DNA from: Tremella fuciformis
Lineage: Eukaryota; Basidiomycota; Tremellomycetes; Tremellales; Tremellaceae
Direction of reading: 5' to 3'
Assembly (NCBI GenBank): GCA_032768795.1
Contig: CP136492.1
Span: 1,426,001 to 1,490,000, forward strand
DNA: 64,000 bases
How positions within the stretch are numbered: position 1 is the first letter of the stretch; each line of letters begins with the position of its first letter. Position numbers and translations under genes: made by a program. The notes under the pieces are model-generated. The model saw only the letters and a program-made list of their open reading frames with translations, had not been told where the DNA came from and did no database searches. Below, piece by piece: positions 1-64,000 of the stretch.

Positions 1-804
1 GAGCTGATGTTCAGTTTGCATGGGGGCAGGTACCAGTCGGAGGAGATCATGGTTTCGTTCATGATCTCGTACCTGCGGGGACCGGCTCTTCAGTCTGTCG
101 AGCCGATGGTAGGTATGCGGCCGCGACCCGCCGAGCTCGCGACGGTGGACGCGTTCAAAAGGTACCTCAAGTCCGCCTTCGGCGACCCGGACGAACGGGG
201 TACGGCAAAGCGACAACTTCGAGCGCTGCGGCAGACCAAGTCAGCTGCCGAGCACTTCGCTAAGGTCAGGGAGCTTGTTGCGGTTGCTGGTTTCACTGAT
301 CAGGTCGCGATTGTGGACTGGGCCATCCATGGGCTCAAGTCTCATCTTAAGGACGAGATCGCTAAGCGCGGCGAGTTCTACTCGCTGACCGAGCTCGTCG
401 AGTTTATTGTGCCTCTAGACAATCGCCTCCGTCATCGCGAGGAGGAGAGGAAGCTGGAGGAGGCTGCTGCGGCGAAGGCTGAAAAGCACAAGCCGGAGTA
501 TGCCAAGGCTGAAGCGCCAGCGCGACGCCCATGGGCTGAGCGCTTGGGCGCGTCGCTCCCGCCTGCTCGCCCCAGCGAGCAGCGCGGCGAGTCCTCGGCG
601 AGTTCGGGCCCTTCTGGGTCAGACTTGCTGAAGTCAACGCGCAACCCCGATGGGTCTCTGACGGAGGCCGAGAGGGAGCGCCGTTTGCACAGCGGGCTCT
701 GCTTGCGGTGCGGGCAGGCCGGCCACCAGCTGGCTAACTGCCCCACCGCTAAGCCGAGGCCGCTGCCCCCGATTCCCGCCCAGGGACAGGCCCCAAAAGC
801 CTGA
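1..804 (+). CDS. gag: Gag polyprotein of the gypsy element (partial)
   Basis: The frame is open from the first base of the window, so the N-terminus is probably missing; the first ATG inside is at 7. The visible part has the helical capsid-like region of gypsy Gag proteins followed by an R/E/A-rich linker. A single CCHC zinc knuckle (C-x2-C-x4-H-x4-C, around residues 233-246 counted from position 7) lies near the C-terminus. It would bind the element RNA and build the virus-like particle. The stop at 802-804 lies just behind a slippery heptamer, which suggests Gag-Pol is made by frameshifting. Confidence 0.85.
   Translation, partial: ELMFSLHGGRYQSEEIMVSFMISYLRGPALQSVEPMVGMRPRPAELATVDAFKRYLKSAFGDPDERGTAKRQLRALRQTKSAAEHFAKVRELVAVAGFTDQVAIVDWAIHGLKSHLKDEIAKRGEFYSLTELVEFIVPLDNRLRHREEERKLEEAAAAKAEKHKPEYAKAEAPARRPWAERLGASLPPARPSEQRGESSASSGPSGSDLLKSTRNPDGSLTEAERERRLHSGLCLRCGQAGHQLANCPTAKPRPLPPIPAQGQAPKA
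792..798 (+). promoter_or_regulatory. Candidate -1 ribosomal frameshift heptamer CCCAAAA
   Basis: The sequence reads C CCA AAA in the gag frame, the X XXY YYZ pattern needed for simultaneous slippage of two tRNAs. It is followed by one alanine codon and the gag stop (TGA at 802). A shift of -1 here enters exactly the pol frame, which has no stop between the heptamer and the body of pol. There is no ATG in the pol frame before the protease. Family knowledge: many LTR elements make Gag-Pol this way; a downstream stem-loop was not assessed. Confidence 0.6.
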
Positions 805-3800
805 GGGATGGTGGACAACAGCTCGGCGAGCATCATCCCTTTCCGCATCGACTCGCCGCGACCGTAATCTCTGACTGTTCCCGTTCTCCTTCATCCCAGA
901 TCGATGATACCCGTATACCCGTGACTCACACTGATTCCCCACAAGGTTGGGCAGCCTCTGAGAGGCTCCTAGACAACCCCACGCACGCTGTTGTCGCAGG
1001 TCGCATCAGCGGGCATCCCGCGAAGATCCTCCTGGATTCAGGAGCCTCCGCTAACTTCCTCGCCAAGTCGTTCGCCGAGCGACACCGCATTGCCCTCAAT
1101 GCGTACGACAAGCCCGTCGGACTCACCTTGTTTGACGGAGTAGAGTCGTCTGATGGCCCGCTGACTCACTTCTCTCGCGAGCGAGTCGAGGTGGGCCAGT
1201 ATGCTGGCACAGCAAGGTTCGAGCTCACGCGCTTGAATGGAGCTGATGCAGTGTTGGGCTACCCGTGGCTGCGAACTCGCCGAGTTGTAATCGACTTCGG
1301 CGAGGGAACTGTCACGGGAGCACCCTCGCAAGGTTGGGCAGAGCCCGTTCCCACTTCCAATGTCGCCGAGTCAATCCCTTCATCTCTCTCTCTCTCTCCG
1401 CCGCCGAGCTCCACCGTGTCCCCTGAACCCACCGAGTCCACCGTGTCCCCTGAAGTCGCCGAGTCTATCGAGTTCCCTACATCCGCTGCGTCCGCCGAGT
1501 CCCCTGTGCCCGTTGATCCTGAGCCCTGCTCTTCCCCTTGCCCCGCTGTCCCTACCGAGTCCGTTGATCCTGAGCTGCCCAACACCTTGCCTTCCCCCTG
1601 CTTGTCGACCAAGGATGATCGAGCAGGACGGTCGCCAAGCGCCGAGCCCTCGCTGAGGAAGCAGCAGCCGGGGAAGAGGCGAGTTAGAAAGAGGCGGATG
1701 GGAACAAAGAAACGCGCGTTCTCTCGCTCAAACTCCATCCCCGTGACTCTTCCCTGCCGCTGGCCATTCGTTGCGGTGGCTGAAGAGCTGAAACTGTGCG
1801 CGGTAGCCACAGACTCGCCGAGCTCGCTGAGGTTCGACCAGTTGGATGAGCTCAGCTCATGGCCCTCTTTCGAACCGCCCGCCGAACTCTCTGAGGCCGA
1901 GATTCAGCTGATTGCCGCCAGCGTTCCTGACCAGTACCTGGAGTTCCTCGACGTCTTCCACCCCAGGAAGGGCGTCGAGACTCTTGCACCGCACCGAGCT
2001 TATGACATGAAGATCGAGCTGAAGGAGGGCAGCTCGCTCAAGCTTGCCCCGCTCTATGAGGTCGCCCAAGATCAGAAGGAGGCTATGAGGCAAATCCTCG
2101 AGCGAGAAGAAGCCGCGGGCCGGATCCGGCCTAGCAACTCGCCGTACGGCTCGCCGACTTTCTGCGTGCGTAAGACTGACGGCGTGAACTGGCGAATGGT
2201 GGTGGATTACCGACATCTGAACAGCGCCACCGTTCCTGATGCTTACCCCGTTCCGCTGATTTCTCAAGTCATCTCTGACCTTGGTGGCTCCGAGTGGTTC
2301 TCCTGCTTTGACCTGGTCTCGGCGTACCAGTTGCTCAGGCTCGCCGAAGGATTTGAGAGCCTCACCGCCTTCCGCACGCCGTTTGGCATGTACAAGTCGC
2401 TGGTCGTGCGTGATGGGCTGCGAAACGCACCGGCCGTCTTTCAGCACTTCCTGAATGAGCTGTTCAGTGATCTCAGGCAGTGGGTCACGGTATACATCGA
2501 CGACATCATCGTCCACGCCAAGACACTCGAGGAGCTTCGCCGAGTCACTCGGCTAGTTCTGGAGCGAGTGCGAGGAACCTCTTTGTTCCTGAAGGCGAGT
2601 AAGTGCCGGTTTGAGCAGAGATCCGTGAAGTTCCTGGGGTTCTTGATCTCCAAAGACGGCGTGGCGGCTGATCCGGGCTACGTCCAAGGGGTCCAAGAGG
2701 CTTCGAGGCCCAAGGATCTCCATGAGGTGCGGCGCTTCCTGGGAATGGCGAGCTATTATCGGCGATTCGTTCCCCACTTCGCTAAAGTCGCCGGGCCGCT
2801 ACACCATCTGACGAAAGCGTCGGTCGGTTTCCATTGGGATGAGGAGCAGGAACAGGCGTTCCAGGCGCTGAAGGAGAAACTGAGCCAGGCTCCGGTGCTC
2901 GCTTTCTTCAACCCGGAGTTGCCGACGATTGTGCAGACTGACGCATCGGCCTATGGCTGGGGCTTCGTCATCTCGCAAGTCAACTCGGCGAACGAGGAGC
3001 ACCCCGTGGCCATTGAGTCGGGCTCGTTCAAAGGCGCCGAGTTGAACTACACGGTGACTGAGAAGGAGTTCCTGGCTATCGTTCACGCCTTCCGACGTAA
3101 ACGGCATCTGTTGTCCCAGGTTCATTCTACGGTCATCACTGACCACTTGAATCTTACTTACTGGATGGAACCGCGGCAGCTGAACCCTCGCCAGGCTAGA
3201 TGGGTTGAGATCTTAGCTGGGTTCGATTACAAGATCGTGTATCGCCCTGGTAAGGAGGGCGAACTTCCCGATGCGCTCTCCCGGGACTCGGCGTATCTCC
3301 CAGGGCCATTGATGCAGCAGCCGCAGAACTTCATCCAGGCACTCCCCACCGCCGACTCTTCCTCCACGGTCTCGTCCTCCCTCGGCCATCTCCTCCGTGC
3401 AGCAACACTCGGCGAGATCGGTGTCGAGGAGGAGGAGGAGGAAGAGGTCGGCGAGGAACGTGTTGAGGTCGCCGAGTTGTCCCCGGTCCTGGCTGAGTTA
3501 ACCTCTGACGCGCCTACTCTCGCCTCGACTCACCCCGTCCTGTTGGGATTTTGCCGAAGGCTCGGCTTCTCTGGGGAAGCGCTCTTGCAGCGTGACCCCG
3601 AGGGAAGGCTGCGAGTCGACGGACGACTGTACGTGGAACCGGGGCCGGAACGGGTGCAGATTCTAAAGAGGCGGCACGAAGCTATCCTCGCAGGACACCC
3701 GGGCGTTACGAAGACTCTCGAGTTGGTGAAGCGCGACTACGCGTGGCTTGGCCTCCGGCGCGACGTGGAGGCCTTCGTCCGCGCATGCGCAGTATGTCAG

Positions 3801-5009
3801 CGGACCAAGACCGACCGTCACCGGGCTCACGGCTTCCTCCAGCCGCTGGAGATAGCTGAGAGGCCCTGGGCATCCATCTCCATGGACTTTATCGAGCCCC
3901 TGCCGGTCTCTAACGGTTTTGACTCGATTCTGGTGGTTGTTGACAGACTAACGAAGTGGGCGATTTTCATTCCGACGACCACTCGGCTCAACTCGGCGGG
4001 ACTCGCCGAGTTGATCATTGATCACGTGGTCTGTCAACACGGGCTCCCGCAATCCATCGTCTCTGACCGAGGTTCCAAGTTCACCAGTAAGCTGTGGGCC
4101 GACCTGTGCAAGGCCTTGGGTATTAAGCTGTCCTTGTCCACGGCCTTCCATCCGCAGACTGATGGGCAAACTGAGCGGGTAAATCAAGTTCTCGAGCAGT
4201 ACCTCCGGGTCTTCTCGACCTATCAGCAAGACAATTGGGCTAAGCTTTTGCCGTGCGCATCGTTCTCGTACAACAACTGGAAGCACTCGGCCATCGAGAT
4301 GTCACCGTTTGTAGCAAACTTTGGGTACTCGCCGAGGTGGACGGAGGACTTGGTGAACTCGGAGAACTCGGAGAAGGAGGGTGCGGATGCCGGTGAACGA
4401 CTGGGACTGCGGAAGGCAACGGAGCTGAGTGATCTGCATGAGCTCTGCCGGACTAACATCGAGGCGGCGAACCGCGACTATGCGAGGCACTACGATGCTA
4501 AGCACTCGTCGCCGCCCAGCTTCAAGATCGGTGACTCGGTGCTCCTCTCGCTGAAGAACATCGAGACTCGGCGACCGATGAAGAAGCTGGACCTCAAGTT
4601 CGGTGGACCGTTCGAGATCATCGAGCAGGTCAACCCGGTAACGTATCGCCTCGCTCTCCCTCCCTCCATGAAGTGCCACGACGTCTTCCACGTCAACCTC
4701 CTGAAACCCTTCCAACAGCCCACCTTGCCCGGTCAGTTGTACGAGCCTCCCGACCCGGTGGAAGTGGACAGCGAGCTGGGAGAGAGCTGGGAGGTTGCGG
4801 CGATCCTGGATTCTCGAATACGCCGTGGACGCCTTGAGTACCTCGTTGAATGGTTGGGCTTTGAGCTCACGGATGAGCACGCGACTTGGGAGCCGTTAGC
4901 TCATGTGAGCGAGTCGGCCGCCGAACTCGTCGCGGACTTCCACGCCGCTCACCCAGAGAAGCCATCAAGTGCGCCGAAGCCTCGGCGAGGCGCTCGCCGA
5001 GCGGTATGA
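798..5009 (+). CDS. pol: Pol polyprotein of the gypsy chromovirus
   Basis: This is one long frame, open from before 798; a GTG at 921 is the first start-like codon, so it is read here as the continuation of Gag by -1 frameshift. Counting residues from 921: retroviral-type aspartic protease with DSGA (about 38-45), reverse transcriptase with the YIDD catalytic box (about 523-527), and RNase H starting at the TDAS motif (about 673). Then come an HHCC zinc domain (about 918-960) and an integrase core whose acidic residues lie in MDF, SDRG and TERV (about 987, 1048, 1084). A C-terminal chromodomain (about 1290-1342) would steer integration through histone marks. The frame is intact, so the enzyme could still act in trans. 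Confidence 0.9.
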   Translation, partial: SLRDGGQQLGEHHPFPHRLAATVISDCSRSPSSQIDDTRIPVTHTDSPQGWAASERLLDNPTHAVVAGRISGHPAKILLDSGASANFLAKSFAERHRIALNAYDKPVGLTLFDGVESSDGPLTHFSRERVEVGQYAGTARFELTRLNGADAVLGYPWLRTRRVVIDFGEGTVTGAPSQGWAEPVPTSNVAESIPSSLSLSPPPSSTVSPEPTESTVSPEVAESIEFPTSAASAESPVPVDPEPCSSPCPAVPTESVDPELPNTLPSPCLSTKDDRAGRSPSAEPSLRKQQPGKRRVRKRRMGTKKRAFSRSNSIPVTLPCRWPFVAVAEELKLCAVATDSPSSLRFDQLDELSSWPSFEPPAELSEAEIQLIAASVPDQYLEFLDVFHPRKGVETLAPHRAYDMKIELKEGSSLKLAPLYEVAQDQKEAMRQILEREEAAGRIRPSNSPYGSPTFCVRKTDGVNWRMVVDYRHLNSATVPDAYPVPLISQVISDLGGSEWFSCFDLVSAYQLLRLAEGFESLTAFRTPFGMYKSLVVRDGLRNAPAVFQHFLNELFSDLRQWVTVYIDDIIVHAKTLEELRRVTRLVLERVRGTSLFLKASKCRFEQRSVKFLGFLISKDGVAADPGYVQGVQEASRPKDLHEVRRFLGMASYYRRFVPHFAKVAGPLHHLTKASVGFHWDEEQEQAFQALKEKLSQAPVLAFFNPELPTIVQTDASAYGWGFVISQVNSANEEHPVAIESGSFKGAELNYTVTEKEFLAIVHAFRRKRHLLSQVHSTVITDHLNLTYWMEPRQLNPRQARWVEILAGFDYKIVYRPGKEGELPDALSRDSAYLPGPLMQQPQNFIQALPTADSSSTVSSSLGHLLRAATLGEIGVEEEEEEEVGEERVEVAELSPVLAELTSDAPTLASTHPVLLGFCRRLGFSGEALLQRDPEGRLRVDGRLYVEPGPERVQILKRRHEAILAGHPGVTKTLELVKRDYAWLGLRRDVEAFVRACAVCQRTKTDRHRAHGFLQPLEIAERPWASISMDFIEPLPVSNGFDSILVVVDRLTKWAIFIPTTTRLNSAGLAELIIDHVVCQHGLPQSIVSDRGSKFTSKLWADLCKALGIKLSLSTAFHPQTDGQTERVNQVLEQYLRVFSTYQQDNWAKLLPCASFSYNNWKHSAIEMSPFVANFGYSPRWTEDLVNSENSEKEGADAGERLGLRKATELSDLHELCRTNIEAANRDYARHYDAKHSSPPSFKIGDSVLLSLKNIETRRPMKKLDLKFGGPFEIIEQVNPVTYRLALPPSMKCHDVFHVNLLKPFQQPTLPGQLYEPPDPVEVDSELGESWEVAAILDSRIRRGRLEYLVEWLGFELTDEHATWEPLAHVSESAAELVADFHAAHPEKPSSAPKPRRGARRAV

Positions 5010-5100
5010 ATACTGCGTATTCCTGCCTGAATAATGCGTTCACGAAAATGATGCACAGAGCACTCTATAATCAACGACTATGAACACCCCTTCCCCTCTC

Positions 5101-6763
5101 CTATCGTCCTCCCGACCCACCGGGGGCCGGTCCCTCGCTGAGGTCGTCAAGACCCCACTCGCTCAGATCCTCCCCAAGCATGCGCCGCAGCTCATTTACG
5201 GCGTACTGACGCAGTCGGGGGTTGTCCGGGCTGCGCGCGAGCGCCGCGAGGCCCTGGGCGGCTGCAAAGTCGCCTGGACCGATGTGGCGTTCCGCAGACC
5301 GCTGAGGTGTCGCGGGCGCGTCGCGCCGAGGTGTCGCCGGGGGGTCGCCGCGCAGTGGCGTCCGCTCGGCGGTCGGCGAGCTGGACGGCGCCTCCCCATC
5401 CTTCAGAGTACAGCGGCCGGTTGTGCAGGTGAAGCACTTTCGGCCTATTGTGCCCGGCGGGACGAGGCAGCGGCGTCCCTCTTGTCTACACCGACGACAC
5501 GGCCGCTCGGCGTCTACCGCGTCCTTGTGGTGGTCCTGCTGATAAGTATCTACCGCTGGTTGTGACGGGTACTAACGAGGATCTTCGCTGGCGTCCGATT
5601 CTCGTGCCGCCCGGCTCGTCGCGGGGTCGCTGGAGGCGCTGCCGGTCTCCGGGAAGGTGTCGCGGCCGCCGCAGGCGTCCGCGGCGCCGCTCGCGGTGTC
5701 GGTCTCCGCGCCCCCTCCCCCTCTCCCCTCCTCTCCCCCTCCTCCCTCCCCTTGCCCTTCCAGCCCATCGCCGCCTGCAGTGCCTCCATGGAGGCCTCCA
5801 TCCTCTCGGCCGCCGCCTGCAGCGCGGCCTCAGCCGCCTCCTCCGCCTCCATGTCGACGTCGTCGGCCCCGCTGACCTCCCTGACCTCGCTCACTTCGCC
5901 GCGCGAGCCGCTTGCCTCTCCTTGCGGTCGGCGACTGGGTCGTGTGCGCGGCGGCGTGGGTAGGCGCTCGCCCAAGGGTAAGTCATGCACGACGGAGTAA
6001 ACTACGTCGCACATTGGGGCCTCCGAGTCGGGTCGGTCGAAGGGGTTGAGGTAGGCGGTGGCTCCGGCCCGCCAGCTTGCCTCGGCGTCGAACACGCTAT
6101 CGGTTCGTTCGATTCCTGCCCGTCAGTCTCATCTCTTCTTGATAGTGCCGCTGTGGCTTACGCCGGCGCCGCCCCATCCGCTCGCCCTCTCCTTCGTCCA
6201 CCGGCAGAGCAGGCTCGAGCTCGAGCCTCTCCGCGCCGCCCCCGTCCACCTCCATCTCCTCGTCCTCCTGCTCGAGCTGCGTCAGCGGCGAGCTGCCGCC
6301 ATCGCCCTCCTCCTCCTCCTCCTCCTCCTCCTCCTCCTCCTCCTCCTCCTCCCCGTCCACCACTCCCCTCATCACCTCCCCGGCAACCTCCTCCTCGCCG
6401 AGCTCTTCGATCTCGAGCTCGTCGCTTGCCGAGCGCTCTCGACGAGTGCCGCGCCCGCGACCGAAAGTCCGCTGGGTGCCGTCGAATCCTTCCCGTCAGC
6501 TCTGCATCTCCCTCTTCTCGGCCACTCACGTCGCGCCGGCTGCTCCTCTCGCCCCCCTTCCCCCCCTCGCTCCGCCCCCTGGCCCTGCACAACCAGGGCT
6601 ACCCTCGACGGCACGACGAACCGCCCGCCCCACCCTTCGCGTCAGCCACCAGTTCGCTCGCTCGGCGCGCTGCGCGCGCCGACTCACTGGTCTGCCCCTC
6701 CGCCTGGGCTCGTCGTCTCGCCGCGCTCGCCTTGCGCGTTGCCGCTGGTGTTGTTGGGGCCAT
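5101..6763 (-). CDS. Unrecognised R/P/E-rich protein, five exons
   Basis: The gene is not visible as one ORF but emerges on splicing: exons 6763-6688, 6634-6530, 6488-6162, 6115-5577 and 5400-5101 join in phase to 448 residues. The introns are 53, 41, 46 and 176 nt; the first three donors are GTGAGT, GTGAGT and GTAAGC with CTGAC branch points. The protein starts MAPTTPAATR, has a long glutamate run encoded by a CTC/GAG repeat, an alanine-rich predicted coiled coil (in exon 4) and a compact C-terminal segment rich in leucine and arginine. No family was recognised. It lies tail to tail with the gypsy element and could be a host gene or a cargo ORF. The last intron is the least certain. Confidence 0.5.
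6306..6352 (+). repeat. (CTC)n trinucleotide repeat
   Basis: About fifteen uninterrupted CTC units. On the minus strand they encode the polyglutamate stretch of the spliced gene at 5101-6763, so length changes would stay in frame. Confidence 0.9.
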
Positions 6764-6889
6764 GTTGTTGCTGGCCGAGTGATGAGATAACGGAGAATGG
6801 AAAAGCTGAGTCCTCTGTCCACTTGTCCTCGGCCGTGTGTTTGGTTGCCCAGCAACTAGCGCGCCTCGCCGCATCAACATCGTACCTGA

Positions 6890-7445
6890 AAGGACCTCGC
6901 TGACCGTCTCGCCGAGTCCCTCACCGAGCCCCTCGCCGAGTCCCTCGTCGACCTCGCCGACTCCGCCGCCGACTTCCACAACCACGACTATCTCGCAGGA
7001 GCTCGATCGTAAGGTTGGGCAGAGTGTCACGACGGACGTAGGGAGAGCACATGGAAGCCACGTGGGGAGACGGAGCTCGGACTCGTTGATTCAACGCATC
7101 ACTCGCCGAGCTCACCGAGGGACGACGGATACTTAGGAAGACTGGGCGCGCGATACGTTCCGTAGTCTTCTCCCAATTGTTGTTCTCTGCAGACACGTAG
7201 ACTGCCTGCTCCGTCCCGTCGCTTGGCTTGCCAGTGACACCGAGTCCCCCGCCGAGTTCCCCGTCTACCCCTCTCAACTCGCTCGCGCTCGTCGAGTTCA
7301 CCTTCCTGCTCGCCGAGTTCAGCGAGTCCCTCGCCGCACCCCTCGCTCAACCCGTTCACCTCCTTGAGCTCAGCGAGTCCCTTGCCGAGCTCCTCGTTCA
7401 CCTCCCCGAGCTCAGCGAGCCCCTCGCCGAGCTCCTCGCCCAACT
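6890..7445 (+). repeat. Low-complexity block of CTCGCCGAG-type units
   Basis: Degenerate units such as CTCGCCGAGTCCCTC follow one another, most densely around 6905-6960 and 7310-7445. The same 9-mer (or its complement CTCGGCGAG) is frequent in the gypsy element. The block ends where recognisable copia coding sequence begins. It also contains the upstream region of the minus-strand gene that starts at 6763. No promoter elements were identified. Confidence 0.6.
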
Positions 7446-9850
7446 CGCTCATACCTATCGACGTCAACGACCCCCACGCCGACCGTTCGGAGTACGTGCC
7501 CGCCGGGCCCTGGACAGAGAAGGCGGTCGTCGTGACACCAACCCAGTTCTGGGTAGATGCACTGCGATATGTAGTCTTCACTCGGAACAGGCTACCAGGC
7601 TCCCACGCGAAAATCCCGATAACGCTCTTCCGACCAAACCACGATATCGACCTGCAGTACCAGGGGATGCAGCCATTCGGCCATCACTGCATCTATCGAA
7701 TTGTGAACCCCGCATCGAAGCTCGACAAGCGGGGACAATGCGGTCGACTGCTGGGGTACACAGAAGGGAGCTGGGGCTACAAGGTGCTGACCCAATCCAA
7801 CAGGGTCATCGCAAGCCGAGACGTCACATTCATCACGGGCAGGAAGACAACGCCCAGTTCAGATGAACCACGACAGATCCTGGAGCTGCCTCAACCTGGA
7901 CCTCGACAACCATCGACGAGCCTTGACGAGGATGACGATACATCCATCGAGCTGAACGAGATAGTCGAGGCAGGGGAGGCACCAGAAGAAGAGGAACAAG
8001 GGGAAGAGATGGACGACATACCTCCCCAAGCCGTACCCAGGCAAGGAAGAGGCTGGGTCAATGAGTACATCCGAGAGGATGCACCGAGCCCGGAACCGAA
8101 TCCCGACGACGGACCAGAGGATCCCGATCGTCGACTAAACGAGCCCACAGCGGCCGATGCAGATGAGCCAAGACGGTCGGGGAGACTAGCAGGCCAAGAA
8201 CCTAGTCATCACCCTCTGCACGACATCGACATGAACTATAACCGAGTAGCCATAGAGCACGCGTTATCAGCCCAGTCACTCAACAACCCCCAGTCATACA
8301 CCGAAGCTCGTCGAGCCACAGACTGGGAGGATTGGAAATCGGCCATGGACGAGGAGATGGGAAAGATGGAGAAGTACGGAGTGTGGGAGATGGTCCCCAA
8401 GGAGAATCACCGTACTCTTACAGGCAAATGGGTATTCACTCGCAAAATCGACGGGGACACGGGCAAAGCGAGTCAGCACAAGGCCAGATTCGTCGTGAGA
8501 GGATTTCAACAGGTCTCAGGACGAGATTTCGACGAACTCTTTGCTTCGGTCACCCACAAGTCATCATTCCGCCTATTCCTCTCCATCGTCAACTACCTCG
8601 ACTGGGAATGCGACCAAATAGACATCATTGGAGCATTCCTCAAGGCCAACATCGACAAGGACATCTTCATCGAGCCACCAGAAGGCAGCGACATCGCCGC
8701 CGGATACGTCCTGCACCTCCGGAAATCACTATACGGTCTCCGACAATCACCGCACTTGTTCAACAAGCGCCTCGACGAGTTCCTACGGGAGCTAGGCTTC
8801 AAACCGACCCTAGCGGATCCATGTATCTACTCGCTGCGACAAGGACACAAGCGGTGCATGATCTCAGTCCACGTTGACGACATGCTCATTGCCGGCAACG
8901 ATCGATCAACAATTGACGAGATCAAACGAAAGATCAACAAGGAACTCGAGTGCAAGGACCAAGGACCGGTCTCTTACTTCCTCGGTATCAACATCTACCG
9001 AGATAGGCCAAACAAGAAGATGTACCTGTCACAAGAGCACTACATCGAGGCAGTTCTTCAACGCTTCGGTGAAGCCGGCAAAGCCTGCAAGACAATCTTG
9101 CCTGACGCAAAGCTCGTCGAGGCTACGCCAAAGGAGGTCGACGAGGCTCAAGATAAACCATTTCCAGCACTCGCCGGGTCAATCCTCTATATTGCCACGA
9201 TCACCCGAGCCGACATCGCATATGCAGCATCACTGCTCTGTCGCTTCATCAGCAAATGGTCACTCACACATTGGAGGGCTGCGAAGCACCTGTTAAGGTA
9301 TCTGCGAGGGACATCCGATCTCGCGCTCACCTTTGACGCACATGCAGGAAGGAGAGCACTGCTAGGCTGGGCGGACGCAGATTGGGGTGGATGTCTCGAC
9401 ACACGTCGATCCACAACCGGCTACGTCTTCAACACGTACGGAGGCATTGTGTCATGGAAAAGCAGGCGACAACCAACAGTCGCACTCTCGACGACACAGG
9501 CAGAACTCCTGGCATCAACAGAAGCGGGCAAAGAGGCAATATGGCTCAGGCAACTATTGAACGACCTCGACCTAGGCAAAGATGGGGCAGTGCCCATCTA
9601 CAACGACAACAATGGAGCCATTCAACTGGCCAAACATCAACACGGGTTCAAATTGAACAAAGCATTCGACATGCGAGCCCAGTGGATACGAGAGCATCAA
9701 GCCGGTGGACTGCTTGAGCTCAAATACACACCAACGGACAGCAATCGAGCCGACATCCTGACCAAGAACCTTTCAGCCGAGAAGACGAGACAGCTCCGGC
9801 AGTTACTGGGCTTGGGAAGACAAGGAGAAGCAGAGCAGCAGAGTCAATAG
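7446..9850 (+). mobile_element. Ty1/copia element, 5'-truncated
   Basis: Only the 3' part of a copia element remains: the tail of the integrase, the complete reverse transcriptase and RNase H. Gag, protease and the integrase catalytic core are missing, and the sequence upstream is a low-complexity block. No LTR was identified on either side, although a purine-rich stretch (GAGGGGAGG, near 9858) follows the stop as expected of a polypurine tract. Confidence 0.85.
7473..9850 (+). pseudogene. Truncated copia polyprotein (integrase tail, RT, RNase H)
   Basis: The frame runs without a stop to 9850 but has no sensible start. The first recognisable segment is the C-terminal part of the integrase, including the SKLD-x-R-G-x-x-G-x-LLGY region. 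The reverse transcriptase of the RVT_2 type follows, with the W-V-F-x-x-K-I-D-x-D-G entry motif and the catalytic VHVDDML box near 8874. RNase H is recognised by the ADADWGG motif near 9373 and by the TKNL ending. Since the integrase core and protease are gone, the element cannot move on its own; the RT frame itself is intact. Confidence 0.85.
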
Positions 9851-9917
9851 ACATGCTCGCGAGGGGAGGCAACGGAAATAGGTGGTACGCTCACATGAGC
9901 TTGACTCATCCTCGAGT

Positions 9918-9981
9918 AGCCTCGTCGAGGCACACACATCCTCGACGAGGTTGTGCCTCGACGAGGTTCAACCTCGACGAG
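9918..9981 (+). repeat. Clustered CCTCGACGAGG / CCTCGTCGAGG units
   Basis: Four copies of an 11-mer lie within about 65 bp, the first inverted (CCTCGTCGAGG) and the other three direct (CCTCGACGAGG). The single-stranded form could fold into alternative hairpins. They lie just behind the copia stop and may belong to its 3' LTR, which could not be delimited. Confidence 0.65.
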
Positions 9982-10051
9982 GCAGGGAAGCTGCCACCAA
10001 CGATAACTCCGCATATAACGCCGACACCCTCGACGACCTTGTAGAATGCCG

Positions 10052-10148
10052 CCTGTTGCCCTTCTCATCACTCATAGCAAGTGCTGAGCGGGCAACAGGT
10101 GAGTCTGAATGCATCACTCATAGCAAGTGCTGAGCGGGCAACAGGTGA
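10052..10148 (+). repeat. 37-bp direct repeat with an inverted arm
   Basis: A 37-bp segment occurs at 10066-10102 and identically at 10112-10148, 46 bp apart. Its core GGGCAACAGG is also present inverted as CCTGTTGCCC at 10052-10061, so the first copy can form a hairpin with 10052-10061. The rest of 9851-10343 contains no gene. Confidence 0.8.
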
Positions 10149-10661
10149 CCGGAATCCCATTGCCTCAGAGCTAAGATTCCGTCGGAGCACGCCTCACCCC
10201 TGCGCGGGTAGCCCGGAAGGTGGGGGTCGCAGCCCGCGCCACCTGGGCAGAGCATTGAGAGCACAGCTCACCAATGCATTACTGATCCTGTACACAAATA
10301 TCTCCGCCCGCGGGTTAAGGCCGTGGCGAGCGGTGGCGAGTCCCTACTGCGACTTCCCCTTCCCCGGGCAGTCGAAGACCCGGTGGGGTTTGCCGCAGTT
10401 GCTGCACTCGTGTTTCCGGCCTTGTGGGCAGGGCTCGGAACAGCCGGAGACGTGATACTTGACACATTGCTCAGTGGAGGCAACCGTGGCGGGTGTCTGC
10501 TTCTTCCGCTTTCTGGACGGCTCGTCGGCAGGGGCTGTGGCGGTGCGGGTGGGCTTGGAGCCGGGCTGACTCTGGCGCTCCGACCGCTCGGCCTGGCGGG
10601 TGACGCTGTCCTTGCGGATGAGGACGTTGCCGGCAGCAGCGTCGTATGCGTCGTACCAGAG

Positions 10662-10813
10662 TGTAACAATGCCAATAACCTACCACATAGCTATTGCACT
10701 GTCCAGCTAATACCACTGCACCAAAAGGGTCACGATAACCCGAGTCTGACCGAGACTCGCGGTTTGTGGTACATATAGGCTTGCAAGGTGGCGGTGTCAC
10801 GTCCGACGTGACA
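10662..10813 (-). repeat. LTR of miniature element 1 (3' LTR)
   Basis: 152 bp, identical to the copy at 11010-11161. The segment complementary to the primer-binding site is at 10735-10747. Confidence 0.92.
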
Positions 10814-11009
10814 CTCTGCCCCACCTCCCATAGGCGCGCCCTCGCGCCTATTGCCCCTCCCCCGAGGTGCAAGCCTATCTGGAACCCGAAAAGGATCCCC
10901 TAGCAGCCGCAACGTGTCCTACACGAAGGCCCAGCGCCAGGTCTTTTCAAAACACCGTCTCATCCCACTCTGGGAATCGAACCTAAGTGTCCTTAGACTC
11001 GGGTTATTA

Positions 11010-11161
11010 TGTAACAATGCCAATAACCTACCACATAGCTATTGCACTGTCCAGCTAATACCACTGCACCAAAAGGGTCACGATAACCCGAGTCTGACCG
11101 AGACTCGCGGTTTGTGGTACATATAGGCTTGCAAGGTGGCGGTGTCACGTCCGACGTGACA
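11010..11161 (-). repeat. LTR of miniature element 1 (5' LTR)
   Basis: 152 bp, identical to the copy at 10662-10813. The segment AGACTCGGGTTAT (minus strand, 11095-11083) pairs with the primer-binding segment and predicts where transcription would start if the Tf1 mechanism applies. Confidence 0.92.
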
Positions 11162-11352
11162 CAGAGGGATGTATGGAAGTCGCTGGCGAAGCGCTTGCTG
11201 GCCACCTTCAAGTGATAGCGGACGATGGAGTCCCAGGTGAAGTGGACGCTGTTGTCGATCATCCACTGGGCGTGGCTCCAGAGCGCGGTATAGATCTCGG
11301 AGGCCGCCTCAGGTTCTCCGCAGCCGTGCATGGCGAGGTCAATGAGGTTACC

Positions 11353-11492
11353 TGTCATGATGGGCATGACACGTCCAAGGTACCCTTGATAAACCGAGTT
11401 CAGGTTAGGGATTAACCAGAACTTGGGGCGCAAATATCCTTTTGGGATATTATTCCTCACCTTGAAAGACCTTGACCTTGACCCTTGTTACA
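11353..11492 (+). repeat. LTR of miniature element 2 (5' LTR)
   Basis: 140 bp, identical to 11592-11731. It contains an internal hairpin AATATCC/GGATATT next to the predicted self-priming segment. Confidence 0.92.
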
Positions 11493-11591
11493 GTAAAGGA
11501 TATTTCAGACCCAAGTTCGAATCCCGGCCTGGGCTGGGAGGGGAGGATATGCTGAGGCCCGAGGGCGGGCCTCGGTGGGGAAGGTGGATAG

Positions 11592-11731
11592 TGTCATGAT
11601 GGGCATGACACGTCCAAGGTACCCTTGATAAACCGAGTTCAGGTTAGGGATTAACCAGAACTTGGGGCGCAAATATCCTTTTGGGATATTATTCCTCACC
11701 TTGAAAGACCTTGACCTTGACCCTTGTTACA
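11592..11731 (+). repeat. LTR of miniature element 2 (3' LTR)
   Basis: 140 bp, identical to 11353-11492, directly preceded by the polypurine tract and followed by the target duplication TTACC. Confidence 0.92.
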
Positions 11732-12357
11732 TTACCCCAAGCGTAGAGGAAGACGCCGAGATTCGGGATGGCCGACTTGAAGCGTTCGACAATCTGTCCC
11801 GTCGAGTTGCGAGGCGGGGCAGCAAAGAACTGGCGCGTGTCCGGGTCCATGGAGAGGAGGAGCCTATCGGCGGAGTGGTCGTTGGCGTTCTCCCGGTATA
11901 TCTCGGCAGTGGGCGGGATGAGGAGCGGGAGCTTCTCCGGGGACAGGCGGCCGGCCATGGCAGCGGTGAGGACCTTCTCCTCCAGGAAGGAGAAGCGCTC
12001 CTCAATGCTGGGGCACTCACCGTGCTGGCTGCGGAACGGGACATGGGCCGGGTGTCCGAGCGGTTCAACGCCGAGGTCGCCGAAATCCATGAAGTTGTCG
12101 ACGTTGTCGCCTGCCTCCTGGGCGACGGCTGCCGGCGGCGGCGGGGCGGGCGGCGCGTTGCCCTTGTCGAGGAGCTGCTGTAGCATTGCCTCCACGCCGC
12201 TGAACGCCCTGGTGAACTCGTTGCGAGTAACGAATGGCTGCTCGGCGGCGGGTTGGGCACGGGGGCCCGTGCGGCGAGGTGGTGCTGGACCCGCCGCTGC
12301 AGCGGCAGCGGCGGCGCGAGCCATTCTGTCTTCGACGGTGATCCGCTTGGGGGGCAT

Positions 12358-13134
12358 CCGAGGAGGTGTGACCGTCCGGCAGCGTGAGTCGGGCAGGGTA
12401 TGCGCTTCAGCTGTTCTCCAGGTCAAAGTTGGGGACGTGCGCGTAGAGCGGCTGTTTGTCTCTGGCACGCCGCACTCCTTCTAGGCTTACAGTGACCCTC
12501 TGCTCCTCTCCAGACGTCGCGGTGGTAGTCGCGGGCGACGTGGGCGTCTCGAGCGCTGTGCAGCAGCAATCCTACACGGGACGATAGATGTCAGGATGAG
12601 AGGTCATCCTCGAGCGTCCTGTGCCCTAAGACCCCTATCCTCCCGTCACGTGATCCATCAAGGCACGTGCCTGGTGGCCGGTGGCAAACGACATGCCTTG
12701 CGCTCATCGGCTGCTCAGACATAACGTTTCGAACGATGGTCAGCCAGCCTCGCTAGCTTGTGAGGTGTCATGGTGACCTCGTGAAGTGGATGCGAGAAGC
12801 GGGAGAGCCAATGGCAGTAGGTCGTTGCGACTGGTATCCGTACGAGAGACCCGCCGATCAGACATTCACTCATGCTTACAGGACGGGGTTCAAGGCGTCC
12901 AAATGGGGGAATCCGAGGATTTGGTGACGCTCGAATCGCCTCAGAGGTCTGCCTGTCGGTTGGGAGGCCTTCTGGCAGCGATGCCCAGGACAGACTTGAT
13001 ATCAAAGGACTGCCACGCAAAAGCCTCATGTTCTTGCCGCACAAACAGTTGCCTTCCTTTGGAGACACCTTACCGTTGCACATGTCCATTAGACTACAAC
13101 TTCACTTCGTATCCAGTCAAATAACTGGGCGCAG
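12358..13134. other. Intergenic, no gene seen
   Basis: This is the divergent region between the Gag-like ORF and the first zinc-finger/phosphotransferase gene. Frames are broken and no repeat or RNA was recognised. Confidence 0.5.
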
Positions 13135-14850
13135 ATGGCTCTGTTCCCTTGCGCGATACCAGCCTGCACTGAGAAGGCACTGGTAGGACCCCTCGACGTT
13201 TACACGATCTGTCGCGCGTGCGGGCGTCGATTCTGTGGACTTCACTACGACGATACCTATCACCACAAATGCGCGAGGAAGGACAAGGAGCGTCGGCATG
13301 AGCTAGATTACCTGCAGCACGCCTACCTTGTGAGCAGCCGCTGTTCTCCCAATGGTCTCTGGTGACGCAGACAGGCCGTGGGCGCTCAAAGAGAGCTTGA
13401 CCTACCCGCGTACCTTGCCGAAGCCATGGCCTTGCGACCACCATATAGTTGTACCGGGCCGCGCGAGTTAGTCAGGAAGCTCGAGCATTGCATGCGGCCG
13501 GACAAGCCGGTCACAATCTTTGAAGGAGCATATCATTGGAATATCTTCATCACCTTCGACGATGGGGTCAAGTGGGTGGTGCGCATCGCCCAGATCGATC
13601 ACACAAACCCGCCGCGACCTGCCTTGCGTATGACGACGGCGAGCGAGTACGTGACGTTGTGTGCTATGAACACCGCCGGCATCAAAGTTCCGCGAGCTTG
13701 GCCTTCGAGGGGTCTCATGAGTGGTGAATCGACCTCTGGGCTACCTGACAGGGACTGACGAAGAAGGGTATGATGGGCTCCCCTACTTCTTCACAGAATT
13801 CATCGACGGCAGCTTCTATGGGCCCTTTGTTGGACGAGAACAGCGAGCGAGACCTCCGTCCGAGGTCGATGAGCAGCACATCCGCTGCTTAGCGGAATTC
13901 TTCATAACGGTCTCAGGCCTCTCCTTCGAGTCCGTGGGGAGCCTGCATCGCGATGAAGATGGCTCGCTTCGTGTTGGACCCGCTGTCGCCGCGACGGCCA
14001 TCCTCCCCGAGCATCCGTGGTTCCTCGGGCCATTTCGCAGCGCCCGGGAGTACTACCTGGCGCAGATCGATACCGCGATCGAGCAGACTTTGGCCGGGCT
14101 CCGACACCTTGCATACCGAGCAGTTGACGGCTTTATCATCTACAAAGTGTTGAGAAAGCTCGTCGAGACCTGTCCCGAGATGGAGTCGGGGCCGTGGTAC
14201 ATCAGAGCAGTGGACGATAAGGGTGATCGATACTTCTTCAAGGACGGTGAGATGACTGGAGTCATCGATTGGGAGTGGTGAGTCTGTTCTTCTCTATAGT
14301 CACGCATGGCATTCACTTCAGGGCGTTCTTGACTTGCAAAGGCGAGGCATTTGCTGGACCCCGGTGTCTTCTGAATCCCGATTATTACCTCGGGAGTAAC
14401 GAGTTGACGGCATGGGAGCTCAGCCTCGCGAACGCATACGAGGATCTCGGCCGAGGTGATTTGGCGGAATGTGTTCGCCGAGGCAAGAAGTTCCAGCGTC
14501 TTCGGGACCTCCTTGAATTCGACATACAGGAGGTGGAGCATTTGCACGCGTTATACCGCGCTTTTGTCGAATCCGACCTGACATCGGCGGACACTGAACC
14601 CCAGACGGTCGCAGAGTGGGCCGGGATTGCCGCGAGACGTTTTCCCGATATCTCCATCTCCGACAAGGACTTGGCGATGCTACGACAGCGTGCGGCTGTT
14701 GCGACCCTGCTACCTGATACGGAGCTTCCGGACGACTCTGACAGCGAGCGCGAAGATGAAGAGTCGCAAATAGGGAGTCTCCAGGGTTCTCAGAAGGACG
14801 AGAGCGAGGACCCTCAATCAGAAAGCGAGAACCCTCTCTCAGACAGATAG
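13135..14850 (+). CDS. AN1-like zinc finger fused to aminoglycoside-phosphotransferase-like domain, copy 1
   Basis: Exons 13135-13329, 13375-13711, 13752-14277 and 14322-14850 give 528 residues; all phases agree. The first 45 residues hold a zinc-binding pattern whose second half, C-x2-C-x4-C-x2-H-x5-H-x-C, is that of AN1 fingers. The rest resembles the APH kinase family, with the strand VTIFEGAYHWNIFITF, the hinge-like PYFFTEF and the metal-binding TGVIDWEWAF. The catalytic loop that should read H-x-D-x4-N just before is replaced by A-V-D-D-K-G-D-R, so phosphotransfer is doubtful. The C-terminus is an acidic serine-rich tail. A paralogue with the same intron positions lies at 18963. Substrate unknown. 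Confidence 0.75.
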
Positions 14851-15167
14851 ACAGAGGTGACCGAATGTGCTTGCATAGACGTAACCGACAGCTGTGAGTG
14901 GATGAAGCCTGATCTGTCTCATGTCTCCTCCACGCGCACGAGCACACACCATGGGCAAGCAAGATGTCGTAACATTCAAGGCTCAGTGATTTGCTTGCCT
15001 TCGCTCTCCATGTCGCTCAATGGTCAAAGACCAGCTGATTGAGAATACCATGAGACATCTCGCATACTCATACTCAGTCCTCGTGATTCTTGTTCGACTA
15101 CGTATTGAATTCAGAAAAAAAGAAGAGTCTGAGACGGCGGCCGGCCCGTTGCACCGCTGACCGGTTA
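14851..15167. other. Intergenic between zinc-finger gene and transposon
   Basis: Nothing coding was recognised; an A-rich stretch lies near 15113-15124. It ends at the TA target of the pogo-like element. Confidence 0.5.
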
Positions 15168-15223
15168 CTCGTGATCACGTGCCCTTCGATCGCAGACGCC
15201 TTTCGGTCACTTACATGATGTCG
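15168..15223 (+). repeat. Left terminal inverted repeat, pogo-like element
   Basis: 56 bp, exact inverted copy of 16927-16982. Confidence 0.93.
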
Positions 15224-15281
15224 CCGCCGTTGACGTCGACGAGCAGAACTCATGATGTATGCATGATAGAGCAATAAGACT

Positions 15282-16893
15282 TTACACAGCTGTAGATGGG
15301 CCCGGTGTGCATGCCTGGTGCGGTGCTTGAGGCTGCCGGTTGCCTGTAGCCTGTGCAGCAGCCCTCCTCCTCTGTCTTGCCTCTGTCTCCCTTGCCTTCC
15401 GGTCCGCCAGCTCTGCAGCATGATTCTCTCGATGTTCAAGGTCATACAGCTGTCCCTGGGGGTGGGTGACCTTCCTACGCTTTCCCCTAGCCACCTTATC
15501 CAGCCTCTGGGCCTCTCTTGTAGCCTCAAGCTCGCGTCGCGCAAGACTGCTGTCGGCGATGACAAGTTCAAGTCCCTTGAGCGCTTTCTCTGCAACCGCC
15601 TTGGGATCTAGCTCGCTGCGACGCAGTTGCCGCGTGTAAGACCGAAGCGTGCGGATCGTCTGGGGCGTCCTGAGCTCGCTTTGGGCCTGTGGCGGCGGGG
15701 TGACGGGTTGCTCGGGCTGCTCGGCACCTATGAGGATTGTTGCATCGAGCGGCCAGAGACCAGCCTTCCTCCAGGCGCTGCGGATCTGCCTGGATGTTGC
15801 CGCCTCACTCCAGGCCTCATGGAACCAGCCCCAAAACCGACCCTTGGGCGCGCTCTCATTGGTTGTTGCAACCCGATAGTCGTCAAGCCGCCGGAAGTAG
15901 GCTGCTTTGACGTGGTTGAAGATGTCGACGTCTAGGGGCTGCAGTTTGTCGGTCAGACTTGCGGGTAGAATGATGACGACAATGTTGCGATCCCAGCAGG
16001 CCTCGAGGATGTCGACCTTGTCGTGGACGTCGGCACCATCTAGAAAGAGCAGGCGGCGGCGGCCTGGCGGCACCCGCTCACGCGTCGCAGGATCAAAGCA
16101 GTTCTCCACCCACTGCTTGGTGATGTAGCTGTTGCTCCAGCCCGAGTCCGTGACGGTCGCGTGGCGTCGATCCGCAGCCTCTGGGAACCACTGCTCCTGC
16201 AGAGACTTGCCCTTGTAGATAACGAGCGGCGGGATGCAGGCGGCGTCGATCCCCACGGCGGCGACAACAGTGATGTGCTCCCCTCCAGTCCCAGAGCGGC
16301 CTGGGGCGGTCTGCGCGTTGCGGGGCTGGTCTGGGGGGCCAATGCGACGGACTTTGCGGGTGTCAGACAGCGTGAAGTAGGTCTCGTCCATGTTGAAGAT
16401 CCCCGCGGGCGTGTAGAGGTCAGAATCATACACTTCCTTCACCTGCAGGCGTCAGCATCCACTCTCAGACCGACCACAGACTGCTCACGAGGTTATACCA
16501 AGCCCTTCTGGTCTCTGGGGTGTCCGCCTGCCTGCGTGAGAGCTCGTGGTAGGTGTGGAACCGGCTGCAGAGACGGTCGGGATGTCGTCGCACGAACCGC
16601 CCGACCCAATCCTTGTCGACGTGGCGGCCTGCAAGGCCTTCTGCAAGGCTGCGGACGTGTTGAGGTGTCAAGAGGGTGCCCCGGGACGCGTAGTCGTTGA
16701 TCTTGTCGATCAGGACGGTCTCCTGTAGGACTGAGAGGATCCGGTTCGGCGCCTTGTTGTCAGAGACGTGTCGGCCCGTCAGTTCGTCATTCAGCGTTGC
16801 TTGGGCGATGTTGAACTCTCTGGCAACCTGTCGCTGGCTCTTCTTGGGGCTGTTGGTGTACTCGCGGACTGCCTGGGCCAGAGCGTCATGCAT
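15282..16893 (-). CDS. pogo/Fot1-like transposase
   Basis: Two exons, 16893-16489 and 16442-15282, with a 46-nt intron (GTGAGC donor, GCTGAC branch point, CTGCAG acceptor), encode 521 residues. The N-terminus has a psq-type helix-turn-helix (SQRQVAREFNIAQATL) followed by a CENP-B-type DNA-binding domain around W-V-G-R-F-x-R-R-H. The DDE_1 endonuclease core has its acids in NMDETYF, LFLDGADVH and the segment LTDKLQPLDVDIF. The M at 16893 has an ACC context; an upstream ATG inside the terminal repeat would add a hydrophobic stretch and is less likely. The C-terminus is basic. The protein binds the 56-bp repeats and cuts and pastes the element into TA. Confidence 0.9.
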
Positions 16894-16926
16894 GGTGGAG
16901 ATAGAGAGAGATATAGCTATAAGAGA

Positions 16927-16982
16927 CGACATCATGTAAGTGACCGAAAGGCGTCTGCGATCGAAGGGCACGTGATCACGAG
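16927..16982 (-). repeat. Right terminal inverted repeat, pogo-like element
   Basis: 56 bp, exact inverted copy of 15168-15223. The transposase start codon lies 34 bp inside it. Confidence 0.93.
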
Positions 16983-16984
16983 TA

Positions 16985-18515
16985 CTTCTTCTTCTGCTTC
17001 TGTTTCCCCTCGGCGGCCTAAGCGCTCTGTTGACTCTTCGATTCTAAAGTCTCCTTTTTGACAAAATGCCTATCTATCGATTCAGAGACCAATATGTAGT
17101 GTTGAATAAGAGCTCACGCGTATGGCAGTAGCCTGACTTCCCTTGTATAGGCAGCCCACAGGGCTTGCCGTTATCCTGTGGCATCGGGCATCCGTTGGAT
17201 CGAGATGGTCAGCTGAGGACGGTAGAGCCACTGAGCAGCGCTCACGACATTGTCGTTCAAAATCGTCAAGTCAACCTCGGTAGCAGTCGAGCACGAGCGG
17301 TGGGAGGGCGGGGGAGATCTGTTCGGTGGCGAGCAAAGTCTCACGGCCTGCTCGTAGTCACTATATAGTGCATGCATTCGCTCGGTGATGTCACAGTGTA
17401 TCGTACACTCGATTCTACCACACCGCCATGAGGATGTGTATGGGTCCAGGCAAGCTCGGCCATCAAGGTAAAAGGAGGGGAAGCGCACGCTTCTCTCGCT
17501 TGCGCGAAAGATTTCGGGACTGACGACACTCATCTCGATCGACGAAGGAGGGCACAGCACAAATCCTACTTCTCTTCCAGCAAGCTAGCAGCCAGCCCGA
17601 CGACGAGATGTGTGAGTGAGATGGCAAGGACGAGCTGTATCTCAACTGTCCTAGGGGCACAACGACTTCCAACGAGTCCCCATGTCGACAGCGGAAACGC
17701 CATCGCATTTGCGGACCGTCGTCAGTGGATGCGGTCTGGTCCGTGCAGAAGAGGGGCGACGCCTCATGCGGCTTCTAGCATGTGAACCAGAAGCATGTAC
17801 CGACGTAGGCCATCCTTCAGACTAAAATATCAATCACAGTTACGCCGTTCGTTGATCGCCCGGAACTTGATATCTCCGCTTTAGACACAAGGCCGCCGGC
17901 TGCCTTAAGAATGCCTGCGACGAGAGGCTCCGGGCGGATCCAGCTCACACAAGAGCGGGAAGTACGTGCGAAGGGATGTGTTGTGGGCAAAAGCGCCGTG
18001 CGCCGTTGATTGCAGTGTATTGTCACGGCCACCCTTGGTGTTGCATTATCCGATGATCCATCTGAGCTGTTGCGCAGCGGGAAGTAGCCAGACTGAGAGA
18101 CAAGGCTGATGACATCTCGGAATGCGACAAAACTCTGATCCTCTGAGCGATCATCTGAGCCAAGACAATGTGCTACGGCCGGCGCGGCGACTTTGATTCG
18201 CAACACCTTCCATTGTCCTTACCGTGCTCCAAGTAGCAGGCTCATCAGTGATATCGTCCGGCATGACGGAGAGAGCATCCCACAGGGCCGGCGGCGTGAC
18301 TTCTTGACATATGACGATTGGCTCGTGATATATTGATGGCTCACATGCTGAATGTACTGAGCATTCTGAGTGAGATTCAGCCTGACAAGCTCCTTCCAGG
18401 GGGACGCGTATGTTGTGGCTCGAGTGCCATCGCATTTCTTCGTACTGCCTCTGTCAAAAGCAACGGGACATTTATTTTCGGCGCCATTACAGCGCATTAA
18501 TACTTGATCTGATTC
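16985..18515. other. 1.5 kb without a recognisable gene
   Basis: Frames are short. Two minus-strand pieces (about 18497-18219 and 18206-17817) look weakly protein-like and lie next to each other in different frames, so they may be the decayed remains of one gene; no domain was recognised. Confidence 0.4.
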
Positions 18516-18604
18516 TCATCTGCCACCCTTCTGCTTCGTCTTGCCCAGAGCGTTCTGCTTGGCCTTCTCCTTAGCCGCCTCGGCCTCCTTGACCGCCTTC
18601 TTGC
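18516..18604 (-). pseudogene. Truncated copy of the last exon of the 86-residue gene
   Basis: The minus strand reads the lysine/alanine-rich C-terminal helix found in the gene at 21081-21424, with a few substitutions and a stop in the same place. Upstream of 18604 the similarity ends and the first two exons are absent. It precedes the second zinc-finger/phosphotransferase gene, while the full copy follows it; this indicates duplication of a two-gene unit followed by loss. Confidence 0.75.
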
Positions 18605-18962
18605 GAGGCCACCAGGAGAGACCAAGTGCACTGGCGGAAAATCGACTGCAGAATCATACGAGACTAAGCACTAGACGGTCTGTCAAGACCGTCTCGTGTG
18701 ACTCTCCTTCACACTGGGCGACGGCTTAGGCTGTCAAGCTTGCTGCTCAGATGGAACTGGACACCAGCACAGGAGATGCAATCTGGATGCGTAGCATGCA
18801 AGATGACGCTCTTGAGTGGCCAGCCACGCGAGCACCTCATGGGGTCAAGGACAACGAGCAATAGTGCAGATGAGGGTGTCCTTTGGCGAGGACACCGTCA
18901 TTGACCTTGTCGAAAACCTATCTATCAGTAGTGCTTGTTAGCCGACAGCAACTCGAGCAGAC
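18605..18962. other. Upstream region of zinc-finger gene copy 2
   Basis: No gene, repeat or RNA was recognised. Confidence 0.4.
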
Positions 18963-20686
18963 ATGGCGTTACACCCGTGTGGGGTGCCGCTCTGCGAAGA
19001 GATGGCGATGACTGGACCAGCCGACGTCTACATTGCCTGTCAGTCTTGCGGCGAACGTCTTTGTGGACTGCATCATTATGACCCCATTCATCACAAGTGC
19101 GCCAGGAAGAGTGAGGAGACTTGCATGGAGCTGGAGATTGTGCAAGAAGTTATCCTGGTCAGCAGTCACGAAAGCAACCAAAGTATCAAGGCTGACGCTC
19201 TCAGGGGAACACCGTCCAGAATCAGCTCGACCTTCCGACCTATCTCGCAGAAGCAATGGCTTTACGGCCTGGCCATAGCTGCAAAGGACCCTCTGAGCTG
19301 GTCAGAGAGGTCATGCATTGCGTATGTCGGGAGAAAGAGTTGACGATCTTCGAAGGGCAGTATCACTGGAACTTCTTCATCACCTTCGACGATGAGGTCA
19401 AATGGGTCGTCCGCATGTCGCAGAAGGCCCACACGAATCCGCCGTTACCTGCTCTGTATGTGACGGCCGCCAGCGAGTGCACAACCTTGCAAGTGCTGAG
19501 CACTGCGGGCATCAAAGTGCCCCATGCATGGCCATCGACGAGTTTCAAGACTCGTCAGCTGTCTCAGGCAATGCTAGGGTGTCGAAGCTGAAAGGGCAGC
19601 ACATACAGGACAACCTTACTTCTTCACAGAGTTCGTGCAGGGCACATTCTACGAACACTTTCTAGGACGAGCGCATAGGGAGACGGCGCCGTCTGAGGTC
19701 GATATGCAGCACATCCGATGCCTAGCCGAATATTTCATCGAGGTGTCTGACCTGTCCTTCGACTCTGTTGGCAGCCTCCACGCAGATGGCGATGGGCAAC
19801 CGCAAGTCGGGCCAATAGTAACACCGTTTGTCATGCTGTCAAGCCCGCCGTGGTTTCTTGGGCCATTTCCCACAGCTCGGGCATTCTACCTGGCGTACAT
19901 CGACAAGGCACTCGAGCAGACACTTGCCGGCCTCTATTACTGCGCAAGGTGGGCCATCGATGGCTACATCATCCTCACAGTCCTACGGAAGCTGCTCGAG
20001 GAATGCCCGGAATTGGAGCACGGTCCATGGCATGTCAAGGCAGTGGATGACAAGGGCGATCGGTACTTCTTCGCTGACGGGCGGCTGACAGGGGTTATTG
20101 ATTGGGAATGGTCAGTTGGAGTGCTGCCGTCCAATGGTCTCTCTCTGAGTTGAATAGGGCATTCCTGACCTGTAAAGGTGAGGCTTTTGCCGCGCCCAGG
20201 TGTCTTCTCAGTCCCGACTACTACCTCGGAAGCAACAAGCTCAGTGAGTGGGAGATCAGTCTCGCAAGGTCGTACGACGACCTCGGTCGGAGTGATCTGG
20301 CGGAATGTGTTCGCAAGGGCAAGAAGTTTCAGCGAATTCGGGATCTCTTGGAGAAGAACGATCAAGACATCAGTCGCCTACTCGCATTGTATCGAGCTTT
20401 CATCGAGCCAGAGATCGATCCGGATGAAACCGAGCCAGAGACTGTCTCCGAATGGGCGAACCATATTAAAAGGCGATTCCCAGATCTCGTCATCTCAGAG
20501 GACCATCTCGCAATCCTTCGGCTCCGTGCGGCTCGCGCGACTCTTTTGCCTGGAACCGTGGTACCCGCCGACTCGGACGTAGAGGACGAGGAAGAAGAAA
20601 CTGGGGTCAGTGGGGATCGGGACAGCCTCAGCGGCGATATGAGTGATGCCTGCATCGGTCCTGCCGATGATGAGCCCGCGATCTGA
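18963..20686 (+). CDS. AN1-like zinc finger fused to aminoglycoside-phosphotransferase-like domain, copy 2
   Basis: Exons 18963-19157, 19205-19541, 19588-20110 and 20158-20686 encode 527 residues. The first and last exons have the same lengths as in copy 1 (195 and 529 nt), and introns are at the same places. The zinc finger ends CQSCGERLCGLH and continues with the paired H-x-C; the kinase-like part keeps FEGQYHWNFFITF, PYFFTEF and TGVIDWEW. Again the catalytic loop reads A-V-D-D-K-G-D-R where H-x-D-x4-N is expected. The two copies share this loss, so it predates the duplication. Two of the three donors are GTCAG where copy 1 has GTGAG. Confidence 0.75.
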
Positions 20687-21080
20687 CGAGTCTGCCAGTC
20701 TTTTATAGTGAAACCCATCCACTGACAATTTTGCATCGATTTGATATATAGCTGTCCGCCGTCGACTGGAATCCTCGGATCTCCTTCATAACCACTGACA
20801 TGAGAGCAAGGTGCTCGCGCGTAGCCGCAGCAAGCGAGCATCGTCAACTAGTGCGAGAGATTCGGGCACTCGACGCCGTAAAGGAGATTTAGGCAGCGTA
20901 TACGGACTAGGCGGTGTGTCGCTTCAGCAGCTTGGGAGATCCGGCGCTCTATCATAGTGAAGTGTGGGTCAGTGTATGTATGTGCATGCACGCTTTCATT
21001 GCTTCCACAGGTACCGCACAAGGGCAAGATCTATAAACTTTTTGTCGCGCATCGGCAACGGCGCGTGCGCCTCGGACTCT
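20687..21080. other. Convergent 3' region
   Basis: This lies between the stop of zinc-finger gene copy 2 and the stop of the 86-residue gene; no coding signal was seen. Confidence 0.4.
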
Positions 21081-21424
21081 TCACCATTTGCCACTCTTCT
21101 GCTTCGTCTTGGCGTGAGCGTTCTGCCTGGCCTTCTCCTTGGCCGCCTCGGCCTCCTTGACCGCCTTCTCCAGCTCAGCCTGTATAGCGGCGTCTGACAA
21201 TCAGCACCAAAGATGGGTGATGAGCGGACTCACGCTCGGCACAGGCCGTCTTGCCAGGTTGCACGGGCTTCTCACACACGCCGAAGACGGGATACTTGGG
21301 CGCGCGGTAGAACGGGCAAGTGGTCGGGTCGGTATGCCCGCGACAGCGCCGAAGTCTGATATCAGCCCTCACGACTAGACATGCTGGGGAGGACCGACCG
21401 CGGGTAAGGCTCCTCGTCGGCCAT
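21081..21424 (-). CDS. Small cysteine-containing protein, 86 residues
   Basis: Exons 21424-21399, 21355-21234 and 21193-21081 join in phase across introns of 43 and 40 nt (GTCGGT and GTGAGT donors). The protein starts MADEEPYPR. Its middle has four cysteines (CRGH, TTCPFY, GVCEKP, TACAE) that could bind a metal, and its C-terminus is a lysine/alanine/glutamate-rich helix. No family was recognised. A truncated copy of the last exon at 18516-18604 shows that the gene was duplicated together with the neighbouring zinc-finger gene. It is too short and too cut up to be found as a single ORF. Confidence 0.65.
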
Positions 21425-21836
21425 AGTGCTTGTCTCGCTTGTATCGATTGTAGCCTTGACTGGCGGTGAAGAGGCCGGGTCTCGGTGGATGGTGAAGATA
21501 CTGCATGTCTCGATATTTGGCTGGTGAGCTTTATACCTCACAGCCCTGCCTCATGTTTGTATCGCAGATGGGTGTCTTGCTGCCCCGTGCATCTTCAGTA
21601 CGGGTCAGCGGTCCGAAGAAGCATCTCTACGCCGAGAGAGGATAACGGTTCGGCATGAGCCGGGAGATTGACTCGAGTCATCCCTTGAGATAGTATCAGC
21701 TCCACACCTCTGAGTATCTGCGGCTGCTGCACCAGCAATGACGAAATGAGGTGCGACATGAGCCAGAGACACTGACACGCGGCTTGGGGGTGGGTCAAAG
21801 GTGGGAGTCGTACAGATTACATCACCACCCTCGGCG
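21425..21836. other. Region between the 86-residue gene and the urease 3' end
   Basis: Presumed promoter of the small minus-strand gene plus urease 3' flank; nothing else was recognised. Confidence 0.4.
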
Positions 21837-24679
21837 CTAGAATACAAAGTGTCGCTTGGTCAATGGCAACGAGGTTGCAGGCGGAGCATCACAGAGCACA
21901 CCGTCGGCCAATACCTCGTATGTCTCCGGATCCACTGAACTATTAGCTCTGACCAACGTGCGTGGATACGACTCGACGCACCGCTCATCTTGGGCATGGC
22001 ATCGTTCAGCTTCATGTCCTTCTTCCCTATGTCGCGGCAATGCTTCACTCCCTCGGGCCTCTTCTTCAGGCCATAGCTTTGCACGATACCTGAAATGAGC
22101 GCCGCATTACCACGCTGACATGGCACTGACCCTTGTCGATCGAAGCCTGGCTGACCCAGACGACCGAGTTCATCGCCACCGCGCCTGACTGACAGCCCCA
22201 CATGGGGCGGCCGAATACCGGCTGGACCGTGGGAATTGACGCATTCGCATCACCCATCTGTGCCCAGGCGATGATACCGCCTTTGAGGACCATCTCGGGC
22301 TTGGCACCAAAGTTCTCCGGCTTCCACAGAACGAGATCGGCTAGACGACCGGTCTCTACCGATCCAACGAGGTGCGAGATGCCATGTGTGATGGCGCTGA
22401 CAATCAGCTCTGCTTTGAACACCTCATAGCTGCTCACGGGTTCACAGTGTATTTCGCAATGTATCGCTTCACCCGATTGTTGTCATTGCCCTCTTGGTCA
22501 CCTTCGAGAGGGCCTCGTACGTCGCGCATCTTCGTAGCGGTCCTCCACGTTCGCGCCACAACCTCGCCGATACGACCCATAGCTTGCGAGTCGGAGGAGA
22601 TCATCGAGATCGCCCCGGTGTCTTGCAGAACATCTTCGGCCGCTACAGTCTCGGCGCGTATACGCGAGTCGGCAAAGGCAATGTCTTCAGGGATAGATTT
22701 GTCGAGGTGGTGGCAGACCATCAGCATCTGCAGGTCAGAGGATACTATAAGGCTGGGCGATAGTCGCTCACATCGAGATGCTCGTCCAGGGTATTGACGG
22801 CGTATGGTCTTGTCGGGTTCGTCGAACTGGGCAAAACATTTGGATGCTCCACCACGACAATGATATCCGGCGCATGCCCGCCACCAGCACCTTCAGTATG
22901 GTAGCTGGGATTCAGCATTAGTCGTCTTTGTAGGTTGCTGGACTGACGTATGGATGGTCCTCCCATTGATCGCTGCCAAGGTGCTCTCAACATAGCCACT
23001 CTCGTTCAAAGTATCCGTATGAATATTGACCTGAACATCGTACTCGTCACCGACACGCAGAGCTCTGTCGATAGCCTCCGGTGTCGAGCCCCAGTCCTCA
23101 TGCAGCTTGAGCCCACACGCTCCAGCCTCGACGATATCCTTCAGAGCCTTCTCTCCCGAATCGTTCCCTCGGCCGGTGAAGCCAAAGTTGAGGGGGATGT
23201 TGTCGGTAGCAGCAAGCATCGCCTGCATGTAGAACTTCGACGGCGTGCAAGTCGTGGCGTTTGTGCCGTCCGCCGGACCCGTTCCTCCGCCAATGACTGT
23301 GGTGATACCCGAAGCGAGAGCCTCTTGCCATAGCTGAGTGCAGATGTAGTGCACGTGCACATCCAGTGCGCCGGCAGTGACGATGAGCTTCTCGCCAGCG
23401 ATGACTTCGGTGCTCGAGCCGAAGACCATGCCGGGTGTGATGCCGTCCATCATGTCCGGATTGCCGGCCTTGCCTATACCGGTGATGATACCGTTTTTGA
23501 CGCCGATATCGGCCTTGTAGATGCCCGACCAGTCGATGACAAGGGCGTTCGTGATGAGCAAATCGAGCACCTCGTGATCGTGACGATCGGATGCCTGTCC
23601 TTGACCATCACGCAAGACCTTGCCCCCGCCAAACTTGCACTCGTCGCCATAGATAGTGAAGTCCTTCTCGACTTCGACCCAGAGACTCGTATCTCCCAAA
23701 CGCACGCGATCTCCAGTTGTTGGCCCAAACATAGACGCGTAGACTTCGCGGTCCATGTCTGGCACAGGTCCCTCCTGTACCACCTCCTGGGTCTTGTGCC
23801 CAAACTTGCCCTTCTCTACCATCTCCTTGACCAAGGTTTCGCGAGACTCTTCGGCAAACTCGCCCGCACCGAGCCCAGAGCCTCCCATGAGCCTCTTGGT
23901 GCCGCCCACCTCGACGAGCGATACCGTCTTCCGCTCGCCGGGCTCGAAGCGCACCGCGGTACCCGCGGCGATGTCGAGGTGGGTGCCGTACGACAACAGG
24001 CGGTCGAAGATGAGATGAGGGTTGGTCTCGAGAAAAGGGTAGTGCGAGCCGACTTGGATGGGCCGATCGCCTGCATTGACCACCTCGACCAGCCAGCGCT
24101 TGCGTCCGACGTTGAGCTTGATCTTCTCCTTGATGCAAATGACGGCGCCAGGAAGAGGGGCGGTGGTGACTTCGGCAAGGGGAAAGAGATCTTGCGAAGG
24201 GACAGGGTAGAACGAGCCATACAGTGCAGCCTCCACTGCCTGTCAGCTTGACCAGTCATCAACAGCCGAGGACTCGCAATTGCCGTCGTTGGAGCAGATG
24301 GGGTCGTGCACAGTGACGAGGAAAGTCCCATCGGGAAAAGTACCCTCGACTTGTATGTCGTGAATCGACTCGCCCACACCCTCTGATCGATCAGCCCACG
24401 ACTCGACATCCAGAGGTAGTCGCACCCATCACATGCCGCCTGCCCAGCATCTTCTTGCCGAGATCCATGAGCTCAGCAACGGAATGCCGGCCATCACGGA
24501 TGTACTCGTGCAGCTGGCTGGCGATGAGTGCGACTGTTTCCGGGCGGTTGAGCTTGAGTCCGCGGGCCAGACGTTTCTGCGCTAGCTGGCCGAGTGTGAC
24601 CAGTACCAGCTTGTCCTGGGGCGTAAGCATAGGAGAGGGGAGGGCGGTGACATACCTGTTCCCGCGGAAGGAGGTGCAT
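21837..24679 (-). CDS. URE1: Urease
   Basis: Hydrolyses urea to ammonia and carbamate in the cytosol with a two-nickel centre. Nine exons (24679-24656, 24615-24426, 24382-24278, 24235-22948, 22904-22772, 22727-22438, 22396-22131, 22089-21982, 21934-21837) join in phase to 833 residues, the usual length of fungal single-chain ureases. The order is the fused gamma (starts MHLLPREQ), beta and alpha domains. Nickel ligands are visible: HVH, the carbamylated lysine in GLKLHEDWG, and the histidines around [11 protein letters not shown] and [11 protein letters not shown]; the flap has MVCHHLD. Intron 3 has a GC donor (GCGAGT). The first exon is only 24 nt. Accessory proteins for nickel insertion are not in this window. 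Confidence 0.97.
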
Positions 24680-25024
24680 TTCGGCTGGTGACGACCGAAG
24701 GCCGGTCGCTGCTCGCTTTGAAAGCTCGCCTGGTCTCTACACAGCTGGACGCGGCTGCTTTGCGGCCTCCAGAGTCGTACAGCCTGGCGAGCGAGTGTCC
24801 AGTGGAAGGAGTGATGTTGTCGAGAGTGATGCGTGGTGCGGAAAGAGCGAGCAAGCAATTGCCAGGCACTATCAGAGGTCGCCGGTTCCCAATTGGTCCG
24901 GAGCAAGCTGAGCAGTCGGGCCAGTTGTCAAACTCGCGCACCTCTCGCTCACAGCAGTGCAAGAGCAACTTGTCGCATGCAGGTAGGTCTAGTCTAAGCT
25001 GCCAGGCATGAAGAAGCCGCTTCA
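24680..25024. other. Urease upstream region
   Basis: 345 bp between the urease start and the stop of the hydrolase gene; presumed promoter, no motif assigned. Confidence 0.4.
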
Positions 25025-26724
25025 TCACCGCGTACGAGTCATATCCACAATGGCCCATCCCACCTCGCCGCCTCCCTGAACCGCATGCCCGCCCTTGCTG
25101 ACCAGCTCCCACTGCTGCCCGTTCTTGTTCATCGATTCCAGCGTGACCGTTCCGCAGGGTGTAAGATCTCTCACGGCAGCCTTCAGATACTCGCCGATAG
25201 GCCGCGTGATCCAGCGGCGAGAGACAGGCTGGCCATTGGCGTATGTGCCCCGTAGAGAGGTCGTCCAACCCAGATGGCCGCCTTCGGGGGTGATGGCTCC
25301 GAAGGCATGGGAGGATTGACTGAAGGCTTGGCGGGGGAAAGCGTCTAGATGCAGGCGCAGCGTCAGCCTGCGACTTGCAGGGGCAGCCTGTTGGTAACCC
25401 AGACTACTCACGACCGTCGATGAGGGGATCATTGAACGCGTTGATAGCGAGCAGCGGTCTGCTGTCACCACTTGACAACCCCTCCACGGCGCGTACTATA
25501 TGTACTCACCGCCTGATGTCTTGCAAAGCATCCGTGGGACACGCCCAGTCATACATTTCTCCCGAATCCTTGAAAGGCCAGAGGCCCTCGCCCCTTGGCC
25601 CACCCACCTTGGCCGCCAGAACATTTTCCACCTCCTTCATTGTGGCGCCTCCCGTGAGCCACCACCTCCTCATCCGCTTCAGCCGCTTCACGTCCAGCCC
25701 GCTCGTGTCCCACATGCTGGGATTGAGCGCATACAGAGCGCAGAATATGCCCAGCATGAGCTGGGCGATGATGCGCGTGTACAGGAGTCGTGAAGGCGGG
25801 TTTGAGCGCGGTCCATCGACCATGCTGCGGATGTTCCACGGGCACCCGAGGGCCATACCGGACGACAAGAGCGACGACTCGCCTGTCTCGGCGAGGTAGT
25901 GCGTGAGGACTGCCGCGCCGAGAGAGAAGCCCACACCGTGGATTTGGGCACGCGGGTAGTGCGCTCGCAGGTAGTGGAGCGCGAGGGAGAGGTCGAGGGT
26001 GGTGCCGAGTGAGTAGAGCTGTGGGGAGGTGACGGGCGTCCCGGCGCCTGAGGGGGTCAGCCCTTCCTCACGGGAAAGGTATCGCAGACGCACACCCTCG
26101 AAACTGTAGTCAGCACTCGTCTTGACGTCTGCACGTTACTCACATTCACCACGACGCCCCGTGCGCCGAGCCCGCCGTCCGCCTTGCGCCGCGTCACATC
26201 AGCCAAGACTTCTTTGACATAACTCTCGTGGCTGCCGCCCGTCATCCCGTGGCAAATCACAACAATTGGCGCGTCTTCCGGCAAGTCAGCGTGTCGGAGA
26301 GGCGTCAAGTCCAGTCCGCTACAATGAGCTACATTCCGCCGCCAGAGCTACGTCGCTTCACTCACATCGTTCCGCCATCCGGGACGCGCAGGTGGATCCT
26401 GGACCTTAGACCTTCACGACTGCGCCGGCAAGGAAGACGTACCGCTCGTATTCGACCTTGAAGGGTGAGTCGGTGAGTACAGTCCAAAGCGTCTGCAAAT
26501 TCCCTCTTTGACCCTCGTCAGCACAAGATTGTCAGGTAAGTCATCCTCAAGCACTTCACGCACCCGGGAAGCCAGGGAGATAGCTTGAAATCTTCTCTGA
26601 GTGAAGGAACGTTCTTGGCGATCCAACTTCCAGTCTCATTGCCATCATCAAGAACTGACGCAGTTGTCTTCTCCTTGATAGAAGATTGTGGCGGAAAGCA
26701 CCTGATGTTCTTGAAGCCCGTCAT
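25025..26724 (-). CDS. Alpha/beta hydrolase of the YheT / yeast YMR210W-EHT1 family
   Basis: Eight exons (26724-26564, 26505-26443, 26404-26366, 26318-26144, 26103-26094, 26047-25510, 25461-25412, 25344-25025) give 451 residues. The family signature GNLQT is followed by the entry DGGTIGLDL, the oxyanion region ICHGMTGG and the nucleophile elbow GVGFSLGA (Ser). The acid is probably in NAFNDPLID and the histidine in PEGGHLGW. Relatives in yeast hydrolyse or make esters of medium-chain fatty acids or act on acylglycerols; substrate here is unknown. Exon 5 is only 10 nt long and codes for the NFRGC motif together with its neighbours. The third exon has two possible acceptors 6 nt apart. Confidence 0.85.
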
Positions 26725-27154
26725 GATGTGGGCTTGATCCTGTCAGTGACGCGCGGTCAGGGTGTCTCTAAGTATGCAGAACAAGCACGTTCCGACAAAC
26801 CTTCTCCCTTTCAACCATATTTCGGGTATCTTGAAAGGTTGATCGCAGGGGCTGGCCCTACCGTCAGCTGATCAGCGATCCTCACAATGGAGGTGCCAAA
26901 GGGAGCGCCGGATACACGGGTGAACTGACTCGACGGTTGAAGCGGCCGCCGATAGTACTGCCCAAAACATGCATGATGTGATGTCCGAGGCCGCTGTGAG
27001 CGTCGACGTTGGTAAAGTACTTGCTGATTTTACTCGTTCGACACTGCATGCGATGCTGATTGCGCTTGTCGACTGCTACTAGCCGTCAGATGACGATTGC
27101 TTGATTGCCAATTGCCGATTGTCGGATTATGCCCATCTATACTCTAAATGCAGT
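26725..27154. other. Intergenic
   Basis: 430 bp upstream of the hydrolase and downstream of the next minus-strand gene; no gene seen. Confidence 0.4.
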
Positions 27155-28748
27155 CTACCACATACCCAAAAAAGTCCGCATATTCTCGGGCGGAGGGATG
27201 ACCTTGATGCCGCGCTCGTGCCGGGGATGAATGTCCAACATCAATCCGTCATAACTCGGCTCGCAGTGCCCGCCCGCCTTGCCCCACTCTTTGAGCTGTT
27301 TCTGCTCGAATTTGCCGGCCTGTGTCGCCCAGAACTTCTTGACGAGTCCCTGTGCAAGCTCTTTCTCTGGGTGTTCGCGCTGCCCATCTTCTCCCGATAG
27401 GGATAGGCACAGCTCCTCCCACATGTAGTGTGTCGTTGGGTGGGTAAAACCAAGGAAGTAGGTGTTGGCGGGTCGCAGTCGATGTGCCGACTCAAATGCC
27501 TGCTTGAGGCCGAAATGGGATATGTGACTCCGTATCGGCCAAAGAGCATCGATGACCAAGATGGGTAATTGCAATTGTTGAGATTGACGATGTGAGTGAT
27601 TGTTGGTGGGAGCTACCGCATCTGCTTGATCCTCGTCGACAAGCGAGAGACGCTCTACTGTAGGGGTGGATACAGGCTTGCCCGAACTCTCAAGTAACTT
27701 CCAGCTCTCGTCGGGAATCTCTGACACATCTCCGACATATGCTACCGAATCATCGAACACAAAGCTGAGGCAGATGAGCGGCGCTGGCTCGAGCTGATCT
27801 GCAGGTGTGCCTTCTGGATGGCGGAAGTAGATGCCGTGGTAGACTGCTGCATGAGCGTGCGGTCCCCCCTCCGAGCCATATCACCCTCACCTGGGAAGAA
27901 CTTGACATCGATCCCGCATATTTCCTCTCGGGCGTAGTCATCTACCACGTGAAAGCGGAGTGTGGGTCTGTGTGTGAGTTACGCAAACCATCCTTTGTAA
28001 TGACAGACATACACATCTCCACCTCCCGAGGCGAAACTCTTGTCGACCAGATATGGGAAACTCGCTGCTACAGCTTCATATGTCGGTTTATTGAGGTAGA
28101 CCGGTATGGCAGTCCCGAGTCGCATGCACCACTCGCGTAGGTCGTCCAGTCCAAAATACGCATCGGCGTCTACCACCTTTAGCGATGGATTCAGAGGTGA
28201 GTCGTGCACTTACGCCCATGTGTCAGTACGACCGCATCTACAGTCTGGACACCCCATGCCGGGAACAGCTTTGCCGCCTGCTCCCGGAAGGTCTTCCCTA
28301 CATCGACCAGGACATTCTTCCACTTGCCCTGCTTGTCCTTCTTGCGCAGCATGACGCTCGTATTGCCTCTCCTGTTCTTCCATCCTTCGGGCACATCTTT
28401 GTCCACCGCCGCACGACAAGATGAGCAAGGGATGTTGGTCGGCCATTCGCCCGTCGGGTGCCAAGCCCCTTTCGGCGGCTGCGCGACGTGGGACAGGGGG
28501 ATGGTTTCGTGCCACCTCTCGGGATACGAGGCGGAAAGTGTGAGACAAGGGGTGAGGGGTAGACCGGTGGAGGTGCCAGTACCGATGAAGAGCATCTGCA
28601 GCGACTCGTCATCTGCATCTGTGGCGGTCCCGTTGCTCGTGGTGGCCGAAGAAGCGCGCATGGCCGGGAGAGATTGATAGGATGATAGCGGGCCTGATTT
28701 TTGTTTGGGCGATGCTAGTTGATGTGACGAGGTGCGGACATGAGTCAT
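27155..28748 (-). CDS. Metallo-beta-lactamase-fold hydrolase
   Basis: Exons 28748-28214, 28169-28013, 27967-27891 and 27846-27155 give 486 residues. The fold is shown by LFIGTGTSTG, then LVDVGKTF and the metal motif THGHADAYFGLDD (H-x-H-x-D). Further ligands probably lie in FFPAVYHG and YVGDVSEIP (Asp). The family is that of RNase Z/PqqB-like cytosolic proteins widespread in fungi; no substrate can be given. The intron before FFPAVYHG skips a run of six G and ends at GCAGCAG, where two acceptors three bases apart are possible. A 70-residue insertion rich in Q and S lies between two core strands. Confidence 0.85.
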
Positions 28749-29554
28749 CGTCTCTCGTGACGACGATCCTCAACTAAATTTCCTTCCAGATGAAAGTGTC
28801 GCCAGAGTGGGCTCGAGTGGGCTCCGGCTCCGGAGACGGGGATCGAGAGACACGGCGATAAATACCTCTATGGCGTGCTCGATCGTTTCGCTGCTTGTAT
28901 CGCCGAGGTAACTGATCTAGATGGGGGACGCTTCGCCGAAGGGTCTCGCTATACCGTCATTCAAGGTGCTCTGTCGAGGGTGCAGATCGATGCCTTACCT
29001 TACAACAGTTGTCGATTGTCGACCTCGTAATTGCCATCGTAACGTTAGCCAAAAGCGGCCCGAGCTTCAAGGGAATGCCGAGTCCGGCCGGCGTCGTAGA
29101 GGGCTGACACGTCATTTGAATCGGCCTCCCCTGCTTATCACGGAGAATCCGAGGCACCGAGGCCCCAGCGGAAGAGCAGAGCCGGGAGCAAATTGTCACT
29201 CTCGATCGACCAGTCCGATTCCTCCCTCCCTCCTCGCCGCCTTTCTCTCTGTTCTTCTCGGTCACGCCGGCGTTGGCCATTCGTCTTTCAGTCTCTCTCT
29301 CATCTTGTCATCTTCATCGCATTCTCGGTACGTCCGACACACCTGCGGCAGTCAAAGGCCGCCAGTCGACCTCCTAGCCGACGGGTAACGCGTTTCGGAA
29401 AAGGACGTTTCAGCGGAACATCGGTGGCGTCACTACAATTTCATTCACCGACGGGTCACCAGGCGCATTGGACACCTACGAGGCGTACATAACACCTACA
29501 CGAAGCATCTCGACGCCCATTCCACCTGCCCACTTCCAGTGACAACCATCACAC
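28749..29554. other. Divergent promoter region
   Basis: 806 bp between two divergently transcribed genes. The right half is strongly pyrimidine-rich on the plus strand (about 29215-29330), typical of leaders in this genome, and runs into the ATG at 29555. No coding exon was recognised. Confidence 0.45.
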
Positions 29555-30394
29555 ATGTCCACCACTGCCACACCCGTCACCACCTCCTCCACCTCCACTT
29601 CGCCCGCCGCGACCAGTTCTGACTCATCGGACTCGAGCAGCGGCGGCAGCAACAATGGCGCCTCTTTCTACCGCAACGTGAGTTCCCGACTGTCTCTCGC
29701 CTATACATCGATACTGACTCTCAGCTCTTCTATATCCTCATCGGCCTGCTCATAGCGTTCGGCTTCGTCTCCCTCGTGAGCATATGGCGCGCCCGACGGA
29801 GAAGAGCGGCCATTGTGCGTGAGGCACAGCGGCTCGGCGTGCTCGTGCCCGGTGTACCGGGCTATGTGCCCATCCGCGACCGTCGCAATTTCATGTGGAC
29901 AAAGAGCGACGGATCGACCTTGCCAGACTGGTGGGAGGTTGCTGGCGAGGGCGAGAAGGGTGCTCTGGCTCCTTCGCGAGAAGGAGAGTACGAGGGGGAT
30001 AGAGACGCTCAATTGCGCGAACTCGTCAGCTTGCGAATCATAGTACGTCGCCCTAGCTGACAGGCCTCAGATACCCATTGCACTGATACCGCCGCAAGAA
30101 CACGACAGTGCTACACCGGTACCTCACTCGGACTTGCGATACTTCCCCAACCATCTCGCTTACCGCCCTTCACAATTGACACCACAAGCGAATCGCTATA
30201 ACAAGGACGAGGCGGCTCTTGGAGACCTGCGCGGGGAGGATGTCGATGTGGTCGTCATGCTGCGCATGCCCGTTGAACCGGTCCCAGAATCGCAGAATCG
30301 GCAGCCGAGACCCGATGGTGCGGAAGACGAAGAGGGCGTCATGCGGGAGTACGAGGGCATCCATCTGGGCATTGCAAGACTTGGTGTGGAGTGA
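29555..30394 (+). CDS. Single-pass membrane protein, unknown function
   Basis: Three exons (29555-29677, 29725-30024, 30071-30394), all phase 0, encode 248 residues. The N-terminal 35 residues are almost only S, T, A and P and may be glycosylated. A hydrophobic segment FYILIGLLIAFGFVSLVSIW (about residues 43-62) is followed by a basic cluster RARRRRAA, so the long C-terminal part should be cytoplasmic. That part contains an LREL-IPIAL stretch and a proline-rich acidic end. The 46-nt second intron uses a GTCAGC donor; a shorter intron starting at GTACGT is possible but unusually small. No family was recognised. Confidence 0.7.
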
Positions 30395-30512
30395 GGTTTC
30401 ATTTGGTCAGGCTCATCTATCAGCAGGTTGTACTAGTATGGGGAATGGAAGCATGGATGATACATCTGTTTGATTCTATCGTTACAACAGGATTCACCCA
30501 CCGCACCTTTAA

Positions 30513-32825
30513 CTACATTCGGAATACACCCCAGTCGCCCGCATCGCCATCAGCGCCGATCTCGCCTCTTGAGCCAATGTGCGATCTCGACGAAGTTGTA
30601 CGTGTGGCCCGTTCTTCGGCAGCCAATTCGAGCCCTAGTCCAAGCACGTCCCGCGTATCTGACGGCTTGATGATCCCGTCATCCTAATCGTCAGCCGACT
30701 GCATTGGCTGACTGGTTCAAGACGCCGTACCCATATTCGGGCTGTCGAGTACAGGGCGGAACTTTGCCCCTCAATCGTCTGCCTCAGCTGCTTGAATCTA
30801 TCTTCTGCTGATTCCGCGCTGGCCCGTTTGCCCGAGACGGTCTGCATGACCGACGAGAGCTGATCGGGTCCCATGACGCATATCTTTGCGTTCGGCCACA
30901 TCCACAAGAATCGCGGCGAGTACTGCTTCTCAGCTCACTCGCTCATCCTTTCGCTTTCTACTTACCGCTCGTCCGCACATCCCTGCACGTCAGTCAGCGG
31001 ACGATCCCAGAATAGCAAGTAGACTCACCATAATTGCCAGCGCTACAAGTTAGCAGTAACCTGTACGCGAGGCGGGAACGTACCCGTAGCTGCCTCCGAC
31101 GACCACCGTAAATTTGGGCACTTTGGCCCTTGCTACCGCTCTGACCATCTTGGCACCGTCTTTGGCAATCCCGCCTCTTTCTGCCTTCTCACCGACCATG
31201 TAGCCCGAGACGTTGACCAAGAAAACTAGTGGAATACCGCGCTGAGAGCACAGCTGGATGAAGTGTGTCGCCTTCAGAGCAGATGGCGAGAGGAGCACTC
31301 CGGCGTTGGCGATGATCCCGACTGTGTGCCCATGTATCTCGGCGAAACCCTGGTCTTAGAGAAGCCCCAGTATGCCTGTGTATAAGACTCACCGTGATGA
31401 CCGTCTTACCATACTCCTGCTTGAATTCTCTGAAATCGCTGCCATCCACGATCCGTGCTATGACTTCTCGCATGTCATACGTTTGTCTCGGGTCGGAGGG
31501 GACAATGGCCTCGAGCTCGCTCGTAGGAAACAGTGGTGGTCGGGCTTGCCTGCCTGGACTGGGTTGGGGATGTGATAATTGTGATGCGTTCCCTAGGTCT
31601 TGCACCGCTTCACGCGCCAGACGAATGGCATGACCATCATTGGCAGCGAGATGATCAGCGACGCCCGAGACGCTGGTGTGCATCTCGCCACCGCCTCCTC
31701 GTCAGCCTCTTTCGTGAATGTGCAGAATACGCTCAGTCACCCAGAGTTTCCTCGTCAACTATCTCTCCCGTTGCTGCTTTCACCAGCGGAGGTCCGGCCA
31801 GGAAGATCCTTCCTTGGTCCTTCTTGGTCAGCTCAATCGGTACCATGGATCAAGACACAAACCTTGACGATGATGACCACGTCACTCATGGCTGGCATAT
31901 AGCTGGGACTTGAGCTGGAACGTCAATCGATCATATCACAGCTCACGCTCCACCAGCCACCGAGATGCCGTGTACCACCGAGATTTGCGGGATGCCCATG
32001 CCACTCATCCTCGCCATGTTGTAAAAGATGCGCCCGAAGTGATCCTACCGATCAGCATACACCGACAATGAGCGCTACTCACATGGTCGGGAAAGACGTC
32101 AGCTTGGAATGGCAGAGCCGCGCCTCCAGACTCGACTAGACATTCAGCTCAGCACTGGCACCCAGTGAGAGTCGAGTCACCAAGGTATACGCAAGGCAGC
32201 CTATTCTCTAATGCAATCTGCTGCGCTCGCAGGTGCTTCTTCACCGTCAGTGGGTAGTACGCGCCACCCTTGACAGTGGGATCATTGGCGACAATCATGC
32301 ATTTGCGTCCCGCCACCATGCCTCTTCGTAAGCTCGTAACTCATTGTGGTGATCAGCCATACGTACCGATACCTGTGATCAAGCCAGCTGAGGGCAGGGG
32401 ATCCGGGTACACCTCATGAGCGGCAAGCGGGCTGAGCTCGAGGAACGGGCTGCCAGGATCGAGCAGGGCATCTACCCTTCTTCTTCAGTCATCGTTCTCG
32501 ACGCTGCCGGAGAGACGGGAACTGACCGCTCCCTTGCACTGAGCTTGCCTTTGCCTCTTGCTCTCCACTTCTCCAGGACGCTCTTGCCACCACCTTCGCT
32601 CGCCTGTGCACGCAATGTATCTACTTGGTCTATTGCTTGTCGCATCGCCTCATGGTTGACCTTCGCTTCTGGTGCTGTATGTCTGAAGAGCGATTGTAGT
32701 GGGCGTGGATGGACGAGGGGCGCCGGTGGTTGGGGAATGAGCGTTCGTCGTTGGGCGAGCAGATTTCGCGGGTGCACACGGGCAGCAGGGCGCCAGGGCG
32801 GCATCGAGAGCGTTGCGGGTCGCAT
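30513..32825 (-). CDS. MCC2: Methylcrotonyl-CoA carboxylase beta subunit, mitochondrial
   Basis: Carboxyltransferase half of the biotin enzyme that carboxylates 3-methylcrotonyl-CoA in leucine breakdown in the mitochondrial matrix. Thirteen exons (32825-32527, 32476-32367, 32321-32181, 32135-32083, 32044-31947, 31902-31863, 31819-31741, 31694-31393, 31349-31084, 31042-31029, 30982-30966, 30922-30731, 30683-30513) join in phase to 593 residues. The first 60 residues are basic and hydroxylated like a presequence. Conserved carboxyltransferase motifs are [47 protein letters not shown] and SYGAGNYGMCGRAY. The C-terminus is [19 protein letters not shown] plus a short extension. Two exons are only 14 and 17 nt. 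The partner alpha subunit is not in the window. Confidence 0.95.
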
Positions 32826-33066
32826 AACGCTCACTACGAGCTCGGGGTTTGCAGGTAGACCGCTACAAGCTGGTGGTTTTGAAGAGATGACTCTGAACGG
32901 TGCTCTCACTACCCCGGATGATCTCGAGCACCAGGTGGTCTTTCCGGTTATTACGACGCCGGCCAAGTCAAGCTCCGGCCCGGTGACAACCTTTCTCAAT
33001 GCCTTGCATGGATGCAATATGCTATGGTGAAGTAATGCTGTGAGTGGGCATGTCGTCAAGTAGATG

Positions 33067-35958
33067 CTAGAGCTCTCGTGGCACTTCGACAGTCGTGAAC
33101 GTCACCACCTCGTCCCCTTCTCTCACGTCGTTCCACCCTTCCAGGCCAATCCCACATTCGGTCCCCTTGCGCACCTCCTCCACATCCTTCTTGACGTGCT
33201 TGAGGGTATCGATGACGCCCTCAAACACCTCTTTCCTCTCTGGGCCGCGTAAGACCCGAACTTTCTGATGCTTCGAGATGACACCGTTGGCCACCCTGCA
33301 CCCCGCGATCATCTTGATGTCCTTCTTGAGCTTGATGGGGAAGAGCTGGAGTACGGTCGCTTCGCCCGTAACACGCTTTTCGATGATGGGCGGCAAGAGG
33401 GCAGCGACGCGCGAGCGGACCGTCTCAATCAAGCGATATATGACGGACTCGAGCTGCAGCGGGACCGATGCCTCGGCAGCGCGAGACTGAATGGAGCGAG
33501 GGCACGCGACCGAAAAGCCAATAATCGTTGCTCATACATCAGCATCGCCTTGGTAGTCAGGGAAACCGTATACTGACCATCAGATGCGGAGGCATAGTCA
33601 ACGTCCGACTCGGTGACCTCTCCGACGCCAGTGTGCACGATCTTGACGCCCGCTTCCTTGTTCCCAATCCCCTCCAAGGATCCGACCACAGCTTCGACCG
33701 TCCCGCTTACATCACCCTTGATAAGCAGCCTGAGCTCCTTTTTCCCGGTCTCGATATCGTGTTGTCGTCCGACAACGCTCTTTACGTCCCTCCCAGCTGC
33801 TACGGCCTCCTCAAGTTCAGCCTTTTCTGCCTCGGCCCTGAGACGCTCCTCGCGACGCTTCTCGTTGATGACTTCGACGTCTTCCATCATCTTCTTCCTC
33901 TCAACCTCCCTCAACCTATTCGCGATCGCTTTCTTGGCTTCCTCCTCGCCGCTTGTCGCCTCAAGTAGCTGGTCTCCAGCTGCAGGAAGATCCTTCCAGC
34001 CAGTAATGGAAACCGGCGTCCCTGGAGGGGCGCTTTTGATGGGCTTCCCCAGAGAGTCTTGCATCTGCCTGACCTTGCACCAGGTCGTTCCCGCCACAAT
34101 AGAGGCGCCATTGTGCAGAGTACCTCGAGAGACAAGCACTGTGGCGACATTTCTGTATTGTCAGACATCTGTCCACTGCGCGACAATGCACGAACCCTCG
34201 ACCTTTGTCCACTCGAGACTCAAGAACGAAGCCCTCTGCCTTGCCATCTGTCCTGGCGCGAAGATCGCGTAATTCTGCAAGAGTCGAAATGGTCTCGACT
34301 AAGTCGTCCAGACCTATCTTGGCCAGACCCGAAACCTTGACACTCTGGACATCTCCCCCGTCTTCCTCGAGCAGGATCCCCTCGGCGCCCAGAGCTGCTT
34401 TCACTTTCGACTGCTGCTCAGCCATATTTCAATCAGATGTGAGAGGGCTCACCAGGTCGACACCAGGTTTGTCGATCTTGTTGATGGCCACAACCAGACC
34501 AACACCTGTGCTCTTCACCAAATCAAGCACTTCCTTGGTCTGAGGCATGACTCCGTCATCCGCCGCCACCACGAGGACCACAATGTCGGTTACACTTGCT
34601 CCCCTTGCTCTCATGGCAGTGAAGGCCGCGTGGCCGGGCGTGTCCAGGAATGTGATTGTGGCATCGCTCTTCGCAGATGGCGACATGGAAGCAAGAGGGA
34701 CTGAGAACGCGCCGATGTGCTGCGTGATGCCACCAGCTTCTCCTGCGGCTACCGCCGTGTGTCGTAAAGAGTCAAGCAAAGTGGTCTTGCCATGATCCAC
34801 GTGACCCATGATAGTGACTACCGGTGGACGGAGAGGCATGTCGTCTCCCACTTTCGCGGGCGGGTCGGGCAGTATGTCGAAAGACCTTTCATCATCAACG
34901 ATCGGGTTGTAGCCGTACTCCAAGGCGATGTTACAGGCATCCTCAGACGCCATCACTATGATCAGCTTGGCCTTCATGCAGTATGATGCAATACGAACAG
35001 TAGTCTGGTCGTATTTGGTCGTCAGACATGCCGAGCTGCTGCATTTTCCTTTGCAGACCGACTGCCTCATTAGCCAGCGTTCTTCCTGATCCGCCGACTT
35101 ACACAACTTCTTCCCGAAGATGTCGGCAAGTCGCCCAACGGTCACGGTCGAAGGTATGTAGACCTCCTTCTCCTGTTTCGTGATCGCCTGGCCTCTTCTT
35201 TCGTCCGGATTCTTCTTTGGCTTTGTCGGTCTGTTGACATCGAATTTGTCCCGCTCAAAATCTCTGCCCTTTCCTTTGCTCGATCTATGCGGCCTGCTCG
35301 GTAGAGCGAACTCCTCGCTATGTCCCAGTCGTCCCCTGATTGACCGACTATCTCCGTGTGGATCGCGAGACTGACCACGATGTGCATTTCGAGATCTCCG
35401 ATCATCGGCATCCTCCTCATCCACAACCATGTCCTCCATCGCCTCGGCGGGTTCCGCTGGGAGCGAATTAGCGGGTGGAAATCGTTTGCCTCCTCTGTTG
35501 GTGGAGGAGCCAGTCGGTTGTCGGATGCCAAAGCTCGGTGGTGCAGCACGATCAGGGTCACTTTTTGGAGTTCGTGACCACTTATTCAGCCCAGCATCGT
35601 CTCTGGAGCCTTTGGTGGGATGCAAACCCTCGCGAAATCTCCCAACGGGCGGCTTGGAGCCGTTAAGAAAGTCCAACCCTCCCGGAATTTTGCCTCGGCT
35701 TTGACGAGGTTTTCTCGGCCATTGGCCGTCAGAAGAGCCGCTTGCTTGTTGACGGGATGCTCCGCTGGGAGAAGAGCGTTTGGAAGGCATGTTCGATGCA
35801 TGTCGACGTGTAGGCAGAGACGACTCGCCTTGGGTCCGGGTGATTGTGGTGCTGAGCGATCTCACAGTGAAGGGGAGCTGGCTTCCAACCGGTGAGACGG
35901 GTGATGAAACGCCCCAGATGGTTTGGCACCATCTGCACCCAGCTCGCGAGGTGATCAT
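33067..35958 (-). CDS. IFM1: Mitochondrial translation initiation factor IF-2
   Basis: GTPase that brings initiator tRNA to the mitochondrial ribosome. Six exons (35958-35103, 35061-34999, 34955-34453, 34416-34196, 34152-33578, 33530-33067) encode 893 residues. The basic, arginine-rich first 60 residues look like a mitochondrial presequence; a long low-complexity region follows. An IF2-N-like segment ([19 protein letters not shown]) precedes the GTPase with [16 protein letters not shown] and NKIDKP, and domains II-IV with the fMet-tRNA-binding C-terminus. Two donors are GTTCGT. The start is taken at the first in-frame ATG; the longer frame begins only with TTG. Confidence 0.95.
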
Positions 35959-36332
35959 CACCTTGGTCAAGCTCTCTGAACACGGAGAGGATAGAAGAGA
36001 CGGACAAGGAGCATCCTAAATTTTCATGTTTCCGCCGGAAGGTGATTTGGTTTCGGAGCCGATCCCCTTGCCGATCGCCACCCGGCAACATGACATTTCT
36101 AGGGTGCCACAACCGGTTGACTGGACCTCTACATCATCAGCGTAGCTCTTACGGGGCGAATTTCTGCGGGTGTCCCTGGAACGAAAACGGTAAATGGGGG
36201 AATTAAATAAGAAAATTCCGGCCATTCTGATTTCATCAGCACAATCCTAATATGCATTGTGTCCTTGCCAAATTGCCTTTCATCAGAGAATAAAGATCTA
36301 TGCATGAGGCTGATGCATGGAATGATCTCTGT

Positions 36333-36455
36333 AGCAGAACCAATCGCCTACATAGCTACTGCCATACCCTGCCCTATCATTGCACCAAAATGGTTACAAT
36401 AGCGCAAGTCTGACAAGACTGCAATAGGCTTGCCAGGTGGCAGCTGTGACATAGC
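36333..36455 (+). repeat. Diverged LTR related to miniature element 1
   Basis: Several blocks match the plus-strand form of the LTR at 10662-10813 in order: the CTACATAGCTA region, TGCACCAAAA, a TTACAATAGCGC/CACGATAACCCG region, AGTCTGAC, ATAGGCTTGC and AGGTGGC, ending with TGTGACAT near the palindrome. No second copy, interior or target duplication was found, so it is an old solo LTR or fragment. The match was judged by eye. Confidence 0.65.
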
Positions 36456-36569
36456 CCCTGTGACCAGCTTGGCATGCCTATGATCATCTGATCAGCCTAG
36501 CATGCCCAACAAGCACTTGCGCATCTCTTGATGAAGTGCTTTAGCTTGCAACTAATCAATGTTCTACAG

Positions 36570-36667
36570 TACATCCGGCTTTGCCGGATGCTTGACCCGT
36601 AAGGGCTGCGATGGCTGCGCCGCTAGGCGCAAGGGGGGGTCTTGGGGGGGTGTCCCACCCCCCCATG
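36570..36667 (+). other. Hairpin plus G-tract segment
   Basis: CATCCGGC TTT GCCGGATG (36572-36590) is a perfect 8-bp hairpin with a 3-base loop. It is followed by GCGCCGCTAGGCGC and two runs of seven to eight G facing a run of seven C (36630-36665), which can form another strong stem. The GC-rich segment stands out inside an AT-rich island. Function unknown. Confidence 0.6.
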
Positions 36668-36963
36668 TCTAACGGAACCAAAGAACAAGGAATTGCATTA
36701 GGTTTTCCAAATTGCCTGAGAACCAATAACTTGAATACCTGATTAGAAATTCAGAGCTAAAAAAGAATTGAAATAACGAGCTACGCCCTATCGCGCACTT
36801 TCCTGCACGATCTACCTAGTTCTTTCATCCCCCTGCAGTTACAACTAAAGCAGATGCGCTTTTTATTCTTTCGAACAGTCTTACAAGCTCGAGCAGGCAG
36901 GGTAGACTCCCCGTGACTCCCTTATTATTACCCCTCGAACGATTCAGACCGAGCAAACCCTCC

Positions 36964-38406
36964 ATGACCGCTGTACATCAAATCCGACATCACAGCCTTC
37001 ACATGCCAATCAATCCTTTGATCGCCCGATCTCGGGTGTCTACCCGTTCCCCTTCTCCATCCTCATCCATCTGTTCGAGAGCGACAAGTGTGGACGATCT
37101 GGGCGACATGCCTCGCATCGATCTCATTCGCCCCATGTACCATAGTCATTCGAGCATTGACGATTCGCCGATGGAATGGCTTCGTGACGAGCCGGTGGCG
37201 TCCTCGTCAAAATCGGTGATGTCTCCTCGCTCACCATCGGACGAAGAGGCGAAGGAGACAGTAACGGGAAAGGAAAAACGACGCTTCCCCGAGGAGGAGG
37301 ATGAAGACATTCTCAAAGAGTCGAACTCTCGCTTCGTCCTCTTTCCCATCAAATACCGACAAGTGAGTAGACTTGGGGTGCTTACGACTCCTCTGACACT
37401 CAGATATGGCAAGCATACAAGGCCAGTCAAGCGAGCTTCTGGACTGCCGAAGAGCTTGATCTTGGACACGACATGAAGGACTGGACTGAGCGGCTGACGG
37501 AGAATGAGCGCTTCTTCATTCTCCGCATCCTGGCCTTCTTTGCAGCATCAGACGGTATCGTCGGCGAGAATATCGTCGAGCAGTTCTCTCTCGAGGTCCA
37601 GATCGCCGAAGCTCGTGCATTCTACGCCTTCCAGTCGATGATGGAGCAAGTGCATTCCGAAACATATAGTCTCCTCATCGAAACGTACGTCCGGGACTCG
37701 CAGGAGAAGGACTTCCTCTTCCGAGGCATGGAGAATATACCGGCGATCAAGAAGAAGGCCGAGTGGGCACTGAAGTATATAACGTCCGACCTTGTAAGTG
37801 TCACAACTTGGTCGCGCAAACACAAGCTAAAGTCAGCCTTTCCGTACTCGCCTCGTTGCGTTTGCCTGTGTTGAGGGCATCTTCTTTTCCGGGTCATTCG
37901 CCGCCATCTTCTGGCTCAAGAAGAGGGGTCTTATGCCAGGCCTCACCTTCTCGAATGAGCTCATCAGCCGCGATGAGGGCACACACACAGACTTCGCATG
38001 CTTGCTCTACGATCACCTCAAGCATCGCTGTTCAGTCGATGACGTACACCACATCGTTTCCGAGGCGGTCGCAATCGAGAAGGAGTTCCTGATCGACGCT
38101 TTGCCTTGCCAGCTCATTGGCATAAACGCTCATCTCATGTCGCAATACATCGAGTTTGTTGCGGATCGCTTGGTCGAGTCGCTGGGATGCCCCAAAATAT
38201 ACAACACGACAAATCCTTTCGATTGGATGGAGCTCATATCCCTCCAAGGCAAGGCAAACTTCTTCGAGTCGCGCGTCTCCTCGTACCAGAAAGCAGGTGT
38301 GGCTCGATCGGGAACACCAATTGGCCTAAATGTCCTCCACGGCAGTGCTGGTTCATCAACCGATCATCTACCTCAAAGGGTGTTCCGCACTGATGTAGAC
38401 TTTTAG
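36964..38406 (+). CDS. RNR2: Ribonucleotide reductase small subunit
   Basis: Carries the diiron-tyrosyl radical cofactor for making deoxynucleotides. Exons 36964-37362, 37404-37793 and 37837-38406 encode 452 residues, all phase 0. Iron ligands are visible in [12 protein letters not shown], the helix [20 protein letters not shown] (with the radical tyrosine following) and [33 protein letters not shown]. The N-terminus is about 100 residues longer than usual and rich in serine; a later ATG (MPRIDL) is an alternative start. The C-terminal tail ends RTDVDF, similar to the acidic-aromatic tail that docks on the large subunit; the segment just before it is unusual and may hide an unrecognised short intron. 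Confidence 0.93.
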
Positions 38407-38728
38407 ACGTCGTCTTAGACTGTAGCATCATCCCATCACGCTCCATTCAGTTGTATCAACACTATCATCATCCAGAGCACATCTCCATGCATCATCACTC
38501 CCATGAGCTGAGCTTTTCGATGCTTCGCCAAGCCAGACAGATAATTTGCCACCTCCCAATCCGCCTCATCGGACGGGATGGCTTGACGTCATTTACCCCT
38601 TTCGGTAATTACCCGAATCGGGGGACCCGAAGGGGTCAACGGGCTGGTCGCATCGTCGACCGACTGGTCTACCATTCTCCTTTCTTCACTCTCATCTCTC
38701 TCTACCACATCCGCACCATCTCGTCAAG
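38407..38728. other. Upstream region of the aspartic protease
   Basis: 322 bp; the last 60 bp are pyrimidine-rich (CTCTCATCTCTCTC) before the ATG. No other feature was seen. Confidence 0.4.
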
Positions 38729-40313
<1,585 letters not shown>

Positions 40314-43037
40314 AGCGGAAGAGTAGGGTAGGAGCACTGGACACGGCACATCAGCAGAGTCGAGGAGATCCTTCTTGGCTATACACTATCGTAGGCTGCG
40401 GACCGATCTGGTAGAGAGATTTGCAAGACGTGTAGTGGCTATCAATCAATGTACATATTGCATCAAGCCGACAAGGTCTGCGCGTGGGTCAGTTGAGGTG
40501 GCTGTGGAGCTGAGTGACACTTGTTTCAGGAGATGTTAGGTGGGATCCATCTGAGCGCAGTCAGGCGGTGTTGCACAATAGGGATGGTGCATCTGCGGCA
40601 GTGCTGTGCAGGTTCAAGATCTAGCAAACAGGACAAAGAAAGCATACGCGACTCCAAAGAGAATGTAAAATGTGGCACTTTTGGAGCGAGGGCCTCGGCT
40701 AAAACGGGGCGGCGACGATCTGGTCATAAGGATTGCGTCAAGGTTCACCTTACGGTAGCCCATGTGTCCAGTTGAGTTTATGGGGATCCTTGCCGGCTCC
40801 GCGCCGGAGACCGAATAAGTGCTTGTTGGAACGAACAAGCTCCAGATCACTGCTGTTAGGGTGCGGACATGCACTCTCAAGCCCGTGTTGTCATGCCCGG
40901 GTAACGGGCAAGTCGTGCTAGCCGGCTTGGCGCCATGGTGTTGGCGCCGCTGGCGGGAGCGATCCCATCCATGCGTAACCATGAGCCATTCCGTGTCCGC
41001 CTCTATGGGTCGTCCCGAGAATGTCGGAATGCTGCAAAAGCCGCGGTGCGATCGGTCGCGGCGGGGTGGGGACGTGTGGGACCAGTCCGTTCAGTTCGGC
41101 GCCGAAAGCTGCCCTGAACCATCAGCATGGGCCCTGACGACGACGTCTTTGAACCAACCAACCGATCCGTGGTCTCGAGTGGAAACTGGGGATGGCGAGT
41201 AGTCTCAGGGACGAGCGCTCGGACTGCGCAGAGGCACGTACACGAACGCAATCCATGCGGTCACGGAGTGTACGGAGGGCTCATTGAACGTACACTTGTC
41301 ATTTGGCACCGAGGTAGGGGGCAAGTGGAGCTAGGCAGCGGTGACGGGGGAGTAGATGGTGATCACGCTTGTGTGACCCCCCAAAATAGCAGGCCGTCTC
41401 TGCATTTACATATTGGACCACATTAGGGACTCCGAGGTCCGGAGCTCGGCTTCGGAAAGGGTTCAAAGGACCCATGCCGCCCGGACGGCGCCGACGACCC
41501 CGATACCTTGGGGGCGCGGCGCGAGGGGGGAATACGTCGATCCGTCCCTTTCTTTCTCGCGCGTTCAGGACGTGTTTCTCGGGCACGGGCACTCCGAAAT
41601 CTCCCCTTCTGATGCTCTGACGATCTCGGTAGTGGAGGCTGACCACCGATGGCTTACCTGAGCGAAAAAGCGGCGAACACGCAGAAGAGAGGAATTGGGC
41701 CCGGCGTCACATCACATCACGCATCAGGCCAGGTCCAAGCCGACGCCGTGCGCCGCCGCCCGCCCGCGACCCGGGAGGCAGCAGACGGACGGACGACGCG
41801 GCCAATCCTTACGGGAGGGATGGAGGGAGATCGGGGGGGGGGTACAGGGGGGGCCAAGGAGCAATAACCTAGTGCCGCAGTTAGCGCTCGGTGATCGGGT
41901 TAGAACCGCATCGCTCCGTTCTCTTGTTGCTGCGTCTGCATACCAAGGGCGAGACGCAAAGGGTCGAGATGCAAGCGATCCAGACCCAGACTCAGAGCCA
42001 GAGCCAGCCTGCCCAAAAACAGAAAACCAGAAACGGATACGGAAACGCGTCATGCTGCTCAGCCTGCGCCTGAGTCAGCCGTCTCCAAGTCACAGTCCAC
42101 GGCAACACGGCATGCGAGGCGCCATGTCAATCGGCCAATCGGTCGGTCGGCACCTCCGCCCCTTGCTCAAGTGCTTGGCCTTGGGCCCCTTGCTTGCCGG
42201 CCGGCCTTTGCGATGGACGGCTCATAGCCTCCGGCTACAATCTCCGCAGGACCTCGGTTGGCCTGACTGCGAGCGCAAGCACCTGCAGCGGCAGCGGCGG
42301 TGTGATGTGGTCATCCTGTGACCCCAAGGTAAACTGCGGCGGCGGCGGAGGCGGCGTCGCGGGCCAAGCTCTGGCGTGGTGCAAAGGTGTGTCCTCCGGC
42401 CAAACCTGTCCAGAGCGTAAAGGGTTCTTTTCCTCCTTCCCTTCTTGGATGACAGAGCCAAGGAGAAAAAAATAATAGAGTGGTAGCGTGAGCCAGAGCC
42501 AGTCAGGTCAGAAACAGGACAGGCATGAGCCCAGGAGCCTCCGGGTCTAGACAACATCATCATCGTGCTCGTCGCTTGCGTCCTCGCCTCCTGACCTGAG
42601 CTCCCCGACGGGGTGACCGAGCTTGACTCCGTCTCTTGTCTCCCCGTCTCATCTCCCATCTCACCACGTCCACGTCGCCGTCGCCGCCGCCGCCGCCCGA
42701 CCGATCCCACCCTCGACCCCGTCTCTGTGTCTCTTTGTCATTCTGTCACTTTGTCTTTCGCGTGTGTTGGTGTCTTGCACCGGTGTCACATCCTTAGCGC
42801 GCTGGCCATCTCATTGCCTCGATCGGCCTCCCCACCCTCCTTCGAAAGAAGGAAAACCCGAACCATTCTGGAACCCAACAGGAGCGAGCGGGACCTCGGG
42901 CATAGCTCCGATCGCCGATCCGACTGAGACAGGATCATCGCCGTGTGCGCACACCCTTCTGGACTCTTCCCCACCCAGACCAGCCCAGCCGAGCACCACC
43001 ACCGCCGCCGCCGCCGTCGACGCCGCCCTCGAACAAC
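40314..43037. other. 2.7-kb intergenic region
   Basis: Lies between two plus-strand genes and must hold the 3' end of the protease and the promoter plus leader of the zinc-cluster regulator. Landmarks: homopurine/G runs at 41821-41861 (including GGGGGGGGG-type tracts), repeated CAGAGCCAGAGCC units near 41990-42010, and a strongly pyrimidine/GC-rich leader at 42600-43037. ORFs here are short and unrelated to known proteins. No RNA gene was recognised. Confidence 0.5.
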
Positions 43038-45697
43038 ATGTTCTCACCGCCCGCGACCACCTCTTCTGATCGTCTTCCCATGCCTCAACTGCCTCCCATT
43101 CGTCTTCTAGAGCGAGACCGCTCCTACTCGCCTCAGCCACAGTCAGGCCCGCCGCCGCCGATGTCTGCTCGTCCGCTCTATCCGCCCCCTCCCCGGTTGC
43201 CTCCTTTCACCTCTGCCCCATCGTCCAGGCGCGCCTCCCCTCCCGACTTCCCCAGGCTGAGCCACCTCCCGCAGGACAATGGCATGAGGTCGATGTGGGT
43301 ACCCAAGTCGTATCCGTCGCCCGTCGACGCAGCCCATCCAAGGCATTCCATGCCATCGCCGCAGTACCCGCCCAAATCCTCGGCGATGACTCAGCACCCT
43401 CATCATGGTCATATGCGCGGCGAGACGTCGCCAAGGAAGTGTCCAAGCAAGAGTGCCGGTGCCAAGAGCAGGAAGAGCAGCTGCGAGCTGTGTCACAGGC
43501 GAAAGATCAAGGTGAGTCGAAATGGGAGCTTGGCTTGACGACCGCCCCGGTCCTCGTGGCTGGCCAGTGCTGACCGTACCTTGCAGTGTGACCAGCTCCG
43601 ACCGTCGTGCTCATCGTGCACCCGCAAGGGGCACGTGTGCATCTACTCCGAGGAGGCAGACAACAACAACCCCTACAAAGACAGGGAGATGAACGGCAGG
43701 CTGCATCCCGTCGACGGAGGCCGATCACCAGACGGCAGGAACGGCCTCTACCCCTCCACCGCCGTCCCCGGCACTGCCGCCGACGACCGGAGATGGTGGT
43801 CTTCCAATCACTCTGCCCTTCCTGGCCATCCATCACGCATGGTTCATGGCGCCGCTGCGGCCATGGATAGGATGCCCTCTCACGCCAGCTCGTCTCACAG
43901 CATGGCCCAGGGTTTGAGAAGAGGCGATGACCGTCGGTCTTACGAAACCGAGTCTGATGACGAATCCCCGAGAACCGCAGACGCATCTGGCACCGCACCG
44001 ACTTGGAACGTCCGCGACTCGGCGCCCATCCCATCCAAGCTGTCTCGCGGCTCGTCACCTCCCCAGCCCCGATCGACAATCGCCGACCTCCTCGAGATCA
44101 CCCTCCCCCGTCCGGCACCGGGAGACCTATCGTACACCGCCAGCAGGCGCGAGGATGAGGTCGATGAGCTGGAGAGCCATGACAGCCCACGATCGGGCGA
44201 CAAGCGCCTTCTGGGCCCGGAAACGAATGGACACGTCATGAAGAAGGCCAGGTCTTTCTCACCTCCTCGCTACGCTGCTCCTATCCCCAAGCCACAGCAT
44301 TCCTCCCACTCTCCTCCAGCAGCCGCGTACGAGCCACCTTCACGCCCGTACTCCACCCGCCCAGTTGATCCTTATGCCAGCGCGCTCTATGCGCTGCAGG
44401 AACCGCTTCCCCCGCCTGGTACCCAGGACGCATGGGCCAACGCAGTGTTGGATGACCCGTTCCTTCTTCAAGGTCTCGGCATGCACACTCAGCGCTGGCG
44501 AGCAGACTTTGCCAACTTTGCCTCACGCCGCTCTGTGCGAGCCGGAGACGCTACCACGCTCGCCATCACATTTGGCTTCTTCGCGCACGCCGCTCGACTC
44601 TCGACGCCCGACAAGGCAGGTCATGTTGAGGCTCAGAGATACGTCGAGGCCGCTATATCGTCTCAGCAGCTGGCAGAGGAGTACGACGAGTCGAACGACA
44701 TGACCATCCTGCTCAAGCTACTCCTTTTCAGAGTTGACACCCATACCACCCGCCGCGGCGGCTGGCTTGCGCATGGTATCCGCCTAGCCCAAAAGAATGG
44801 CTACCACAGGCTCACGTCGGCGCCTGAGGCAGAGGGCGAGCGCCGACTGATGTGGGCATTATACCTTGCAGACAGGCGAGTCTCCTTGGAGAAGTCGGAT
44901 ATATTTGCTGACCCAGCAGAGAGTACAGTACCGAGCACGATATACCCTGCATCATTCCGGAACACACATTCACGATTCCCCTACCCTGGTCCCCGGCCCC
45001 CGTCACTGAGGACATCCTCGCGGGTCCGCAGGGAGCCGACTTCATTTTCCATCATCTTTGCGGTCTGGTGCGCAGCGCAGCGCCTCTCATTGACATGGCT
45101 CTCGCCGGTTCGGTCGACGATACTGCTCTGGCCACCCTCGAGAAAGAGCTCTTGCGCATGCAGGACACGGTCGCCCAGCTACCTCCATCCGCTCGCGTGC
45201 CAATCAGCGCCAGCGAGCTGAAGTCTGCGGAGCGCATTCGTGTCTACGCTACCGTTCTCAACTACCTATTGGCCCCCGTCCGCCTTTACCTTCCCGCCAT
45301 ACTCGCCTCATCAACGACTGCCCTCAAGGCCACGATCGCCGAGCTCAGCGACGCTCAGCTGGGTGCACAGCGCCTCGCGAGGATGCTGGGCCCCGGCATT
45401 GTCGAGAGAACCTTTGAGCCAATGGCGGTGTTTGAATCTGCCGTCCTGCTCAACCTTGTGGGTCCGACCGACAAGTTGCGCGTCGTTGTCGGGGAGACAA
45501 TCAATCTACTCGAAAGCGTCCGGGCCGATAGGCCATCGATGATCATCCACGACTTTGGCCAGCGAATTGAAACCCTACGAGAAGATGAGACGAAGTATCA
45601 GCACTGGTTGGAAGGCAGCGAGCACCGTGTACCTTGGCGAGACGTCCTACGCGACCCCGAGAACCCCGCCTGGGACAATATTTTGCGAAGCTTTTGA
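43038..45697 (+). CDS. Zn2Cys6 fungal transcription factor
   Basis: Exons 43038-43511, 43587-44875 and 44920-45697 encode 846 residues. The binuclear cluster is C-x2-C-x6-C-x5-C-x2-C-x6-C (residues about 153-180), split by the first intron right after HRRKIK, a common position. Long proline/serine-rich arms flank it. The middle homology region includes FGFFAHAARLSTPDKAGH and GIRLAQKNGYHR, then RRLMWALYLADREYS as in fungal_trans domains. The second intron has a GC donor (GCGAGT). The long leader suggests regulated expression; target genes cannot be told. The gene is a nuclear DNA-binding activator or repressor. Confidence 0.88.
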
Positions 45698-45784
45698 GGA
45701 TTTGTCTTTTCAGTTGTCGTCTTACTTTATCTGGATGCATGAAACACGCAGATCTCCTCGGCGACCTATGAATCTCCCCATACA

Positions 45785-46213
45785 TTACGTCGAGCCGGCC
45801 TGGCAGGGAGCGCAATCCGAACCATGACCCTGACTCCCGTGAAACTCGAAGTGGGCCGTTCTCTCCCGCGCTTTAGCAGCCTCGTGCGCCGACTGCGCCG
45901 CTGCCTGCAGCATCCACAACCTTCGTTCCTCGTCCTCGTCCCCGCGGCAGATGGCGTCGAACAGGTCCGATTCGACCTGGGTGCGCGTCTCGCCCGTCGC
46001 CTCGGTGTTCGCCTTCGCCTCGTGCCAGCGGCTCTCGGCGAGATCGAAGTCTGCGTCTCAGCCACGGCCCCAGGCAAATGACCATGACTGACGAGTCTCG
46101 CAGTACAGGTAGACTCCGTATTTCACGACGATGGACTCTGAGCAGGAGATGCACCTGACAAGTTCCACCACTGGGCGCGTCAACCTCGAACACGCTAGCG
46201 GGGCGCACTGACT
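45785..46213 (-). CDS. 114-residue zinc-binding-like protein with split start codon
   Basis: The coding sequence starts with the single base A at 46213; a 42-nt intron (46212-46171, GTCAGT donor, GTTGACG branch point, CCCAG acceptor) separates it from TG. Further exons are 46170-46093 and 46050-45785, in phase. The protein starts MVELVRCISC and has a C-x2-C ... C-x2-H pattern in the first 30 residues, then a helical acidic part (DLFDAICRGDEDEERRLWMLQ) and a C-terminal CAPC. No family was named. The gene ends 88 bp from the stop of the zinc-cluster regulator, which is convergent. The reading is supported by three matching phases; the split start is the uncertain part. Confidence 0.6.
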
Positions 46214-47068
46214 ATTTTGAGTGTCGGACTTCGCCTGGAGCACTGGTACTGATCGGCCCTCCACTGATGCTGCTGTCTCGAGCCTCGAGGGACCTTCGAG
46301 TCTAGGTGTCGACCGGGTCTTGCGGTCCGTGCTTCCGGACTCGACGATTTGACCAGATTCAAGCAGACAAGTTGTGGCGAACGGGCGATAATCCACAAGG
46401 CACACTCGACTCTATACTGCACATCATATACGTTTGGTGGCCCCGGCGAACACGCTGCATGCAACCAGGCAACTCGCCAAGCCCAGCAAGCCCACAGGGC
46501 CCTCTCACAAATACCGCAAAAGAAGAACAGACGCGGCCGTACCCTCGGGCTCGCGAAATGGTTCTCCTACGTCAGTTGCGCGTGCAGTCCAATGCGCGTA
46601 AATGACGTGCGTTTGTCCACGGACGGCGTCGGCATCGGACCGGGTTTGCTGGACGACCCGGGTCCCAGAACGTTGTTACCGTGCGTGTCCTCACACAGCA
46701 CGGACCAAACCAAAAGTTTCTCCGAGAGCAGGCGGCCACGATGTCGGGTTACCCAGACCTCTATAAAGCTGCACGGGGAAATCAGGACTGCACTGGCAGT
46801 AGGCGACAAATGCGTAACGTTCGACGACACCGACTATCAAAAGCCGTCAATGATGCATGAACGGTGCGATCAGTTAAGCTTGTTTCACCAGGGGCCATTT
46901 CGGCTGGTGTGTGCCAGAAGTTAGGGCCCTAATGCTGAAGTGTCTCCAAGATATTAGACCACGACGAATGGACGGTCTCTGCTACTGAGATATAGTTCAA
47001 GCACGCACACCGCGCCCAGTCATTGAAATAGCGAGAAGGGCCATTCCCTATCACCACGCATGCCGTCG
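46214..47068. other. Intergenic, 855 bp
   Basis: Upstream of the 114-residue gene and downstream of the Ras gene; no gene, repeat or RNA recognised. Confidence 0.4.
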
Positions 47069-47973
47069 CTACATCACCACACAACAACTTCGCGAGGGCT
47101 TTGGCTTCGGCTTCTGTGGCGGGAGCTCGAGCTCTGTGATCGCTGGTTGGAGCATCCTCTGGGCAGCCAATGCTGCTTTCTGGCCGTCAACATTATGCCT
47201 CTCGACTTGGCTCACCTTCTCCTCTTTGCGGACCAGTTTGACGAGCTCCCGAAATGCCACATCCACATTGACTCCGTCCACTGCCGAGCACTCGATGAAT
47301 GGCGCTTGGATTGACCGGGCCATATCCCGTCCTTCCAGCTGCCCCACCGCTCGAAGCCGCGCCAGATCGCACTACATCATGAGCGATGCTCGGGACAAAG
47401 GTCGGCACGAGTGGCTCACCTTGTTCGAGACAACAACGCAAGGGACGTATGGGCGGTCTTTGACCCTCAGAATGTCCTGGTGAAAACTCGGTATCGCTTC
47501 GAATGTGGGTCGATCGGTGATGGAGTAGACGAGCAGGAACCCGGCGCCAAAAGCATACCATTGGTCCGCCATGGCTGCGTATTCCTCTGCGTCGTGAGCA
47601 TTTCGACTCTCGTGCTCTCAAGAGGACGTACCCTGGCCTGCTGTGTCGAGTATCTCCAAGGTGACCGCTTCTTCATCCACCACGAATTGCTTCCGATACC
47701 TGTCACATTAGTCGTCCCTCCGCGGACACTTTCACCACACACGAATCCTCTATAGTCGGATTGTATCCCCTGGGCATCTTAGCTCGCCTGAACACCTCAT
47801 AACCTGGACGTACTGGTCGTAGAACTGGGCCGAGGTGAAGCGGATCGTGATGGCGCTCTTTCCCACTCCTGCGGGTCAGCAAAGGACCGGCGCTGTCCCC
47901 TCGCAGCAAGCTGACCACCGCTGCCGACAACAACGAGCTTGAGTTCGCGCGCGTTTCGAGAGGTGGGAGTCAT
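47069..47973 (-). CDS. RAS1: Ras-family small GTPase with CAAX box
   Basis: Six exons (47973-47919, 47868-47814, 47769-47743, 47699-47632, 47586-47420, 47371-47069) encode 224 residues. The G1 loop is GSGGVGKS, switch [10 protein letters not shown], switch II DTAGQEEY, G4 NKCD and G5 ECSA. The C-terminus has a lysine/proline stretch and CCVVM: a farnesylation CAAX box with an adjacent cysteine that could be palmitoylated, so the protein should sit on the plasma membrane. Effector and switch sequences fit Ras proper and not Rho or Rab. Family role: adenylate cyclase and MAP-kinase signalling. The junction of exons 2 and 3 adds one residue in switch I and should be checked. Confidence 0.9.
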
Positions 47974-48428
47974 GTGGTCATCTACAATCAGAGAGCTCAG
48001 AATGATGAGGATGTCGAGGATGAAGGACGATCAGCAAGGGATATCTGGCCGAGCCGGTGAAGGTGTGCATAACTGTCTCTCCCACCGCCCGCGACACGGC
48101 GGCCGAGGGCTCAGTTGGCCAGTGAGCATGCCGCTGAGCAGCGGCTACCGCTCTCGGCGTGTCCTTGGGCGTGACTTGGAGGAAGGAACGGCCGAATCCC
48201 TTTGCCGGGAGTCACGACGAATGATGTGCAAAACCAAAGGTAGACGAGATTCAAGGCATTTGCAGCGGGCATGCTCTTTGGCCGGCGCTTTTGCTCCGGA
48301 GCTTGACTTGGACCGAATCAAAAGACGGCACTGCGGCGTGTCGATGTTGCATGCTATAGTCGCAGCCGTGTATGGCCCAGCTTGCAGTTTGACACGGAAC
48401 GGCCGTGAGACACCAAGAAAGCAAAAAT
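47974..48428. other. Intergenic between Ras and tRNA-His
   Basis: 455 bp, presumed Ras promoter; no other feature recognised. Confidence 0.4.
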
Positions 48429-48513
48429 GAGGCCTGCGTGAATCGAACACGCGTTTTTGCGGCGGTAATGATACGACCACAACGCAATTTCCTAGCCACT
48501 AGAAGAAGGCCTC
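48429..48513 (-). tRNA. tRNA-His (GTG) with short intron
   Basis: Read on the minus strand: a perfect 7-bp acceptor stem GAGGCCT/AGGCCTC and a D arm around CTAGTGGCTAGG. The anticodon stem TTGCG/CGCAA has a TTGTGG loop (anticodon GTG), and the T arm is GCGTG-TTCGATT-CACGC. An intron of about 14 nt (TCGTATCATTACCG) sits one base behind the anticodon, the standard place. CCA is not encoded. Confidence 0.85.
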
Positions 48514-49109
48514 AATTGCACGTCCAAAGGTGAACTTTTGCTCGGTTATATCATGATCACAAATATGAACGTGCAATGGGCTGGCTAATCCCACAGCGCT
48601 CATGACTGATGGAACTTATTGTCAAAACTGACCATGTCAGTGTCACACCGGTACTGCAGATATGCTTGTAACGCGAGCTACAATACCCTTGCGCACATCC
48701 ACTGATTAGCAGCCGTTTGCTGGAATCGGAGCTCAGGCACTGATCGCCTCCACCTTTCTTTCGGTTGTCCGGAACGACGTGAAGGGCATGCTTACGCCAA
48801 TAGCCTGCCTGCGACCTTGGTGCTCGGTCTGCAGGCCCCCCCCCCCCCCCCCCCCCCCCCCCTGCAGGGATTTGCTGGAATCGCCCACGAACACGTTCTA
48901 CCGGAGACGATGTGTCCGAGCAGCAGGCAATGTACGTCATCTGACTCAATGGCCCGTCCTGCCAATCGCAGTCATGGGCGATGGTCATCCAGTCCGCATA
49001 GATCAGCAGCGGCGGCAGCAGCGCTAAAGAGTGCTGGGAGGCGAATGAATTGATCGTTGTACTCCTGTCTCATCTTGAGCTTGTATTCACAACGACCAAC
49101 ATATCAACA
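48514..49109. other. Region between tRNA-His and catalase
   Basis: Contains a run of 27 C at 48836-48862 (listed separately) and a 13-mer TTTGCTGGAATCG present twice (about 48716 and 48870). The right part is the presumed catalase promoter. No gene seen. Confidence 0.5.
48836..48862 (+). repeat. Poly(C) tract of 27 bases
   Basis: An uninterrupted run of C flanked on the left by CTGCAGG and on the right by TGCAGG, so the tract is framed by mirror-placed CTGCAG sites. Confidence 0.9.
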
Positions 49110-50106
49110 ATGACCAGCGTACTCAGAGAAGTCGGCGATGCCGGTCAGTCTCCCCGCCGCGAATGCACAGATCACAGCTCACGAACAGTCGTCAACAACA
49201 CCATCGGGGATGCCAAGACACGCCAGATGGACAGCTTTACTCTCAAGCAGGGCAAGAACACTCCTCTCACCACATACTTTGGGGTGAAGATGGGAGAGAC
49301 CGACATCGCCCTTCACGCAGGCAACCGCGGACCCACCGTCCTCGAGGGTGAATCACTCAAAGAAGCGCGATGGTCATGGGCACTAATCAGACAGACTTTC
49401 ACAATCGCGAGAAGATTTCTCACTTTGACCACGAGCGTATTCCGGAGCGGGCTGTGCATGCCAGAGGTGCAGGTGCATTCGGCGAGTTCAAGCTGCACAC
49501 CCCTCTCACGGGTATCACCACTGCCAAGGCCAGTTCTTTTGATGCTCGCAGACTAACGTAGCTCATGAGCAGATTTTGACCGACACGAGCAAGACCACAC
49601 CCGCATATGTGCGGTTCTCGACGGTAGGCGGATCGCGCGGTAGTGCAGACACTGTGCGAGACCCGCGAGGTTTCGCGGCTCGGTTATATACCGATGAAGG
49701 AAATTGGGACATCGGTAAGTCTCGATCGTTCGGTGGCAAATCCGATGCTGATCGTTTCAGTCGGGAACAACATCCCAGGCATGCGATACCGGTTGCTTGC
49801 TCCCACTTTTGCTGATCGTCAGTCTTCTTCGTGCAGGACGCAATCAAGTTCGTCGACCTCGTCCACGCTGTCAAGCCCGAGCCTCATAATGAGATTCCGC
49901 AAGCACAAACCGCTCACGACAACGCCTGGGATTTCATGTCCCTTCATGAGCAATCGACGCACATGCAGCAATGGATCTTGTCAGACCGTGCTATCCCTCG
50001 ATCGTTCCGAATGATGCAGGGCTTTGGGGTCCACTCTTTCCGCCTCATCAACGCCGAAGGCAAGAGCACATTTGTCAAGTATCACTGGACCCCGCATCTC
50101 GGTGTA

Positions 50107-50136
50107 CTCGTGGTCGACATTGGTATGAATGTGGCA
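50107..50136 (+). repeat. Left terminal inverted repeat, Tc1-like element
   Basis: 30 bp, exact inverted copy of 51399-51428. Confidence 0.95.
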
Positions 50137-50237
50137 GTGTGGCACTGGTGGCTCGGACCATCATTCAACTGTTTCATCCCTTGCTATGTCGATAAATTTT
50201 GCTGTTTCTCAATCAATTTTGCATGCATTGCCTCAAT

Positions 50238-51272
50238 ATGAAGGATTTGAGTGAACATACCCGCGGCGAGATAGTTGGCATGCAGAAAGCAGGCTGTTCT
50301 CAAACCGAAATTGCGAGAAAACTCGACCTCCCTTCAGGCTCTGTGGCCACCACTCTGCGACGTTTGAAAGCGACCGGTTCCACCGCATCACGCCCTCGGG
50401 GCAAACGACCACCCAAACTCGATAAGCATGCACGTCGCCGAGTCCTCAGTGACATCGATTTGAACCCACAACAGTCATGGGACGTTCTAGGCGCCAAGGA
50501 GGATGTGTCAGGGAGGACAGTTGCTAGGATGGCGGACAAGGCTGGGTTGCACAAGCGTAAAGCGCGTGCCAAGCCCTACCTAACACCAGATCAGATGCAA
50601 CAGCGTCTAAGGTGGGCATCAGAGGCACTGGGACGATACTGGCCGGGCGTTATCTTCACAGATGAAGTGTTCTTTGAGAAGGGGGAGAAGATAGGGGCAA
50701 CATGGACTATCCGGCGTGCTGGGGAGGAATCGCTCATCAAGCACCTTGTTCCAACCTTCAAGCAGGCTCGAGAGACCCTCATGGTATGGGGTGCGGTGGC
50801 AATCGGTCACAAGTGGCCGCTTCTTCGACTTACAGCCTACAACACCGAATACTTTGACCCAGTCAAAACTATCGACCGGTTTGCCTATGTCAATCATGTC
50901 CTTGAGGGCCGACTTGCCGGCTATTGCTCTGAGCTTCGAAGAGAGGGGGTCCCAGAGGTCCGAACCCTGGAAGATGGCGCTGGCCCGCATCGATCCCTGC
51001 TTGCTGCGCAGGCTAGAGAGGAGCTGCACATCAAGCAGATCTTTCATCCTTCCAACTCGCCAGACCTCAACCCCATTGAACCGCTTTGGGGGATCGTCAA
51101 ACGGCGTGTGTCTAAGCTTCGACCTGTTGCCTCGACTCTCGACAAGCTTTGGGAGCAAGTTCAATATGTCTGGGGCGAGCTTGACCAGGAGACAGTGGAT
51201 GGGGTGCTCAGCAGAATGGAGGAGAGGAGGATTGCGGTCGTTTCTGCCCATGGAGGTCATACACTTTTCTGA
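50238..51272 (+). CDS. Tc1-like transposase (DD34E)
   Basis: Intronless; the ATG at 50238 ([10 protein letters not shown]) is preferred, with another in-frame ATG at 50223. The N-terminus carries two helix-turn-helix motifs typical of Tc1 ([20 protein letters not shown], then a second around QQSWDVL) with a GRPR-like basic linker. The catalytic triad is IFTDEVFF (D), [10 protein letters not shown] (D) and SPDLNPIE (E); exactly 34 residues separate the second D and the E. The protein cuts at the 30-bp repeats and inserts at TA. No stop or frameshift is present. Confidence 0.92.
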
Positions 51273-51398
51273 CTTGTGAGTACCTTTGCATGACGTCCTA
51301 CTATGCTCATGCGAAGTTTGAAAGGCCTAGATGCAGTATTACATGCATGAGAAGCATCTACATGGAGCTCAAAGTTGCCGGAGCGCACGGTGAAAATG

Positions 51399-51428
51399 TG
51401 CCACATTCATACCAATGTCGACCACGAG
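51399..51428 (-). repeat. Right terminal inverted repeat, Tc1-like element
   Basis: 30 bp, exact inverted copy of 50107-50136. Confidence 0.95.
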
Positions 51429-52950
51429 TACACTCGTTCGTTTGGGACGAGGCGTTGAAGCTTGCCGGCCAGGACCCGGACTTCCATCGCAGGGATCTGT
51501 GGGATGCCATCGAGGCCGGTGCATACCCCAAGTGGGAGCTAGGCGTACAGCTCATTCCCGAGGAGGATGAACACAAATTCGACTTTGACCTGCTCGACTC
51601 GACCAAGCTTGTTCCGGAAGACCTGGTCCCTGTCAAGAATATCGGGACTCTGACACTGAACCGGAACCCCGTCGACTACTTCACCGAGGTTGAGCAGGTT
51701 GCGTTCTGCACTCAGCACATCGTGCCGGGTATGGACTTCTCGAGTGACCCTCTTCTTGCCGGTAGGAACTTTTCGTACCAGGACACCCAGTGCGTCGACT
51801 TGCTCTTGCTTCACCAGGGAGAAGCTGATCAGCAGGATCTCCCGGATTGGTGTCAACTTTGGCGATATCCCCGTCAACAAGCCCGTCTGCCCATTCGCGA
51901 CCAATCAGCGTGATGGCAAAATGAACATGATGAGCAAGAATAACCGCACACCTTACCACCCGAACCGCTTTGACGCTGTGCCCGTCAGCACCAAAGAGCA
52001 GGGTGCCTTCCACTCGTACCCCGAGCGTGTATCGGGCATCAAGGAAAGGGCACACGGGCCCAAGTTCCAGGAATACGTCAACCAGGCGACTCTGTTCTAC
52101 AACTCGATGAGCCCGCCGGAGAAGAAGCACATCATTGAGGCCGCCCAGTTCGAGCTGTCGAAGTGTTTCGAGACTCAGGTCCAGCAGGCTGCTGTCGAGC
52201 GCTTCAACTTGATCGACCATGACTTTGCGGTCGCCGTGGCCGAGGCCCTTGTGGACGTCAAGGTCCCCGACGCGGTCAACCCCAACCACGGCAAGAAGTC
52301 CGCCTTCCTCAGTCAGATCACCGGGAAGAACCAGAGTGAGCATCCCCGAGCAAGTATGTTCTCGATTCAGGCTGACGAGCAGCCTTCACTGCCGAAGGAC
52401 GAAAGGTCGCCTTGTACGTCCTGCCCGGCTTCGAGTTCAAGCAGGCCGAGCCCATCAAGGTCGCTCTCGAAGCTGCTGGTTGCATGGTCAAGGTCGTAAG
52501 CAAGGGTACTGGGCAGATCCCATCGTCCGGTGGCCCTGCTCTCACCGCCGAGTTCACCTTTGAGGCGAGTCGAGTCTTTGAATGCACGCGTCATCTGCTG
52601 ACCATCAGAACTCACGGTCAACATACTTTGATGCCCTCATCTTCATCGGCGGCTCGGACGAGTCGTACGCTAAGCAGCTCAAGCTTGGTCGGCTTATCCA
52701 CGCGGTCCGCGAGGCATACATGCATCTCAAGACGATCGGCGCCACCGGAAACGCTGTGCCATTCGTCGCTGACCTCTGCTTGCCGGGCGAGTTCACCGCC
52801 AATGTCAAGAGCTCGAGCCAGGTCGCGCAGGAGAACGGTGTTGTCTTTGCGTCGTCCTTGGGTACCGGTGCCGAGTTTACGAAGGCGTTCATCGACGGCG
52901 TGTCGCAACACAAGTGCTGGGACCGAGAGGTGGACCATATCGCTGCGTAG

Positions 52951-53526
52951 GGTTCAATGTTGAAGCACCAAAAGATGTACGATTGCAGGTTGCAATGCAT
53001 TCGGTATGCAGTACAGTCGCTGGCAGACTGGGTTATTAGGCGCGCCCCGGTGAGTGTCGGAAGGAGCCTTTTGTTCTTCCCTTCCGGCCGATCAAGACCT
53101 CTCTCGTTCCTCTTCCTGCCTCAATACACACAATCATGCTATTGTTCTCATCAATGCGCGCATCAGCCCAAGGCAAGCCTGGCCTCCATGGCAAGCACAG
53201 GGATGGCGGCGCATCAGACAATAAGCGACCAGCAAGGGCCGTTTCAAGTCAGCCGGCTCCAGCCTGCCCAACGTGCTCGCTCCGCTCCAAGCGATGTTCC
53301 GGGAGTGGACACAAGCAGCTTATAGACCCCGCCTGAGCTTACTGATCCCGCTTAGCATCACAAGCAGTCCTTGAGGACGGCCGCGACCTGACCTGAGGGA
53401 GCGAGAACGTGGTCAGAAGCAAGATATATCAGCCGAGTTGCGACCTAGGTTTGCTCCTCCATATACAACTCACTTTCTTGGTCGATGCGGAGCTGTTGAC
53501 AGCTGTAGAGCGAGTGAACACTCGAC
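52951..53526. other. Intergenic between catalase and CCCH gene
   Basis: 576 bp; presumed terminator and promoter, nothing else recognised. Confidence 0.4.
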
Positions 53527-56500
53527 ATGTCCTCGGTCGGCTCGGACCGCAACTCGACGCCAGTCCAGCCTGGCACGCCTCCTGCCTCGCCTACAATCAA
53601 TGTCGTCCAGCCCACACCGTCCCCCAACGGCCGCTTTCGAACCAGCACACCTCCCAGCAGCAACGACCATGCTGCTTCGATGAATGACGACGACCAAACG
53701 AACGACACGAAGAAAGGCCATACGAGGAGCGTCAGCTTTGGGGCTGAGGTTGACCTCAGCGACGCTCCGCTCTTCAAGATGGAACGCTCGTCGTCGGCCC
53801 AAGAGAGCAAGAACACGGATATCGGCGGCCCTGGGAAGTACCAAGTGCCCCAGAGGAGGTTCTCGAATGCTCTAGAGGACCATCCTACCCTTATATCTGC
53901 CGCCCATCCACCCACCTTCTCCGGCAGGCGCAAAGCCGCCCCACGGCCCCTGTCGTTCCAGGCGCCGACACGCACCTCTCTCGACAGCCTCATATCGCCC
54001 TTCTCCGGCTCGGCCGCCTTGCATTCGAGCACCGGCCTCAGCGCCAGGCTGGGTGAAGGGCATCTAGCCCTAGGCGGCGCTGGCCTTCATCGACACAACA
54101 ACCGACACTCAACCATTGGTCTGCCCGGTGCGCAATCGATATGGTCGGCGGGCGGCAACACCTCGATTGGCGCCGGGTGGATATCACCTGCTTTGGGCAG
54201 CGCGAGGAGCACCGGTACGGCAGCTAGGCAGAGGGGATTGAGCGTGGCCGTCTTGACGGATGAAGGGGAGATGCTGGCCGAGGCGCCTGTCTCTGCCCAT
54301 ACTCACGCCGCCAAGTCGCCCGCCACAGCACCAGCCCCGCCCAGTGCCAAGCTCGACAGTTCCAAGCCAGACGGCAAGAACAAAGAGAGTGAGCCTGCCT
54401 TGCTTCATGCACCAAGGAAAAGCCTGACCCCAGTCATCCTGTGCCGATACTACCACACGCCCGGCCTGACGTGCACTTCCCGCCCGTGCCGCTTCGTTCA
54501 CTCTCTCGACGGCATCGTGCCACTGAGCGCGACTCTCCCGAAGGATGGTAAGTATAGGATGTTGTCGCCAACTACAGCTTCAGACCCCACTGGCGGTATC
54601 TTTGCGCAGGCCCAAATGCGCCCTCGCGCGTCCGAGGATGAGCTCGAGATGCTTAGCGATGCGGCGCCGGGCGAAGTGGTTGCTTTGCCCAGCGCGAAGG
54701 GCGAGCTGGTCGGCCAAGTCTTCCTGATGAGCGGGGGAGGGAAAGGTCCAGCGGGAAAGAGCAGAGCAAAGTACAAGAGTCAGTGACGCCGGTTCACCTA
54801 TGTGCCCTCTTTGCTGATGGAGTAGCGGTCAAGTGTAAAGACTACGCCGCTGGATACTGTCAGTACGGGGAATACTGCTCGTTCATACAGTGCGTCCATC
54901 TTCATCGACCATGTGCGGTTTCACTGATCCGCAGCGGCGAGGAGGCGCCCGCGATGGAGCGATCGACGTCCGAACAGACGATACCGACAGACTTCGCAGA
55001 ACGACGCTTGTCTTTGCCTGCACAAACCGCGGCTCAGTTGCTACCTCCAACGTCTGCTCTGACACGTCACCTCTCTCTGATCGGTGATGGACTCCCTTCA
55101 CCCTCTTCCATCCCCTCGAGGATCACGACACCCGCGGCGAAGTCCAGACAGCCATCTCCGAAAGCAGTCTTGCTGGATCCAGCGGCATTGGATCCGAACT
55201 ACAGACCTGCTCCTCTTCGCAACTCGGATGAGCCACTGGTGCGAAGTCGTACGACAGAGCTCTCGGCAGCGGCCCCTCCGTTTGTGAAAGGTCCTGCCGG
55301 AAAAGGTTCATCGGAGCACTCCAGCACGGACCCAGCGATACTGGCACTTCGCAGTCCAAATACACCCGACGGTTCCTCACCTCGCGCCGCCGTTCCGACT
55401 GCCTCTGCATGGTCAAAAGGGCCCCCAAAGTCGCTCAAGAAAGTCGTGATCCACGCAGAGGTGCCCGAGACGCCTTCGGGTCTTCGTCCCCCACCTACGG
55501 CCTTCTCCCTGTTCGGAACCGATTCCGATCCTGCCACGCCCTGGGATCCAGCGGTGCGATATCAAAAGGCGAAAGAGGCGGAGACGATCGAGCCTGTCAA
55601 TCCGGAGTACTCGTCGTCCGTCTTCGAAGCGCCTCCTGCCTTTCCCTCACCAGCCGAGTGGGGCCTTGTGGCACCCACATACCCTTGGGGTATGCCCATG
55701 TCACCTGTTATGGCACCCGGCTCTCATGCAGAGGTGCCAAAGATTCCCGGAGGACTGGGTGTGATGTGGACCCCGGCAGGATGGGCAGTGCAGGATGCGG
55801 CGATGAAGCAATCACTCAAGGTCGCCGAGCACAAAACTCTGCATCCGAAGGCCAAAGTCAAGGAGAAGAAGAACTTTTTCCGCAGTGAGTGTACAAAGAA
55901 AGCGAAGCCCACAGGGGCTGAGATGTCAGAGCGGCCATGCAGATTCTTTGCGGACGGCTACTGTCCCCACGGCGACCAGTGCACATAGTGAGTATGTGTT
56001 AGCAGAAGCTGTCGAGGCTGACGTGTCAGTCAGCACGTTGTCCCAGCAGCGCCGATCTCGATTCGAAGGTCGAGTAACGGTTCAGAGGCCAAAGAGACAC
56101 ATCACCCGAAATATCGCACCATACCGTGCAAGTTCTTCAACTCGACCGAGGGCTGTTCCCATGGCGACTCGTGCGACTTTCTGCATACCTTCGTCCTGCC
56201 CACCGATGCGCACATTGTGGACAAGCCCCGCCCGTGGCGAACGCGACCTTGTAGGCACTACCAAATGGGCACCTGTCGACTCGGCGAGGCGTGCCACTTT
56301 GCCCACGTCATCGACCCCACCTTCAAGTACGATAGGCCGTGTCGTCAGTGGGCGCAGACCGGGCGGTGCGACGCCGGAAGTGGGTGCAAGTTCCGGCACG
56401 TGGAGGTTGGGGGCACGGAGCGACTGACAGAGGAACGGCTGAGGCAGACATATGAAGAGGTCAGGCGGGCAAGGTTGCACGGTGAGAGTCAGGATAGGGA

Positions 56501-56653
56501 CGATTCAGACGATGAGGACGATGTGGAAATTGTGAGTAGGTCGAGGGGGCCAGAGTCGTGGTCTGGTCGCACTGGCGCTGATATCAGGTCACGGAAGACA
56601 CTTCTAATTGGTCGAACTCTCGGGCCTCGTCGATGCCACCGGGCATGCTGTGA
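53527..56653 (+). CDS. Protein with six CCCH zinc fingers
   Basis: Exons 53527-54778, 54826-54889, 54935-55884, 55930-55987, 56030-56531 and 56588-56653 encode 963 residues. The N-terminal 300 residues are low-complexity. Fingers in order: a divergent one (CRYYHTPGLTC...CRFVH), CKDYAAGYC...CSFIH, CRFFADGYC...CTYQH, CKFFNSTEGC...CDFLH, CRHYQMGTC...CHFAH and CRQWAQTGRC...CKFRH. Most are C-x8-C-x5-C-x3-H, the RNA-binding type. Several introns cut inside fingers 2 and 3. A 36-nt in-frame GTAAGT...TTCAG segment at 54548 may be an optional intron. Role: probably mRNA binding in nucleus or cytoplasm; no named family fits all six fingers. Confidence 0.85.
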
Positions 56654-57267
56654 GCCCTGAAGAATGATAATGTCTCTACGGACGATCTGTTGGCTCGGTG
56701 AAGGAATGTCAGCATGCATATGAAGGTCAACTTAGGATTACAAACATGGGAATAGGTATCGAGGTCCCATCCGCAGTGCAACAGGGTGTGCCTGACGATC
56801 GGTGACTAACTATCACCACTCTTTATTTCGCCAAGATGGATGGATGGACGGACCGAGTACGACGCACAACTCTGGGCAGGTTGGACATGACCCGATCCGC
56901 AGTCCCCTCGTTCACCTTTCGTGGCGGTTCTATAAGCCGCGGACCATACATCGACCAAGAGCACTCGCGTGAGATGGACCGCTCGACGGGCGGTTCCAGG
57001 AAACAAGGAGCCACAAACCGTACATGCTTCTTCATTAAGCACAACTGCCTGCAAAGCTTGTGTTCGTCTGCACGTCCGGCATACTCTGGGTGACAGTGCG
57101 AAGTGCAGGAACGTACAGTCTGACCTGCCAAGCCCAGAACTTGCCAGCCCCGCAAAAACCACTGGCCCACCTGGGCAGTCAGGCTCATATACGAGCTAGC
57201 AGGCCACACAGCACCACTGCTCTTCCCCACTGATCCACCAACCGCGCCCATAGCAGCTCTGGAAGAC
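56654..57267. other. Intergenic, 614 bp
   Basis: Presumed terminator of the CCCH gene and promoter of the secreted protein gene; no other feature. Confidence 0.4.
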
Positions 57268-58177
57268 ATGTTTGTCTCATTCCCGCTCACAGTCTGCGCG
57301 CTTGTCGCCGTCCACGTCGCCAGCGCGGCCGTCATCGCTCAGCCACATCATGAGCGCGGCGAGTCGCTCTCCAACGCACAGCGGTTCAGGCGTGGACTGC
57401 CGCCCAAGGCGCCGCGAAGGCGCTACGACCCCACGGCCGTCCGGGGTGAGTCCTCGGTATACCCATTCGCAGTGCGACGCTGATGACAGCTCCTGCCGCG
57501 CGCCGCTCCGGGCTCACGGGTTCCGGTTATCTCCAAGTGGTCCCCAACTCTGTCGGGCGCAAGCGCGATGGCCAGCCCCACTCCGGCACCAACACGACGC
57601 TCGTCGGCCGTGGTGGCAGCCCAATGTACGACACCGGGTACCTGTACCACGATAGCTCGGCGCGAGAGTTCATCTCGGTGAGTCTTGGCTGGAGGGGGTG
57701 CAAGGCCCGCGCTGAGTGCAGTCTGTTTCCACCTCCACGGCGCAGCTGTTCACGTGGACGTACTCTGGCACCGACACGTACCTCACCACGTCGGGCGGGA
57801 CCGAGTACGTGTGCCTGCGCAACTGGGCCGGCGGCGCGGACATGAAGTCAGGCGCCGAAGGGGGCAGCGCCGCCGTGTACTTGAACCTGTGCGACATGCA
57901 GGGTGCGGGGCTGCAGGCGCCGCAGACAAAGGCGCAGGCCGCGGGCCAGGACGGCCAGTGGCCCGTGTGGAACATCCCCGACACGCTGCCCAACGCGGTG
58001 ACGATCGACTACTTCAACTCGGACGACTCGATCACGGCCGACGTCCCCCTGTGGATATACCAGCTCGAGGACGACGACACGTATTACTTTGGCGGGGCGC
58101 TCGCTATCTCCGACTTTGGCAGCACGGTGAGCTGGAACGGCGTGACGCTCAAGATGATCGCGACCCTGCCGCAGTGA
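57268..58177 (+). CDS. Secreted protein, unknown function
   Basis: Exons 57268-57445, 57490-57677 and 57746-58177 encode 265 residues. A clear signal peptide (LTVCALVAVHVASA) is followed by a basic region with RRGLPPKAPRRR, a possible Kex2-type processing site. The mature part is rich in glycine, tyrosine and tryptophan, has a DTGYLYHDSSAREF segment and two cysteines that may pair, and ends with a beta-rich domain (SWNGVTLKMIATLPQ). No cell-wall anchor is visible. No family recognised; it may be a wall-associated or extracellular carbohydrate-binding protein, which is a guess. Confidence 0.7.
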
Positions 58178-58752
58178 GCGGCAGCCAGACACGCGGCAGG
58201 CAAGCAAGGTAAAAAGGACAATAGGATCGTATCGTATCGTAGCCATTCTTGGATGTTGTCTCTTGCGTTGCTGTGATCGGGGCTTGCCTCGTCGCCTTGG
58301 CGACGGCTACCTCGGCGGACGGGCCAAGCAGGGACAATAGACCATAGTGACGACTTGGATCCCTTCAGACGGTCCATGTCAAGTCGAAAACAAAAAATGG
58401 CGGTCAGGGCGCGACTGATTTCATTGTTTGGGGTTTCCCCCCGGTGTGTGTGTGTGTGGGCGCTTTGACCCCTGTCTCCTCCCTTTGGCATCCTTTGAGT
58501 GTCCTTTGAGCCCCTCGTTTCGGGTCTGTGCGTGTTGACAGAGGCTATAGCTTGCTTGGCCGTCTCTCTCTCGGCTTTTGCCCCCGACCTCACGACCCAT
58601 CGCATCCGTCTCCAACGCCATCTTGACATCGCGACTTCACTTTGCTTCCATCTCCATCGCCCGACCGACCTCGTCGACTCGACCCGCTGCTCGAATCGAC
58701 ACCCACACTCGCTACCCTTCACGCTCATTGAAAAACCGATCCCTTCCACAAG
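58178..58752. other. Intergenic with (TG)n tract
   Basis: A TG dinucleotide tract lies at 58444-58458. The last 150 bp are C-rich and lead to the ATG of the LysM gene. No gene seen. Confidence 0.5.
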
Positions 58753-59270
58753 ATGCTCGCCGCTCTCGCACTGTTCGCCCTGCCCCTCCTGCACACCGCG
58801 CTCGCCGTCGACAACTGCACGCGCAACGCCACCGTTGTCGCTGGCGACACGTGCGACTCGATCTCGCGGCAGTACGGCGTGTCGACGTTCCAGCTGGCGC
58901 TCGTGAACGAAGCCAACATCGACGAGAACTGCGACAACCTCAATCCGGGCGACACCATCTGCCTCGGGCTCGAGGGCACAGACTGCACAAAGGTGTACAC
59001 GGTCGTCCCGGACGAGTGAGCTGAGCGATTCCCGGGGTGGAGAGGTGGGGACGGGTGCTGACTGCATGCAGCACATGCGAGGACATCCTCGCCACCTACG
59101 GCATTGCCAACTCGACCCTGTACGCCAACAACCCGCAGATTGACGCGGCGTGCGACAATGTCTACGTCGGCGAGGTCCTGTGCGTCGACACCAACACGTT
59201 CTCGTACCCGGGGTACAACGACACGCTCTACCAGTCCCTCGCGTGGACCTACCTCCCTTACTGCTCCTAG
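58753..59270 (+). CDS. Secreted protein with two LysM domains
   Basis: Exons 58753-59015 and 59072-59270 encode 153 residues. Residues 1-18 form a signal peptide. Two LysM modules follow (about 27-74 and 82-130): each has the sequence GD/ED-T-C-D/E-x-I-x-x-x-Y-G, an asparagine in the middle and a C-x-x-L/V-x-x-G-D/E end. Cysteines are placed to form the two disulphides common in fungal LysM proteins. LysM domains bind chitin oligomers; secreted ones shield the wall or mask chitin from recognition. There is no catalytic domain. The protein may therefore act on the organism's own chitin or as an effector; the sequence does not decide. Confidence 0.88.
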
Positions 59271-59423
59271 AGTCCCAGCCCTCGGCCTGTCGAGAGACGA
59301 GAGACGACCCACGCCTACGATCCTATGACCCGCCCGCCCGACGTATAGCTGCGCTACGTGTGTATAACGCCCATCTACCTCCATCATCTTCGCCCTCATC
59401 TCTTGTCACCCCTTGTCTTGCCC

Positions 59424-59558
59424 ATGGCCGCCGTCGACCAGCTCGACCCTGCGGCCCTCGCCAACTTTCGTGATGGACACTCTGAGAGTAAAAAGGTAGC
59501 TCTGATGCAGACACTAACTGTCTCTCTCCACTGCTTGCTGCATTCCGTATCATGCTAG
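59424..59558 (+). CDS. Possible small ORF or orphan first exon, 44 codons
   Basis: ATG at 59424 follows a pyrimidine-rich leader like those of real genes here and gives MAAVDQLDPAALANFRDG, which is protein-like. The frame stops at 59558, and a GTAGCT at 59496 could be a donor. The 3' end of the dehydrogenase gene on the other strand starts at 59587, so no room remains for further exons without overlap. Either a tiny gene or the remains of a larger one. Confidence 0.3.
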   Translation: MAAVDQLDPAALANFRDGHSESKKVALMQTLTVSLHCLLHSVSC

Positions 59559-59586
59559 CTAACCTGTGCTCCTCCTCTCATGCGTC

Positions 59587-62500
59587 TCAACTCAAAGCAG
59601 CCTTTACAATCTCCTCCATTTCCCGCTTGTGCCAGGCCCCAACAGCTACTGCCGTTGTGGCCCCTGGCGACCTCCCAGCATACTTGACTTTGACATGCCG
59701 CCCGCGAACAGTCTCGAGTTCGGCCTCTATACGAGGCCGCACGTACGTCCAAGGACCTTGATTCTCGGGCTCTTCCTGCGCCCACATCACTTCTGCCCCC
59801 TGGTGTTTCTCCAGCACCTTCTTGACCTCCTCGCGCGGGAAAGGTGAGAGCTCTTCTATCCTCACAAGCGCGACATTGTTCCGCCCGGAAGCAGCAAGAC
59901 CATCGAGGAGTGTATAGTAATGCTTTCCCGAGCAAAGAATGAGGCGCTTCGCCGACGAAGGATTGCTCGGTGCCTCGAGAACAGGGAGAAACTTGGTCCC
60001 TTCGGCCATGTCGTCCAGAGAAGATGCAGCTGCCGGCGAACGCAGCAAGAGCTTAGGAGACGCGATGATCAATGGCCGGCGGTAGTTGCGGAGCATCTGT
60101 CGTCGGAGCAAGTGGAAGAGCTGAGCGGGAGTAGAGGGGTTGACGACGCCCAAATTGTCCGCTTGTCCCACTTGAGGCGAGTCGTCGGTCATTTGCAAGA
60201 AGCGCTCGACTTTGCACGAGGAGTGTTCGGGTCCAGCTCCGTCATACCCGTGAGGCAGCATCATGACCAGTCCTGATTGTTTGAGCCACTTGGTCAGGGC
60301 GCCTACGACAAAAGTGTCGATCATGCTCTGCGCGCCGTTGAAGAAGTCGCCGAACTGCGCTTCCCAGATAGGCAACAGGCGTGGACTGGCCCAACTCAGC
60401 CCGACCTCAAACCCGAGCACGGCCATCTCGCTCAGAGAGCTATTGGCGAGCTCGAGTCGGCCGAGAGTCGGCTCAATGTTCTCATTGAGCGGAATGAGGC
60501 AGCTCTCTGTCTCCTGGTCGACGAACATTGCGTGTCGTTGTGAGAACGTGCCTCTGCCAACATCTTGTCCGGAGATGCGCACGTCGTACCCTTCCTGCAT
60601 GAGCGAGCCGAAAGCCATGGCTTCCGCAGTGGCGAAATCCACCTTGCTGTCGAGGGACTTCAGTCGAGAGGAAACGTGTCGCTTTAAACGAGAATGGAGA
60701 AGCTGCGCCGTGAGATGGGACACAGTATGGCACCAATGGTAGACTTACAAAAGAGTCCGGTAGCGTCACGCTTTTCGTAGCGATGTCTACCATAACATCT
60801 CTCGAGATGCCCGTCAGAGGGGCGTGGTCCGCGCTCGGTTCCGCCGGCCACACGCATGTTGCCCATTTGCCTTCGAGCATCTCCGATTTTGCCTTGTAGT
60901 CGCCCACCGCGGCCAGTTTCTCCTCGAGGTCTGCCGTATACTGCTTGCGGACCTGACTTGCCATTTCGACTTTCAGAGACCCTGCTTCCTTGACCTTCAG
61001 CTGGGTCCAGTGGGTGGATCTGAAGGCTTACCAGAAGCTTATCCTCATATAGCTGAGGCACGCTCTTTCGAGCACGGATCTTCTCGTACATCTTCGGCTG
61101 CGTATAGGCCGGCTCGTCGAGCTCATTGTGGCCCCAACGTCGGTAACAGATGAGGTCGACGATGACGTCTTTACGGAACATCTGGCGGTAGCGGAAGGCC
61201 ACACCCATGGCACGGACCACGGCTATTGATCAGCCAGCGCATGTTTCATCAGAATCTCTCTCACCCTCTGGGTAGTCCCCATTTACATGTAAGATGGGGC
61301 AGCCGATCATCTTTCCGATGTCAGAGGAATAGATGCTCGAGCGAGCTGATGAGGCCGGCGTAGTATATCCGATGTTATTGTTCACAATAAGGTGAACAGT
61401 ACCGCCGCTACCGTAATGAGGCAAACCGCTCAGCCCAAGAGACTCTGCGACTACGCCTTGGCCGGCGAACGCAGCATCACCATGCAGCTGGACGCAAAGC
61501 ACCCGGTCGCCGAGTTGGCACTCCCTCGGCGACGACTTGAGTAGGGACATCTGCTTGGCGCGTGTCACACCAAGGGCAACGGGATTGACCGCCTGACATC
61601 ATAAGTATTTTCACTAATGAGTGCTGTTACACTCACCTCCAGGTGACTTGGATTCTGCAGCATCTCCACCTTGACCGACTTGTTGCCGTAGGGCACACGA
61701 CGTATAGCAGCAAGGTGCGAGATGACATCGCCCGTTGCGCCGGGAGCCGTGGAGGGGTCGAACTCGGGCTGACCCTTGATCTTGGCGAACAGCTGTGTTG
61801 GCGAGTAGTTGAGCAGATCGGGATCGCACAGCAGAGACAGCCGGCCGCGGTGAGGCAAAGATAGGACAACTGAACGGATATCCGCTGAGAAGGTGAGCTC
61901 GGTTTGCTTTGGCTGTTTAGCCACTCACAGTCCGCACTCAGCTCGAACAACGTGTCCATTGCCGGCAACATGCTCTCGGCGCCTTCGCAGCCTGCCACTC
62001 AGCTTGGCGCCTTGAGTTGCATGCGGCCGTTTAGCTCACCGTAGCGCTTGAGGTTGGGGAACTTCTTGCCCAAGAAACGATCGAGCTCCTCGCTCCTCGA
62101 CAGTAGGCTCCAGATCCTCTCCTTTCGCGCTGGGGTAAACGGCCGGGAGATTGACATGGCGTCTGTCTCAACCTGATGTGAGAACCAGCTGTACAGTACG
62201 GTCAGCCCGAGTCCCGGTTCAGACACGATGACGCACAGACGCTCGTCTTTCTCGGGGCAGTGCATGTATTCGTAGCCGATCTTATCGACATATACGCCCA
62301 TGAGGTGCTTCGAGATGGTCTCGAGCGAAGCTGAGGCCGACGTGCCCTCTCCTGTCTCTGCCCGTTCGGTTTGAGCCTGGGCTAGGGGAGGCGCAGCCAA
62401 GCTTGTGGCGGCAGATGGCAGGTGTAAGATACCGTTCAGGGGGTATGTCGAGCCTTCTTTGAGCCCATAGCGTTGCGGATCGAGAGCTGCCACAGAGCTG

Positions 62501-62912
62501 GAGGTGAGCTCGGCGTCGCGAGGAGATTCGCTGCATCGTTTAGCCCGCTCAAGACTCACTCGCGTACCATGAGGTCGAGGGGGTCAACCTGAGCCGCACG
62601 GTGCCCATGGCGCCTGACCGACTCCACGTATCGCAGCAGAGGTGCGTTAACGTTTCTAGCCGTCAGATACGAACACAGGCGAAAGATACCACACACCTGT
62701 TGTGCAGCTCTTCAGGTGTGTCTGACCATCAGCCCACTCCTCCTGCTCCGCATCTGCGATCTAAACGTACAGTCTGGGAGCTTGTACTTGGAGGGCACCC
62801 TGTACCCAAAGCAAGCATCGTCATGATATTCTCTGCCAACTCCAAGCGGCAGACTCAGCCGGAATCCAAGCGCGAGGCGCCCACCTATACTCAGGCGGCG
62901 AGGAAGGAGCAT
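59587..62912 (-). CDS. 2-oxoadipate dehydrogenase E1 (DHTKD1-like), mitochondrial
   Basis: ThDP enzyme that decarboxylates 2-oxoadipate in lysine and tryptophan breakdown, acting with E2 and E3 in mitochondria. Ten exons (62912-62771, 62721-62697, 62655-62560, 62530-62040, 61991-61929, 61884-61637, 61592-61265, 61222-61032, 60988-60749, 60702-59587) encode 979 residues. It starts with a basic presequence ([11 protein letters not shown]) and [19 protein letters not shown]. Typical motifs follow: [76 protein letters not shown]-like [25 protein letters not shown] and SQEEPxN. It lacks the N-terminal E2-binding segment of KGD1-type enzymes, which favours DHTKD1. The third intron is only 29 nt. 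Confidence 0.92.
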
Positions 62913-63245
62913 GACGGTGCTGTGCGAGCAGGATCGTCTCTGTCAAGGGAGAAGTAAGAGATGGACGGTGACTGCATGTATCGTTGTGAGTCCAAAGGCA
63001 GTATGACGATGACCGCTACGGGCGCTTTGGCTTGGCGTGTGCTCGTCTGGACTTTACATGGTGTCTTGTCCCACATGAGCATCACAAGATCAAAGGAGAG
63101 AGTCATTCCTATGGTGCACATCGGATCACGGTCCGGCCGGATCATAATGATGGGCTTAACCGGTCTGAATGTGGTGACTGACTTCTTTCTGACACGGGTG
63201 TGGCCGATACATGGACTGCAGTACATCCCATGATTGACAGATGCA
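62913..63245. other. Intergenic, 333 bp
   Basis: Upstream of the dehydrogenase and downstream of the partial gene; nothing recognised. Confidence 0.4.
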
Positions 63246-64000
63246 TCACGCCGCAGTTTTGGACTTCTTTATACCGAAATCACGAAGCAGCGGTTCCAGC
63301 CATTCACGCTTGACTTCACTCATCAACGCGAGCTTCTTGTCTTTTCTGGCACTCTTCATCATTTCGGCAGCGCTCGCGTAGACCAAGTGCCGATAAGATC
63401 CTGCTCCAGCTGCGGGATGAGTTCGTCTCTCCTCCAAATAGTCGACGAGATTGATATGCGCGTGCGTTTTCAAGATATTTCGGGCCTGATTGAGCGTCTG
63501 CGGGACAGGTGGCAGCTGATCCGGGTGCTCATCGGTCGTGGGGTTTTCGGTGGAAGAAGCTGTGTCAGCTTCAGGAGCAGCATCAGGATGCCGCAGCGCC
63601 ACCAGGCCGAGCTGTACGATCAGCGCGCCTGACCACCATCGTGGACCAAACACACCTCGATGCACAAAGCCTGCCACAGCCTGAGCTTGTTGGCCTTGAA
63701 CAGCATAAAGTTGTCCGAGTCAGTCAGGAAGCTACGAGTTAGCTCCAAAACACTCCCCGAAGGGGCAGCCCACCTATCGATGGACGACTTGGCATCTCCT
63801 CTGCTCATCACGCCACCCGTAGCGACACCACCGCCGATAGCCGGGCTGCTCCTGCCACTCCTCGCATCCAACACACTCAAATCGTCCACTTCATCCTCTT
63901 CCAGCTCCTCCTCCGTATCCGCTTCTACATCCAGAAATCTCGATGCGCCATCCTCCGACCAGTCGTCGTCCTCATCTGGGGCAGGAGACCACCGCGACAA
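63246..64000 (-). CDS. 3' part of an unrecognised gene (partial)
   Basis: The 5' end lies beyond the right edge. Exons 64000-63774, 63731-63656 and 63611-63246 join in phase across introns of 42 and 44 nt. The visible part starts with an acidic region (DEDDDWSED), then a glycine-rich linker, then SFLTDSDNFMLFKANKLRLW and QALCIELGLVALRHPD, and a helical C-terminus (NILKTHAHINLVDYLEE, then YASAAEMMKSARKDKKLAL) ending in lysines. It is probably a mainly helical protein; no family was recognised. Confidence 0.6.

Follow-up and report, generated by a model that had tools for sequence, protein, structure and literature searches.

Two miniature elements of the window (by which we mean the whole 64-kb stretch of DNA analysed, G000:C3:1426001-1490000) are TRIMs whose primer-binding site (PBS), just past the 5' LTR, is an exact complement of a segment inside that same LTR. 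The arrangement recurs in nine subfamilies, which fall into three families, and in full-length gypsy elements of the same genome (28.1 Mb in 11 contigs). In our opinion these TRIMs are self-priming, are mobilised by the gypsy elements and are probably transcribed by RNA polymerase III (pol III); we put the probability of this model as a whole at roughly 0.58. Its first part, self-priming with a gypsy partner, we hold with high confidence, since it rests on the covariation of the paired segments and on the gypsy elements.

The two elements, their relatives and the primer pairs

Element 1 lies on the minus strand and occupies 500 bp (10662-11161), with identical 152-nt LTRs (5' LTR at 11010-11161, 3' LTR at 10662-10813) and a purine-rich tract ahead of the 3' LTR at 10814-10827. 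Element 2, on the plus strand, measures 379 bp (11353-11731); its LTRs, again identical, are 140 nt long (11353-11492 and 11592-11731), and its purine-rich tract is at 11577-11591. Both elements are complete and have 5-bp target site duplications (TSDs): CAGAG at 10657-10661 and 11162-11166 for element 1, TTACC at 11348-11352 and 11732-11736 for element 2.

As to the surroundings, the two TRIMs split what appears to be one minus-strand reading frame (10268-12468) with a CCHC-like, gag-like end as judged by eye; a Pfam scan of the two pieces of this frame around the TRIMs gave no match. A copia pol (RVT_2) at 7364-9850 adjoins the locus. A 37-nt direct repeat is present at 10066-10102 and 10112-10148, and units similar to it occur beside a truncated family-2 element in L077 and, inverted, in L073. 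The sole tRNA gene that ARAGORN found in the window is a tRNA-His gene at 48427-48514.

The genome-wide set consists of non-coding elements of 378-562 bp, with LTRs of 134-152 nt and interiors of 98-294 nt. These have what is expected of TRIMs, namely two LTRs, a short non-coding interior, a total length below 1 kb, a PBS, a purine tract and a TSD; the latter is 5 bp long in most copies and absent from L063, L066 and L069. Subfamily 1a (element 1) has at least seven near-identical full matches, two of them overlapping in a tandem; 1b (88% identical to element 1) and 1c (69%) have at least five copies each. Subfamily 2a (element 2) has at least 12 near-full matches, seven of which stand in tandem arrays, five on C5 and two on C6. 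Relatives of element 2 at 71-72% form 2b (at least one copy) and 2c (at least three), and weak matches together with a pattern search yielded at least two full copies each of 2d and 2e. Family 3, with a 134-nt LTR and a 294-nt interior, came to light in the flanks of the loci analysed and has at least 14 full matches, plus one that is nearly complete. The counts given below refer to 41 distinct copies (45 rows minus four 2b/2c duplicates), three of which belong to family 3, or to 11 representatives, i.e. the nine subfamilies and two variants.

Several details of these copies are recorded here for their own sake. In L015, at 1502-3073 (C5:351018-352592), six LTRs and five interiors of 2a form an array, after which comes an inverted unit with its junction at LTR+GT. 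In L078 (C9:337900-338500) two 1c-like LTRs are separated by TAATAG alone, a junction resembling a two-LTR cDNA junction that retains the 2 nt preceding the PBS. The LTR of each TRIM representative starts with a palindrome-like TGTCA..TGACA, which by eye is less marked at gypsy LTR starts.

The initial annotation had described, 2 nt past the 5' LTR, a 13-nt complement of the LTR in element 1 and an 11-nt one in element 2. Both are exact. In element 1 the self-primer segment AGACTCGGGTTAT (11083-11095, minus strand) pairs with the PBS ATAACCCGAGTCT (10995-11007); in element 2, AAATATCCTTT (11432-11442, plus strand) pairs with AAAGGATATTT (11495-11505). For either LTR, none of 2000 dinucleotide shuffles gave a match as long as the observed one. 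The RNA starts that had been predicted, 11095 for element 1 and 11432 for element 2, coincide with edges of these segments.

In all 11 representatives, too, 2 nt separate the LTR from the PBS, which pairs with it over 11-15 nt, a length that 0/2000 shuffles per LTR equalled. It was also proposed that the complementarity is shared while the sequence is not, and this was borne out, as the TRIMs have six different LTR/PBS pairs: that of element 1 in 1a and 1b, GAGACTCGGGTCAT/ATGACCCGAGTCTC in 1c, that of element 2 in 2a, AGATTTCCTTT/AAAGGAAATCT in 2b, 2d and 2e, AGAATTCCTTT/AAAGGAATTCT in 2c, and TAAGGATCCGTTA/TAACGGATCCTTA in family 3. Across the copies the two segments covary, and 40 of the 41 copies keep the full pairing of 11-15 nt; the exception, L044, has one PBS base changed. 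When the PBS of a given TRIM is set against LTRs with a different primer, the match is at most 9 nt.

This covariation bears directly on the idea that the elements are primed by a tRNA or half-tRNA, as fungal Helenus and copia are, the complementarity to the LTR being secondary. Fungal Helenus sites do mostly correspond to anticodon loops, as far as the available portion of PMC10886601 goes. Against this, the LTR partner and the PBS co-vary, and in family 1 the PBS, which matches its own LTR, has no other match in the genome: all 69 matches of AGACTCGGGTYAT (family 1 only, assigned by eye) lie within these LTR elements, in a search that is blind to matches spanning a tRNA splice junction. We therefore regard priming by a tRNA as very unlikely.

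Gypsy elements with the same arrangement

A search of the genome with PF00078 matched at least 150 places (150 of 339 candidates were scored), and the 5' ends of 12 gypsy elements were analysed, including the close kin L080/L087, L071/L072 and L081/L082. With gaps of 0-4 nt allowed, the best complementarity in all 12 is of 9-15 nt and begins 2 nt past a TGACA-like end. The edge of the LTR is confirmed by a second LTR in L071, L084 and L086, is ambiguous by up to 7 nt in L072, and is set by the motif and the complementarity in the remaining elements. The observed length was equalled by 1-7 of 2000 shuffles for L072, L073, L081, L084 and L086, and by none for the other seven. The 12 elements have nine distinct primer/PBS pairs, which brings the number of pairs to 15 in all.

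Six gypsy LTR starts were compared with those of the TRIMs. Family 1 shares its LTR start with L086 (11 identical nt for 1a and 1b, 7 for 1c), family 2 with L071-L073 (8-10 nt) and family 3 with L084 (11 nt, or 17/18 by eye); GATAAC at the start of the interior is also common to family 3 and L084. L086 has identical LTRs of 406 nt, and L084 has LTRs of 772 nt that are 99% identical, with the TSD TCTTT. The expected gypsy element with the same LTR ends was thus found as far as the terminal 7-11 nt are concerned, and not for whole LTRs; an autonomous partner with the same entire LTR was absent among the matches listed. The one same-strand pair about 5 kb apart among them, C5:429242 and C5:434406, was rejected as such a partner, being two complementary pieces of one LTR. 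At C5:429242-434471 an insert of about 5.1 kb apparently interrupts a family-1 LTR, with an overlap of 5 nt.

A scan of the pol reading frames of L071, L073 and L074 found SH3_Tf2-1 in all three and Chromo in L071 and L073, both of them family-2 partners. The initial annotation had named a Tf1/sushi-type chromovirus as the mobiliser. The genome does hold chromodomain gypsy elements with a self-priming PBS and LTR starts in common with the TRIMs; their assignment to that clade derives from domains and priming mode, not from a tree, so this part of the claim stands with that qualification.

We consider Tf1-like self-priming of the TRIMs well supported at the level of sequence, because the pairing covaries, all 12 gypsy elements are alike in it and the LTR starts are shared. 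The RNA would begin in the 5' LTR, at the self-primer or slightly upstream, and its 5' end would fold back and anneal to the PBS, which is 2 nt from the LTR. Cleavage where the paired segment ends would then give a new 3' end that primes minus-strand DNA, as in Tf1, with the proteins of the gypsy elements presumably acting in trans.

Longer pairing and pol III type signals

In element 2 the pairing is much longer than the 11 nt first described. An LTR arm at 11397-11442 is complementary, with gaps, to 11495-11535, and this includes a second exact segment, the 9-mer CCCAAGTTC (11510-11518), which is the complement of 11419-11427. We compared the 35 nt upstream of the primer with the 30 nt after the PBS in each representative and in the 12 gypsy elements, using 500 shuffles. 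Pairing far above chance was obtained for 2a (element 2; no shuffle was equally stable), 2b (0.2%), 2c and the 2c variant (0% each). The values for 1b (7.6%) and 2e (11.8%) are borderline or not above chance, and in 1a, its variant, 1c, 2d, family 3 and 12/12 gypsy elements at least 24% of shuffles did as well, i.e. the pairing was not above chance. Roughly the first 44 nt of the 2a-2c interior have a gapped complement in the LTR, which makes a long inverted repeat that extends over PBS and B box; in 2d and 2e this repeat is weak or missing. As part of the arm lies only some 10-20 nt past the TATA-like box, the RNA may not carry it in full. It is possible that the arm is an ancestral inverted duplication.

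One may ask whether the complementarity in general is fortuitous or comes from an inverted repeat that plays no part in priming, such as a relic of LTR sequence that was duplicated in inverted orientation into the interior. The 2a-2c arm, whose upstream end is only a few nt from the TATA-like box, does exceed what a primer needs, and 9-nt matches arise in up to 7/2000 shuffles of a 400-nt gypsy LTR. Against this explanation stand the constant offset of 2 nt, the 15 different pairs and the preservation of the pairing in 40/41 copies, and we give it even less credence than priming by a tRNA.

RNA folds, computed unconstrained with the 5' end assumed to be 25 nt before the end of a TTTT run (described below), form the primer/PBS helix in 1a, 1b, 1c, 2b, 2c and 3. 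The fold of 2a contains the second helix alone, with the primer segment folded back; that of 2d has a partial primer helix, and that of 2e has neither helix. A distance of 24-26 nt from the start of the pairing to the end of the TTTT run holds for the exact segments of 1a, 1b, 1c and 3 (27 in the 1a variant). We dropped it as a general rule because the exact segment of family 2 begins 12 nt before that end, weaker pairing extending upstream.

Signals of pol III type, which the initial annotation did not mention, accompany the primer in most subfamilies. Each 5' LTR of the 41 copies has exactly one TTTT, at the end of the primer segment or directly after it (11440-11443 in element 2). It is followed in seven of the nine subfamilies (1a, 1b, 1c, 2c, 2d, 2e and 3; 28/41 copies) by an A box, TRGYNNARNN(N)G, in its strict 11-nt form in 1a, 1b, 1c and 2e and with one extra nt in 2c, 2d and 3. 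No A box was found in 2a, which is element 2, or in 2b (13/41 copies). TTTT by itself occurs in 1.5-15% of shuffles; TTTT and A box together at this LTR site occur in at most 0.001 of them (1a, 1c, 2c, 2d, 2e and 3 were tested). A B box is located at interior positions 22-28 to 32-38 in eight of the nine subfamilies (38/41 copies), and 0.65-3.4% of shuffled interiors match it by chance; family 3, the exception, has GTTCAAATA, one base off. Six subfamilies have both boxes, the motif combination of a pol III TRIM (TRIMp3). In element 1 the TATA-like TATATG (11120-11125) starts 30 nt ahead of the self-primer, the A box TGGTGCAGTGG is at 11061-11071 and the B box GGTTCGATTCC is in the interior at 10973-10983, all on the minus strand; in element 2 the B box AGTTCGAATCC is at 11514-11524, in the interior and within the long pairing. 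Where both exist, the TATA-like box precedes the A box by 48-61 nt; its distance to the primer is 25-30 nt, and 44-49 nt in family 2.

Searches of the TRIMs for RNA genes added little. ARAGORN in its normal modes found no tRNA gene in the 11 representatives, and its most permissive mode gave 44 low-scoring matches dispersed over both strands; Rfam gave no match to the TRIMs up to an E value of 5. Nor do we use avoidance of T runs as proof of pol III: there are extra TTTT runs in the element body (two in 1a, one in 1c), and T4 runs are not depleted relative to A4 runs (3 against 2).

On these motifs, we lean slightly towards RNA polymerase III as the enzyme that makes the TRIM RNA, starting near the self-primer; the checks of the TTTT distance and of the extended pairing reduced our confidence from moderate to barely better than even. 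In most families the promoter would consist of the TATA-like box, the A box of the LTR and the B box just within the interior. The TTTT ahead of the A box would be read through in the 5' LTR and may terminate the RNA in the 3' LTR; for families 1 and 3 this would give an R of about 24-27 nt (in element 1, the 25 nt from the self-primer to the TTTT, 11071-11095). The passage through TTTT in the 5' LTR and the active-looking 2a without an A box are the weakest steps.

The main alternative is that the self-primed RNA is made by pol II from the TATA-like box, the A and B-like boxes being relics or serving RNA pairing or packaging. TATA-like boxes precede the primer in the TRIMs (25-49 nt) and in 7/12 gypsy elements (31-42 nt), and 2a has its 12 or more near-full matches without an A box. 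Further, the B box of 2a-2c sits in a stretch complementary to the LTR, and hence pairing may be what keeps it there. However, a B box is kept in four of the five subfamilies 1a, 1c, 2d, 2e and 3, where the extended pairing is at chance level. The best argument that the B box is selected as such is that the interiors of 1a, 1b and 1c diverge widely around it, with no above-chance pairing in 1a and 1c. Likewise, TTTT and A box are present in three families whose LTRs gave no mutual matches in the searches, and in none of the 12 gypsy elements is there an A box or TTTT up to 40-45 nt from the primer, or a B box in the first 45 nt of the interior. Transcription by pol II is thus a serious alternative, to which we assign distinctly less than an even chance.

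If pol III is the enzyme, solo LTRs and the 3' LTR would have no complete promoter, because the B box is outside the LTR. We would then propose, tentatively and with about as much reserve as we attach to pol II, a new class of retroelement. In it, a segment of about 25 nt would be pol III start region, reverse transcription primer and R at once, and the promoter would be split over the border of LTR and interior so that only a complete element fires; the class would have arisen on at least three self-priming gypsy families.

Comparison with known elements

Neither TRIMs nor self-priming nor pol III TRIMs are new. A paper on a bivalve TRIM mentions self-priming for other elements and, in its available part, gives no clear mechanism for its own TRIM. 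In the open-licence literature we found no self-priming TRIM, no split promoter in a pol III TRIM and no case of self-priming combined with pol III boxes.

Tf1 of S. pombe is a self-priming LTR retrotransposon with a PBS beside the 5' LTR that is complementary to its own LTR. The same is described for Tj1 of S. japonicus in the available portion of PMC4600332. The elements described here are like Tf1 and Tj1 in the position of the PBS and in its complementarity; they differ in being non-coding, 378-562 bp in length and mostly equipped with boxes of pol III type. The yeast U6 gene SNR6 has a TATA box, an A box and a distant B box, as many of our TRIMs do; it is a cellular gene, and the likeness is a lead only.

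Helenus is a TRIM whose LTR contains the A box as well as the B box (Kojima 2024, PMC10886601). Its fungal members have a 5-bp TSD, mostly tRNA anticodon-loop primers and copia partners (PMC10886601), and the available portion of that paper reports no complementarity between the tRNA-like sequence of the LTR and the PBS. The likeness lies in the TRIM structure, the two boxes, the 5-bp TSD in fungi and tandem arrays in one family. In contrast to Helenus, our elements have the B box in the interior rather than both boxes in the LTR, the LTR rather than a tRNA as primer, and gypsy as partner. Cassandra, a TRIM with a 5S promoter, makes a pol III RNA from LTR to LTR with an R of 18 bp (PMC10886601, as far as available). 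An LTR-to-LTR pol III RNA with a short R is also what we envisage, here as a prediction; the boxes are A and B rather than 5S, and the primer is the element itself.

If our model is true, what a parasite of retrotransposons requires is LTR ends that match and a self-complementary primer pair of whatever sequence; a common PBS sequence is not needed, because each TRIM family has a pair of its own. The model would also suggest how elements with identical LTRs come to have a promoter at just one of their ends. Pol III TRIMs and self-priming, which have been reported separately, would be joined in one element.
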